Of a stretch of 45,127 nt of DNA, positions 1 to 45,127 are shown one piece after another. The DNA comes from Bacteroidota bacterium (GTDB lineage Bacteria; Bacteroidota; Ignavibacteria; Kryptoniales; JAKASW01): assembly GCA_023480735.1 (NCBI GenBank), contig JAMCXB010000014.1, positions 1 through 45,127 on the forward strand, in the 5' to 3' direction. The position numbers and the translations under genes are program-made. How positions within the stretch are numbered: the first letter of the stretch is position 1; every line of letters starts with the position of its first letter. The notes under the pieces were generated by a model. It was given only the letters and a program-made list of their open reading frames with translations. It was not told where the DNA came from and searched no databases.

Positions 1-2
1 TC

Positions 3-293
3 GTCGTTTGGGCGCCCTTCGCAAAGACTGTCACAGAAGCCTCCTCTCTTTCCAGGGCAATATTCAATGAGGCAGCAAACAACAACCTTCACCTGGCCCT
101 GGCGGAACTTCCGGCAGATTTCTTTGATCTTGAGTCGGCCGGGATAGAGAAGAATTCGGAAACCATTACATGCCTGAGATCTGTTCTTATGAAACCGGAG
201 CACCTGGAGTGGATGGATCGTATCTGGAGGATTCTTGATGACGCTACCGTTAGGGCAATGCCGGGAGCGAAAGTCAAGAAGCTGCGAAGATAG
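3..293 (+). CDS. C-terminal fragment of a probable PLP-dependent decarboxylase
   Basis: An open frame enters from the left edge and stops with TAG at 291-293, giving about 96 residues. It contains the stretch CLRSVLMKPEHLEWMDRIW, which I recognise as resembling the C-terminal lobe of group II pyridoxal-phosphate decarboxylases (the glutamate, diaminobutyrate and aspartate 1-decarboxylase superfamily). The PLP lysine and substrate pocket lie outside the window, so the substrate cannot be named. The gene is followed on the same strand by a carbonic anhydrase and by agmatine-to-putrescine genes. A decarboxylase would make sense there (amine synthesis, CO2 release), but that is inference. The family call is moderate; that this is a real coding end is fairly likely from its composition and clean stop. 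Confidence 0.5.
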   Translation, partial: VVWAPFAKTVTEASSLSRAIFNEAANNNLHLALAELPADFFDLESAGIEKNSETITCLRSVLMKPEHLEWMDRIWRILDDATVRAMPGAKVKKLRR

Positions 294-406
294 AAAGTTT
301 GGTGACACGGAGCGTACCTCAGGGAACCGGAAATGGTTGGCCAAACCGGAACGGAACAGGGTATTGTCGACCAGACACGTGAGACGAGATTCGGAGATAA
401 ATAATA

Positions 407-1036
407 ATGAGAACTTTAAGAACACTTTTCGATAGAAACAGCAGATGGGCTGCGGCGATCAAGGAGCGGGATCCGGACTTTTTCCTGCGCCTTTCAAAGC
501 AGCAGGCGCCTGAGTACTTATGGATCGGCTGCTCAGACAGCCGTGTCCCTGCAACTGAGATAGTTGACCTCCTTCCGGGAGAGATCTTCGTCCACCGGAA
601 TATAGCCAACCTGGTCGTCCACTCTGACCTCAACTGTCTTTCGGTCATCCAATTTGCCGTGGAGGCTCTGAAAGTGAAACACATTATCGTCTGCGGGCAC
701 TATGGATGCGGCGGGGTCAAAGCAGCAATGGACAAGGAGAACCACGGGCTGATGGATAACTGGCTGCAGTATATAAGGGATAGCCACCGGCATCACTCTG
801 CGTTGTTGGATACACTGTCAGACGATTCGGCCAAATTCAACCTCCTCTGTGAATTGAATGTCATGGAGCAGGTGTGGAATGTTTGCCGGACGTCATTCGT
901 TCAAAGCGCCTGGGACAGGGGAGCGGAACTGAACGTTCACGGCTGGATTTATGACGTCGGCGACGGGATACTCAAGGACCTTGACGTCACGGTGACTAAT
1001 CATGCGGAGTCAATGTCAATAAGAAGAAAAGTATAA
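407..1036 (+). CDS. can: Beta-class carbonic anhydrase
   Basis: A 209-residue cytoplasmic zinc enzyme that interconverts CO2 and bicarbonate. The zinc-site motifs are complete: CSDSRVPA supplies Cys42, Asp44 and Arg46, and HYGCGG supplies His98 and Cys101. This is the same spacing as in E. coli Can, and the length is normal for the family. The ATG is preceded by GGAG about a dozen bases upstream. It sits between the decarboxylase fragment and aguB on the same strand, with only about 60 bases to the next gene, so it may share a transcript with the polyamine genes. Both neighbours release CO2 or carbamate-derived CO2, which would suit a carbonic anhydrase, but that functional link is inference. 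Confidence 0.95.
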   Translation: MRTLRTLFDRNSRWAAAIKERDPDFFLRLSKQQAPEYLWIGCSDSRVPATEIVDLLPGEIFVHRNIANLVVHSDLNCLSVIQFAVEALKVKHIIVCGHYGCGGVKAAMDKENHGLMDNWLQYIRDSHRHHSALLDTLSDDSAKFNLLCELNVMEQVWNVCRTSFVQSAWDRGAELNVHGWIYDVGDGILKDLDVTVTNHAESMSIRRKV

Positions 1037-1099
1037 TACTCTTTCCGGTACTTTTAGTATCTTATTCTCGGTTTTTCCCAATCATTGGAGAATAGCGTG

Positions 1100-2035
1100 A
1101 TGAAGCAAAAGACCGCACCGGTCCGTCGGCCACGGGCCGAAACCGGAGAGAATCCTGGCAAGTTTACGGTCGGCCTGGTACAGATGGCGATGGAAGATGA
1201 TGTAAACGCCAATCTGAAGAAAGCGGTGTCGCTGGTAGAAAAAGCCGCCAGGCAGGGCGCCCGGGTAATATGCCTGCCGGAAATGTTCCGGTCCAGGTAC
1301 TTCTGCCAGGTCGAGGACATCAGGAACTTCGGACTTGCGGAGACCATACCAGGCCCGTCGACGCAGGCAATTTCCAAATTGGCGAAGAAGTACAAAGTGG
1401 CTGTGGTTGTGCCTTTGTTTGAGAAACGTGCGCCCGGAGTATACCACAACACTGCGGCGGTTATCGATTCTAACGGGGATGTTGCTGGAATTTACAGGAA
1501 GATGCATATTCCCGACGACCCGGGCTTCTATGAGAAGTTCTATTTTACGCCGGGCGATCTCGGATTCAAAACATTCAGGACTGGGTGTGGAAACATCGGG
1601 ACACTGATCTGCTGGGATCAGTGGTATCCTGAGGCGGCGAGGCTCACCGCCCTGCAAGGGGCAGAAATCCTGTTCTACCCGACGGCTATCGGATGGCATC
1701 CCCATGAGAAGGCGGAGCACGGAAAAGCTCAGTTTGAGTCATGGCAGACGATCCAGCGCAGTCACGCGATAGCGAACGGCGTGTACGTCGCCGCGGTCAA
1801 CCGGGTCGGCCTTGAAAAGGTGAATCGAGACAGCGCCGGCATTGAGTTCTGGGGGCAATCATTTGTATCCGATCCTCAAGGGAAGATAATATCCCGGGCC
1901 TCCATCGATCAGGAAGGAATATTGATGGCAGAAATCGATCCCGGTCGAATTGAATATATCAGGCAGAACTGGCCGTTCCTTCGCGACAGGAGGATTGACG
2001 CGTATGACGGGATTGCGGAGAGATTCCTTAAGTGA
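1100..2035 (+). CDS. aguB: N-carbamoylputrescine amidase
   Basis: A 311-residue nitrilase-superfamily hydrolase that converts N-carbamoylputrescine to putrescine, CO2 and ammonia, the last step of the agmatine route. The Glu-Lys-Cys triad is visible: Glu in CLPEMFRSRYFC, Lys in YRKMHIPDDPG, and Cys in LICWDQWYPEAARL, the latter two being characteristic of AguB. The ATG at 1100 is preferred to an upstream in-frame TTG at 1085 because TTGGAG lies about 9 bases before it. Its pathway partner aguA follows at 2517, separated only by a four-helix-bundle gene in repeat-like flanks. The stop codon lies at the very edge of the left flank repeat. The family and role are secure because the partner gene is adjacent. 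Confidence 0.93.
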   Translation: MKQKTAPVRRPRAETGENPGKFTVGLVQMAMEDDVNANLKKAVSLVEKAARQGARVICLPEMFRSRYFCQVEDIRNFGLAETIPGPSTQAISKLAKKYKVAVVVPLFEKRAPGVYHNTAAVIDSNGDVAGIYRKMHIPDDPGFYEKFYFTPGDLGFKTFRTGCGNIGTLICWDQWYPEAARLTALQGAEILFYPTAIGWHPHEKAEHGKAQFESWQTIQRSHAIANGVYVAAVNRVGLEKVNRDSAGIEFWGQSFVSDPQGKIISRASIDQEGILMAEIDPGRIEYIRQNWPFLRDRRIDAYDGIAERFLK

Positions 2036-2066
2036 AGTCAAAAGTCAAAATTTAAAAGTCAAAAGG
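2034..2066. repeat. Left AAGTCAAAA-type flank of the four-helix-bundle gene
   Basis: A run of imperfect AAGTCAAAA/AAAAGTC units starts on the aguB stop codon and ends about 20 bases before the next ATG. Its reverse complement matches the sequence directly after that gene (2481-2510), so the gene is bracketed by low-complexity inverted flanks. Confidence 0.7.
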
Positions 2067-2085
2067 TTACAAGCAGGGGGATGAA

Positions 2086-2484
2086 ATGGAATATGAGATC
2101 AGGAAACGCAGTTACTACTTCTCACTTGAAGTTGTAAAATTTATCAATTTGTTCGATGGCAGGAGAATCAATTTCAGCTTGACCGATCAGCTTTTGAGGT
2201 CGGCAACTTCTGTAGGAGCAAATCTTGTTGAAGCGACGGCAGCGCATTCGAAAAGGGACTTTATTAAGTATTATGAAATTGGATTGAAATCGGCAAACGA
2301 GAGCAAGTATTGGTTGTGCCTGTTCCGGGACGGATTGGATGTCGATAAAGATAAAGTGAAAGAGCTGCTCCAAGAGGCAGTGGAAATTTCGAAGATTGTC
2401 GCAACGATAGTCGTTAAGCTTAAGAAGACCAAAGGTCCAGTTCCTCAAGTAAAAGAAGAGGTTGAGGACTATTTGCCTTTTTGA
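2086..2484 (+). CDS. Four-helix-bundle protein (23S rRNA IVP / S23 family)
   Basis: A 132-residue, mostly helical protein. Its pattern (YYFSLEVVKFINLF, LTDQLLRSATSVGANLVEA, FIKYYEIGLKSANESKYWL) is that of the four-helix-bundle family, first known from intervening sequences in 23S rRNA genes and now seen as stand-alone genes in many FCB genomes. The biochemical role is not established; related proteins form pentamers that bind nucleic acid in the diversity-generating retroelement accessory Avd. A GGGGG run ends just before the ATG at 2086. It has been dropped between two genes of one pathway, and both flanks are AT-rich inverted repeats, which suggests mobility. No rRNA and no reverse transcriptase are near, so neither the IVS nor the DGR setting applies here. 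Confidence 0.88.
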   Translation: MEYEIRKRSYYFSLEVVKFINLFDGRRINFSLTDQLLRSATSVGANLVEATAAHSKRDFIKYYEIGLKSANESKYWLCLFRDGLDVDKDKVKELLQEAVEISKIVATIVVKLKKTKGPVPQVKEEVEDYLPF

Positions 2485-2510
2485 CCTTTGCCTTTTGAAT
2501 TTTGACTTCT
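2481..2510. repeat. Right AAGTCAAAA-type flank (inverted relative to the left flank)
   Basis: Read on the minus strand this is AGAAGTCAAAATTC followed by AAAAGGCAAAGGTC, the same kind of unit as at 2034-2066. It overlaps the end of the four-helix-bundle gene and runs to within 7 bases of the aguA ATG, so it has replaced any normal Shine-Dalgarno region there. Confidence 0.7.
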
Positions 2511-2516
2511 AAGTAT

Positions 2517-3584
2517 ATGACCAAATCTATCTTAAACACACTACCCTCCCAACTTGGCTACCGCCTCCCTGCGGAATGGGAAAGACATGAGGCGGCCTGG
2601 CTCGGCTGGCCGCATAACAAGAGCGACTGGCCGGGAAAATTTCCACCTGTACCGTGGGTGTATGCTGAAATAGTGAGAAGAATTTCCGCCGGCGAGAAGG
2701 CAAGAATTGTCATCGAGTCAAAGGAACACAAACTGCAGGCACTCTCGGTATTGAAAGCGTCAAATGTAGATTCCTCGAATGTCGAGTTCTTCATCATGAA
2801 GACTGACAGGGGATGGACCCGCGACTCCGGGCCGCAGTTCATAAAGGGCGACGGTGGTCTCGCGCAAGTCAATTTCAAATTCAACGGCTGGGCGAAGTAT
2901 CCGAATCATAAAAAAGATCGCAAACTCCCCGACTTCATCTCGAAAAAACTCGGTCTCAAGACTTTCGTTCCCCGGCATAATGATCGTCAGGTTGTCCTCG
3001 AAGGCGGTTCAATTGATTACAACGGGGAGGGGACACTAATCACGACTGAAGAGTGTCTTCTTGACGAGAGAGTACAGGTAAGAAATCCGGGGTTCACAAA
3101 AAGTGATTATGAAAAAGTGTTCCGGGATTATCTCGGCATTGAGAGTGTTCTCTGGCTTGGAAAGGGAATAGTCGGCGACGACACGCACGGACATGTCGAC
3201 GACCTGTGCAGGTTTGTAAATTCGAAGACGCTTCTCCTCGTCCAGGAAAAGAATCCGAGGGACGACAACTACAGGCCGCTGGCTGAAAACAGGGAACGGC
3301 TCCAGGATTTTAGATTGGAAAACGGATCGAGGCCGGAAATCGGGTTTCTCCCGATGCCTGAACCGGTCATCTTCAAGGGGCAAAGACTGCCGGCAAGCTA
3401 TGCGAACTTCTACTTCTCGAACGCGGCCGTGCTCGTACCGACGTTCAACGATCCGAATGACAAGACTGCACTTGGAATCATCGGCGAGTTTATCACCGAC
3501 CGTCCGGTAATCGGCATCCACGCCCTCGACCTTGTCTGGGGACTGGGGACACTCCACTGCCTGACTCACGAACAACCGAGTTAA
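2517..3584 (+). CDS. aguA: Agmatine deiminase
   Basis: A 355-residue enzyme of the guanidino-group-modifying superfamily that hydrolyses agmatine to N-carbamoylputrescine and ammonia. Recognisable blocks are GWTRDSGPQF, the LEGGSIDYNGEGTLITTEE stretch, the acidic/His motif GDDTHGHVDDLCRF, and the C-terminal LHCLTHEQP with the catalytic Cys about seven residues from the end. Family length is 340-370. The ATG at 2517 is chosen; an in-frame TTG at 2502 lies inside the flank repeat. No good ribosome binding site is visible, perhaps because the insertion of the four-helix-bundle gene destroyed it. With aguB it completes putrescine formation from agmatine. Confidence 0.94.
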   Translation: MTKSILNTLPSQLGYRLPAEWERHEAAWLGWPHNKSDWPGKFPPVPWVYAEIVRRISAGEKARIVIESKEHKLQALSVLKASNVDSSNVEFFIMKTDRGWTRDSGPQFIKGDGGLAQVNFKFNGWAKYPNHKKDRKLPDFISKKLGLKTFVPRHNDRQVVLEGGSIDYNGEGTLITTEECLLDERVQVRNPGFTKSDYEKVFRDYLGIESVLWLGKGIVGDDTHGHVDDLCRFVNSKTLLLVQEKNPRDDNYRPLAENRERLQDFRLENGSRPEIGFLPMPEPVIFKGQRLPASYANFYFSNAAVLVPTFNDPNDKTALGIIGEFITDRPVIGIHALDLVWGLGTLHCLTHEQPS

Positions 3585-3995
3585 TCTTCATACTACGATT
3601 CCATGATTGTGAATCCGTCGTGTTTAGTGAAGACTGATTGCAGTTCTCGTCTCCGAGCGAGTTGTCTGAATGGACCGCTTCGCTACACTCCCGACGCCCT
3701 GTCCGTAAGCGCATAGCGCAGTGGGCGATGTCGCAGTTTGCTTTTGCCGAAGACATCCTAGTTGCGATAAATCGTATTCGAGGCAAACTCTTCTCTCGCG
3801 CATTCTTATTGAAACGGCAAGGTTGTTACTTCGAGAGGCTCCATTTATATTCTGTCGGCTTGCGAAAGAAGATGGTACATGATAATCTTACTGCCAGTTT
3901 AACCGTCGCTTATTGGTGAGAATGCCGGCGAATTGCCAACGAGTGCTCCATACAATAGGCGGATCATTCTAATCAATCATTAACAGGAGGCAGTA
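3585..3995. other. Intergenic stretch with no supported gene
   Basis: About 410 bases between aguA and the DUF488 gene. Open frames exist (for example 3638-3919) but lack ribosome binding sites and recognisable motifs. The sequence has the look of decayed or repeat-derived DNA. The only clear signal is AGGAGG at 3985-3990, which serves the next gene. Confidence 0.5.
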
Positions 3996-4382
3996 GTGGC
4001 CGTTCGAATTGTCAGGTTAGGCACAGCGCGAACCGAGGGTGAGGGCATTCGCATTGGAACTGTGCGTCGCCCGCCGAGGGGCGTGCCGAAGTCCGAGTTC
4101 GTATCGCAAAATTGGTATGATGTGTGGTTTCCAAATCTCGCTCCGAGCGTTGAAACCATGAAATTGGGGCAAGGGGCAAGTACGCCCGCACAGTGGGCCG
4201 CTTTCGTCAAGAAGTACCGGGCCGAGATGACAACTCCGGAAATCAGCCGAACACTCGATCTGTTGGCCGTCCTTTCGCATCAAAGCGACTTCTCTGTCGG
4301 GTGTTACTGCGGGAATGAAGCACACTGTCATAGGTCGGTGCTGAGAGCACTATTGGCCGAGAGGGGCGCAAAGATTGAATGA
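3996..4382 (+). CDS. DUF488 family protein
   Basis: A 128-residue protein with the two hallmark parts of DUF488: YDVWFPNLAPS in the first half and the cysteine/histidine motif CYCGNEAHCHRSVLRALL near the C-terminus. The length matches the short-form family. Function is unknown for the family; the Cys/His cluster suggests metal binding or a redox-type site. The start is GTG at 3996, supported by AGGAGG ending 5 bases upstream. It stands alone on the plus strand in an accessory patch. The family call is good; no role can be assigned. Confidence 0.85.
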   Translation: MAVRIVRLGTARTEGEGIRIGTVRRPPRGVPKSEFVSQNWYDVWFPNLAPSVETMKLGQGASTPAQWAAFVKKYRAEMTTPEISRTLDLLAVLSHQSDFSVGCYCGNEAHCHRSVLRALLAERGAKIE

Positions 4383-4768
4383 GCGGTGCCATGAACCGTA
4401 TGATGCCCAACCACTTGACTTAATAAGCCAGGCACATCGACCATGGCATACATAGCTTTTTGCTCCTTCGCAACTGCGAATCAAATCTTGAAGTCCCCCG
4501 GAGGGTTGTTTTTTCGAGAACATACGCATAAATATTGTCGATTTGGTGTAGATGCCCACCATGTCATTCTGATCCGCCACTTTGAGGAACTAATTCCTTT
4601 GGCCGATTTCATGATGAGAGCGGCTTCTGTACCTTAACTGTCGATGAAGAGCGAGTCCGAGGTAATCCCCGAAGGGGCCATTTCATTAAGGATATGTTAT
4701 CGATATGGGAATAAATGAGACTGTTTTATTAAGATACGAATCCTTATCTGAATCAAAAGGAGGAAATC
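4383..4768. other. Intergenic stretch, AT-rich towards its right end
   Basis: No convincing gene. From about 4670 the sequence becomes AT-rich (TTAAGGATATGTTATCGATA and following), plausibly the promoter area of the small Lys-rich gene. It ends with the strong ribosome binding site AAAGGAGG at 4756-4763. Confidence 0.4.
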
Positions 4769-4894
4769 ATGAGCAAAGGTCAAAACAGCAAGAAGAATTC
4801 AAAGAAAGAGCCGGCGAAAACCAAGAAGGAAAAAAAAGCGGCTAAGAGAGAGAAGAAGAATGAAAAGGCAGACAAGGGGCTACTCAATCAATAG
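4769..4894 (+). CDS. Small Lys-rich protein, 41 residues
   Basis: An ATG at 4769 lies 5 bases after AAAGGAGG and opens a 41-residue frame ending in TAG at 4892-4894. The product starts MSKGQNSKKNSKKEPAKT and continues with Lys/Glu/Ala (KKEKKAAKREKKNEKADK), giving a very basic, probably disordered peptide. It resembles short uncharacterised bacterial proteins of the form M(A/S)KGQxSKKExKK-PAKTxKEKK that I recall from other phyla. The role is unknown; nucleic-acid binding is a guess from charge. The excellent ribosome binding site and the family-like N-terminus are the reasons to call it real despite its size. Confidence 0.7.
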   Translation: MSKGQNSKKNSKKEPAKTKKEKKAAKREKKNEKADKGLLNQ

Positions 4895-5000
4895 CGCGAT
4901 CGAGATTACGGATGAAGTAGTATAATTAGAAAGGAATCGCCGACCACGTTATCCGCATAGGCGAAGAGTTGATGATCCAGCCGACGATCCCGCATTCCCT

Positions 5001-5053
5001 GGTTGTGCGGGAGTTTCCCAAAGGGACGGATTCGCAGCAACTCCTGCGCAAAG
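5001..5053. repeat. Dispersed 53-nt repeat, copy 1
   Basis: Begins GGTTGTGCGGGAGTTTCCC and ends AACTCCTGCGCAAAG. Its GGAGTT and AACTCC ends can pair into a stem. A second copy with about 9 differences out of 53 lies at 5734-5786, on the other side of the toxin-antitoxin pair and in the same orientation. A short frame (4972-5094) runs through this copy but has no recognisable product. Confidence 0.65.
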
Positions 5054-5218
5054 TTTCTGCCCCAATCTGCGTGCGGCGGATTCGTGCCTTATAGAGACGT
5101 CGATCCATCCTAACGCCGTGACAAATCTTTATCGCTGCCGATGATCGGAGGTTCTCGATGAGGAGGTTTGAATATTACAAAACCTGACTCTATCTTTTCA
5201 ACGAAAGGAGGTCCCCTC

Positions 5219-5437
5219 ATGACCAAACTACTTGAAAGCGCAATATCGCGAATGAAGAGTTTGCCGGAAGAAGAACAGGATGGCATCGCACAAATAATCC
5301 TGGAAGAACTTGATGACGAAAAGCAATGGAATGAACAGTTTGCTCGCTCACAGGACAAACTTGCCGCCATGGCAAAGAAAGTCAAAGATGATATAGCCGG
5401 GGGACGAACGACAAAGGCGGCATGGGATGAATTGTGA
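5219..5437 (+). CDS. Antitoxin of a type II toxin-antitoxin pair
   Basis: A 72-residue acidic protein starting MTKLLESAISRMKSLPEEEQDGIAQIILEEL and ending KAAWDEL. This N-terminal pattern (L-x-A-hydrophobic-x-L-P-E-E-x-Q-D-x-I-A) is typical of short antitoxins found directly upstream of RelE/HigB-like toxins. The ATG at 5219 is chosen over upstream starts because AAAGGAGG lies 6 bases before it. The stop overlaps the GTG of the next gene by four bases (GTGA), a classic coupling arrangement. It is expected to bind and neutralise the toxin and to repress the operon, although no helix-turn-helix is evident in this short chain. Confidence 0.8.
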   Translation: MTKLLESAISRMKSLPEEEQDGIAQIILEELDDEKQWNEQFARSQDKLAAMAKKVKDDIAGGRTTKAAWDEL

Positions 5438-5793
5438 TTTCATCTCTGACGGGGAATTTTCGAAGATGCTTCTCTGAACTTCCTGAGCCAGCTAGAGTTC
5501 AAGCAAGGAAGACTTACGAAATATGGAGAGCGGATCCTTTTCACCCGAGTCTGCAATTCAAGAAGGTGCATAAGAAGGAAGAAATATGGTCAGTAAGGAT
5601 AGGTAAACACTGGAGAGATCTAGGACTGGTGGAAGGGGACGAGATTACCGGGTTTTGGGTAGGGTCTCGTTCTGATCAGGCTTGGTCCGCTTTTGACTGC
5701 CTAATAAGTTCCACTCCACGGAATATTGCCCTCGGTTGTGCAGGACCTTCCCAAAGGGACGGCTTCACCGTAACTCCTACGCATAGCCTTTGA
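5434..5793 (+). CDS. RelE/HigB/ParE-like toxin with an abnormal C-terminus
   Basis: A GTG start at 5434 overlaps the antitoxin stop. The first ~85 residues fit the ParE/RelE fold of this subfamily: FRRCFSELPEPARVQARKTYEIWRADPFHPSLQFKKVH, then WSVRIGKHWRDLGLVEGDEITGFWVGSRSD. Members usually end soon after a WIGSHxxYD motif. Here the frame continues for about 35 residues, and from 5734 it reads straight through dispersed repeat copy 2, so the tail is repeat-encoded. The aligned end (GSRSDQAWSAF) lacks the usual Tyr-Asp. The toxin may therefore be C-terminally damaged or extended. If active, it would act as an mRNA interferase or gyrase poison; the sequence does not say which. Confidence 0.75.
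   Translation: MISSLTGNFRRCFSELPEPARVQARKTYEIWRADPFHPSLQFKKVHKKEEIWSVRIGKHWRDLGLVEGDEITGFWVGSRSDQAWSAFDCLISSTPRNIALGCAGPSQRDGFTVTPTHSL
5734..5786. repeat. Dispersed 53-nt repeat, copy 2 (inside the toxin frame)
   Basis: About 83 percent identical by eye to 5001-5053. It starts GGTTGTGCAGGACCTTCCC and ends TAACTCCTACGCATAG. It supplies the last residues of the toxin frame. Confidence 0.65.
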
Positions 5794-5962
5794 GCAATGT
5801 CCTCTTAGCTTCGTTTAGGTAAGTATAGCTTGTAGATGTGTTGTGATTTCTTTTTGCCGAAGGGATTCCGGCAGGACGAAGGAGAGTCGGGACGGATTTT
5901 TCTCCCACCCAATATTATGTAAAAAAGATGAGCGGGATGGAATCCGTTGCAGAACACTACAT

Positions 5963-6004
5963 GTGTCATTTCGATCCCGACCTTGTCGGGAGAGAAATCT
6001 TATA
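5963..6004. repeat. Dispersed hairpin element (GTCATTTCGA...GAGAAATCTTAT type)
   Basis: Contains the stem TCCCGAC (5975-5981), loop CTT, GTCGGGA (5985-5991), inside a longer frame GTCATTTCGA ... AGAGAAATCTTAT. I recognise this pattern as a recurrent intergenic element in FCB genomes. It lies in the roughly 440-base gap between the toxin and the array, which holds no other feature I can support. Confidence 0.55.
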
Positions 6005-6230
6005 TGGAAGCTCTCTAATGCCGATTACAGGTAAACTGCAATGGATTCATATTCCCAATACCGCTCCGGTTGTTCAAGACGGATAACCTGTAAGGCGCGC
6101 GAAAGACGATCTGCAGACGAGACGGTATTGGGTCACACCGGGTTGACTCAGATCCTTTAAATCGGAGCGTTGCGTCTATCCCATCTTCATTCGATTGAAA
6201 CAGCAGAACCGAGTAAGGAAATACGGGACC

Positions 6231-9200
6231 ATTTCAATCCTACTTTAATCCGATTCAAACCACGTACGTCGGGTCGCTGACCCGACGACCAGGAAGGATT
6301 TCAATTCTACTCTAGTCCGATTCAAACGCGACGGGGATGGACTTAGGCATAGCTTCCGTGCCGAATTTCAATTCTACTCTAGTCCGATTCAAACTTTCAA
6401 CTCATCGGCCTCATCGACGATGAGAAGCAAATTTCAATTCTACTCTAGTCCGATTCAAACTCTGGTGATCGGGGAAGAGAAAAGCGTGGCATCCTAATTT
6501 CAATTCTACTCTAGTCCGATTCAAACACAGACCGCTTACGCGGTTGTCGACCAGGGTTCCGGATTTCAATTCTACTCTAGTCCGATTCAAACGGAACGCT
6601 CTTTAGTCTGCAAGGAATGACTATGTCATATTTCAATTCTACTCTAGTCCGATTCAAACTCAGCGATTGTGCAGGGCTCGAGATTATTAACGTATGATTT
6701 CAATTCTACTCTAGTCCGATTCAAACATAACTTTACACTGTGACATGATGCGACTGTTTGAATATTTCAATTCTACTCTAGTCCGATTCAAACTGCATAC
6801 CCACTGGGGCCACGAGTATCGCAACTGGAATTTCAATTCTACTCTAGTCCGATTCAAACTATCGCTGATAGGCTCATTTTTTTAAAAGCATAAAAAATTT
6901 CAATTCTACTCTAGTCCGATTCAAACTGACAAGTGTTGAATCACCATTAACAAGATTTCGTAATTTCAATTCTACTCTAGTCCGATTCAAACGCGTTTTC
7001 GCCTCTTTCCCCTGATCTCAACATTTTGCATTTCAATTCTACTCTAGTCCGATTCAAACTGATAATTCAGGTTATGGACTGCCGCAGTTGTGCTAATTTC
7101 AATTCTACTCTAGTCCGATTCAAACGGATCACGCGTTCTTCAATCGGTGACAGGTCAACAGAATTTCAATTCTACTCTAGTCCGATTCAAACGCTGCACA
7201 GGAGATGCTTGCTGCATCGCAGGCAGAACCATTTCAATTCTACTCTAGTCCGATTCAAACCATAATCGCTTGCTTGATAGCTGCCCGTTTCGGCCTCATT
7301 TCAATTCTACTCTAGTCCGATTCAAACCTTCAATCTTAGCGGCATTATGAGGCCGTAGATGTCATTTCAATTCTACTCTAGTCCGATTCAAACTGACAAG
7401 TGTTGAATCACCATTAACAAGATTTCGTAATTTCAATTCTACTCTAGTCCGATTCAAACATGGTGGTACATCCTGCTTACATCTTGCGCCATCTCTATTT
7501 CAATTCTACTCTAGTCCGATTCAAACCATATCTAGTCGCATTCTATGCCTTTCGTTATTTTTATTTCAATTCTACTCTAGTCCGATTCAAACGGAATTGG
7601 AAATAGCTTCTTCCGTTCGCATCATATAATTTCAATTCTACTCTAGTCCGATTCAAACCTTATCTCTGTCGCTATCGCGCAAGCGGCGTTATCAAATTTC
7701 AATTCTACTCTAGTCCGATTCAAACTTCGTAGGGCTTCTGTGCCACCGTTACGAACTTCCAATTTCAATTCTACTCTAGTCCGATTCAAACTCGGGTCCC
7801 ATCGCTCTTCATATTCAACGCTTAACCATATTTCAATTCTACTCTAGTCCGATTCAAACGCAGAAAGGGAATATGAAAGAAGTCCAGTTGGTAACATTTC
7901 AATTCTACTCTAGTCCGATTCAAACCATAATTTCCGATTTCTATATCGGCTCCCAGATATGATTTCAATTCTACTCTAGTCCGATTCAAACCAATCTTTA
8001 TGCGGCTGTACAAGAATGGTGTGAACTGATTTCAATTCTACTCTAGTCCGATTCAAACCGAGATCGATAGCGACTGTATCAAGGAGGCGTACTCAATTTC
8101 AATTCTACTCTAGTCCGATTCAAACGCGATTACACGTTCACCGATCCACTCGCGCAACTTATTTCAATTCTACTCTAGTCCGATTCAAACCGTCGCCGCA
8201 CGCTTCCTCGATGATCGTCATATCGATATTTCAATTCTACTCTAGTCCGATTCAAACGAAACTACACTTCATCCGTATCGGCGGAGCGGTCTAATTTCAA
8301 TTCTACTCTAGTCCGATTCAAACTATGGAAGCTTCCGATTGCTATGTCGAAGTTAAAAATATTTCAATTCTACTCTAGTCCGATTCAAACAAATAAATCG
8401 TGCAGTATGCAGCGCCAATATTGTTATATTTCAATTCTACTCTAGTCCGATTCAAACGGGATATAAACCGCCGAGGTAAACGATACCGAACCTATTTCAA
8501 TTCTACTCTAGTCCGATTCAAACGGCTATTCATGTTTATGATCGTGCTGCTGTTTTCGATATTTCAATTCTACTCTAGTCCGATTCAAACTACATTGCCA
8601 TATTGATTAAGCAGAGTGTTCAAATATATTTCAATTCTACTCTAGTCCGATTCAAACGGGGCGGTGCGGGTGAGATGATGTACCACTATCCACATTTCAA
8701 TTCTACTCTAGTCCGATTCAAACCTTCTCAGGAGGCTGTTTTGCCGACAGCAACTCACATTTCAATTCTACTCTAGTCCGATTCAAACGCAAAATCACGA
8801 CGAAACTCAATCGAGACGACTGCGATTTCAATTCTACTCTAGTCCGATTCAAACCCAAATCGGAGTCACACGGCAGCTCGATGTGATTGCATTTCAATTC
8901 TACTCTAGTCCGATTCAAACCATCATACCAAGACGCTAAGGTGATAACGGAAATAAATTTCAATTCTACTCTAGTCCGATTCAAACGGGACGGGCAAGGT
9001 CCCAGGAAAATACCTGCAGATCTAATTTCAATTCTACTCTAGTCCGATTCAAACGGGACGGGCAAGGTCCCAGGAAAATACCTGCAGATCGAATTTCAAT
9101 TCTACTCTAGTCCGATTCAAACGAATTGTGACTGCGGATATTCGAGCTACGGAAACAATTTCAATTCTACTCTAGTCCGATTCAAACCTTTGTGGTCTTC

Positions 9201-10646
9201 CGCGATCCGGGCGATGTGGTGAAATTTCAATTCTACTCTAGTCCGATTCAAACTGATCGACCGAGTCCGTGAGACCTGCGAGTGATTCCATTTCAATTCT
9301 ACTCTAGTCCGATTCAAACTTGGAAAAAGGATTAGTACTCAAAATTAAATCTCCATTTCAATTCTACTCTAGTCCGATTCAAACCAAACGATGAGAACGA
9401 GTTTGCCAGCTTTTAAACCGATTTCAATTCTACTCTAGTCCGATTCAAACAGGAACCAGCCGTGCGCAATATACCCCCTGTGTCTTATTTCAATTCTACT
9501 CTAGTCCGATTCAAACCGTGGACTACAGCATCGGTTTCCGTCCCGCTTTTGTATTTCAATTCTACTCTAGTCCGATTCAAACACGGACGGCCCGAAGGGA
9601 TAGAGGCAATACAGACCAATTTCAATTCTACTCTAGTCCGATTCAAACGTCGGCTCCTCACACTGGCCGAGCACGATGCTATGCATTTCAATTCTACTCT
9701 AGTCCGATTCAAACAATAACGATAACCGTTGCCGCTGGAGGCGTTGCCGGATTTCAATTCTACTCTAGTCCGATTCAAACTCAGACCAGCAGACACCGGC
9801 TCTGTTTGACCTGACGAAATTTCAATTCTACTCTAGTCCGATTCAAACATCAAGAATCCATAATGGGAACGAACGACTACAAGCATTTCAATTCTACTCT
9901 AGTCCGATTCAAACTGCCATTACCGTGTTCGGCGAGACGCGCGAGCCAGCCCATTTCAATTCTACTCTAGTCCGATTCAAACGCCGTGGAGGACAGTGGT
10001 AGTTTCCAGCCGTACCTTCATTTCAATTCTACTCTAGTCCGATTCAAACGTGGTCGAGGAAGGTGGACGCGGTAGCGGCAAGTCAATTTCAATTCTACTC
10101 TAGTCCGATTCAAACGCAGCGACCGGCATTGACTTCTCGCAAGTCGACCTCATTTCAATTCTACTCTAGTCCGATTCAAACCGCGCCGGACGCTGTGCGT
10201 TACCCGGTGCATACCCACATTTCAATTCTACTCTAGTCCGATTCAAACGGTATTATCTCGCCAGACTCATGCGCTGGAGATCGGATTTCAATTCTACTCT
10301 AGTCCGATTCAAACCAATGACCGCCCCGTTGAGCGCCTTGCAACGCGTCTATTTCAATTCTACTCTAGTCCGATTCAAACTATAGAATTGAAATGAGAAT
10401 GCCAGGCGACGAGTTCATTTCAATTCTACTCTAGTCCGATTCAAACCTCCACCTCAACGGGTGGATTGCCGGAGAGGCGAAGCGATTTCAATTCTACTCT
10501 AGTCCGATTCAAACCGAAGAGGAAGAGGTTGTTGCAACACAAGAAAATTCATTTCAATTCTACTCTAGTCCGATTCAAACCCAAGAAGAGCCGACGCGGC
10601 CTCGGTCGCGTAAGTCATTTCAATTCTACTCTAGTCCGATTCAAAC
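6231..10646 (-). CRISPR. Type I-B-like CRISPR array, 67 repeats and 66 spacers
   Basis: Thirty-base direct repeats recur every 66-68 bases from 6231 to 10646. On the plus strand the unit begins ATTTCAATTCTACTC and ends TAGTCCGATTCAAAC. Spacers are about 36-38 bases. By direct count there are 67 repeats. The left-most copy (6231-6260) has three substitutions (positions 9, 15 and 18 of the unit); the others I read are uniform. In the crRNA direction (minus strand) the repeat starts GTTTGAAT and ends AGAATTGAAAT, giving an ATTGAAAT 5' handle as expected after Cas6 cleavage in type I-B. A degenerate distal end, a promoter at the right end and cas2 just beyond all agree that the array is read right to left. 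The spacer at 6927-6962 recurs at 7394-7429, and adjacent spacers 8987-9024 and 9055-9092 differ at one base. Confidence 0.98.
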
Positions 10647-10747
10647 CGCCCGAAAAACCGCCAAAAAATACGCCCATCGGCGCTTTCTTCTTAAGTATAG
10701 TCGTCAACCTCTAATAGTGCAAAAACACCAGTAGGCTGACGACACAT
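10647..10747 (-). promoter_or_regulatory. CRISPR leader with sigma70-type promoter
   Basis: About 100 bases lie between the last repeat and the cas2 stop. On the minus strand, TTGCAC (10722-10717) and TATACT (10699-10694) are separated by exactly 17 bases, a good -35/-10 pair. Transcription would begin near 10687, about 40 bases before the first repeat. The A/T-rich run CCAAAAAATACG lies next to the array. This sets the direction of pre-crRNA synthesis and marks the acquisition end. Confidence 0.75.
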
Positions 10748-11011
10748 CTATAAGATCGAGTCTAATCCCGACTTCTCAAGTCCCATGACCTCCTTCTCCA
10801 TCTCGTAACTGGCCCGCAACTTGTAAAACAAAATAGAATCTTTATCCTGCTTTATCAACTTCTTCAACCCGATCTGCACTTCCTTGAACTTCCCGTCCGT
10901 AAGCTCTCCCTCGAAGACGCTGTTCTGCACCCAGTGCAGGTACTTGCGCAGATATTTCAAGACCTTCCCGACTCTTTTCTCCTCGACATCATATACTATG
11001 ATCACGTACAT
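10748..11011 (-). CDS. cas2: CRISPR adaptation protein Cas2
   Basis: An 87-residue protein starting MYVIIVYDVEEKRVGKVLKYL, with the conserved first-strand Asp8, followed by LRKYLHWVQNSVFEGEL and an amphipathic C-terminal half (KDSILFYKL). Cas2 forms the central dimer of the Cas1-Cas2 integrase, bridging the two Cas1 dimers; its own nuclease activity is usually dispensable. The ATG lies 3 bases after the cas1 stop, so the two are co-translated. It is the last cas gene before the leader. The length and motifs are ordinary. Confidence 0.95.
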   Translation of the reverse strand: MYVIIVYDVEEKRVGKVLKYLRKYLHWVQNSVFEGELTDGKFKEVQIGLKKLIKQDKDSILFYKLRASYEMEKEVMGLEKSGLDSIL

Positions 11012-11014
11012 TAT

Positions 11015-12142
11015 TCACCACCACGCCCTGAACGCTTTGTATACTTCACCTGACATGAGATGGTTCACTAATTTGTATGCTTCCAACCTTATCAGGTGCC
11101 TGTAAGATACATTCCTCCCAAGCGAACGGTGCTTTATCGTCGTCTTCAATCGCTCGTCATATTCCTGCAGAACTATCTTTCTTCCATTCTCCTCCAGATA
11201 ACAAAAATTCAATTCCTTTCTGAAATGCTTTTCCTGGATTTGCTTGTTGTTGAGCAGCTTGAAGATCATCCTGTCTGCAAGTATAGGTTTAAATATCTCG
11301 CTCAGGTCGAGCGAAAGAGAATACCTCCGCTCTCCGGGGCCATGCAGGAAGCTTACCGTAGGATTCAGGTGCGTATGATAGATTTCGCTGAGTACAGTTG
11401 AGTACACCAGTCCGTTCGAGAAAGACACAAGGGCATGGGACTTGTTGTCCGGCGGATGCTTCGTTCTCTTGTCAAGTGAAAATTCCTGGCCGACAATTTG
11501 CTCCCAACACCTGTAATATCGTTCGCGTATGTTTCCCTCCAGCCCCATCAATTCTTCGGTGGTCTGAACATCGCATATCGAGCTGCGAAGCGTCTCGATC
11601 TCGTCTATTGCATCGGAGAAGTCGATCTTTCTGTTCGCATTTTCCCTCGAAGGATTGGAATAGTATTGCAGATTCTTCACGATGTTGAAGGAAGCCGCAT
11701 CGATTATTTCCTTTGCAATAATTACGCGCCGGGTTGTATCCAGGTAAGCACGCACCTGCTCCACCACCGTGAACCCGGAAGGGAGATACTCACGAGGGAG
11801 ATAACTTCCGCTGTAATGACCGTAATAATTAAAAATGTGAAGCGGGATCTTCTGGCGCGAAAGGAAATTGAAAAATTTCGTATTGAAGTCCATCTCTCCG
11901 AAGCAATAGAAGGCTTCAATGTCTTCGACGGGAATCGGCTTGCGTGCCACCCTGCCCGTACGGGCATCTTTCTGCGACTCTTCAGTGAAACCTGCCAGGA
12001 GCTCTTCATCGATTCCCGGATCCGTCATTAACGGTTCAACAATACCTTCTTCGTTTTCGACTGTCTGCACAGGTTCGAAGAAAACAGTATTTTCTTTTCT
12101 TCTCAGCCTGCCCGATGTCATGATGTAGTACGGTCGTTTCAT
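11015..12142 (-). CDS. cas1: CRISPR integrase Cas1 with an N-terminal-domain insertion
   Basis: A 375-residue protein with a standard Cas1b start (MKRPYYIMTSGRLRRKENT) and end (VSYRHLIRLEAYKLVNHL ... FRAWW). Catalytic residues are visible: Glu202 in MGLEGNIRERYY, His267 in FLHGPGERR, and Asp279/Glu282 in SLDLSEIFKP. Family members are usually 325-345 residues. The excess is a segment at about residues 27-67 (QTVENEEGIVEPL ... ARTGRVAR), rich in Glu/Asp/Thr, inserted between the first beta strands and KPIPVEDIEAFYCFGE. Its ATG overlaps the upstream cas4 stop by four bases (ATGA). It integrates prespacers with Cas2; the insertion could contact Cas4 or Cas2, which is inference. Confidence 0.95.
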   Translation of the reverse strand: MKRPYYIMTSGRLRRKENTVFFEPVQTVENEEGIVEPLMTDPGIDEELLAGFTEESQKDARTGRVARKPIPVEDIEAFYCFGEMDFNTKFFNFLSRQKIPLHIFNYYGHYSGSYLPREYLPSGFTVVEQVRAYLDTTRRVIIAKEIIDAASFNIVKNLQYYSNPSRENANRKIDFSDAIDEIETLRSSICDVQTTEELMGLEGNIRERYYRCWEQIVGQEFSLDKRTKHPPDNKSHALVSFSNGLVYSTVLSEIYHTHLNPTVSFLHGPGERRYSLSLDLSEIFKPILADRMIFKLLNNKQIQEKHFRKELNFCYLEENGRKIVLQEYDERLKTTIKHRSLGRNVSYRHLIRLEAYKLVNHLMSGEVYKAFRAWW

Positions 12143-12663
12143 GTGTTAGTCCAGCATAGTTCAAAGTAGCTGCATTTCTTGCAGAATGTTCTGTTTATCC
12201 TTTGCGGTGGCAGCGCCTGAGAAATGATCCTTTCGATATCGGCCATCGCAGTTTCGAGTTCCTCTCTTTTCACCTGCGTCAGTTCCACGGCAGTTTTTTG
12301 CTTCAGCAAAGGGTAATCGATTTCTCCTGTTATTCCATCAACTCCTTTGCATTTCAGATACCAGATGTAAAAGAGCACCTGCATCTCGTGTGCTTTTTCA
12401 ACCGAATTGCTCTTTTTCACTTCATGGATGACGCCACTATCCTTGTCAATCCAATCGATATTAATTACTCCGTCTATGTCAACGTGCTTGTCTTCTCGTG
12501 AATAGGAGTTCTCATCGACGACTTTGCCGGTGTAAACCGTATCCGAGGTGTGCTCCATTTGCAGACCGCGTGAGAAGAGCCAGAGCTTCCGATGACAGAC
12601 GAAGTAGTAATTTATGTCCGTGCCGGTTACTGAGCTGGTGGAGCGGAATCGTTCCATAGTCAT
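12139..12663 (-). CDS. cas4: Cas4 exonuclease, leader-proximal copy (cas4 copy A)
   Basis: A RecB-like nuclease with an iron-sulfur cluster that trims prespacers and selects PAM ends for Cas1-Cas2. Cys in YYFVCHRKLW and the trio in FCKKCSYFELCW form the cluster; MEHTSD, DGVINIDWID and IHEVKKS give the metal and catalytic positions. It is about 70 percent identical by eye to the second copy at 13860-14357 over its full length. The frame is open upstream to 12732, but that extra N-terminus has no counterpart in the other copy. ATGs at 12663 or 12657 are more plausible, though neither has a clear ribosome binding site. The gene lies immediately downstream of the transposase cassette and overlaps the cas1 ATG by four bases. 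Confidence 0.93.
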   Translation of the reverse strand: MTMERFRSTSSVTGTDINYYFVCHRKLWLFSRGLQMEHTSDTVYTGKVVDENSYSREDKHVDIDGVINIDWIDKDSGVIHEVKKSNSVEKAHEMQVLFYIWYLKCKGVDGITGEIDYPLLKQKTAVELTQVKREELETAMADIERIISQALPPQRINRTFCKKCSYFELCWTNT

Positions 12664-12837
12664 GGCTTTATCACGGCAGGGAAGATGTGTTCCCCGGTTT
12701 GGCGTGCGTACCGGCATTTTTGAAAAATCCATGCTTCACTCTGTAAGATGATGTGCCGGGATCTAGCCGAACGGACATTTACGTGAACTGGCGAGTTCCG
12801 TTGTCTGGCATATCTACGCTTCGTCATGAGCCCTGCA

Positions 12838-13497
12838 TTAGTTTATTAAGTCCGGTCTTACGTACGACCATGGCCATTGCTCCCAAGATTCCACTAGTCC
12901 GGATTTGACCGGATTATTTAGCACGTACCGGATAGTGCGGTCAAGCTCATCAGCATTTCGCACGATGTGGTCGTAGCTTTCGTCTTGCCAGAAGGCCCCG
13001 GAGCGATCTAAGATGAGATTAGATCTTGTAGCCGTGTGGCGTTTCAAAGATTGCATGACTCGGAACAGCGGCTTGTACGTCGGAATGTCATTCCGACATA
13101 CTTTTACAAGTAGCGAAAACACCATGTGTACATGATTGGGCATTATGCTGTGTGCCAGCAAATCGTATTCCTTGCCGTCACGGTAATGGATAGCTTCATT
13201 GACTATCGAGGCAACCGCCGGTTCTTTCAACCAGCGCAGCCCGCCGGAATCAGTATGCAGCAGCGTATCGAACCTTTCGAAATGCGTCCATTGAAGTTCT
13301 TGGAGGAGTCTCTTCTCCTCTCCCTCCTCAACATCACTGTTAAGAAGCATTCTCTTGGCTTCCTCCCGCTCCGCACGTAGTCTCTCTATTACTTCACCAG
13401 GAAGCGATCCCTTCAGTCTAAAAGTGACATGGTATGTCGCATCCGGCGGCTGCCAGTGCGGCAAATGACGGCGATAGAATTCTTTTTGTTCAGTCAT
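12838..13497 (-). CDS. REP-associated tyrosine transposase (RAYT, IS200/IS605-like Y1)
   Basis: A 219-residue single-domain Y1/HUH transposase. It has MPNHVHMVFSLL (the HUH motif HVH) and, near the C-terminus, GAFWQDESYDHIVRNADEL with the candidate catalytic Tyr, then TIRYVLNNPVKSGLV and WPWSYV; all are signatures of domesticated RAYT proteins. These nick at REP palindromes. Between the HUH part and PLFRVMQSLKRHTA there is an odd segment, KVCRNDIPTYK, that is encoded by a near-perfect palindrome (13079-13097). A related palindrome lies directly upstream of the start (13506-13524). The gene sits between the two cas4 copies and reads in the same direction as the cas genes. Confidence 0.9.
   Translation of the reverse strand: MTEQKEFYRRHLPHWQPPDATYHVTFRLKGSLPGEVIERLRAEREEAKRMLLNSDVEEGEEKRLLQELQWTHFERFDTLLHTDSGGLRWLKEPAVASIVNEAIHYRDGKEYDLLAHSIMPNHVHMVFSLLVKVCRNDIPTYKPLFRVMQSLKRHTATRSNLILDRSGAFWQDESYDHIVRNADELDRTIRYVLNNPVKSGLVESWEQWPWSYVRPDLIN
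13079..13097. repeat. REP-like palindrome inside the RAYT gene
   Basis: GTCGGAATG, one base, CATTCCGAC: nine-base perfect arms. It lies in frame in the transposase gene and encodes CRNDIPT in the unusual segment. Confidence 0.8.
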
Positions 13498-13502
13498 ATT
13501 AG

Positions 13503-13527
13503 TATGTCGGAATGTTATTCCGACTTA
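13503..13527. repeat. REP-like palindrome upstream of the RAYT start
   Basis: GTCGGAAT, GTT, ATTCCGAC at 13506-13524, with GTA/TAC extending the stem after one mismatch. It shares its arm sequence with 13079-13097, so it is the likely cognate REP of the transposase. It also provides the stop region of the ORF at 13515-13835. Confidence 0.8.
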
Positions 13528-13835
13528 CGTTTTGTCACGCCAGCCCAGAAGCGCTGATGCTGAAGGGCTTCCCGCGTCAAACCTGGACGATCCAGATACG
13601 ACGGCAAATCGAGCAGCCAACTGACGACGTCCGCTTCCGTGGTTTCTTCTATTTCCCGAATGGACTCTTCAGTCGGACACGACCCGGCAAGGTCCTTAGC
13701 TAACTCATAATGCCTTTTCACCGTTTTGTCGTCAAGCCTGTCTCTGGAAGACTCCAATTCCACAACGCACTCGATAATTGAATTCATGAAGGATTCAGGG
13801 AGTTCGTATTTCAGTTCATTGTTTTTGCTTGCCAT
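13515..13835 (-). CDS. Hypothetical protein between cas4 copy B and the RAYT gene
   Basis: A 106-residue, soluble, rather acidic frame starting MASKNNELKYELPESFMNSIIECVVELESSRDRLDD and ending with a basic KRKSE. I do not recognise a family; predicted content is helical and no catalytic motif stands out. AAGG lies about 6 bases before the ATG. It begins 24 bases after the cas4 copy B stop and is co-directional with the cas genes. Its last codons and stop fall in the REP palindrome, so the C-terminus may have been altered by that element. Whether it came with the transposase or is an accessory of the cas operon cannot be decided from sequence. Confidence 0.55.
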   Translation of the reverse strand: MASKNNELKYELPESFMNSIIECVVELESSRDRLDDKTVKRHYELAKDLAGSCPTEESIREIEETTEADVVSWLLDLPSYLDRPGLTREALQHQRFWAGVTKRKSE

Positions 13836-13859
13836 ACTTAACCTTTCAGCACACTTGCT

Positions 13860-14357
13860 TCATACTCCGGCCCAACATAATTCATAATAGCTGCAAGTCT
13901 TACAGAACTTCTTATTAATCCGATCCGGGGGATGGGCTTGCTCAGCAATTGCTTTGATACTCTGCATTGCTTCTTCAAGCTCTTCTTTCTTTTCTTGTGT
14001 TAGCTCCACTTTAGTTCTTTGCTTTAGCAACGGGTAATCTATCTCAGCAGTGACGCCCTCAACGCCCTTGTGCTTGAGGTACCACAGATAGTACAGTACC
14101 TGCATCTCGTGGGCCTTCTCCACAGAGTCGCTCTTCTTCACCTCATGTATGACACCAGTGTTTGTATCGATCCAGTCGATATTAATAACTCCGTCAATGT
14201 CGATGCCTTTATCTTCACGGGAATAAGAAGTCTCATCGATCACTTTTCCCGTATAGACAAGATCAGAAGTGTGTTCCATTTGGATATTGTGAGCAAATAG
14301 CCATAGCTCGCGTTTGCAGACACAATAATAGTTTATGTGGGTTCCTGTTATTTGCAT
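13860..14357 (-). CDS. cas4: Cas4 exonuclease, cas3-proximal copy (cas4 copy B)
   Basis: A 165-residue Cas4 starting MQITGTHINYYCVCKRELWLF. The iron-sulfur cysteines (Cys14 and FCKTCSYYELCW), MEHTSD, the DGVINID region and IHEVKKSD are all intact, as is AHEMQVLYYLWYL. The ATG at 14357 shares one base with the cas3 TGA, which fixes the start and shows tight coupling; an upstream in-frame start would lie inside cas3. This is probably the original cas4 of the operon, since its position directly after cas3 is normal for type I-B. The second copy lies about 1.2 kb further on, beyond the transposase cassette. Both copies keep every key residue, so both may be active. Confidence 0.94.
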   Translation of the reverse strand: MQITGTHINYYCVCKRELWLFAHNIQMEHTSDLVYTGKVIDETSYSREDKGIDIDGVINIDWIDTNTGVIHEVKKSDSVEKAHEMQVLYYLWYLKHKGVEGVTAEIDYPLLKQRTKVELTQEKKEELEEAMQSIKAIAEQAHPPDRINKKFCKTCSYYELCWAGV

Positions 14358-17005
14358 CAGTAGAAATTGCAATCCGTTTCAATATCAGCTTTCAAGCCTT
14401 CATCGTAAGAATAAATCTTCTCATAGCCTTCCAGATAAAGGAAACCGTATTTGAACTCTTCCCCGTCCGAGTAGTGCTTCAACAAACCAATCTGATTCCT
14501 GTTATTCCATATGCTGAAAGAAAACTTGGACAGAATAGGAGATAGAATCTTCAAATCTATTTTCTTGTCGATAAAATCGATATTACGATTGTTAATAATT
14601 GCGGCGTACAATTGCCAGACTTTCGCACCACTGACTTCGTTTTCTCCATCACCGAGAACTTTTGCTAACCGTAAAAACCCCAATTCTCCATGACTGAAAT
14701 GGCAAATGCCGATTCCCAGCGGTACAAATACACTAACAGCATTATCTTTAATTAACTCGAATTGCTTATGAACCTCCCGGAAATCTAGTCTGCTAATCTG
14801 GCTCTGAAAATCCGACAGATTATTTGCTCGATATTGGTCTCTGTTTGCTTCATTTATGCTCTCAAAAACCTTGTCATAAAACGAGTCAAAATCTTTCTCG
14901 GAAAGGATCCTTTTGTACGCTTCAAGGTCTATATGCTGTTTGTGTCGCAGATCGCTTCGGTATGTCTTTAAGCTGTCCTGCGAATTGAACAAAACAAGCT
15001 CACAATTGGATTTTGAGGCGTTGCGATTTATTCTTCCCGCTAATTGTTCCTCAGCGTCAACAATTGACTTGTCTTTGAAGCCGATATCCATGTCAATGTC
15101 CAAGCCCGCTTCAACTACCTGTGTTGAGACAACAATAACCTTCCCTTTGCTGATCTCGTCTGACTTCAGATAATCAATGGTCTCTCTCCTCCGTGGCTCA
15201 AGAACGGTACCGGACACTATGCGCTTTTCGTAACCTTCAAACCTTTTATCATCCTTTAACTTTTCATAGAACTTTTGTGCAGATATTTTGGTAACGAATT
15301 CGATGATGGCTTTGACCCCTTTTTCTTTCGCGTAATATGCCTCAGAGTGTTTGTACACGATGGACAATAAATCCTCCGGTGAATATTCTTCCGATTTGAG
15401 ATAATCAAAGCGAAAGACGACCCTGTTCTTAAAGTTAGGATTCCGAAAATATTTGTCTTTATTCTCGACTAAGTAAACGAAGTTGTCCTTCTGTTTACCG
15501 TCTTTGTTTAACAACAGTTTGCTAATTTTCGGCAAAGTCGCAGACATCACGATGAACGTAATGTTGAACAGTTCAGAATAGGAATTCAGCAAGTAATTTA
15601 TCTTGTCCCATTCGGACGGATTGTAAGACTGAATCTCATCAATAATGACAATGGAATTGGCAATGCGATGAAGCAGATAGTTCGTTTCCTTTTCATTGGA
15701 TGTAAGGATATCAAAGAACCTGATATGAGAGATGAGACTAACAGGATAATTAACAAACAAATTATCAATGTAATTTTTCCTTTTTGTCCCATAGTCTTCT
15801 CCGTCTCCTTTGTCGTGGTAGGGAGCTCTTGAATGAATCTCCGCAAGTTCAGCTTGCTCAAGATGCAAGTTGTCTCGGATGAAGCTTGCTGTTTGAGTAA
15901 TGAGCGTTGTAAAAGGAAAAACATAGAAGACTTTGGTAATGTCCTTGCGTGCTTTCAGGAGTTCTGCTAAACAGAGAATGGAAAGGTTGGTTTTTCCCGA
16001 TCCCGTTGGCGCTTCGATATAAAACAACTTTCTCTCTTTATTCTTTTCCAGATTGTTCAGCACCTCACACGACAGTTGTTGCCTTAGTTTGTTAAGGTTC
16101 CCGTTTGAAACTAACGGAAGAACCTCAAATTGTTCTGCTTGATACTTGGCTCGGTTTTTTAGAAGATCATGATTATACGAAATACTAAACGCCCCGTTGT
16201 ATATCTTATTTCTCAGTCCATCGTCGAGAACTCCAAAATCCTCACATCTTATTCCAAGCATAAATTCATTGGTTGCGTAATAGTCCGCCGCCGTAAGGAG
16301 CGAAGAATTGAGCTTGAGAAGAGAGAATAGTTGAAATGATGATTTGGTTCGACTAAGCTGCTCGAAAAACTGTTCTTTACACTTTAAGGCAGTCGTGAAC
16401 TTGTCTTGCTGAAAATTTGCCGTGGATTTGAAAAGATGTCGATACCTCACTAAAGAGTCTTTGTTTAGATCACCATATTCAGGATTCGATATTTCTCCAT
16501 GGTGCTTGATAATAGGATGAGCAAAGAGCAGGTCAAGCAGAAACAGGAATCTCTTATCATTATCGGTGAAAGAAGATCGATCTAAATCCTCAAATCCTGA
16601 TGCAACGAACAAGTAGGCACTGAGAATTGAATGGTCAGAAGCAATACCGTTATTCACTCGCTTAAACACATGGTTTTCCATTTTCTCGACCTGGAAGTTC
16701 TCATTCACTTTCCCAAAGTCATGAAAGACAATTGACCTAAGAAAAAGAGACTTTACAAATACCACAGCTTCTGTTGATAGACTTTCCAGATTTGTCCGAC
16801 ACACCTCACTAACGACTCCATCGATAATTGGTTCTAATCGATTTGCTTCAATCAACCGTAGAGCATAATCGCGGGTCAGAGCTATATGGTGAGCCAGTGA
16901 TTCTTTACGATCATCCTTCCAATGAGCATAGTATTTGTCCGCGTTTTTCAAGACCTTAGACAAGTCCATTGGGATGTTTTGTGATATTTGTTCAAAAGTA
17001 ACCAT
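14357..17005 (-). CDS. cas3: Cas3 helicase-nuclease
   Basis: An 882-residue effector that unwinds and shreds DNA marked by Cascade. The N-terminal HD nuclease shows AHHIAL (His39/40) and VFHDFGK (His95-Asp96). The helicase part has Walker A EAPTGSGKT (331-339), Walker B IIDEIQS (DEIQ at 456-459), MSATLP (motif III), and the C-terminal RecA motifs VVSTQVVEAGLDIDMD and EEQLAGRINRNAS. Length and order (HD first) are normal for single-chain Cas3. It starts 5 bases after the cas5 stop and overlaps cas4 copy B by one base. No frameshift or lost motif is seen, so interference is probably functional. Confidence 0.96.
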   Translation of the reverse strand: MVTFEQISQNIPMDLSKVLKNADKYYAHWKDDRKESLAHHIALTRDYALRLIEANRLEPIIDGVVSEVCRTNLESLSTEAVVFVKSLFLRSIVFHDFGKVNENFQVEKMENHVFKRVNNGIASDHSILSAYLFVASGFEDLDRSSFTDNDKRFLFLLDLLFAHPIIKHHGEISNPEYGDLNKDSLVRYRHLFKSTANFQQDKFTTALKCKEQFFEQLSRTKSSFQLFSLLKLNSSLLTAADYYATNEFMLGIRCEDFGVLDDGLRNKIYNGAFSISYNHDLLKNRAKYQAEQFEVLPLVSNGNLNKLRQQLSCEVLNNLEKNKERKLFYIEAPTGSGKTNLSILCLAELLKARKDITKVFYVFPFTTLITQTASFIRDNLHLEQAELAEIHSRAPYHDKGDGEDYGTKRKNYIDNLFVNYPVSLISHIRFFDILTSNEKETNYLLHRIANSIVIIDEIQSYNPSEWDKINYLLNSYSELFNITFIVMSATLPKISKLLLNKDGKQKDNFVYLVENKDKYFRNPNFKNRVVFRFDYLKSEEYSPEDLLSIVYKHSEAYYAKEKGVKAIIEFVTKISAQKFYEKLKDDKRFEGYEKRIVSGTVLEPRRRETIDYLKSDEISKGKVIVVSTQVVEAGLDIDMDIGFKDKSIVDAEEQLAGRINRNASKSNCELVLFNSQDSLKTYRSDLRHKQHIDLEAYKRILSEKDFDSFYDKVFESINEANRDQYRANNLSDFQSQISRLDFREVHKQFELIKDNAVSVFVPLGIGICHFSHGELGFLRLAKVLGDGENEVSGAKVWQLYAAIINNRNIDFIDKKIDLKILSPILSKFSFSIWNNRNQIGLLKHYSDGEEFKYGFLYLEGYEKIYSYDEGLKADIETDCNFY

Positions 17006-17010
17006 GCGAA

Positions 17011-17787
17011 CTAAAGCAATTGTACAATCAATCCATCGGGCTTTAATAGAAATAGATCTTCGAGCTCGTAGCCTCTCATAATCTTGCCATCCGAGTAAGC
17101 GAAGCTCTTCATTCGATAATGTTTGATCTCCTCATCAAACTCAGCAGGAAGATTCTCAAAGTAAATAAACCCGTTTTCTAATCTGAACCAAGCAGAAGAT
17201 GACTTATCACGCCAATCCTTGATCGGTTTTTTCTTCAGAAAAAGGGTTTCTACTTGATAGCTTTCTTTCGGAATAAAATTGGCTTCATATTCATATTCTC
17301 GAAAACCATCCCACCACAATTGAAAGTCGTTCTTGCCCAAATACGGGATGAACGCCGATTCATTCATCAAGAGATTCTGATACAACTGATGCTGGATTTC
17401 ATCATTTGTATTCAGCAAAAGAAAGATCCTGTATGAAGGCCTCAGGAGAGTCTGCTCTTGTACGATAAGCGTTCCGCCGTCGAGGTTTGCATACCCCACA
17501 CTGTTGTTATAGCTGATGACAGTCTTTTGATAGTTTCCTTTTGCTGACTCCAATGGCTGAATCCCTACCTTCAGGGATTTGAGTTTCTGATAGTATTCAG
17601 GTAGCAGGTCTTTGTTTACCGAATAAGCTTGAGCATACCCGCCGAGACCAACAATGGCACCAAGTATACCAAGCAATGCTGGCTTGTGAAGGCAATTATA
17701 CGTGAGATAAATGCCTTCATTCGTATCCGGCTTTTTCAGAAACCCAAACTGTGCCCGAAGGTCAACAGAGATGAGTTTCGTTTCCAT
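17011..17787 (-). CDS. cas5: Cascade subunit Cas5
   Basis: A 258-residue RAMP protein. The N-terminus METKLISVDLRAQFGFLKKPDTNEGIYLTYNCLHKPALLGILGAIVGLGGYAQ is typical of Cas5 in type I-B systems: a beta-strand start followed by the P-x-x-x-x-I/L-L-G-I-L-G helix. Cas5 caps the 5' handle of the crRNA and joins Cas8 and Cas7. The ATG shares one base with the cas7 TAA (TAATG), showing translational coupling. The position between cas7 and cas3 is canonical. Confidence 0.92.
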   Translation of the reverse strand: METKLISVDLRAQFGFLKKPDTNEGIYLTYNCLHKPALLGILGAIVGLGGYAQAYSVNKDLLPEYYQKLKSLKVGIQPLESAKGNYQKTVISYNNSVGYANLDGGTLIVQEQTLLRPSYRIFLLLNTNDEIQHQLYQNLLMNESAFIPYLGKNDFQLWWDGFREYEYEANFIPKESYQVETLFLKKKPIKDWRDKSSSAWFRLENGFIYFENLPAEFDEEIKHYRMKSFAYSDGKIMRGYELEDLFLLKPDGLIVQLL

Positions 17788-19085
17788 TATTTGATCTCCT
17801 CGTTGTTCAGAATGTTGAAATGCTTCACTTTGCCACCTTTGTCTAATCCAATGATTGTCGTATTCGTCGGATTATAAAACACTTCCACGCTTGCAACTTC
17901 GCCGTCAATCTTCCGAATGTTTTGGTCTGCCAAGGTGCAATCAATCTTGACTCTCTCGCCGCTGCGCTTAATGCTTACCATCTCTGTAAAGCTTGGCAGC
18001 ATTTTCTTTGACCCTTCGGTCAATTCCACAAAAACAGTTGCTTCGTTTTCCGTTCCGATCTTTCTTGAGGAGTCAAGCGCAGTAACAGAGTTGTTTAAAC
18101 CCTCCTTGAGGTTCTGAATGTCTTCCGTCGACAGGCACAACCTGGCATCTTCACCTTTTCCGTTGTTTACCTTCTTGTAAAATTCTTCGGTGTTCTTCGG
18201 GTTGATGGAAAAGTGAAACACATAGTGACCTTCCTTCAAGTTCGTCTGGTTGCCAATTGTGGACATTTGTTTGTCCTTGTCCGTGGTGAATGGGGAAAGA
18301 ATATCCTCCGTGTAGATTTCATTCATCACATTTCCTTGTTCGTCTATATACCGGTTGACGCCGTGATTGATTTGAACGGGTCCGTGAATAGAGATGTTGA
18401 CCTTGCCAATTCCGTCGGCATAGGTCGCGCCGAAGAGCCTAATATCACCGCAAGTCAAGAGGTTACCCAGAACTTCGAATTTGTTTACGCCACCTGTGAG
18501 AACCAGATCCAGCTTTTCAGACAACTCTTTTAACTCTTCAAGCTCTCCCTCGATCTTAATTGCCTGCTTTTCCTTGTTAAGATGGAAATAGCATTCACCC
18601 TCTAAGCCTTCAGTCTTAACTTCCAACTCATTGGCATAGGCGACATCCTTTGATGTCAGTTTTGCTATTGATGCCGAATACTTCTTCAACGGTGAATCTT
18701 CCTCCAAGGATTTGAAGAAATCTGTGACTTGCTTCTTCTTGGGCCTTTCTGGGAGAACACCCGTAACCGTTTCACCATCGAAGAAGAATAGAGAGTACTT
18801 TTCAATGGGCGCCTTCGGATAATTTCCAAAAATCTCCTTGTAGGTTTCATTGAGTGTTTTGGGATTCATCTTGTCATCGAATCTCTTCACGTAAAAGAGA
18901 CGACTGTCATTAAGATGCTTCCTAAAATAATCCTTCACCGCATATTTCAATGCCTTATCGGTTGAATAGACAACTCCGTCAGGCAGTGTGCGTGGGTGAT
19001 GCGTGAAGTCGGCGTTAAAGTTCGAGTTGATGGACTTCAAAATGACACAGCCGAATACCCGGTTTTTGAATTCTGTAGTTGACAT
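17787..19085 (-). CDS. cas7: Cascade backbone Cas7
   Basis: A 432-residue RAMP protein that would form the crRNA-covering filament. The start (NRVFGCVILKSINSNFNADFTHHPRTLPDGVVYSTDKALKYAVKDYF) fits Cas7/Csh2-type proteins: a first strand, then an N-x-N-x-D segment, then a loop of charged residues and a helix. The middle contains LFGATYADG and INHGVNRYIDE, also common in this family. It is longer than many Cas7 proteins (about 300-350), with a lysine- and glutamate-rich middle section at residues ~110-190. GGAAGGAAAG lies before the ATG. It is 21 bases downstream of cas8. Confidence 0.9.
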   Translation of the reverse strand: MSTTEFKNRVFGCVILKSINSNFNADFTHHPRTLPDGVVYSTDKALKYAVKDYFRKHLNDSRLFYVKRFDDKMNPKTLNETYKEIFGNYPKAPIEKYSLFFFDGETVTGVLPERPKKKQVTDFFKSLEEDSPLKKYSASIAKLTSKDVAYANELEVKTEGLEGECYFHLNKEKQAIKIEGELEELKELSEKLDLVLTGGVNKFEVLGNLLTCGDIRLFGATYADGIGKVNISIHGPVQINHGVNRYIDEQGNVMNEIYTEDILSPFTTDKDKQMSTIGNQTNLKEGHYVFHFSINPKNTEEFYKKVNNGKGEDARLCLSTEDIQNLKEGLNNSVTALDSSRKIGTENEATVFVELTEGSKKMLPSFTEMVSIKRSGERVKIDCTLADQNIRKIDGEVASVEVFYNPTNTTIIGLDKGGKVKHFNILNNEEIK

Positions 19086-19106
19086 AGTAATCTTTCCTTC
19101 CTTTCT

Positions 19107-20921
19107 TTAGTTAGTTTCGGATGATTTCGATGATTCAAAGATGAGCGAGTTGGAAAAATACCCCGCAAGAATGACTGGCAGCAGGTCTTTGATGGATGCG
19201 TTGCAATCATAGCCCAAGACTTCGCTTGCCAGCTTGTTCAGCTTTCGATGCCCAAAATTCAATGCGTGTTTGTATTGCTCTATGCCGCGGGTAATCGTTT
19301 GTTTGAAAAGAACAGGGTCACTTTTTGAGATATACGGTTCAAGCAGAGCGTGAGTCTTGTTCGACGTTTGGCTCTGGTAAAGAATGTAGTAAATGAGTTG
19401 ACCAGCATCGAAAGCGAATTCATCATCAGCCATGATGTGATAGCTTTCATCACTGAAAAGTTTTCGCAGGCGCTCTTGGTATTCTGGTATTTGGGAAGCC
19501 ATATTAACTCCTTTGAAATTGTTGTTGGATGGGTCAAAGATGTGGTTTAACGAAAATAGAATGTTGAGTTTTTGTTTAATGAAATCGGTTTTGTTAAACT
19601 TCTCGTCTTGCTTGACATCGTCTATCACGGAAGACATAATCAAATTGTATAGCATAGTTCCAGTGATCGCTTGAGTCCTTGATTTATAGATATAATCGTA
19701 GAAGCTCTTTCTGTATTTCAGGATGTTCTGGTAAGTTATTGCAGTCATATACTTCGCATCAATATCATCAAAATATTTCAATAGGATCTCGTCGTTCTTC
19801 GTTTTGACGACCAAGGCATTGTTGAAAAGGGTTCTGACAATGTCAAGCTCAAACTGAAAGATATTGTCGATATTGTACTCCGTGGAATTCCTAATCCCCA
19901 TCGGATTCTTCATTCCGAAACCGGATAGCGTATATCTAAACTGAGGAACGAAGTCGAAGTCATAGATCATGGGGCCGTCGGTTGTATTTCTCCAGTTAAT
20001 GAGGTAGTAGTCGGAAAGATCGGACTGATGTTGCTCGAAGAGCCTCCTGATAATCTCTCGGAAAGGTAATCCAAAGTGTAATATCCCATCGTCATTATAT
20101 AACCTCACGACTTCTTTGTTGAGTTCATCTTTGTCAATGAAAATCGGGAGCGGGCTGGGCAACTTCTTGTTCGCAAGCAGTCGTTCGAACTTGAAAAGGT
20201 TTACAACGATATTCCCGGGGACGCGATTATTAACTTCGAATGGCGATGTCTTGTGAAGCATAAACTGCTTTTTAACGTTTGCACCATTCATAAATCCGCT
20301 AAGACCAAATACCTCCCCATTTGAAGAAGTAACATTGTAATCGTCTTTGTTGAAGAGGTTTCTTTTCAAATAGTTTTCAAAATCCTCCTTCAAAACATCG
20401 AGTGTGACGTTGAAGTAAACTTTAATGTAGTCCTTCTCCTCTACTTTCTCGCGCTTTGGATCTTGCCGGATCATGACTATCAAGTCTCGGGTGCAGAACT
20501 CCTTAATGAGCTCGATTTGCTTATCCCGATTCGTTGCGGCGTTCGCTTTCGCTTTATTGAAATACCCATCAAACGAATCCGCGATTTTTGAAAGATTTTC
20601 CGCTTTGAACCACAAGACAAACGCGACTGATGAATGAATTTTCTTACTGCTATCGAGGGCTTTGTTCATATCAATCACACGGGAATAGCACTCACGCTTT
20701 TCAATATCGCCTTTATATTCGATTTCGCTCGGCTCGCCTTTCTTGTTCAAGTCGAACGCCCTGTTCTTCTTGTCGATCAGTACACTCCGATAGCTGTCTT
20801 GCTTTGGCTTTCCGCCTTTGTCCAAATCAATGAAGATGTGCAACCCCTTTGCACGAGGCAAATCTTTGGTGTGATAATGATCAGGTATAGTCTCGACGAA
20901 ATTAGATATTTCAGTAATCAT
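19107..20921 (-). CDS. cas8b: Cascade large subunit Cas8 (type I-B, Cas8b/Csh1-like)
   Basis: A 604-residue protein assigned from its place directly before cas7-cas5-cas3, its size, and its general character: mixed alpha/beta first half, helical C-terminal third (KQKLNILFSLNHIF ... LYQSQTSNKTHALLEPYISKSD). Cas8 recognises the PAM and recruits Cas3. Cas8 sequences diverge fast, so I identify it by context more than by motif. There is no zinc-finger cysteine cluster in this copy. The ATG at 20921 has AAAGGAG about 10 bases upstream. A gap of roughly 310 bases precedes it, so an operon promoter may lie there. Confidence 0.85.
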   Translation of the reverse strand: MITEISNFVETIPDHYHTKDLPRAKGLHIFIDLDKGGKPKQDSYRSVLIDKKNRAFDLNKKGEPSEIEYKGDIEKRECYSRVIDMNKALDSSKKIHSSVAFVLWFKAENLSKIADSFDGYFNKAKANAATNRDKQIELIKEFCTRDLIVMIRQDPKREKVEEKDYIKVYFNVTLDVLKEDFENYLKRNLFNKDDYNVTSSNGEVFGLSGFMNGANVKKQFMLHKTSPFEVNNRVPGNIVVNLFKFERLLANKKLPSPLPIFIDKDELNKEVVRLYNDDGILHFGLPFREIIRRLFEQHQSDLSDYYLINWRNTTDGPMIYDFDFVPQFRYTLSGFGMKNPMGIRNSTEYNIDNIFQFELDIVRTLFNNALVVKTKNDEILLKYFDDIDAKYMTAITYQNILKYRKSFYDYIYKSRTQAITGTMLYNLIMSSVIDDVKQDEKFNKTDFIKQKLNILFSLNHIFDPSNNNFKGVNMASQIPEYQERLRKLFSDESYHIMADDEFAFDAGQLIYYILYQSQTSNKTHALLEPYISKSDPVLFKQTITRGIEQYKHALNFGHRKLNKLASEVLGYDCNASIKDLLPVILAGYFSNSLIFESSKSSETN

Positions 20922-20937
20922 ATTGTAGAGCTCCTTT

Positions 20938-21232
20938 TGTAGCTAGACCGGCACAATTTGCACGCAGGCTCTAGCCCGCTCCTATAATCCTTCGGCAGCC
21001 ATTCTCCGCTCATCACATAATCGATTGACATCCTCATCTCTCAATCCTCCCTTAATTCAACAGACAAAATCACGCAACACATCATCTCTTCTCCCGCGCT
21101 ATTGAACTCAGTTACTATTCAACTATTAAGTTCCGGCGGATATCATGGTGCAACAGCCCAGAAACTGCTCGGCGGGACGCTGCGCTATTGCACCCATTTA
21201 CTCATTTACTATTGCACTCACCCACTACTGTG
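20938..21232. other. Gap upstream of cas8
   Basis: About 300 bases with no supported gene between cas8 and the helical protein. It would have to hold a promoter if cas8-cas2 is an independent transcript. On the minus strand a GATTATAGG element near 20980 could be a -10, but no convincing -35 accompanies it. The rest is simple C/T/A-rich sequence with repeated ACTATT and CATTTACT words. Confidence 0.4.
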
Positions 21233-21928
21233 CTACTTCTGTGCAGGTTGGTTTGCCGGCGGCGGCTCAGGCGGCCTGTGCCTCGTGCCGGTATCCTTTA
21301 TGGTACGCGCGGACTGGTACTCATTGTAAAAGCCCGGATGCTTTTCCCTGAGGAGCTCCATCAAATTGTCCAGGTCCTCGAGGTCGTCGTCAACCTTTGC
21401 GAAAAGATCGGACACAGCCTTGCGAGCCCCCTTCCTCTGAGCGACGCCGCTCTCGCGCCCGCCGATCGACTTATCGTACGCCTCGATCTTTGCCGAAAGA
21501 CCGGTGAGCACTTCCGGTGTTATGTTGAAGGTGGCAAGCTCCGTCACAATTTTGAGAGCCTCGGCATGGATCAACTTTCCCCTTGTCACGAGCTCTGTGT
21601 CGCGCAGCCGGCGAAGGGAAGTCTCCGTAACGCTCGCCTTCTCCGCAAGCTCCGGATCCTTCTCGCGCTTCGCGACAACCTTCAGCGCAGAGGCGATTGG
21701 AAGCAGCGCAAAAATAAGACTATCCTCCGCGTCCCACTTTACCTGCGTCTTCCCCGCTGCAACGTTGCCGTACACGAGCAGCTCCCCGTTCAGCTCCGCC
21801 ACGTCGGCCTTGAAATTAGTCTTCGTAATTTCGAATGCCGGAATTTCGGCGGTCTTGTCGGCGTTCGCATCCAGCAGCGTATCGACCGCCTTGTGCATTG
21901 TCGCCCTGTCTTCCTGCCCTTTGTTCAT
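21233..21928 (-). CDS. Unknown helical protein with Pro-rich tail, lodged in the cas region
   Basis: A 231-residue protein of unknown function. It begins MNKGQEDRATMHKAVDTLLDANADKT and is predominantly helical and charged (coiled-coil-like stretches around residues 70-110 and 160-200). It ends in a low-complexity tail, RPPEPPPANQPAQK. There is no signal peptide and no catalytic motif I recognise. GGAGG lies just before the ATG, which overlaps the stop of the preceding heptad-repeat frame by four bases (ATGA). It is co-directional with cas6, TPR and cas8. The gene at 24316-25314 has the same general plan (7-residue repeats, helical region, Pro/Ala/Asn/Gln tail), suggesting one family. I know no Cas protein like it. 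Confidence 0.7.
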   Translation of the reverse strand: MNKGQEDRATMHKAVDTLLDANADKTAEIPAFEITKTNFKADVAELNGELLVYGNVAAGKTQVKWDAEDSLIFALLPIASALKVVAKREKDPELAEKASVTETSLRRLRDTELVTRGKLIHAEALKIVTELATFNITPEVLTGLSAKIEAYDKSIGGRESGVAQRKGARKAVSDLFAKVDDDLEDLDNLMELLREKHPGFYNEYQSARTIKDTGTRHRPPEPPPANQPAQK

Positions 21929-22317
21929 TTTTCTCCTCCTGATTTTGAGTTATGATTCAGTGATTGAAGCACGACTTGCAAAGACCACGCTTTATTGCAC
22001 ACCCAATTGGCGTTATTCTCCTGTTTTCCAACTCTTTTGATGAGTGCTCGCCGAGAAACGGCCGTTGCTCGATCAGAAATTGACATTGTGGCACTCGAAG
22101 TTGACAATGTTTCACTCAAACCTGCCGATGTTCTTGTACAACCATTCAATGCTTGACTGCAAACCTCCAATGCTTCACGCGAAATTGACAATGCTTCATG
22201 TGAAACGAACAATGCTTGACACGAAATTGACAATGTTTCATACGAAAACGCCATTGTTTGGTGACCTGGCGCCATTGATTGTGTCGAACCATCCAATGCT
22301 TCATACCAAATCTTCAT
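21925..22317 (-). CDS. Heptad-repeat frame (7-residue repeats), uncertain gene
   Basis: A 130-residue frame whose first ~95 residues are about ten imperfect 7-residue units of the form S-x-x-A-L-S-I (for example SYETLSI, SCQALFV, SHEALSI, SREALEV). The ATG at 22317 follows the TPR gene stop by only 8 bases, and the stop overlaps the ATG of the helical protein. That spacing argues for translation in the cas direction. Against it: no good ribosome binding site, and a 21-base periodicity keeps several frames open on both strands. Fused 7-residue repeats precede the helical part in the related gene at 24316-25314, which supports coding. Function unknown. Confidence 0.45.
   Translation of the reverse strand: MKIWYEALDGSTQSMAPGHQTMAFSYETLSISCQALFVSHEALSISREALEVCSQALNGCTRTSAGLSETLSTSSATMSISDRATAVSRRALIKRVGKQENNANWVCNKAWSLQVVLQSLNHNSKSGGEK
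22045..22310. repeat. Degenerate 21-nt tandem repeat tract
   Basis: On the plus strand, units of the form CAATGCTTCA-NN-CGAAATTGA follow each other every 21 bases; the clearest run is 22145-22265. About ten to twelve units, with drift at the ends. The period equals seven codons and also two turns of B-DNA. Confidence 0.75.
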
Positions 22318-22325
22318 CGCATCTT

Positions 22326-22808
22326 TCAGTTCGAACCGGGCGTTTTATGTTTCACCAAATTCCACTTTGCATCCATGTTGGCGGGATATTCATCGACCGC
22401 CTTTCTCCACGCATCAACCGCCTCTATGCCCGATCCTCTTCGCCACAGAAATTCGCCGAGAGTATTCAGATAGTCGGACCTCGCAAGATGAGAGCCTGGA
22501 GGAGTAACGGAGAGCGCCTTCCGCAGATATTTTTCCGCGATATCGTATCTCTTGAGTCTCATATAAACACATGCAAATGAAGATTCGATTATGTGATTGT
22601 CCCCGAACAGGCTTTCCGCATTCCGGAGCCGCTCTATTGCGCGCTGTTGATCTCCCATGTCTGAATAACACGACGCGATCTGAGCATGGAGCAGCGGTTC
22701 TTCCGGGAATTTCACAAGCACAGTCTCTGCGAGTCTGAGTGCGTCGGCAGCTTTCCCCTCCTTGAGCAACCTCATAATCTGTGAGAATTGTCTTTCAATG
22801 TCGCCCAT
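22326..22808 (-). CDS. Tetratricopeptide-repeat protein between cas6 and cas8
   Basis: A 160-residue TPR protein: ADALRLAETVLVKFPEEPLLHAQIASCYSDMGDQQRAIERLRNAESLFG, then IIESSFACVYMRLKRYDIAEKYLRKALSV and YLNTLGEFLWRRGSGIEAVDAWRKAVDEYP, i.e. three to four repeats with the usual A-x-x-Y/F and P-terminal spacing. No signal peptide, so cytoplasmic; TPRs mediate protein-protein contacts. The ATG at 22808 is preferred because AAGGGGG lies 9 bases upstream; an earlier ATG at 22829 is possible. It begins 55 bases after the cas6 stop and ends 8 bases before the heptad-repeat frame, so it appears to be in the same transcript as cas6. Confidence 0.85.
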   Translation of the reverse strand: MGDIERQFSQIMRLLKEGKAADALRLAETVLVKFPEEPLLHAQIASCYSDMGDQQRAIERLRNAESLFGDNHIIESSFACVYMRLKRYDIAEKYLRKALSVTPPGSHLARSDYLNTLGEFLWRRGSGIEAVDAWRKAVDEYPANMDAKWNLVKHKTPGSN

Positions 22809-22863
22809 CAATCCGCCCCCTTGCTTCACGGAATTTCATTTTGTGATTCTGCCATTTTGCTGT

Positions 22864-23676
22864 TCACTTCCTTGTCATTTCTTCAATCATTCCGAATCCC
22901 AGCGAATTCTTCTCGCCCAGCCCGCTGTCGTAAGCAAGCTTTATCAGCTCCGGATTTCCTTCGATCGTCAACGGACAAAGAAAGGCCCGAATCTTTGTCT
23001 CCGATAGTTGTCCCTCTTTAATTGTGACCAATTGTGTTACCCTGTCGCCTTTTTGTTCTCGATCAGCAATGAAAGAACCGTCAAGAGTGCAATCAAAACG
23101 AGTATCGTCGGGGAGTGTGCTATGAAGCGATTGGTATTTGTTCAGAATGTTCTTTCGCAGAAGATATCCTGCGCGCGCGTCGTCGTGGAACAAATATACC
23201 GGCATCATCCTGCCGTTTCTCATTTCGGGAACAGAAACTGAAGTCGGCGACAGCATTCGAAACCCCATTCGCTCTTTCCATGCCGGCTCGGGAAGTGTTT
23301 CCACTTGCTCGACGATAAAACGGTTCTCTTCATGCTCGATAAAGAATTCCCGCCTTTCGAAAATGCCTGTTACAAAATGCTGCAGCGATTCTTCCACGGG
23401 CATTGAAACAAGCCAATCAATTGTCGGAGAGAGAATGACGATTCTACCCGGCAGCGTGCGAGTATCACGCAGTGCAATATTAAGCCGGGAAAAACAGAAA
23501 TGTTTGAAATTGCGGTGCACATGCTCCGGAGAGAAACCCTGCTCGTGCAGGAATTGAGAATAACCTGGCGAGGACTTTTCTATCCAGCGATAAATTGCCG
23601 CAGAAAGATAATACGGATAATTAAATGTAATGCTGCTTTTACTCGAATGAGGGCGAAGAACCAAACGCAAACGCAA
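22864..23676 (-). CDS. cas6: CRISPR RNA endonuclease Cas6
   Basis: A 270-residue RAMP protein that cuts pre-crRNA in the repeat. The N-terminus MRLRLVLRPHSSKSSITFNYPYYLSAAIYRWI is the usual first strand plus the L/Y-x-x-A-I-Y helix; the C-terminus AYDSGLGEKNSLGFGMIE is the glycine-rich loop that defines Cas6. A His in the N-terminal helix region (LHEQGFSPEHVHRNF) may be catalytic. Start: TTG at 23676, chosen because AGAGGAG lies about 7 bases upstream and the fold begins right there. It is the most upstream cas gene but is separated from cas8 by three non-cas genes, about 1.9 kb. Confidence 0.93.
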   Translation of the reverse strand: MRLRLVLRPHSSKSSITFNYPYYLSAAIYRWIEKSSPGYSQFLHEQGFSPEHVHRNFKHFCFSRLNIALRDTRTLPGRIVILSPTIDWLVSMPVEESLQHFVTGIFERREFFIEHEENRFIVEQVETLPEPAWKERMGFRMLSPTSVSVPEMRNGRMMPVYLFHDDARAGYLLRKNILNKYQSLHSTLPDDTRFDCTLDGSFIADREQKGDRVTQLVTIKEGQLSETKIRAFLCPLTIEGNPELIKLAYDSGLGEKNSLGFGMIEEMTRK

Positions 23677-24183
23677 ATTGAATCTCCTCTGAGGATTTCA
23701 AAAAACGCCGATAATCGAGACCTTTTCTATGTGTTCGGTGGCAAACCCAAATAGAGTCTCTTTTTATGACTCTACTTTAACCTTTGACTCCTGGCTTACC
23801 GCTTCTATATTTGCCTTTCCCATCGTCCTTAATGGGGGCGCTTTCATTTTGCGCTGATCGTCACTCTACCTGAACTATTCTCTCCGTTGTATTCACTCGC
23901 TCCCGAGTCTTCCGTCACCGACATCTCATACGCCATTTTCCAGTTCACTCTGACTATTCCTTCCTGTCAGAATATATCCGTAACACTTCTTAAAATCAAA
24001 ATTTCCCGGTCCGGATGAGCGTTTAACGATTCGAAAGGCGGCTTGTTGCAAGGCTGACACGGACGCCGTGACCGCGGAATATCCTTTCATTCCGCCCCCA
24101 TCCTTCGACGGGGTGGACTCCCGCCGGAACCCAGAACTAAGAGTATTCTATGCCCATTTATTCGCATTACGGTTCCAGCGTTT

Positions 24184-24228
24184 CTGGATGCCAGCTTTTA
24201 CTGGCATGACAACAAGCCGGCATCCAGT
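24184..24228. repeat. Palindromic dispersed-type element (CTGGATGCC...GGCATCCAG)
   Basis: Outer arms CTGGATGCC and GGCATCCAG enclose a nested hairpin, ATGCCAG-CTTTTA-CTGGCAT. This resembles the small REP/NEMIS-like elements with a CTGGAT...TGACA layout seen in many genomes. Only one copy is in the window. Confidence 0.55.
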
Positions 24229-24266
24229 TTCTTAGAAGCCTGCCTGGGGTGCCACGATTGTGAAGC

Positions 24267-24296
24267 CCCGCTGCACAGAGAATGCTGTGCAGCGGG
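24267..24296 (-). terminator. Hairpin after the heptad/helical gene
   Basis: CCCGCTGCACA, 8-base loop, TGTGCAGCGGG: perfect 11-base arms, 20 bases beyond the stop of the minus-strand gene at 24316. No U-run follows, so termination by an intrinsic mechanism is uncertain. Confidence 0.5.
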
Positions 24297-24315
24297 TGTC
24301 AGCTCACGGCGCCTA

Positions 24316-25314
24316 TTACGCCGCCGCTCCCGCGGGCGGCGGAGTGTTGTTTTGCCCGCCAGGGCCTCGCCGCCTGGTTATCGACTCGAACTCGATCAGT
24401 GTTGACGGCTCATCGGCGAAAACTGATCTGGCAGTGTGCTGTATTTTGCGCATCGTCTTCTGGAGAGCTTCCATCGCATTGTCCCGATCCTTCGTCGCAG
24501 CCTTCTGCTTCTTCTTCGCGGTTTCCTGGTCTGCGTCGATCTGTGACAATTCGTCGGCTGCTGTACTCAGTGACTCGATTTGCCCGTCCTTCACTCCGTG
24601 CTTCGCCAAGTCGGTCTTGTTAGCCAGTGCAACTTCCTTAATGTACTTCAACTCCGTGACTAGCCCCTTGACTGTCTTCGGAATGTCCTTTCCCACGTGG
24701 AACTCGTGCATTTTCGGGCCGTCGCCTTCACCATAAGCCCCCTTTGCCGCCTCTTTCATCCTCTGAATTGAGATACCGCCCTTCTCCAGCTTGTTGTTTT
24801 GATTTTGATTCGTTCCCAAGTCTATGTTGGAAAACCGGCGAAACATTGCGGTCAGATCAGAATCACCTCCAAATTCATCAGAAATCGATGTCGAATTGAC
24901 AGGAATCACATCGTTGTATAGAGGAAAGCCGCTGGCAAGGAGGGGAATGCAGTTAGTAAGCAGAGGAATGCAATTGGCAACGAGAGGAATACTATCGGTA
25001 ACGGCAGGAATGTCGCTGGAAAGCGGAGGAAAGCCGTCAGTGGTGCAGGGAATGTCCTCGGTAACAGGAGGCGAGCCATTGGCAACCGTGGGAATCCGAT
25101 TGGAAACCGTAGGAACCCCTCCGGAAAAATGGGGTAAACGGCTGGATTGGCGGGATAATGCCCCTCTCCTGTCATACAACTTATCCGCAATGCTGGTTAA
25201 CAAGCCTGTTTCACCCCGCACCTTTCTATCGGGAGCGCTCCGGCACGCAGAAACCGGATCGCTATCGCCGTCATGAGTAAGCCACTTCTCGTAAAGATGA
25301 ATCCACATCCGCAT
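24316..25314 (-). CDS. Heptad-repeat plus helical protein of unknown function
   Basis: A 332-residue frame in three parts: a 65-residue N-terminus of doubtful start; about ten imperfect 7-residue repeats (VSNRIPT, VANGSPP, VTEDIPC, VTDSIPL, VANCIPL, LTNCIPL and others); then a helical, charged region (NKLEKGGISIQRMKEAAKGAYGEGDGPKMHEFHVGKD ... TAKKKQKAATKDRDNAMEALQKTMRKIQH) and a GGQNNTPPPAGAAA tail. No signal peptide, no known domain. The repeats are 21 bases long, the same period as at 22045-22310 but with a different consensus. The gene reads towards cas6 but is about 640 bases from it and ends in its own hairpin. The start at 25314 is uncertain; the core could begin well downstream. Confidence 0.55.
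   Translation of the reverse strand: MRMWIHLYEKWLTHDGDSDPVSACRSAPDRKVRGETGLLTSIADKLYDRRGALSRQSSRLPHFSGGVPTVSNRIPTVANGSPPVTEDIPCTTDGFPPLSSDIPAVTDSIPLVANCIPLLTNCIPLLASGFPLYNDVIPVNSTSISDEFGGDSDLTAMFRRFSNIDLGTNQNQNNKLEKGGISIQRMKEAAKGAYGEGDGPKMHEFHVGKDIPKTVKGLVTELKYIKEVALANKTDLAKHGVKDGQIESLSTAADELSQIDADQETAKKKQKAATKDRDNAMEALQKTMRKIQHTARSVFADEPSTLIEFESITRRRGPGGQNNTPPPAGAAA
24905..25135. repeat. 21-nt tandem repeat tract inside the gene at 24316-25314
   Basis: Plus-strand units of about GGAATG-C-N-(A/G)-TTGGNAACNGNA recur every 21 bases, for example starting near 24945, 24966, 24987 and 25008. They drift strongly at the right end. Confidence 0.75.
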
Positions 25315-25959
25315 TACACAACCGTTTTTCGTTTGCCCTGAGCTGCTCTTCTGCGGAAAACTTATCCTGTATCTGATTGAGAGTCAAGAAATAATTGTGG
25401 TATACCGCGCTGCCCACTGTCGATGCAGAACCAGCTTGTAATTGACTTTTTCCTGTTCGATCGTAAGGCTGATCGACGGAGATGAACATTTAACTCTTCC
25501 ATCAGCAGTGAGACAGTGGAGGGAAGGCATTAACTTTGCACATTTCGGCCCATGATGTTTAGCGCGATGGTAATGGCTCAGTCACAGGGTTATTTTCTCG
25601 CAACGTGCGCAAAGGAGTCCTGCAAAGCACGCGAAGACAGAATCATATTGTTATTCTTTGCGTTCTTGGCGCCTCATATGCGAGAGAAATAACCCTTTCA
25701 GTGAGGCATTACACGCGATGCATGGAACTTGTTGTCTAATCGCTCCCTACCGATTATCTTGTTTAGTCAGCGGTTCAAAATCTTACCTTATAATAACACC
25801 ATTCCCTGTTTCTCTTACATCTGCACCTTTCCGACCATCACGGGGCGATGATTGCCTCCACAACGTGACCTCGATCTGTAACCAGGGAAATGCGTGATGC
25901 GTATTAAGCTATGTCAGGGTTCAGGCCGTATCGAGCAATAATCGCAGGGGAGGAAAAAG
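25315..25959. other. Gene-poor stretch containing a dispersed repeat
   Basis: About 640 bases before the TonB-dependent receptor. It contains repeat copy A (25654-25712). Short minus-strand frames (for example 25271-25489) lack any recognisable product. The right end has the ribosome binding site GGGGAGG at 25947-25953. Confidence 0.4.
25654..25712 (-). repeat. Dispersed repeat, copy A
   Basis: Read on the minus strand it begins GTAATGCCTCACTGAAAGGG and runs through TTATTTCTCTCGCA to GGCGCCAAGAACGCAAAGAA. The first 34 bases are identical to 31437-31470 (copy B); after a small indel the match resumes. Confidence 0.8.
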
Positions 25960-28455
25960 TTGAAAACTATTACAGAATTAGTCGTGTTGTTTTTTCTTTT
26001 CAGCGGCGAAGTCTTTTCACAGGCAGGCAGAATTACAGGCCTCGTCTCCGACGCGAAGACCGGGGAGCCGCTTATCGGCGTGAACGTGGTTATCAACGAG
26101 CTGAAGAGTGTCGGTGCAAGTACTAATGAATCCGGGCGATTCAGAATAGTCGCCCCGGTCGGCAGCTATTCCCTGAAGGCAAGTTTACTCGGATACAAGG
26201 CAGTGGTCAAGACCGACATTATTGTCACAACCGGCGGAGAGACTCATGTGGTCATGAAGATGATGGAAACTCCTCTCGAATTAGGGCAGGTGACTGTCAC
26301 TCCGGATTACTTCGACAAGGCGGCAATTGAAAACACGATGAGCACAGTGGTGCTGGGCGCCGAAGAAGTGAGAAGGTCGCCCGGTTCCGACCAGGACTTC
26401 CAGAGAATTCTCCAGGCCATGGCGGGTGTTTCTTTCTCGACGGACCAGACGAACGAACTTTTGGTGCGGGGCGGAGCGCCCGACGAGAACCTCACGGTCC
26501 TCGATCACATGGAAATCCATTCGACCAATCATTACCCGAACCAGTACAACTCCGGCGGTCCGATCAACATGATTAATGTCGATCTGATACAGGATGTCCA
26601 GTTCTCTACCGGCGGATTCATTTCGAAATACGGAGACAAATCTTCCTCCGTCATGAGTATTACTACGAGGGAGGGAACCCGTGAGAATCTAATAAGTGGA
26701 AGCGCGAATCTTTCGATGGCCGGATATGGTGCCGTCCTCGAGGGAAGGATCAACGGGAGCGCCGGCTCCTGGCTGGTTTCAGCACGAAAGAGTTATGTCG
26801 ACCTTATTGCGGGATCCTTCGGCCTCACCGCCATTCCAAAGTACTACGACCTGCAGTCGAAGGCGGTTTACGACTTGTCGAGACTCCACAAGCTGTCATT
26901 CTCGGGCATCTACGGCAACGATCTGATAAACATACAAGGAGAACCGAACGCGGTCAATTTATCCCTCGCGGGGAAGAACGATACGGTCGATGTTTACAAT
27001 GTGGATGTGAGACAGCATCAATACACGGCGGGTCTGACGCTGGAAAGCAAGTGGTCCGACCGGTTCGTATCCATCGTGACCGTATCACGCAACAATTATC
27101 ATGATGGCACGTTTGTAACGAGCGATTTCACGGAGAGGCACTTCGGCTCAACCGGTAAGGTAAATGCGGTAAACATATTATACAGCAGGGACATTTACCG
27201 GCAGAGTGCAGATAACGGGGAGACTTCCGTTAATTCCGAATTCATATGGAATCTCGATAAGAACAATGAAATGAACTTTGGAGGGGCGGTGAAGTTCATC
27301 GACTTCAAATCGCTCGAATCGGTCGACGCAGACACCGCGCGGTACGATCTCAACGGCGACGGAGACTTTGACGCGACAATAACCGTCCCGGCGTCGAGAA
27401 TTGACTACAACTTCCCATTTCCCGAGCAGCATAAGGCTTACTCTTACGTAAACGACAAGGTTAGAATCTTTGGTGAACGCCTCGTTCTCAATGTCGGTGT
27501 GAGATACGACTACATGTCCTACAGCGGTAACGGAGATTTCAGCCCCCGTTTCTCGGCTTCTTATTCCGTCGTACCTGAGAGAGTCGCTTTGAACCTTTCG
27601 CTCGGAAAATTCTTCCAAACGCCTGCGCTCCCGTACTTCGGGGACCGGTTCCAAACGGAAGTAAACCGGTACCTTGAGAGCGCCGAGGCAGATCATTATG
27701 TGATAGGTGTGGAATATTTGCCTGCGCCCGGACTCAAGGTAGATGTGGAGGGGTATTACAAGAAGTATACTCGCCTTCCGGTCTCGGAAACTTTCGTCCA
27801 TTTCTTCGACAGAACATTCAGATCGGAGAGAACACTGAACATCGGGAGACAGGATGTATACGGTCTTGACCTGCTTGTGCAGCAGAAGCTTGTCAAAGAC
27901 ATCTATGGGACGCTGGCTTTTTCAAGGATGGAAACAAGATATTATGATCCGAGGATCGGCATGGAGGGGAAGACCTTCCCGTCGGACTATGACTTTCCGT
28001 ATGTGGTCACCGCAATCTTCGGGAAGAGGTTTGCAGGATTGAGGTCGACGCTGAACGAGATGCCGTTCTACTTGAAGTATCCGAGCTATATCCTTCCTTT
28101 CTCCGACGACATGGAAATAAGCTTCCGGTATAGATACGCGACCGGGAAGCCGTATACGCCTCAGGTATTCGTGACTAGCGAACAGCACAGGGAAGGGGCA
28201 TCGAAGTGGAGCAGTGGGTGGTGGGCTGCGACCGACAACATCAACTCGGCGAGGTATCCCGACTACCAGCGGTTCGACCTAGCGTTCTCCAGCAGGTTCA
28301 ATTTCGAGGCGTGGAACCTTGTGATGTTTCTGTCGGTCCAGAACGTGCTTAACCGCAAGAACGTCGCGTTTTATCAGTACAATTCCGACGGGACGGTCGA
28401 GACGGTGTACCAGTTCGCGATACTTCCGGTGGTCGGCATGGAGGTGGAGTTTTGA
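25960..28455 (+). CDS. TonB-dependent outer-membrane receptor with carboxypeptidase-regulatory domain
   Basis: An 831-residue outer-membrane protein. A signal peptide (residues 1-21, ending EVFSQ) leads into a CarboxypepD-reg-like beta sandwich (RITGLVSDAKTGEPLIGVNVVI ... LLGYKAVV, to about residue 100), a plug domain (LQAMAGVSFSTDQTNELLVRGGAPDENLTVLDHMEIHSTNHYP) and a long beta-barrel rich in alternating aromatic strands. It ends VVGMEVEF, with a C-terminal Phe as expected for BAM substrates. It would import a ligand using TonB energy; the ligand is unknown, and no SusD partner follows, so a SUS-type polysaccharide role is not supported. Start: TTG at 25960 with GGGGAGG 7 bases before. Single-gene transcript by layout. 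Confidence 0.92.
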   Translation: MKTITELVVLFFLFSGEVFSQAGRITGLVSDAKTGEPLIGVNVVINELKSVGASTNESGRFRIVAPVGSYSLKASLLGYKAVVKTDIIVTTGGETHVVMKMMETPLELGQVTVTPDYFDKAAIENTMSTVVLGAEEVRRSPGSDQDFQRILQAMAGVSFSTDQTNELLVRGGAPDENLTVLDHMEIHSTNHYPNQYNSGGPINMINVDLIQDVQFSTGGFISKYGDKSSSVMSITTREGTRENLISGSANLSMAGYGAVLEGRINGSAGSWLVSARKSYVDLIAGSFGLTAIPKYYDLQSKAVYDLSRLHKLSFSGIYGNDLINIQGEPNAVNLSLAGKNDTVDVYNVDVRQHQYTAGLTLESKWSDRFVSIVTVSRNNYHDGTFVTSDFTERHFGSTGKVNAVNILYSRDIYRQSADNGETSVNSEFIWNLDKNNEMNFGGAVKFIDFKSLESVDADTARYDLNGDGDFDATITVPASRIDYNFPFPEQHKAYSYVNDKVRIFGERLVLNVGVRYDYMSYSGNGDFSPRFSASYSVVPERVALNLSLGKFFQTPALPYFGDRFQTEVNRYLESAEADHYVIGVEYLPAPGLKVDVEGYYKKYTRLPVSETFVHFFDRTFRSERTLNIGRQDVYGLDLLVQQKLVKDIYGTLAFSRMETRYYDPRIGMEGKTFPSDYDFPYVVTAIFGKRFAGLRSTLNEMPFYLKYPSYILPFSDDMEISFRYRYATGKPYTPQVFVTSEQHREGASKWSSGWWAATDNINSARYPDYQRFDLAFSSRFNFEAWNLVMFLSVQNVLNRKNVAFYQYNSDGTVETVYQFAILPVVGMEVEF

Positions 28456-28961
28456 AAAGGGATATCTGGTGATACGTACTATTGTTATAATTTGAACCTA
28501 CGCTCTTCCTCCTTTGAACAGCAAGGCATATTCCAGGTTCGTGGATCAGCATTTGGTTGCGCGGACTTATGGCCCTTCTCACGCCCCAATCGCCATCACC
28601 AACCAATGCCCGCAGAAATGAGACTACTGGTACAGCCAGCTGAAATTTTCCGAGTTGTGATCTTATCACCAACTCTTAAGTCGGGGATGCAGGCACGATT
28701 CAAATGGCGAAGCCGGGCCCTGTCTTCTGAGGAGCCTGCGGCAATCGGCAGACTTGTTATGGGAATAAGAACCGGAGTCTCCCGGAATCATGTGAAATCC
28801 TCGTTTTTCAGAATATCCCGGAAAATCACTGCTGTCGGGAGTATCCGTCTGAATCCATTTCCCTTCCGGAGCTATTGGGAAATTGGTCTCAGATAGTTAA
28901 ATTTCTTCACCCGATCCCGTGCATAAAGCGCGTGGACTTTGAAAACGAGGAAAATCAGAAT
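28456..28961. other. Gene-free stretch between receptor and tRNAs
   Basis: About 500 bases. A plus-strand frame (28492-28896) is open but has no ribosome binding site and no recognisable motif. No clear terminator for the receptor gene is visible. The tRNA promoter should lie in the last 60 bases but is not obvious. Confidence 0.4.
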
Positions 28962-29034
28962 TGCCCGGTGGTGTAACTGGCAACACGCCTGACTCTGGAT
29001 CAGGAAAGTCAAGGTTCGAGCCCTTGCCGGGCAG
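28962..29034 (+). tRNA. tRNA-Gln (anticodon CUG)
   Basis: A 73-base cloverleaf: acceptor TGCCCGG pairs with CCGGGCA (29027-29033), then discriminator G. The anticodon stem CCTGA/TCAGG encloses loop CTCTGGA, giving anticodon CTG. The T loop reads GGTTCGAGCC. CCA is not encoded. Confidence 0.93.
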
Positions 29035-29103
29035 CTTCTCTATTTCGGATTCGGAGGTTCATTCTCAAATTCGCAATTCGAAATCAGCAATCCGAAATGT
29101 TGC

Positions 29104-29176
29104 GGCGCTATCGTCTAGTGGCCTAGGACGTCGCCCTCTCAAGGCGAAAACACGGGTTCGACTCCCGTTAGCGCTA
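29104..29176 (+). tRNA. tRNA-Glu (anticodon CUC)
   Basis: A 73-base cloverleaf: acceptor GGCGCTA pairs with TAGCGCT (first pair G-U), then discriminator A. The anticodon stem TCGCC/GGCGA encloses CTCTCAA, giving anticodon CTC. The T arm has GGGTTCGACTCCC. It lies 69 bases after tRNA-Gln, so the two are probably co-transcribed. Confidence 0.92.
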
Positions 29177-29285
29177 CTCACTTCTGTAAACTCAAAATTC
29201 AAAGATCAAAAATTGTCCCAAGTAGCAGAGTTAATCACTCCCCACCTGAACACTCTCACATTTTTACTTTTGACCTTTGACTTAA

Positions 29286-29873
29286 TCAGTCGAGGTACTT
29301 CTTCACCACCGATTCGAAGAAAGCCCTGTCTTTCTCTCCGACCCACTGCTTCACTATCTTTCCGTCCTTGCCGACCAGGAACGAGGTTGGGATTGCGTTG
29401 ATGTTTCCGTATGCATCCGCTATGCTGTTGTCATCTATGACAATCTGGTAGGTCAGACCTTGCTGTGTTGCGAACTTGGAGACGGTGCTGACTAGATTAT
29501 TCCCCTCGTCTTCTGAAACTCCTATCACAACCAACCCCTTCGAAGCGTACTCCTTGCTTATGGCCTCGATATCGGGAAGTTCGGCCTTGCACGGCCCGCA
29601 CCATGTCGCCCAGAAGTTTATCAATACCGTTTTTCCTCTGAGATCAGAGAGGGAGACCTTCTTACCGTTATCGTTGTGCCAGGAGAAATCCGACGCGGTT
29701 CCTTCGGGCGAGGGAATTACGCCGGCCGCCAATGATACATTGCCTATATGATTCTGAGCCGCCGGTGCAGGGTTCACAGCCACAGAGGACGAAGTTTGCT
29801 GGACCCGCTTCGCGGAAGGATTACTACAAGAACTTAAGAGGGTGATTATCGCCAGGGTAAGGAAGTATTTCAC
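29286..29873 (-). CDS. TlpA-like thioredoxin-fold lipoprotein
   Basis: A 195-residue protein starting at GTG 29873 (VKYFLTLAIITLLSSCS), with a lipobox LSSC making Cys16 the lipidated residue, so it is anchored in the envelope. After a Pro/Ala/Ser-rich linker comes a TlpA/ResA-type thioredoxin fold: SDFSWHNDNGKKVSLSDLRGKTVLINFWATWCGPCKAELP, with the redox pair Cys92/Cys95, and the cis-Pro region AIPTSFLVGKDGKIV. It probably reduces or oxidises envelope protein thiols. The GTG overlaps the anti-sigma stop by four bases (GTGA), so it is part of the sigma/anti-sigma operon. A longer upstream frame reading lies inside the anti-sigma gene and is rejected. Confidence 0.9.
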   Translation of the reverse strand: MKYFLTLAIITLLSSCSNPSAKRVQQTSSSVAVNPAPAAQNHIGNVSLAAGVIPSPEGTASDFSWHNDNGKKVSLSDLRGKTVLINFWATWCGPCKAELPDIEAISKEYASKGLVVIGVSEDEGNNLVSTVSKFATQQGLTYQIVIDDNSIADAYGNINAIPTSFLVGKDGKIVKQWVGEKDRAFFESVVKKYLD

Positions 29874-30739
29874 GGCCCCGTCTCCGGTCGTTCCTGGAGG
29901 AAAGTCCCAAGATCTCTTTTTCCCAGATTCGCGGTGGCAATGTATACGTGATCGTTCGAACACCACACTGCCTGGGTATCGCCGTTCGAATCCATTCCCC
30001 AAAACCACTTCTTGCTTTTCATGACGTCTTTGCATGCATGGGGGAGAATAATCTGTCTGGATTTTGCGAAATCCTTGGGAAAGCTATATATATAAATATA
30101 TGCTTCGCCCATCTTGTATAGGAGATGAGCTATCTTGATGCCGTTAAACGTTGATACGCTTCCACCGATCCACTCGGCGCTGCGGACTTCGGGAACCGCA
30201 ATCTTGTATCCTGCATTTCGCTCCAGGAACTCTTCCACGTCGGAAGTCCCCACCGCCGTGATTTGCGGCTTGAACTTTCCGCTGAGTACGTCTTGAAAGT
30301 CGTTCTCTGCCAGCGTAAGTGCATCCTGCATCTTGGAGGATTGGGCCGTCTCGATTGGGGCCACCATTTGAGCAGGCATGATTACGTTATCCCGGTTCAC
30401 GAAGACGAGAATAACCGCCAGGACAACAACTAAAACGACAGCAAGTGCCGGTTGAAGAAGGTTGCTGCTAAAAAGGCGGGGAAAAAAACCGGGGCGCAAC
30501 TCCGCCGCCCCATAAGATGTAATCTGTTCTACTATGGCCGCTTCAACATCGAGTGGAACATCGACGAATGTGATCTTCCTCCTGATGTATGATTTGGTCA
30601 TCCTTTCGAGCTCAAACTCGTCCTTGCAACTCCCGCAAATTTCTATATGCTCGTAAAATTCGGATGCCTCTTCCTTTGACAACTCATTATCGACTGCCCC
30701 ACTCATCAACTCGTGTGACTCCCTGCAATCCACCGTCAT
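29870..30739 (-). CDS. Zinc-finger (ZAS) anti-sigma factor, membrane-anchored
   Basis: A 289-residue protein. The N-terminal cytoplasmic ZAS domain has Cys5, His31, Cys35 and Cys38 (HIEICGSCKDEF), followed by one transmembrane helix (LQPALAVVLVVVLAVILVFV, about residues 95-114) and a large periplasmic domain ending WCSNDHVYIATANLGKRDLGTF. It should bind and inhibit the ECF sigma factor encoded just upstream and release it on an envelope signal. ATG 30739 is chosen; GGAG lies 3 bases before it, and an in-frame TTG overlaps that site. The overlap with the TlpA-like gene suggests the signal may be thiol or redox related, which is inference. Confidence 0.9.
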   Translation of the reverse strand: MTVDCRESHELMSGAVDNELSKEEASEFYEHIEICGSCKDEFELERMTKSYIRRKITFVDVPLDVEAAIVEQITSYGAAELRPGFFPRLFSSNLLQPALAVVLVVVLAVILVFVNRDNVIMPAQMVAPIETAQSSKMQDALTLAENDFQDVLSGKFKPQITAVGTSDVEEFLERNAGYKIAVPEVRSAEWIGGSVSTFNGIKIAHLLYKMGEAYIYIYSFPKDFAKSRQIILPHACKDVMKSKKWFWGMDSNGDTQAVWCSNDHVYIATANLGKRDLGTFLQERPETGP

Positions 30740-30754
30740 CAACTCCTTTTACAC

Positions 30755-31339
30755 TCAGTCATCGCCTGTCTCATCATCAACGTCTTTGAACCCGCGCGTC
30801 AGCGCATAATCCCTCAACATCGAACGTAACATCTTCCTGCCACGGTGAAGCCGTGATCTGACGGTGCCGATGGGAATTTCAATGAAGTCTGCGATTTCCT
30901 CATACGTGTATCCTTCGATATCGCACAAGATGACTACCGTCCTGAAATCTTCAGGAAGTTCCTGCAACGCATTTGCAACCTCATCTTCAAATAAATTGCC
31001 GAATATCTTCTCCTGCAAATCATTCGTATCTGCGGATGAGGCCTTGACACTCGCATAAAAATCCTTTATGTCATCATAATCAATCTTATCAGGTTCCTTC
31101 GACTCCTTGCGATAACGATTGATGTATGAGTTCTTCATTATTCGGAACAACCATGCTTTCGCATTCGTTCCCTGCGAGTACTTGTCGAAGAACCTGTATG
31201 CTTTCATATACGTCTCTTGGACAAGGTCTTTGGCGTCGTCAGGAGCCCCGGTCATCCTGAGTGCAAAGTTGTAGAGCGCCGCCATGTGCGGCAACATTTC
31301 CTTTTCAAAGATTTTGTGCTTTGTCTGAATTTGTTCCAT
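30755..31339 (-). CDS. ECF-type RNA polymerase sigma factor
   Basis: A 194-residue sigma factor of the extracytoplasmic-function group. Region 2: LYNFALRMTGAPDDAKDLVQETYMKAYRFFDKYSQGTNAKAWLFRIMKNSYINRYRK, the usual D-A-x-D-L-V-Q-E-T pattern and W-L-F core binding. Region 4: ALQELPEDFRTVVILCDIEGYTYEEIADFIEIPIGTVRSRLHRGRKMLR, a helix-turn-helix for the -35 element. The start is taken at ATG 31339 (MEQIQTKHK), where the family normally begins; the upstream frame runs through unconserved sequence. It is the first gene of the sigma/anti-sigma/TlpA operon and probably autoregulated. Confidence 0.92.
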   Translation of the reverse strand: MEQIQTKHKIFEKEMLPHMAALYNFALRMTGAPDDAKDLVQETYMKAYRFFDKYSQGTNAKAWLFRIMKNSYINRYRKESKEPDKIDYDDIKDFYASVKASSADTNDLQEKIFGNLFEDEVANALQELPEDFRTVVILCDIEGYTYEEIADFIEIPIGTVRSRLHRGRKMLRSMLRDYALTRGFKDVDDETGDD

Positions 31340-31436
31340 TCTGTCGAAAGAAATGTTGGCGGTGTAGGGCTCTCTCTGATGTTTTTTTATTATAACACTC
31401 GACCCAGTGTAACGCAAGGGACGAAGCGGGAGGGGG

Positions 31437-31534
31437 GTAATGCCTCACTGAAAGGGTTATTTCTCTCGCAAAGGCGCCAAGAACGCAAAGAAATGTTGAC
31501 GAGCGGTTCGCTTTGCGAGCGGCTTGGCGAGAAA
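31437..31534 (+). repeat. Dispersed repeat, copy B (joins halves A and C)
   Basis: The left part (31437-31490) matches copy A (25654-25712, inverted). A 53-base core (31477-31529), starting CCAAGAACGC and ending GGCTTGGCG, is identical to the inverted copy C core at 44949-45001. It lies in a 450-base gene-free stretch upstream of the sigma gene and before the aldo/keto reductase. Confidence 0.85.
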
Positions 31535-31594
31535 CCATAAGTGTGGGGTTACGGAGGGGGTGTGCGACAAATTTGTAAAAAGCAATAGATTAAC

Positions 31595-31653
31595 CACATA
31601 GGCACATTAGAAAACATAGATTTATTCGTTAATGTGCCCTATGTGCCTATGTG
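31595..31653. repeat. Long inverted repeat (CACATAGGCACAT)
   Basis: Perfect 13-base arms CACATAGGCACAT (31595-31607) and ATGTGCCTATGTG (31641-31653), separated by 33 AT-rich bases. It resembles the CACATAGGCACATAG filler elements I associate with this group of genomes. It is not followed by a U-run and lies between divergent genes. Confidence 0.6.
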
Positions 31654-31786
31654 TTTTATATTTTTGTCGCAGACCCAGCGGGAGGACATGAGCGGCTAAC
31701 GTCGTTACTTTGCATCATGCATCACTCTAAAGACTCGCGGCTTGCTATATTAATGAAAACGAATCGAGATTATCGGAGGAATAATA

Positions 31787-32734
31787 ATGATGAGAACAAG
31801 AAGGCTGGGTAATGACGGCCCCGAGTTGACTGTCGTGGGATTCGGCGCCTGGGCTATCGGCGGGCCATGGGAGTTCGGATGGGGGCCTGTCGACGATTCT
31901 GCCTCGGTCAAGGCCATCCGCCGCGCAATTGATTTGGGCATCAACTGGATCGACACTGCCGCCGTCTACGGGCTCGGCCATTCCGAAGAAATGGTTGCCC
32001 AGGCTGTAAAAGGAATTCGAGATAATGTGTTCATTGCCACGAAATGCGGTATGGTATGGGACGAAAACAAGAAGATTAGAGTTCACCTCGGGCCCGAGAG
32101 CATACGCAGTGAAATAGAGAACAGTCTTCGAAGGCTTAACACGGACCATGTAGACCTCTACCAGTTCCACTGGCCGGATCCGCACACCCCTGTAGAGGAA
32201 TCATGGGCAGTCATGTTGAAGCTGAAAGAGGAGGGAAAAGTAAGGTATGTCGGCGTAAGCAACTTTGATGTCTCTCTGTTGAAGAGGTGCATGGCTCTTG
32301 GCCCGGTTCAATCGCTCCAGCCGCCGTATAACCTGTTGAAGCGCGAAGTTGAGTCGGAGATTCTTCCTTACTGCCTTAAGAATGGAATAGGCGTTGTGGC
32401 ATACAGCCCTATGATGTCGGGGTTGCTTTCCGGCAAGTTTGACATCAATCGTGTCGCAGGGGACGACTGGCGGCGAAGGGATAAAATGTTTCAGGAGCCG
32501 CAGCTCACAAAGGAGATGGCGTTTATAGAGAAATTGCGTCCCTTAGCCTCAAAGTACGGAAAGACCGTCGGACAGCTGTCGGTCGCATGGGTTAATATTA
32601 ATCCTGCCGTTACTTCTTCAATAGTCGGAGCCCGGAACGTCTCACAGGTCGAAGACAACGTTGCCGCTGATTTTGAAATCGCCAAGGACGATCTGCAGAG
32701 AATTGAGAAATTGTCGAAGGAGACGATTGGATAG
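31787..32734 (+). CDS. Aldo/keto reductase
   Basis: A 315-residue NADPH-dependent TIM-barrel oxidoreductase of the AKR superfamily. The tetrad is visible: Asp and Tyr in NWIDTAAVYGLGHSE, Lys in VFIATKCGMVW, His in VDLYQFHWPDP. The cofactor end SSIVGARNVSQVEDN is also typical. It is of the class often annotated as general stress or sugar-type AKR; substrate unknown. GGAGG lies 8 bases before the ATG at 31787 (a second ATG follows directly). It is a single gene ending before a strong bidirectional terminator. Confidence 0.92.
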   Translation: MMRTRRLGNDGPELTVVGFGAWAIGGPWEFGWGPVDDSASVKAIRRAIDLGINWIDTAAVYGLGHSEEMVAQAVKGIRDNVFIATKCGMVWDENKKIRVHLGPESIRSEIENSLRRLNTDHVDLYQFHWPDPHTPVEESWAVMLKLKEEGKVRYVGVSNFDVSLLKRCMALGPVQSLQPPYNLLKREVESEILPYCLKNGIGVVAYSPMMSGLLSGKFDINRVAGDDWRRRDKMFQEPQLTKEMAFIEKLRPLASKYGKTVGQLSVAWVNINPAVTSSIVGARNVSQVEDNVAADFEIAKDDLQRIEKLSKETIG

Positions 32735-32842
32735 GTGAGGATTCCGAAGCGAGCGGCCCGCCGAGGTCTTGCAGGCTAGGTGCGCAACCGGCTGACTGCC
32801 ATCAGTGTCGGAATTTCCCGGTTTACAGGTCGATGTATTGAA

Positions 32843-32868
32843 AAAGGGCGGATGTTTATCCGCCCTTT
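32843..32868. terminator. Bidirectional intrinsic terminator
   Basis: AAAGGGCGGAT, loop GTTT, ATCCGCCCTTT: 11-base perfect stem with A- and T-runs at its ends. It sits between the convergent aldo/keto reductase (+) and radical SAM (-) genes. Confidence 0.88.
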
Positions 32869-32908
32869 GCATTCCGTCGGGATACCTTAACTTGTCGTGA
32901 AAAGTATT

Positions 32909-34195
32909 TTACTTCACGAGCTCTTTTTCCTGTTCGTGCTTCAGCTCAACTTCATCCTTAGGCACCATTCTCAGGAAGTCCCCGTATTTCATAGGTTCTT
33001 CAAGCCTGCAAGACCAGACAAGCTGCTCTCTTCCCTTGTCGTCCTTCCAGTATGTAATGTCGGGGCAGCCGTCGCACATGCTCTGGTCGCCGTTCGGCAT
33101 CAGGTCCACAGGCTGTATTATCATTATCGATTGTATGTGGACTTTGTTGAAGAGCCTGAATGGATTCGCTCCGATAAACTTCAAATAATTCTTCAGCGCC
33201 TTTCGAATTCCCTTGTCGAACGCCCAGGTTCCAAACAGAGTCGTCCTTCCCATACTCAGGGCCTTCGGCGACGCGTAAGAAATGTATCTGTCTTTCATGT
33301 AATGATATGAAGTCATCACTAGCTCGAGAAACCTCTTCCCGGCATAGCCGAAAATTTTCTTCTTAGTGCCGATCCTCTCGGTCAGCAGCCACTTGTAGTG
33401 GTCAGGCCTGTAAGTACCATTCAAGTAAGCTGCGGGCATAAAGTCCGGATACGTCTCGCGTATCACTTGAACGACATCCGGCGCCATTAGGTCTGTAACC
33501 TCCTTTTGATCGGAGTGATAATGAATGTCGTCGAAAGAGATCTGCCTGTCCCCGGCGAAGAAATTATAAGGCGTGTCCGGAGTTATGTATCGAAAGAGTA
33601 TGAAGACCATGGTGTGGACGATATCTATGTGCTGCTGCGCCCATTTTACGAGCTCCGGAACGTAGTGGAGAGTGTCCTCATAAACGGTTGAATTGAATGA
33701 GCATGCAATTCCACCTTCTGCTGCAAGCATTTCCGCGTAATGCAGACGCAGCTCGTTTAGCTCTATCTCGTTTTTCCCGAGCCATTCTTTTTCTCGTCCT
33801 CTTCCTTGCTTGCTGTCAATGTGAAAAGTGAAGCCGAAGACACCCGCCTCCTTCAATTCATGAAGGAGTTCTTTGGTAAGTGCAATCCCGTTGGTGTTGA
33901 TGATAGGCTTCAGGCCGCGGCGCTTTATATCCGCGACAAGATCGACTATGTGGGGGTATAGAAGCGGATCGCCCCCCGCAATGGAAATACAGTCGGTCTT
34001 TCTCATTTTCTGGAAGAAGTCGAGCTCATGCTTCACTTCTTCGAGCGACTTATGGGAATTCTTCACGTTCTTCCGATAGCACCCATAGCAGTTCAGGTTG
34101 CACTGCGCCGTCGGTTCGAGCCATGTTATGCCGTTATCGGGCATAGTCCATGGCAATCTGTACAGCGAATCGATATTAAAGAAGGGTTCTTCCAT
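32909..34195 (-). CDS. Radical SAM protein
   Basis: A 428-residue radical SAM enzyme. The cluster motif is CNLNCYGCY (Cys32, Cys36, Cys39), followed by SIAGGDPLLYPHIVDLV (the GGxP-like SAM motif) and LKPIINTNGIAL. The C-terminal third has extra cysteines (MCDGCPD and WSCRLEEP), perhaps a second cluster. There is no close match to a named pathway enzyme that I can recall, so only the superfamily is assigned. A short acidic/Lys tail (ELKHEQEKELVK) ends it. AAAGGTG lies before the ATG. It is divergent from the DUF362 gene across 282 bases; the pair may act in one process, which is inference. Confidence 0.88.
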   Translation of the reverse strand: MEEPFFNIDSLYRLPWTMPDNGITWLEPTAQCNLNCYGCYRKNVKNSHKSLEEVKHELDFFQKMRKTDCISIAGGDPLLYPHIVDLVADIKRRGLKPIINTNGIALTKELLHELKEAGVFGFTFHIDSKQGRGREKEWLGKNEIELNELRLHYAEMLAAEGGIACSFNSTVYEDTLHYVPELVKWAQQHIDIVHTMVFILFRYITPDTPYNFFAGDRQISFDDIHYHSDQKEVTDLMAPDVVQVIRETYPDFMPAAYLNGTYRPDHYKWLLTERIGTKKKIFGYAGKRFLELVMTSYHYMKDRYISYASPKALSMGRTTLFGTWAFDKGIRKALKNYLKFIGANPFRLFNKVHIQSIMIIQPVDLMPNGDQSMCDGCPDITYWKDDKGREQLVWSCRLEEPMKYGDFLRMVPKDEVELKHEQEKELVK

Positions 34196-34477
34196 TTTTT
34201 CACCTTTTCTATTGTTCAGATTGACCCTTGATTTATTTGCAGTATTTCACCGGACGGACTTGGACCTGCATTCTATCTATATGGAAACCGACACATTTCC
34301 GCGCAAGGTGTAGGGATCCTGTTTCGTCAAATATCGCAAATGTCTAATGTCCAGTCAAGAATCACGAATATACTATACTAGTCGCAGCCGTTCACCGAAC
34401 CAGGCTACGATATTAGTCGCTTAAAAGACCTTCGGGTTGAATGGCGGCATGGTCAGAGTTATTTTAATATTGCTTTT
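34196..34477. other. Divergent intergenic region
   Basis: 282 bases shared by the radical SAM (-) and DUF362 (+) genes; it should contain both promoters. AT-rich ATTTTAATATTGC directly before the plus-strand start may be a -10 area. The DUF362 ATG has no Shine-Dalgarno sequence. Confidence 0.4.
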
Positions 34478-35566
34478 ATGAGATCTAAAGTTGCTGTCAT
34501 AAAGACGAGTCCGGACAGAGTCCTGGAAGATTATGCGAAACTGCTCACCATGGCCGGTGTGAGGGAGGCACTCGATCCGCGCGCAATCACAATTCTGAAA
34601 GACAATATCAGTTGGCACTTCCCGTATCTATCTGCAAACACAACCCCATGGCAGCTTGAGGGTACTATCCAGTCATTGAGGCATGCTGGTCTCAATGATC
34701 TTGTCGCGGTCCACAATAATACTGTCGTTACCGATTCTGCGAAAGGAGAAAAGCTGAATCGTCTGATCCCCGTCTACCGGAAATACGGCATAGAAGAGAA
34801 GAACAACTTTCTCCCGGAGGAAATAAAGTGGGTTCGATTTACGCCGAAAGCCAGGATGCTCGCGCTGGACAAGATTTTCCCCGAAGGGATTGAAGTCCCG
34901 GAATACTTCATGGGAAAGAATATTGTCCACCTCCCGACGATGAAGACGCACATATATACTACAACGACGGGCGCGATGAAGAATGCGTTCGGCGGACTGT
35001 TGAACAGCAGGCGTCACTATGCGCATTCTTGGATTCATGAAACACTCGTCGATTTACTTGCGATACAGAAAGAAATTCACGCCGGAGTTTTTGCCGTGAT
35101 GGACGGGACTGTGGCCGGCAACGGTCCGGGCCCGCGGACGATGATACCGGTAGAAACAGACTATATCATCGCTTCAGCGGACCAGGTTGCAATAGATGCA
35201 GTCTCCGCGAAAATGATGGGTTTTGATCCGTTGTCCATTAAGTACATACGCCTTGCTCATGAAGCGGGGCTCGGCGTCGGAGATCCCAATCAGATTGAGG
35301 TTGTGGGAGAAGACATAACGAGCGTCAACCTGCACTTCTTTGTCGGAGATAATGCCGCGAGCCGAGTGGGGGATGTCCTGTGGTTCTCCCCGATGAGGAT
35401 CTTTCAGAAGCTGTTCTTCAGGACCCCGCTTGTTTATGCGTTCGTTTTCGGGAGTTTCTTCTACCATGATTTCTTGTGGTGGCCGGCCAAGGGCAAAAAG
35501 ATACAGGCCGGAGTCCGGGAGACAACAAAGTGGGGAAAGCTATTCATGAGTTATCCCGAAGCATGA
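34478..35566 (+). CDS. DUF362 domain protein
   Basis: A 362-residue protein of the DUF362 family: VAVIKTSPDRVLEDYAKLL at the start, ILKDNISW, then NIVHLPTMKTHIYTTTTGAMKNAFGGLL, VMDGTVAGNGPGPRTM and ASADQVAIDAVSAKMMGFDP, which is the family's core. Members are often fused to ferredoxin domains; this copy has none. Near the C-terminus a hydrophobic stretch (RTPLVYAFVFGSFFYHDFLWW) suggests a membrane contact. Function unknown. It starts at ATG 34478 without a visible ribosome binding site and is divergent from the radical SAM gene. Confidence 0.87.
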   Translation: MRSKVAVIKTSPDRVLEDYAKLLTMAGVREALDPRAITILKDNISWHFPYLSANTTPWQLEGTIQSLRHAGLNDLVAVHNNTVVTDSAKGEKLNRLIPVYRKYGIEEKNNFLPEEIKWVRFTPKARMLALDKIFPEGIEVPEYFMGKNIVHLPTMKTHIYTTTTGAMKNAFGGLLNSRRHYAHSWIHETLVDLLAIQKEIHAGVFAVMDGTVAGNGPGPRTMIPVETDYIIASADQVAIDAVSAKMMGFDPLSIKYIRLAHEAGLGVGDPNQIEVVGEDITSVNLHFFVGDNAASRVGDVLWFSPMRIFQKLFFRTPLVYAFVFGSFFYHDFLWWPAKGKKIQAGVRETTKWGKLFMSYPEA

Positions 35567-36068
35567 TTGTCTTTCTTTCATATTCGGGTCACACTTTGTC
35601 ACATTGTTCCATCTGAATTTGGCTTTGGGTGCAACTCGCTGCTATGAACGAGAATGGAATGCATCGCAAAATGGATTCACCAAGTAAGAGAGGTGAGACT
35701 TGCTCGGAGTAAGAGAATGCTCAATGCACTTCTGTCTCTCGCAGGGAGAAGTCTTCTAATGAAAGCACCGGAAGGTACCGATAAGATCGTATTTCTTTAA
35801 GTGACGAAGGGAATGCACTCGTAGCCCGGTCAATCATGGAAGCACTTGAAGTCTGAAATGTAAATCACTTTTCATATTCAATTGCCATTTGACAATTTGA
35901 CATTTTGCAGGCGGAGATTTTTCTGATTATGACGCCCCATTTCTCAGATTTGTCCGATGAGTTCTTTCAACGAGATGATGTGCCTTTTGAGGGAATATTT
36001 CGAGCCTTTTTTGTTGGCACAACGATTGATCTATAGTTCAACTGAAAACAAAAAAGGAGGAATAGATT
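35567..36068. other. Gene-free stretch upstream of hsp20
   Basis: About 500 bases with no supported gene. The middle (35870-35910) is filler-like (CCATTTGACAATTTGACATT). A sigma54-like element, TTGGCAC-N5-TTGAT, occurs at 36014-36030, and GGAGG precedes the hsp20 ATG. Confidence 0.45.
36014..36030 (+). promoter_or_regulatory. Possible sigma54-like promoter for hsp20
   Basis: TTGGCAC, five bases, TTGAT. Spacing and the -24 half fit the sigma54 consensus (TGGCAC-N5-TTGC), but the -12 half has A in place of the conserved C. It lies about 38 bases before the hsp20 ATG. Confidence 0.35.
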
Positions 36069-36536
36069 ATGGCACTGACAAGATGGAAACCCGAAAGAGA
36101 GCTTTCAACTTGGTCGCCGTTCAGGGATCTCGTGAACATGCAGCGAGAGATCGGACGGGTATTTGACAACTTGTTCTCAGACACCGAAGGTAATCTTATC
36201 GTTTCTGATTGGGCGCCCCGCGTGGATGTAATGGAGCACCAGGATTCGTACACGATCAAGGCGGAATTGCCCGGAGTCAGCAAGAATGACGTCAAGATCA
36301 CTCTTCACGAGAACGTCCTGTCGATCAGAGGCGAGAAGAAGCAGGAGAAGGAAGAGAAGGACGCGAACTTCCACCGCGTCGAACGGTCGTATGGCGTTTT
36401 CGAAAGGCAATTCGCTTTGCCCACGGGCGTAAAGAGCGACAAGATCGACGCGTCCTACAAGGACGGAATTCTTACGATAACATTGCCGAAAGTCGAAGAG
36501 GCAAAGCCTAAAGAAATTGAAGTGAAGGTTTCGTAA
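36069..36536 (+). CDS. Hsp20 small heat-shock protein
   Basis: A 155-residue ATP-independent holdase. The alpha-crystallin domain spans about residues 45-145: APRVDVMEHQDSYTIKAELPGVSKNDVKITLHENVLSIRGEKK ... FERQFALPTGVKSDKIDASYKDGILTITLPK, ending in the GILTITLPK strand; the usual I-x-I tail appears here as IEVKVS. The N-terminal part (WSPFRDLVNMQREIGRVFDNLF) is standard. AAAAAAGGAGG precedes the ATG. It heads a cluster with a small unknown gene and lon, a proteostasis grouping. A 12-base-pair hairpin follows it. Confidence 0.95.
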   Translation: MALTRWKPERELSTWSPFRDLVNMQREIGRVFDNLFSDTEGNLIVSDWAPRVDVMEHQDSYTIKAELPGVSKNDVKITLHENVLSIRGEKKQEKEEKDANFHRVERSYGVFERQFALPTGVKSDKIDASYKDGILTITLPKVEEAKPKEIEVKVS

Positions 36537-36551
36537 AACCAATTAAGCACC

Positions 36552-36578
36552 CAAGGCTCCCAAATGTTGGGAGCCTTG
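36552..36578 (+). terminator. Hairpin after hsp20
   Basis: CAAGGCTCCCAA, loop ATG, TTGGGAGCCTTG: 12-base perfect stem, 15 bases beyond the stop. Only a weak T-run follows, so it may attenuate or stabilise the hsp20 message ahead of the next genes rather than end transcription. Confidence 0.65.
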
Positions 36579-36600
36579 TACCACTTTCAGAGGAGAAAGT

Positions 36601-37095
36601 ATGCTGCAGCACACGACAGTAAGTAAGGCTGATAAGAGATTCGGCTGGTTCGATGGTTTATTTGGAGACACGTCGGAGAAGAAAGAGATTGCGCGGGATA
36701 TCGATTTGCTGTGCAATGATTACGCGGCCGCGGTAAGAATCGCCGCGAATCTGTCTTCGCATTCAAAATGGATTCCTTATCCTTTCTTGTCGAACCGATT
36801 GAAAGGGATCGCTGAGGAGATCAGGTCGCAGGCTGAAGCCCTGCGCGCCAAGATCGCTGAGCTGAACGGCCAGCTTCCGCCGGTCTCGGTTGAAAACCGG
36901 GACGTCCTGGGATTTCGGCAGAATGTCAAACGCCTGGTGCACGATATGGAAGAGCACGCTTCGAGAACGGAAATCTTGATGCACCAAAGAAACCGGATGG
37001 AGAATCCGGACATAATCAGATTGATCGATGCATTAATTTTAGACATGCAAAGACAGAAAGAAGAATTGCTGAATATAGTAATGAGGCTTTCCTGA
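36601..37095 (+). CDS. Hypothetical helical protein between hsp20 and lon
   Basis: A 164-residue, almost entirely helical protein (EIARDIDLLCNDYAAAVRIAANLSSHSKWIPYPFLSNRLKGIAEEIRSQAEALRAKIAEL ... LIDALILDMQRQKEELLNIVMRL). No signal peptide and no membrane segment. I do not recognise a named family; the pattern of two long helical pairs suggests a four-helix bundle, ferritin-like or otherwise, but metal ligands are not evident. GGAG lies about 9 bases before the ATG. It ends 13 bases before lon, so it is probably co-translated with it and may work with the chaperone/protease pair. Confidence 0.75.
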   Translation: MLQHTTVSKADKRFGWFDGLFGDTSEKKEIARDIDLLCNDYAAAVRIAANLSSHSKWIPYPFLSNRLKGIAEEIRSQAEALRAKIAELNGQLPPVSVENRDVLGFRQNVKRLVHDMEEHASRTEILMHQRNRMENPDIIRLIDALILDMQRQKEELLNIVMRLS

Positions 37096-37108
37096 GAAAA
37101 GAGGAAAT

Positions 37109-39529
37109 ATGAAAATGCCCAATGAAGAATTTGAGAAAGACGAACAGATAGTCATGGAAGATCCAGGGACGCTTTACAGCCAGGAAATACTGCCGATAAT
37201 GCCCCTCCGAAATTCCGTGTTCTTCCCGCGTCAGATGATGCCGCTGTCGGTTGGAAGAAAAAGTACAATACAACTTGTCGATGAGGCGTTCAGAGATGAT
37301 CTCCCCGTTTTACTCGTCGCCCAGAAAGACGCGAATATCGAACGCCCAACGACCGAAGATATACATAAGTTTGGTACGGTAGTAAGGATATTGAAGGTAT
37401 ACAACCTTCCTGACGGCTCTAAGAGCGTCTTTGTCCAGGGTCTGTACCGTGCCCAGGTTTTCAACCTTGTTCAACAGGAGCCGTATCTGAAAGGCTTCGT
37501 GCAGAGGGTCGAAGACGTGAAGGGGGAGGGAATTGAGATCGACGCTCTCATTTCGACCATAAAGAACGGTTTCAAGAAGGCGGTAGAGATGGCGCCCGAT
37601 CTTACGCCTGAGCATCTGAGCCTGATTCTTAATACCGATGACCCGAGTCAGGTTGCGGATATGGCGATGTGGCTCATAAATATTCCCGTCAAGGAAAAGC
37701 AGGAAGTTCTGGAAGAGCTCAACATAAATGAAAGGCTGAAAAAAGCCAACCTGTATTTGAGCAAGCTGGTACAGCGCCTCGAACTTGGCAACAAGATTCA
37801 GACGGAGGTACAGGACGAGATCAACAAGAGCCAGCGCGACTATTTTCTGCGCGAGCAGATGAAAGCAATTAAGCATGAACTTGGCGAAGATGACGAAAAC
37901 GTCGAGATAAACGAGCTTCGCAAGCGTATAGATGAGGGAAATTATCCGGATGAGGTTAGGAAGACATCCGGTAAGGAACTCGATAGGCTGCAGAGGATGC
38001 ATCCATCGAGTGCAGAATATACTGTTGCCCGCACCTACCTCGATTGGGTGCTTGATCTTCCATGGAATGTCTCGACTGAAGACAATCTCAACATCAAAGC
38101 GGCGGGGAAGTCGCTTGAGAAGGATCACTACGGCCTCGATAAGGTAAAGAAAAGGATTCTTGAATATCTTGCCGTTAGAAAGCTGAAAAACGATATGAGG
38201 GGCCCGATACTCTGCTTCGTAGGCCCTCCGGGAGTCGGAAAAACGAGTTTAGGAAAGTCAATCGCCAACGCCCTCGGAAGGAAATTCGTCAGAATGTCCC
38301 TCGGCGGCGTTCATGACGAAGCGGAAATTCGAGGACACAGGAGAACGTATATCGGTGCCTTGCCCGGAAGAATAGTGCAGGGAATCAAGAAGGCCGGCTC
38401 CAACAATCCTGTGTTCATGCTCGACGAAGTGGACAAAATCGGCATGGATTTCAGAGGCGATCCATCGAGTGCGCTGCTCGAGGTCCTCGATCCCGAACAG
38501 AATTTCTCATTTAGTGACCATTACCTGGAGCTTCCGTTCGACCTGTCAAAGGTCCTGTTCATCGCGACGGCGAACATGATGGAGCCGATACCGCCGGCTT
38601 TAAGAGACAGGATGGAAGTAATTGAAATCCCGAGCTACGTCGAAGATGAAAAACTCCATATCGCGAAGAATTTTCTAGTCCCGAAGCAGCGAACCGAGCA
38701 CGGGCTTAAGAAGCAACAGATAGAGTTCTCGGACGAATCACTTCATTTCTTAATTTCCGGCTATACGAAGGAGGCCGGCGTGCGCAATCTGGAGCGGAAA
38801 ATTGCCGATGTGTGCCGGGGTGTAGCAATGGAGGTCGCAGGAGGCTCAAGGAAACAATTTAAGGTCGACGAAGAGTTGGTTGTCAAATACCTCGGCCATC
38901 AGAAATTTTATTCGGAGGTCTCAGAAAGAATAAACAAGCCCGGGATAGCGACCGGGCTCGCCTGGACTCCGGTCGGAGGAGACATACTTTTCATTGAAGC
39001 ATCGAAGATGAAGGGGAAAGGAAATCTTATCTTGACCGGGCAGCTTGGCGATGTCATGAAAGAGTCTGCGCAGGCAGCTCTGAGTTTCATCGGTGCAAAT
39101 GCCGAGTCGCTGGGAATTGAGCCGGACTTCCGCGAGAAATACGACATACATGTGCACGTCCCCGCAGGTGCCGTTCCAAAGGACGGCCCTTCTGCCGGAG
39201 TAACCATGCTCACTGCACTCGTCTCTCTCTTGACGGGGAGACTCGTCAGAAATGATCTTGCGATGACGGGTGAAATTACTCTTCGTGGTGCGGTGCTTCC
39301 AATCGGCGGTGTTAAGGAGAAAGTAATTGCGGCGGTTCGCTCGGGTATTAAAACCGTGATACTTCCCAAGAAAAACGAGTTCGATCTTGAAGACGTTCCC
39401 GCGAACGTGCGGGATCAGGTCAAGTTCAAATTCGTAAGCGAGATGCCGGAGGTCCTTGATTTTGCGCTGCGGCCGATAAAGAAAGAAGAGAAGCCTTCCG
39501 CCCGTGCAGAGGTTCCTATAGCAAACTGA
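37109..39529 (+). CDS. lon: ATP-dependent protease Lon
   Basis: An 806-residue, homohexameric cytoplasmic protease. Order: N-terminal substrate domain (LPIMPLRNSVFFPRQMMPLSVGR), helical linker, AAA+ module with Walker A GPPGVGKT (372-379) and Walker B VFMLDEVDK, and a C-terminal protease domain with the Ser695 (KDGPSAGVTM) and Lys738 (GGVKEK) dyad; the Ser-Lys distance equals that of E. coli Lon. All motifs are intact and the length is normal. Start at ATG 37109 (AGAGGA upstream); the next in-frame ATG is two codons on. A strong terminator follows. It degrades misfolded and regulatory proteins. Confidence 0.97.
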   Translation: MKMPNEEFEKDEQIVMEDPGTLYSQEILPIMPLRNSVFFPRQMMPLSVGRKSTIQLVDEAFRDDLPVLLVAQKDANIERPTTEDIHKFGTVVRILKVYNLPDGSKSVFVQGLYRAQVFNLVQQEPYLKGFVQRVEDVKGEGIEIDALISTIKNGFKKAVEMAPDLTPEHLSLILNTDDPSQVADMAMWLINIPVKEKQEVLEELNINERLKKANLYLSKLVQRLELGNKIQTEVQDEINKSQRDYFLREQMKAIKHELGEDDENVEINELRKRIDEGNYPDEVRKTSGKELDRLQRMHPSSAEYTVARTYLDWVLDLPWNVSTEDNLNIKAAGKSLEKDHYGLDKVKKRILEYLAVRKLKNDMRGPILCFVGPPGVGKTSLGKSIANALGRKFVRMSLGGVHDEAEIRGHRRTYIGALPGRIVQGIKKAGSNNPVFMLDEVDKIGMDFRGDPSSALLEVLDPEQNFSFSDHYLELPFDLSKVLFIATANMMEPIPPALRDRMEVIEIPSYVEDEKLHIAKNFLVPKQRTEHGLKKQQIEFSDESLHFLISGYTKEAGVRNLERKIADVCRGVAMEVAGGSRKQFKVDEELVVKYLGHQKFYSEVSERINKPGIATGLAWTPVGGDILFIEASKMKGKGNLILTGQLGDVMKESAQAALSFIGANAESLGIEPDFREKYDIHVHVPAGAVPKDGPSAGVTMLTALVSLLTGRLVRNDLAMTGEITLRGAVLPIGGVKEKVIAAVRSGIKTVILPKKNEFDLEDVPANVRDQVKFKFVSEMPEVLDFALRPIKKEEKPSARAEVPIAN

Positions 39530-39585
39530 GCACCTGTAAGAGAAAAGACTTCTATCCCGGTTTCAACCCCGGAGTCAGGGTTCAG

Positions 39586-39625
39586 GGACGTTGACAGACA
39601 TTATTCGAGTCAACGTCCTTTTTTT
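39586..39625 (+). terminator. Intrinsic terminator after lon
   Basis: GGACGTTGAC, 13-base loop, GTCAACGTCC followed directly by TTTTTTT. A textbook rho-independent terminator. Confidence 0.92.
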
Positions 39626-39845
39626 ATTGTGTGATTACGTACTGCTGAACGGACTGTCCTCACATTTCATGCGCTGATTTGACTTTCTTTTCTATCCGAT
39701 ATTGACTCAGCTAACGGAGGATACCCCGGTTCGCTCAGGATTGTTTTACTTTGCACACTTGCTTAATTTGATGTTGGTTCACGATATGAAGGGAAAGTAG
39801 CGTGTGAATATGTGCCGGAGTCTTGAATTTTCCCCTTCAGCCTAG

Positions 39846-39863
39846 TCCCGACTTCGATCGGGA
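39846..39863. repeat. Small TCCCGA hairpin upstream of purF
   Basis: TCCCGA, CTTCGA, TCGGGA. The same stem type as in the element at 5963-6004, here 25 bases before the purF start. It could be part of a dispersed element or affect purF translation. Confidence 0.5.
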
Positions 39864-39887
39864 GCCATTGAATTGGAGTTTCGGAGA

Positions 39888-41393
39888 ATGGATGAGTTAA
39901 CCTTAAAGATAGAGAAACCTAAGACCTTTTGCGGAATCATCGGAGTGTACGGTGCGGAGGGCGCCTCAAATTATGTTTACTACGGACTTAATGCCCTTCA
40001 GCATCGTGGTCAGGAGGCTGCCGGGATCGTCACACGCGAGCGAACTGCAGACAGGATCTTTTTCAACGTTCACAAGAAGACCGGACTAGTTTCCGATGTC
40101 TTCAAGGACGATAAGGTTCTCCATGAGATACTTAGAGGTGATGCCGCAATCGGGCATAATCGGTACTCGACGACGGGAGCAGCAGAGAGCGGGAAGAACG
40201 TCCAGCCTATCGTCGTGAACTACAGAAAAGGGAATCTTGCCATAGCGCACAACGGAAATCTGACAAATTCGCACAGGTTGCGCGACGAGTTGACGGGGGC
40301 AGGAACCCTTTTTCAGACAACCACCGACACAGAGATAATCCTTCACTTGATTGCCCGAAGCCAGAAAGAGACGGTCATCGAGCAGGTCTATGAGGCGCTG
40401 CAACAAATTCGAGGGGCTTTCTCGCTCGTGATACTATCCGATAACCAGCTCATTGTGGCGCGAGACCCTTATGGCTTTCGTCCGCTTGCGCTTGGCAAAT
40501 TGGGCGACGCATTCATCGCAGCGTCGGAGACATGCGCGCTCGACGTTATCGGCGCCGAATACGTCAGGGATGTCGAACCCGGAGAGGTTGTTGTCATAGA
40601 TGATGAGGCCGTTGAAGGCGGGGAAGTCCGCTCGATATTTCTTCCGGACATTCCGAAACAGTCCCGCCACTGCATATTCGAATTTATCTATTTCTCGCGC
40701 CCAGACAGCAAGATTTTCGGAGAAAGCGTGGACAAGGTAAGAAGAAAAATCGGGAAGGGTTTGGCGGAAGAAGCGCCCGTCCAGAACGATGAGGACGAAA
40801 AGCTTGTCGTCATAAGCGTTCCGGACTCGTCGAATACCGCGACTCTCGGCTATGTTTCTCAGAGTCTCAAGATGGGAATAAAAGCCAAATTCGAAATCGG
40901 CCTGATAAGAAGTCATTATATCGGCAGAACTTTTATCCAGCCCAGCCAGGACGTGCGCGATTTGAAGGTGAAAATGAAATTCAACACCGTCAAGGGCGTG
41001 TTAAAAGGGAGGAAGGTTGTCATCGTTGACGATTCGATTGTGCGCGGGACGACGAGTAAACAGCTTGTGAGACTCATCAGGGAGGCCGAGCCGTCGGAGG
41101 TCCATTTTCGTGTCAGTTCGCCGCCCATAATGCATCCTTGTTACTATGGTATGGATTTCCCTTCAGAGAAGGAGTTGTTTGCAAATCAATTTGACGGTGA
41201 TATCGAGAAAATGACCGACGAGCTGAATGTGGATTCGCTGTCCTACCTCTCACTCGAAAAGCTTCTCGACTCTGTTCCGATCGATGAACGACGGAATTAC
41301 TGTACGGCATGTTTCAGCGGCGAGTATCCAACTGAAGTTGAGAGCAACAGTAAGGAAGAGTTCGAGGCGAACATCAACGAGGCAAGAGAATAG
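39888..41393 (+). CDS. purF: Amidophosphoribosyltransferase
   Basis: A 501-residue enzyme of the first committed step of purine synthesis: PRPP plus glutamine to phosphoribosylamine. The glutaminase nucleophile is Cys15 (KTFCGIIGVYG), preceded by a 14-residue propeptide that must be cleaved, as in the Bacillus-type enzyme. Further motifs: LNALQHRGQEAAGIV, GHNRYSTTG, and the PRPP loop VVIVDDSIVRGTTSKQLV. Cysteines in HCIFEF, HPCYYGMD and YCTACFSG fit an iron-sulfur cluster form. ATG 39888 is preferred over a TTG at 39873 because GGAG lies 9 bases before the ATG. Confidence 0.96.
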   Translation: MDELTLKIEKPKTFCGIIGVYGAEGASNYVYYGLNALQHRGQEAAGIVTRERTADRIFFNVHKKTGLVSDVFKDDKVLHEILRGDAAIGHNRYSTTGAAESGKNVQPIVVNYRKGNLAIAHNGNLTNSHRLRDELTGAGTLFQTTTDTEIILHLIARSQKETVIEQVYEALQQIRGAFSLVILSDNQLIVARDPYGFRPLALGKLGDAFIAASETCALDVIGAEYVRDVEPGEVVVIDDEAVEGGEVRSIFLPDIPKQSRHCIFEFIYFSRPDSKIFGESVDKVRRKIGKGLAEEAPVQNDEDEKLVVISVPDSSNTATLGYVSQSLKMGIKAKFEIGLIRSHYIGRTFIQPSQDVRDLKVKMKFNTVKGVLKGRKVVIVDDSIVRGTTSKQLVRLIREAEPSEVHFRVSSPPIMHPCYYGMDFPSEKELFANQFDGDIEKMTDELNVDSLSYLSLEKLLDSVPIDERRNYCTACFSGEYPTEVESNSKEEFEANINEARE

Positions 41394-41478
41394 ATTTAGA
41401 TCTTATGAGCCGCTTCTCGATATGTTGAGAGGAGCCGGGCCGACAAGACCTCTAATTAAAAATCCGGAGTGAATCCGA

Positions 41479-42048
41479 TTGGACGACATCCTGAGCGTTG
41501 AGAAGCGATGGACGGTTTCGAACATCCTCAGTTTGAGCCGCATCGTACTTCTCATTCCCATAGTTGTTCTCATCCTTCACCCCGGCAGCGAATACAGAAT
41601 AGCAGTGCTGGCCCTGATGCTCCTTGCCGCAGCCACGGATTTCTTCGACGGCTTACTTGCCCGCGTCTTGCACCAGGTAACAGATTTTGGGAGACTCCTC
41701 GATCCAGCGGCAGACAAGGTCTGTATCATCACCGGGGCTCTTGCGCTTGTTATCGCCGGAGACGTGCCGTTGTGGTATGCGATCCTGGTGGGAATGCGGG
41801 ACATTATTATTCTGATCGGAAGCCTGAGGATAATGAACCGCCGAAAAGTAGTCGTGCAATCGGTGTGGACGGGAAAGTGGACGGTCAGCTTCATCGCAGC
41901 CTATCTCATACTTGCAACATTGAAGATTGACTCGCTCGCGGCCGTCAAGGAGTTCTTTCTGTATTTGAGTACGATTGCAGTCTTCGTATCGTTGATTGTC
42001 TACACAAGAATTTACAAGGAAAGAATGGCTAAGAATGGGATTGCTTGA
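41479..42048 (+). CDS. pgsA: CDP-alcohol phosphatidyltransferase, PgsA-like
   Basis: A 189-residue integral membrane enzyme. The signature D-G-x2-A-R-x8-G-x3-D-x3-D is complete in DFFDGLLARVLHQVTDFGRLLDPAADK. Five to six hydrophobic segments surround it (for example IVLLIPIVVLIL, VLALMLLAAATDF, YAILVGMRDIIILIGSL). It most likely makes phosphatidylglycerophosphate from CDP-diacylglycerol and glycerol-3-phosphate; another alcohol acceptor cannot be excluded from sequence. Start: TTG 41479 with GGAG 9 bases upstream. It overlaps the ftsY start by 14 bases, so the two are coupled. Confidence 0.88.
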   Translation: MDDILSVEKRWTVSNILSLSRIVLLIPIVVLILHPGSEYRIAVLALMLLAAATDFFDGLLARVLHQVTDFGRLLDPAADKVCIITGALALVIAGDVPLWYAILVGMRDIIILIGSLRIMNRRKVVVQSVWTGKWTVSFIAAYLILATLKIDSLAAVKEFFLYLSTIAVFVSLIVYTRIYKERMAKNGIA

Positions 42049-42970
42049 TCGCTTCAAAAAAATAAAGGAAGGTCTGTCAAGAACACGCACCAATTTTGTC
42101 GATAAGATCTCGAAGATCATAACAGGCAAGACTAAGATAGATGACGAGCTTATAGATGAAATTGAGGAGGCGCTCCTGTCTGCGGATGTAGGATATACGG
42201 CGACGGAAAAAATCGTCGGAGACATTCGCGCGCGGGTGAAGGCGGAAGGTTATGAGGATTCTCAGGTGCTGAGGGTGCTTCTGAAGGAAGAAATTGCAAA
42301 GTATCTGATTGAGGCAGACGGTGCTGAGCAGGTAAGATCGACACCACACATTATAATGATAGTGGGTGTGAACGGCGTCGGGAAGACGACTACCGTCGGC
42401 AAGCTGGCATATAATCTCAGGAATGACGGGAAGAAGGTCCTCATAGCTGCCGCCGACACCTTTCGGGCCGCAGCAAACGAGCAGCTGAAGATCTGGGCGG
42501 ACAGGGCCGGAGTAGATATCGTCCAACAGCAGCCGGGTACCGACCCGGGAGCAGTGGCATACGATGCGGTTTCGGCTGCGAAGTCCCGCGGCATAGATGT
42601 GGTGCTCATTGACACCGCCGGCAGGCTTCACACGAAGACGAATCTCATGGAGGAGCTGAAAAAGATCCGGCGCGTTGTACAGAAAGTCATCCCCGAAGCT
42701 CCGCACGAGGTGTTCCTGGTTCTCGACGCGGTTACCGGACAGAACGGACTCGTCCAGGCCCGCCAGTTCTTAGATGCGGCCGGGGTCACAGGGATCGTCC
42801 TCACGAAGCTCGATGGCACCGCCAAGGGTGGAATAGTCGTCGCAATCAATCAGGAACTCTCGCTGCCGGTAAAGTATATAGGGGTCGGCGAGGGGATAGA
42901 CGATCTTCAGCCATTTGACAGAAAGACTTTTGTCGATGCGTTGTTTTCCGAGCAAAACAGCCATGACTAA
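42035..42970 (+). CDS. ftsY: Signal recognition particle receptor FtsY
   Basis: A 311-residue SRP GTPase that docks ribosome-nascent-chain complexes at the membrane. Motifs in order: G1 GVNGVGKTTTVGKLA, the insertion-box region DTFRAAANEQL, G3 DTAGRLHTK, G4 TKLDGTAKGG, and the closing GVGEGIDDLQPFD. A short N domain (LLDRFKKIKEGLSRTR) without the acidic A domain of E. coli is normal for this type. ATG 42035 is the start; a longer upstream frame lies within pgsA and is rejected. AAGGAAAG lies upstream. Confidence 0.97.
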   Translation: MGLLDRFKKIKEGLSRTRTNFVDKISKIITGKTKIDDELIDEIEEALLSADVGYTATEKIVGDIRARVKAEGYEDSQVLRVLLKEEIAKYLIEADGAEQVRSTPHIIMIVGVNGVGKTTTVGKLAYNLRNDGKKVLIAAADTFRAAANEQLKIWADRAGVDIVQQQPGTDPGAVAYDAVSAAKSRGIDVVLIDTAGRLHTKTNLMEELKKIRRVVQKVIPEAPHEVFLVLDAVTGQNGLVQARQFLDAAGVTGIVLTKLDGTAKGGIVVAINQELSLPVKYIGVGEGIDDLQPFDRKTFVDALFSEQNSHD

Positions 42971-43020
42971 CTTATTTGCAGTAATAGAATGGTAGAATCA
43001 CATGCGGAGGAAACTTCCTG

Positions 43021-44814
43021 ATGGGGATAATCAAACTACTCTCCGAAGAACTAGCGAGTAAGATTGCGGCCGGAGAGGTCATCCAGCGCCCTGGATCGGT
43101 CGTCAAAGAGCTGATCGAGAATTCGATCGATGCAGGCGCGAGATCCATAGTCGTAGAAGTAAAGGATTCGGGCAAAACCTTCATACGCGTTACCGACGAT
43201 GGCGTAGGGATGTCCGAAGACGATGCCGCGCTGGCTTTTGACCGTCACGCAACCAGCAAGATATCGACTTACGAAGAACTTGAGAATGTAAGCACGCTCG
43301 GGTTCAGGGGGGAGGCTCTTTACTCTATTGCCGCAGTGGCGCAGGTTGAGCTGAAGACGAAAACTAAGGCCGAGGATGCGGCGGTGTATTTACGGATCGA
43401 TGGCGGAAAACTGGAGGAACGCTCCCAGGCATCGCACGGCACAGGAACGACAATCATCGTCAAAAACCTCTTTTACAACACACCGGCACGCCGGAACTTC
43501 ATGAAGGGGAATCCGACAGAGTTCAGGCATATCTACCAGACTGTGTCGCACTATGCTATCGCATTTCCGGAAGTCGAGTTCATGCTTCAGTCGGGTGACG
43601 ACGTGGTGCTGCGTGCCAAGTCGGATAATGTGCGCGGAAGACTGGACGAGGTCTTCGGAGAGAGATTTACGGATTCTCTCGTCGCGTTTGAAGAAGACTA
43701 TGATCACCTTAAAGTGAGCGGGTTTCTAGGCAAGCCCGAATACACAAAACGTACTCGCGGCGAACAGTTCTTGTTCCTAAACAAAAGGTATGTCGTCAGC
43801 AAGGCCATAAACCATGCCGCCTTCTCCGCATATGAGAATCTCATCGACAAGGGGGACTTTCCTTTCTTCGTGATTTTTATCGAAGTTCCTCCGAACGAGG
43901 TGGATGTGAACGTTCACCCTTCAAAACTTGAAGTGAAGTTCCGGGACGAACGGAGTATCTACGGCGCAATCAGGTCTGCGGCGCGCGGAGCGCTGGTCAA
44001 GAGCGATCTTGTGCCCGAGTTGATGGTGGCGGGCGACACTGGGAAGTTTGTGAGCCGTACGACTACCGAGTCCTCACGTGGCGGCGTTGTACCCGTCATG
44101 TTTAACGCCAGGGCAACTCAGCGTTACATCCAGGATGAGAGGATGGCCGACGCCGTCGATCCCTTGTTCGCTTTGAAGCTTCCGCAGGCGAGGATGTCAC
44201 CCGATTCCGGAGCGGGGACGAGCAGTGAAAGCGGTATCGTTGAGAGTCCGGCGGGAGTTATATATCAGCTTCACAATAAATACATCATCTCGCAAATATC
44301 CACGGGTCTCCTGGTTGTCGATCAGCATGCGGCACATGAACGTGTTATATATGAGCGCACATTGAAGCGATTCGAAGAGCATGGCCAGAATACGCAGCAG
44401 CTTCTTTTTCCTATCAGTTTGAATCTGAATCCCGGTGACTTCTCGGTGATCGAAGAGACGATCAGAGATCTTAACCAGATGGGCTTCAGTATAAAATTGT
44501 TCAGCGGCTCCACGACTGTTCTCGACGGAGTTCCAGTTGATCTTAAGGCGGGGAGGGAAAGCACAATCCTGACTGAGATGATCGAGGACTACAAGCGTGA
44601 CAACGATTTGCGGCTCACCCCGCGGGAAAAATTGTGCAAGACATATGCCTGCAAGGCAGCCGTAAAAGCAGGTGATTATCTAACGGTCGAAGAAATGGAA
44701 TCGCTGCTCGATCAGCTTTTCAATGCCGAAGTGCCGTATGTTTGTCCTCACGGCAGGCCAGTGCTCGTCAAGATACCGCTTCTCGAACTCGATAAGAAAT
44801 TTGGAAGGATCTAG
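43021..44814 (+). CDS. mutL: DNA mismatch repair protein MutL (endonuclease type)
   Basis: A 597-residue repair protein. The N-terminal GHKL ATPase has ELIENSIDAGA, TDDGVGM, HATSKI and STLGFRGEAL. The C-terminal dimerisation domain contains DQHAAHERVIYE, the DQHA(X)2E(X)4E metal motif with Asp434, Glu440 and Glu445, plus TYACKAA and YVCPHGRPV, the other zinc/metal ligands. So this MutL should nick DNA itself, unlike E. coli MutL, and no MutH is expected. GGAGG precedes the ATG at 43021. It is the last gene of the purF-pgsA-ftsY-mutL run, which is all on the plus strand. Confidence 0.97.
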   Translation: MGIIKLLSEELASKIAAGEVIQRPGSVVKELIENSIDAGARSIVVEVKDSGKTFIRVTDDGVGMSEDDAALAFDRHATSKISTYEELENVSTLGFRGEALYSIAAVAQVELKTKTKAEDAAVYLRIDGGKLEERSQASHGTGTTIIVKNLFYNTPARRNFMKGNPTEFRHIYQTVSHYAIAFPEVEFMLQSGDDVVLRAKSDNVRGRLDEVFGERFTDSLVAFEEDYDHLKVSGFLGKPEYTKRTRGEQFLFLNKRYVVSKAINHAAFSAYENLIDKGDFPFFVIFIEVPPNEVDVNVHPSKLEVKFRDERSIYGAIRSAARGALVKSDLVPELMVAGDTGKFVSRTTTESSRGGVVPVMFNARATQRYIQDERMADAVDPLFALKLPQARMSPDSGAGTSSESGIVESPAGVIYQLHNKYIISQISTGLLVVDQHAAHERVIYERTLKRFEEHGQNTQQLLFPISLNLNPGDFSVIEETIRDLNQMGFSIKLFSGSTTVLDGVPVDLKAGRESTILTEMIEDYKRDNDLRLTPREKLCKTYACKAAVKAGDYLTVEEMESLLDQLFNAEVPYVCPHGRPVLVKIPLLELDKKFGRI

Positions 44815-45127
44815 AGAGGCCAAAAGCGAAAAAAGCAAAAGCCAAAACTGGTTTGGCGGAAAAATTCGGCGCACTTCTAGTGTAGTGTCTCCAACACTTC
44901 TTTACATATGAACCACGTCAACTACCATTTTATTTCTCGCAAAGAGTACGCCAAGCCGCTCGCAAAGCGAACCGCTCGTCAACATTTCTTTGCGTTCTTG
45001 GGTGTGCCAAGGAAGCTTGGACAATCTAACAAGATGAAAGGATCTTGTCGTGAAAATTGCCTGTTTATCACGTAGCCGAAAGAGCGTGGCTTTGAGAAAT
45101 CGGAGTTACGAAGCCTCTGGAGGCAAA
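44815..45127. other. Gene-free right end
   Basis: About 310 bases to the window edge. It begins with filler-like AAAAGC units (44820-44845), contains dispersed repeat copy C (44933-45002), and has no supported gene. No clear terminator for mutL. Confidence 0.45.
44933..45002 (-). repeat. Dispersed repeat, copy C
   Basis: Its 53-base core (44949-45001, minus strand) is identical to 31477-31529 of copy B. Like copy A it has TTTCTCGCA next to the core, so A, B and C are parts of one element family. Confidence 0.85.

Follow-up and report, generated by a model that had tools for sequence, protein, structure and literature searches.

Two 21-bp arrays and their helical protein genes

The stretch of Bacteroidota DNA analysed here, referred to as the window, spans 45,127 nucleotides and carries two real 21-bp tandem arrays, both on the minus strand. 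The first (22051..22323) consists of 13 units of 21 with the consensus GAAGCATTGGCAGTTTCGAGT, and the second (24928..25158) of 11 units of 21 with the consensus ATTCCTCCCGTTACCAACGGC. Arrays were detected by a lag-21 score, with TRF rows in addition. The two scored 46.3 and 34.4, respectively, compared with a maximum of 10.6 when the whole window was resampled 20 times from a first-order Markov model and a top score of 11.5 in the real window at lags 14–40 excluding 20–22. The first-pass annotation had reported two 21-nt repeat tracts with helical proteins, and both are present; the Pro/Ala/Asn/Gln-rich tails and the common reading direction that it described are seen at both loci, and its view that one architecture and a 21-nt period are kept while the consensus differs between loci is supported.

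At the first locus, the ORF list places the gene of a 231-aa helical protein, P1, at 21233..21928 on the minus strand. The array begins immediately past the stop codon of a TPR-repeat protein gene (22326..22829, minus strand) lying directly upstream, with cas6 at 22864..23676 on the same strand; P1 and its array sit between cas6 plus the TPR gene and the remainder of a type I-B cas cluster. Family copies were found at two CRISPR-Cas loci of the window's genome. The heptads of this tract had been coupled to the helical protein, and the tract does lie near it, but they fall in a separate 130-aa open frame (21925..22317, minus strand), which we judge to be a by-product of the 21-bp period and no gene. 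P1 has a ribosome site of its own, AGGAGGAGAAAA, located by eye beside the ATG in the array–gene spacer (21929..22050, minus strand).

At the second locus, a 332-aa open frame from the ORF list (24316..25314, minus strand) had been taken for a fusion of heptads to a helical region, a reading that we do not uphold: by eye, the frame lacks a convincing start. Its helical part, P2, comprises ~177 aa (24316..24846, minus strand) counted from the first in-frame ATG past the array, and the upstream portion running through the array (24847..25314, minus strand) is probably untranslated. In the seven relatives listed, the positions taken up by array DNA in the window copy hold an open, protein-like frame of 50 residues or more, which suggests that the window P2 is N-terminally shortened.

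The protein family and its pairing with the array

Predicted models of P1 and P2 are all-helical (pLDDT 86.1 and 82.2, respectively), and the two are distant homologues. P1 has paralogues in the same genome at 63% (G000:C3) and 27% identity (G000:C70), and dN/dS values of 0.06–0.19 in four pairs point to purifying selection on the gene. The NCBIfam model NF052641, 'PQLLE family protein', matches 17/17 P2-type rows (best E = 4.1e-15). The window P2 scores 50.2 bits, under the curated cut-off of 80, and P1 is marginal at 12.6 bits (E = 0.08); relatives in other genomes do exceed the cut-off. By this sub-cut-off similarity, P2's group is related to the PQLLE family, whose NCBIfam entry states no function and whose name was not found in the literature searched. 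The helical regions have homologues; the first-pass annotation had named a lack of any as the mark of a chance open frame.

Neither a family nor a fold could be assigned convincingly to P1: in family scans, P1-type proteins matched here and there, one or two members at a time (best E = 0.0013), and the best match to PDB sequences had E = 0.031. P2-type rows gave nothing convincing in Pfam, PADLOC or PDB. Foldseek at E ≤ 0.001 returned no match for P1 (PDB, viral) or P2 (PDB), and no DNA-binding fold was recognised. P1-type proteins are mildly acidic: across 63 of them the median pI is 5.97, with 19 exceeding 7, and the window P1 has 5.71. The P2-type rows, which are partial sequences, are basic. 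The mild acidity of P1, unusual for a DNA binder, was counted against DNA binding.

A 21-bp array lies upstream of 50/63 P1-type loci, the other 13 falling under threshold, and of 24/29 P2-type loci, 17/18 usable loci of very distant relatives and 7/8 loci of PQLLE members over the cut-off, which in this respect resemble the window's copies. Leaving the period unselected (best lag among 15–65), we recovered 21, 42 or 63 upstream in 50/63 loci and downstream in 3/37. Within 306 kb around family genes, 15/15 lag-21 segments scoring at least 18 are upstream of a family gene. The pairing has exceptions: 2/8 further P1-type loci fetched later reach threshold (L212 clearly, L213 barely at 12.0), and in one genome (G247) 7/7 checked copies are without an array. 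Array decay at broken copies was set aside as a reading, because the fragment loci (5/11 scoring at least 12, vs 50/63) may include contig ends. In another genome (G106), where matches at E up to 10 fall in 21 places, 14/15 examined have an array. A title-level literature search, with subscription papers and preprints mostly outside it, found no description of a 21-bp array paired with a helical gene. The protein half is related to the PQLLE family, already named by NCBI; any novelty would lie in the pairing with the array.

Tblastn with P1 as query matched none of 72,556 plasmid records and nothing in a phage collection, and one pattern scan of viral contigs using a relative of P1 returned nothing. 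In a neighbour survey over 20 stretches, 87 Pfam families were matched by 62 of the 192 ORFs called; among the 25 families listed, none occurred in more than 4 proteins, and no steady gene neighbour was seen. Restriction-modification, AbiLi-like and Cas9-like matches occurred among neighbours (25 of 222 families listed, with no background rate).

Spacing, conservation and turnover of the units

Across 72 arrays picked by lag-21 score, 887 unit intervals measured 21 bp, 10 measured 20, 6 measured 22, 1 measured 24 and 0 measured 18; in 16 held-out arrays, the departures nearest 21 were 18 (twice) and 24 (once), with 0 one-base departures. A length of 21 bp is about two turns of B-DNA, and 10.5 bp is one turn. 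Within-unit conservation recurs every 10.5 bp (z = 8.7, 70 arrays), in the 38 P1-type arrays (z = 6.1) and in the 31 others (z = 6.4), in 61 arrays left when close relatives were removed by hand (z = 7.5) and in the 16 held-out arrays (z = 3.9, P = 0.0005). Taken singly, the window arrays gave P = 0.085 (P1) and P = 0.0066 (P2). Under a smoothed null, which misfits harmonics 9 and 10, the 10.5-bp harmonic stood at 1/1000, and in the main set the second harmonic did not clearly exceed the first (89/1000). Conservation at the DNA-helix period, as expected of a phased DNA-binding array, is what these units display. The in-phase binding sites that the first-pass annotation had offered as its alternative fare better than coding on this period; binding itself is inferred.

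A/T and AA/TT content carry no 10.5-bp signal, and intrinsic curvature from phased A-tracts was rejected on that ground. Both show an unexplained 7-bp signal (z = 4.8 and 5.6, respectively).

The predicted turnover of repeat sequence is borne out at one shared locus, where the L010 and L039 arrays do not align by blastn, with a unit-profile similarity that is still 0.56. Arrays within one genome mostly differ in consensus. Array similarity nonetheless tracks protein identity (Mantel r = 0.26, P = 0.0005, 38 arrays), weakly so under 45% identity (r = 0.07, P = 0.09), and reaches 0.292 between genomes at 50% identity or more (four pairs). Below 28% identity, it is 0.118 for within-genome paralogues vs 0.040 between genomes, an order that is reversed at 28–35% (0.021 vs 0.053). 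Arrays thus turn over between loci yet track protein similarity. One well-aligned pair, L023/L031, supports apparent purifying selection on the array: its divergence (JC 0.137, no indels in 296 bp) compares with a gene dS of 0.355 and with 0.467 for the spacer, where 58 columns have gaps. Of the non-coding parts of this pair, the pre-array stretch has changed least (JC 0.073), and conserved columns changed at about the same rate as others (19/176 and 21/160). The L052/L065 array, at JC 0.183, shows no conservation beyond that of its spacer (JC 0.169; dS 0.341).

Competing readings and a phased-site model

We regard it as very improbable that the tracts encode 7-residue repeats in variable-length proteins, as the first-pass annotation had suggested. 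In the test that the annotation itself had proposed, codon-position conservation reached P < 0.05 in 1/72 arrays (the second window array is borderline at P = 0.07). Each sense frame has a stop in 41/72, and at 3 bp the harmonic does not rise above the null (z = −2.9 in the main set, −0.9 held-out); these three tests lend coding heptads no support. An open frame does run through both window arrays, and open frames exceed the column-permutation expectation (sense 31/72, 17.4 expected; antisense 33/72, 22.5 expected), but the excess is similar on both strands. Likewise, the held-out departures nearest 21 are three-base ones, while one-base and three-base departures in the main set stand 16 to 1. 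Neutral minisatellites, lying upstream of these genes by chance, are an extremely improbable account. Slippage can make and homogenise tandem arrays without function, and the array is missing at some family loci; against this stand the single unit length at most loci, the location of arrays at family genes in the surveyed stretches, the patterned conservation within the unit and the L023/L031 array, which changed less than synonymous sites and without an indel.

Two further readings, each unlikely, keep a function for the array. In one, a leader transcript would carry the array, whose units would act at the RNA level, bound by the downstream protein. The layout recalls type III toxin-antitoxin systems (ToxIN, CptIN, TenpIN), which, according to PMC4627078, have tandem repeats of locus-variable sequence upstream of one gene; here, too, repeats differing by locus precede one same-strand gene. 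The first window array directly follows a co-directional gene, those of L009, L017 and L021 reach to ~50–65 nt from the start codon, leaving little promoter room, and the conserved pre-array stretch of L023/L031 would also suit a leader. On the gene strand, 34/40 P1-type arrays are rich in purines, as against 16/32 of the P2-type. Unlike type III repeats, the units have one 21-bp length at most loci and show no structured RNA: folds do not exceed those of column-permuted arrays (mean z = −0.24 over 72 arrays, taking the first 12 units of each; z under −2 in 4), 15 loci have no Rfam match, and a 10.5-bp period is expected of duplex DNA rather than single-stranded RNA. Family scans of the all-helical proteins gave no ToxN/CptN/TenpN-like match. 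A rather doubtful alternative to the leader is that one host factor, shared among the loci, binds the array as silencer or activator, with the helical protein as the effector under its control. Same-strand array similarity over all P1-type pairs (0.332 vs a permuted null of 0.288), the more similar arrays of distant within-genome paralogues and 14 genome matches to the first window motif with up to one mismatch, candidate sites of a possible regulon, would fit it (of the 14, one is the array's own and one place counts twice, once per strand; the reversed control gave 5); the mostly differing consensus within one genome, and the rise of array similarity with protein identity between genomes too, would not.

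The reading that we favour, and to which we give about an even chance, is a helical protein paired with double-stranded DNA binding sites in helical phase, which resembles iterons in form without being an iteron system. Computation supports the recurrent pairing, the lack of codon structure, the ~21-bp spacing and conservation blocks one helical turn apart. Each locus would be a two-part module, a small helical protein gene plus an upstream non-coding 21-bp tandem array, the array forming a row of binding sites on one helix face that protein would fill. The most likely binder would be the product of the adjacent gene, since arrays are more alike where the proteins are. More speculatively, and by analogy with iterons and partition-site arrays, the resulting nucleoprotein filament may act in cis to control its own gene and perhaps its neighbourhood.

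Iterons have lengths near 17–22 bp. They are tandem direct repeats beside the gene of their binding protein, bind it cooperatively and lose cooperativity when two are set half a helical turn apart, according to PMC4980987. Two-turn tandem repeats adjacent to a gene for a putative binder are found here as well; in contrast to iteron replicons, there are several family copies per genome. No Rep initiator or winged helix matched P1-type (Pfam, NCBIfam, PHROGs) or P2-type proteins (Pfam, NCBIfam), nor did a fold. TIGR-Tas likewise places an array of non-CRISPR repeats next to a single protein gene, but its units, as given in PMC12045711, consist of two alternating 8–12-nt repeats and variable spacers of ~9 nt, and it has 36-nt RNAs and a Nop-domain protein. 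Our arrays instead have 21-bp units, near-identical in some arrays (match ~0.95 in L054, L055 and L059), in place of dual repeats and variable spacers, and no Nop domain matched among 23 P1-type or 17 P2-type members. Plasmid partition sites join a private array to its own binder gene (ParB/ParR-like), an arrangement resembled here with a putative binder; P1- and P2-type proteins had no ParB/ParR match, and the 25 of 87 neighbour families listed include no ParA/ParM-like family.

A more tentative extension of the phased-site reading is that the pairs are private and self-recognising, each member assembling on its own array only. A genome might then hold many mutually insulated nucleoprotein switches. 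Protein and array would change in step, possibly through conflict with mobile elements, in line with the patchy distribution of the family and with its copies at two CRISPR-Cas loci.

One protein family without an assigned function, accompanied by a two-turn array of changing sequence, offers many natural protein–site pairs. Should binding fail, the same loci would serve to test the RNA alternative. If binding is true, they would represent a new class of cis-acting bacterial chromosomal element and provide a first handle on the PQLLE family.

Two 21-bp arrays and their helical proteins

Both tracts of 21-bp period described in the first-pass annotation proved real: in the window (G000:C35, part of a 2.81-Mb draft genome) their lag-21 scores, a measure of 21-bp tandem periodicity, reached 46.3 and 34.4, relative to a maximum of 10.6 in 20 resampled windows. 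The first array (22051–22323, minus strand, 13 units) lies upstream of P1, a helical protein gene at 21233–21928, and the second (24928–25158, minus strand, 11 units) upstream of P2, a helical protein gene at 24316 to about 24846; both genes are on the minus strand. P1 and its array, on the same strand, lie within a type I-B cas cluster, with cas6 and a TPR gene to one side and the remaining cas genes to the other. P2 is located upstream of cas6, and a P1 paralogue on contig C3 neighbors cas3 and a cas5 of type I-C. The cas genes named in the window are cas1b, cas2, cas4, cas3, cas5b, and cas6; ORFs of 432 and 604 aa in the cluster had no NCBIfam match and are read, from position only, as Cas7 and Cas8. 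Neighbors at other family loci vary; matches to restriction-modification, AbiLi-like, and Cas9-like proteins occur among some of them, which we take only as a lead toward a possible association with defense.

Several other features of the window were observed. Positions 7429–10249 hold a long CRISPR-like array whose repeat (ATTTCAATTCTACTCTAGTCCGATTCAAAC) measures about 30 bp. By eye, closely similar cas4-like ORFs (12139–12732 and 13860–14372) flank an ORF resembling a small REP-type transposase (12838–13497), so that 12139–14372 looks like cas4 duplicated around an insertion, and ORF 2086–2484 resembles S23/four-helix-bundle (Avd-like) proteins of Bacteroidota.

The helical regions have homologs, as profile searches revealed. 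With a 23-row alignment as query (E ≤ 1e-5), P1-type matches occurred in 43 of 294 sampled class genomes, with as many as nine places in a single genome, and in 17 of 395 sampled phylum genomes, three of them outside the class; P2 relatives were found in 26/294 class genomes (E ≤ 0.001). Within its own genome, P1 has paralogues of 63% and 27% identity. An hhalign comparison shows the P1 and P2 profiles to be homologous (probability 90.7, E 1.3e-6), and all 17 P2-type rows matched NCBIfam NF052641, the “PQLLE family protein”, with P2 itself at 50.2 bits, under the 80-bit cut-off; P1-type rows gave scattered family matches only. The NCBIfam description of NF052641 gives no function, and a literature search for the family name returned no paper. 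AlphaFold2 predicts entirely helical structures (pLDDT 86.1 for P1, 82.2 for P2). Foldseek returned no match to either at E ≤ 0.001; among the weak P2 hits are bundles of the S23, LemA, and Avd-like kinds (E 0.7 to 4.2), which we treat as no more than a lead. Family genes are under purifying selection, with dN/dS of 0.12, 0.06, 0.19, and 0.15 in four pairs (the last two with dS > 1.3) and saturated dS in two further pairs.

Pairing of arrays with the family and their evolution

Counting a score of at least 12 at lag 20–22 as an array, we found one upstream of 50 of 63 P1-type loci, compared with 5/63 at six control lags and 5/37 downstream regions. When any lag from 15 to 65 could score best, 21, 42, or 63 did so in 50/63 upstream regions, 3/37 downstream regions, and 20/63 genes. 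Nine of 130 control genes reached a score of 12. Their coordinates show that seven of them pick up the array of a family gene and that another registers a 22-bp array at the 3′ end of one; the ninth (12.2) is unexplained. Arrays also lay upstream of 24/29 P2-type loci, of 7/8 PQLLE members above the cut-off (L241–L245, L256, L257, L264), and of 17/20 weaker PQLLE matches with sufficient upstream DNA, loci that partly overlap the earlier sets. Of 20 loci fetched for very distant relatives in genomes G106 and G025, 18 were usable and 17 of these had an array, in one case (L225) about 2 kb upstream; many have E > 0.001, so that they are individually uncertain as homologs. The places found outside the class carry arrays too (L116, L117, L118, L130, L144, L244, L254). 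Across 306 kb surrounding family genes, each of the 15 lag-21 segments scoring at least 18 is located upstream of such a gene. All seven family copies checked in genome G247 (e.g., L077–L080) have no array. Of eight more loci, full or partial and including three from G247, the threshold was reached clearly by L212 and barely by L213 (12.0).

Individual loci show further variation. At L264 control lags score even higher than the 21-bp lag, L175 has 22-bp units, and L184 has a 22-bp array on the downstream side of its gene. The distant relatives (L221–L240) have open frames mostly of about 310–420 aa, several with two profile matches (domain duplication), and G106 has 21 match places (E up to 10).

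In the paralogue pair L023/L031, the arrays differ at 37 of 296 aligned bases without an indel (JC 0.137), compared with a gene dS of 0.355 and a spacer distance of 0.467 with 58 gap columns; changes fall about equally in conserved columns (19/176) and others (21/160). Just ahead of the array, 159 bases have a JC of 0.073, and this highly conserved stretch holds, by eye, a 12-bp perfect inverted repeat (TGTGTAAAAGAA / TTCTTTTACACA), possibly an operator or terminator. In the gene-proximal part of L052/L065 the corresponding values were 0.183 (array), 0.169 (spacer), and 0.341 (dS). At the locus common to L010 and L039, genes are 69% and the downstream neighbor 74% identical, blastn aligns nothing between the arrays, and unit profiles have a similarity of 0.56. 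Overall, the more alike two proteins are, the more alike are their arrays (Mantel r = 0.26, P = 0.0005; under 45% identity, r = 0.07, P = 0.09). Unit similarity is highest on the same strand (0.332, compared with 0.246 opposite and 0.288 permuted), so units hold one orientation relative to the gene.

Conservation pattern within the unit

Fourier analysis of information content over the 21-column unit placed most power in harmonic 2, or 10.5 bp (z = 8.7, 70 arrays; harmonic 1, z = 6.6), in line with the in-phase binding sites that the first-pass annotation had offered as its alternative. The signal was present in 38 P1-type arrays (z = 6.1) and 31 others (z = 6.4), persisted after close relatives were dropped by hand (z = 7.5, 61 arrays), and was the sole harmonic with P < 0.05 in 16 held-out arrays fetched later from other places (z = 3.9, P = 0.0005; harmonic 3, P = 0.061). 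A null smoothed to equal neighbor correlation exceeded it in 1/1000 draws; under this null, which misfits harmonics 9 and 10, the excess of harmonic 2 over harmonic 1 was non-significant (89/1000). Singly, the P1 and P2 arrays gave P = 0.085 and 0.0066. The two conserved blocks of the unit differ in bases, matches at lag 10 or 11 not being raised, and A/T and AA/TT content within the unit showed no 10.5-bp signal in the 70 arrays. A protein that contacts duplex DNA on one side only, once per turn, would be expected to leave such a pattern. A 7-bp period in A/T content (z = 4.8) and AA/TT steps (z = 5.6) was also seen in the 70 arrays, for which the 10.5-bp reading does not account.

Candidate mechanisms

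The arrays were originally proposed to encode heptad repeats in variable-length proteins, a reading we now regard as very improbable: codon-position conservation reached P < 0.05 in 1/72 arrays where chance predicts 3.6, 41/72 contain a stop in each sense frame, and the 3-bp harmonic is not raised (z = −2.9, 70 arrays). Open frames do exceed column permutation (sense, 31 relative to 17.4; antisense, 33 relative to 22.5), but since the two strands show a similar excess, base composition seems a likelier source than coding. Spacings other than 21 bp in the main set were 20 bp (ten), 22 bp (six), and 24 bp (one), with none of 18 bp; those in the held-out set count slightly in favor of coding (18 bp twice, 24 bp once, 20 or 22 bp never). 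The P2 array alone may include a coding contribution, since its codon-position P is 0.07 (P1 array, 0.45).

The data support array–gene pairing, absence of codon structure, near-fixed spacing, and a helical conservation pattern. The best explanation, to which we give about even chances, is that the adjacent helical protein acts with phased duplex DNA sites as a putative cis-acting filament. A protein would fill the array along one duplex face, most likely the adjacent helical protein, and, as a working choice, the filament would act by autoregulation or local cis control. Contrary to this explanation, 2/8 later loci had an array and the L052/L065 array is no better kept than its spacer; the acidity of P1 (pI 5.71) and its lack of a known binding fold also argue against direct binding by P1. 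The main rival is that the array works as RNA, as in type III toxin-antitoxin loci, because several arrays almost reach the start codon. It is rather unlikely that a host factor common to the loci binds the array, with the helical protein as an effector under its control.

Iteron or partition arrays are closest in form to the putative module, but the P1/P2 family does not match the protein part of their definitions. We found no description of either array or pairing in Rfam (15 loci) or in literature searched at title level. The proteins are relatives of an NCBIfam family that has been named but given no function; the array–protein pairing, judged by sequence, is rated as new and its function as putative. 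The array-less genes of G247 offer a way to study the protein by itself.
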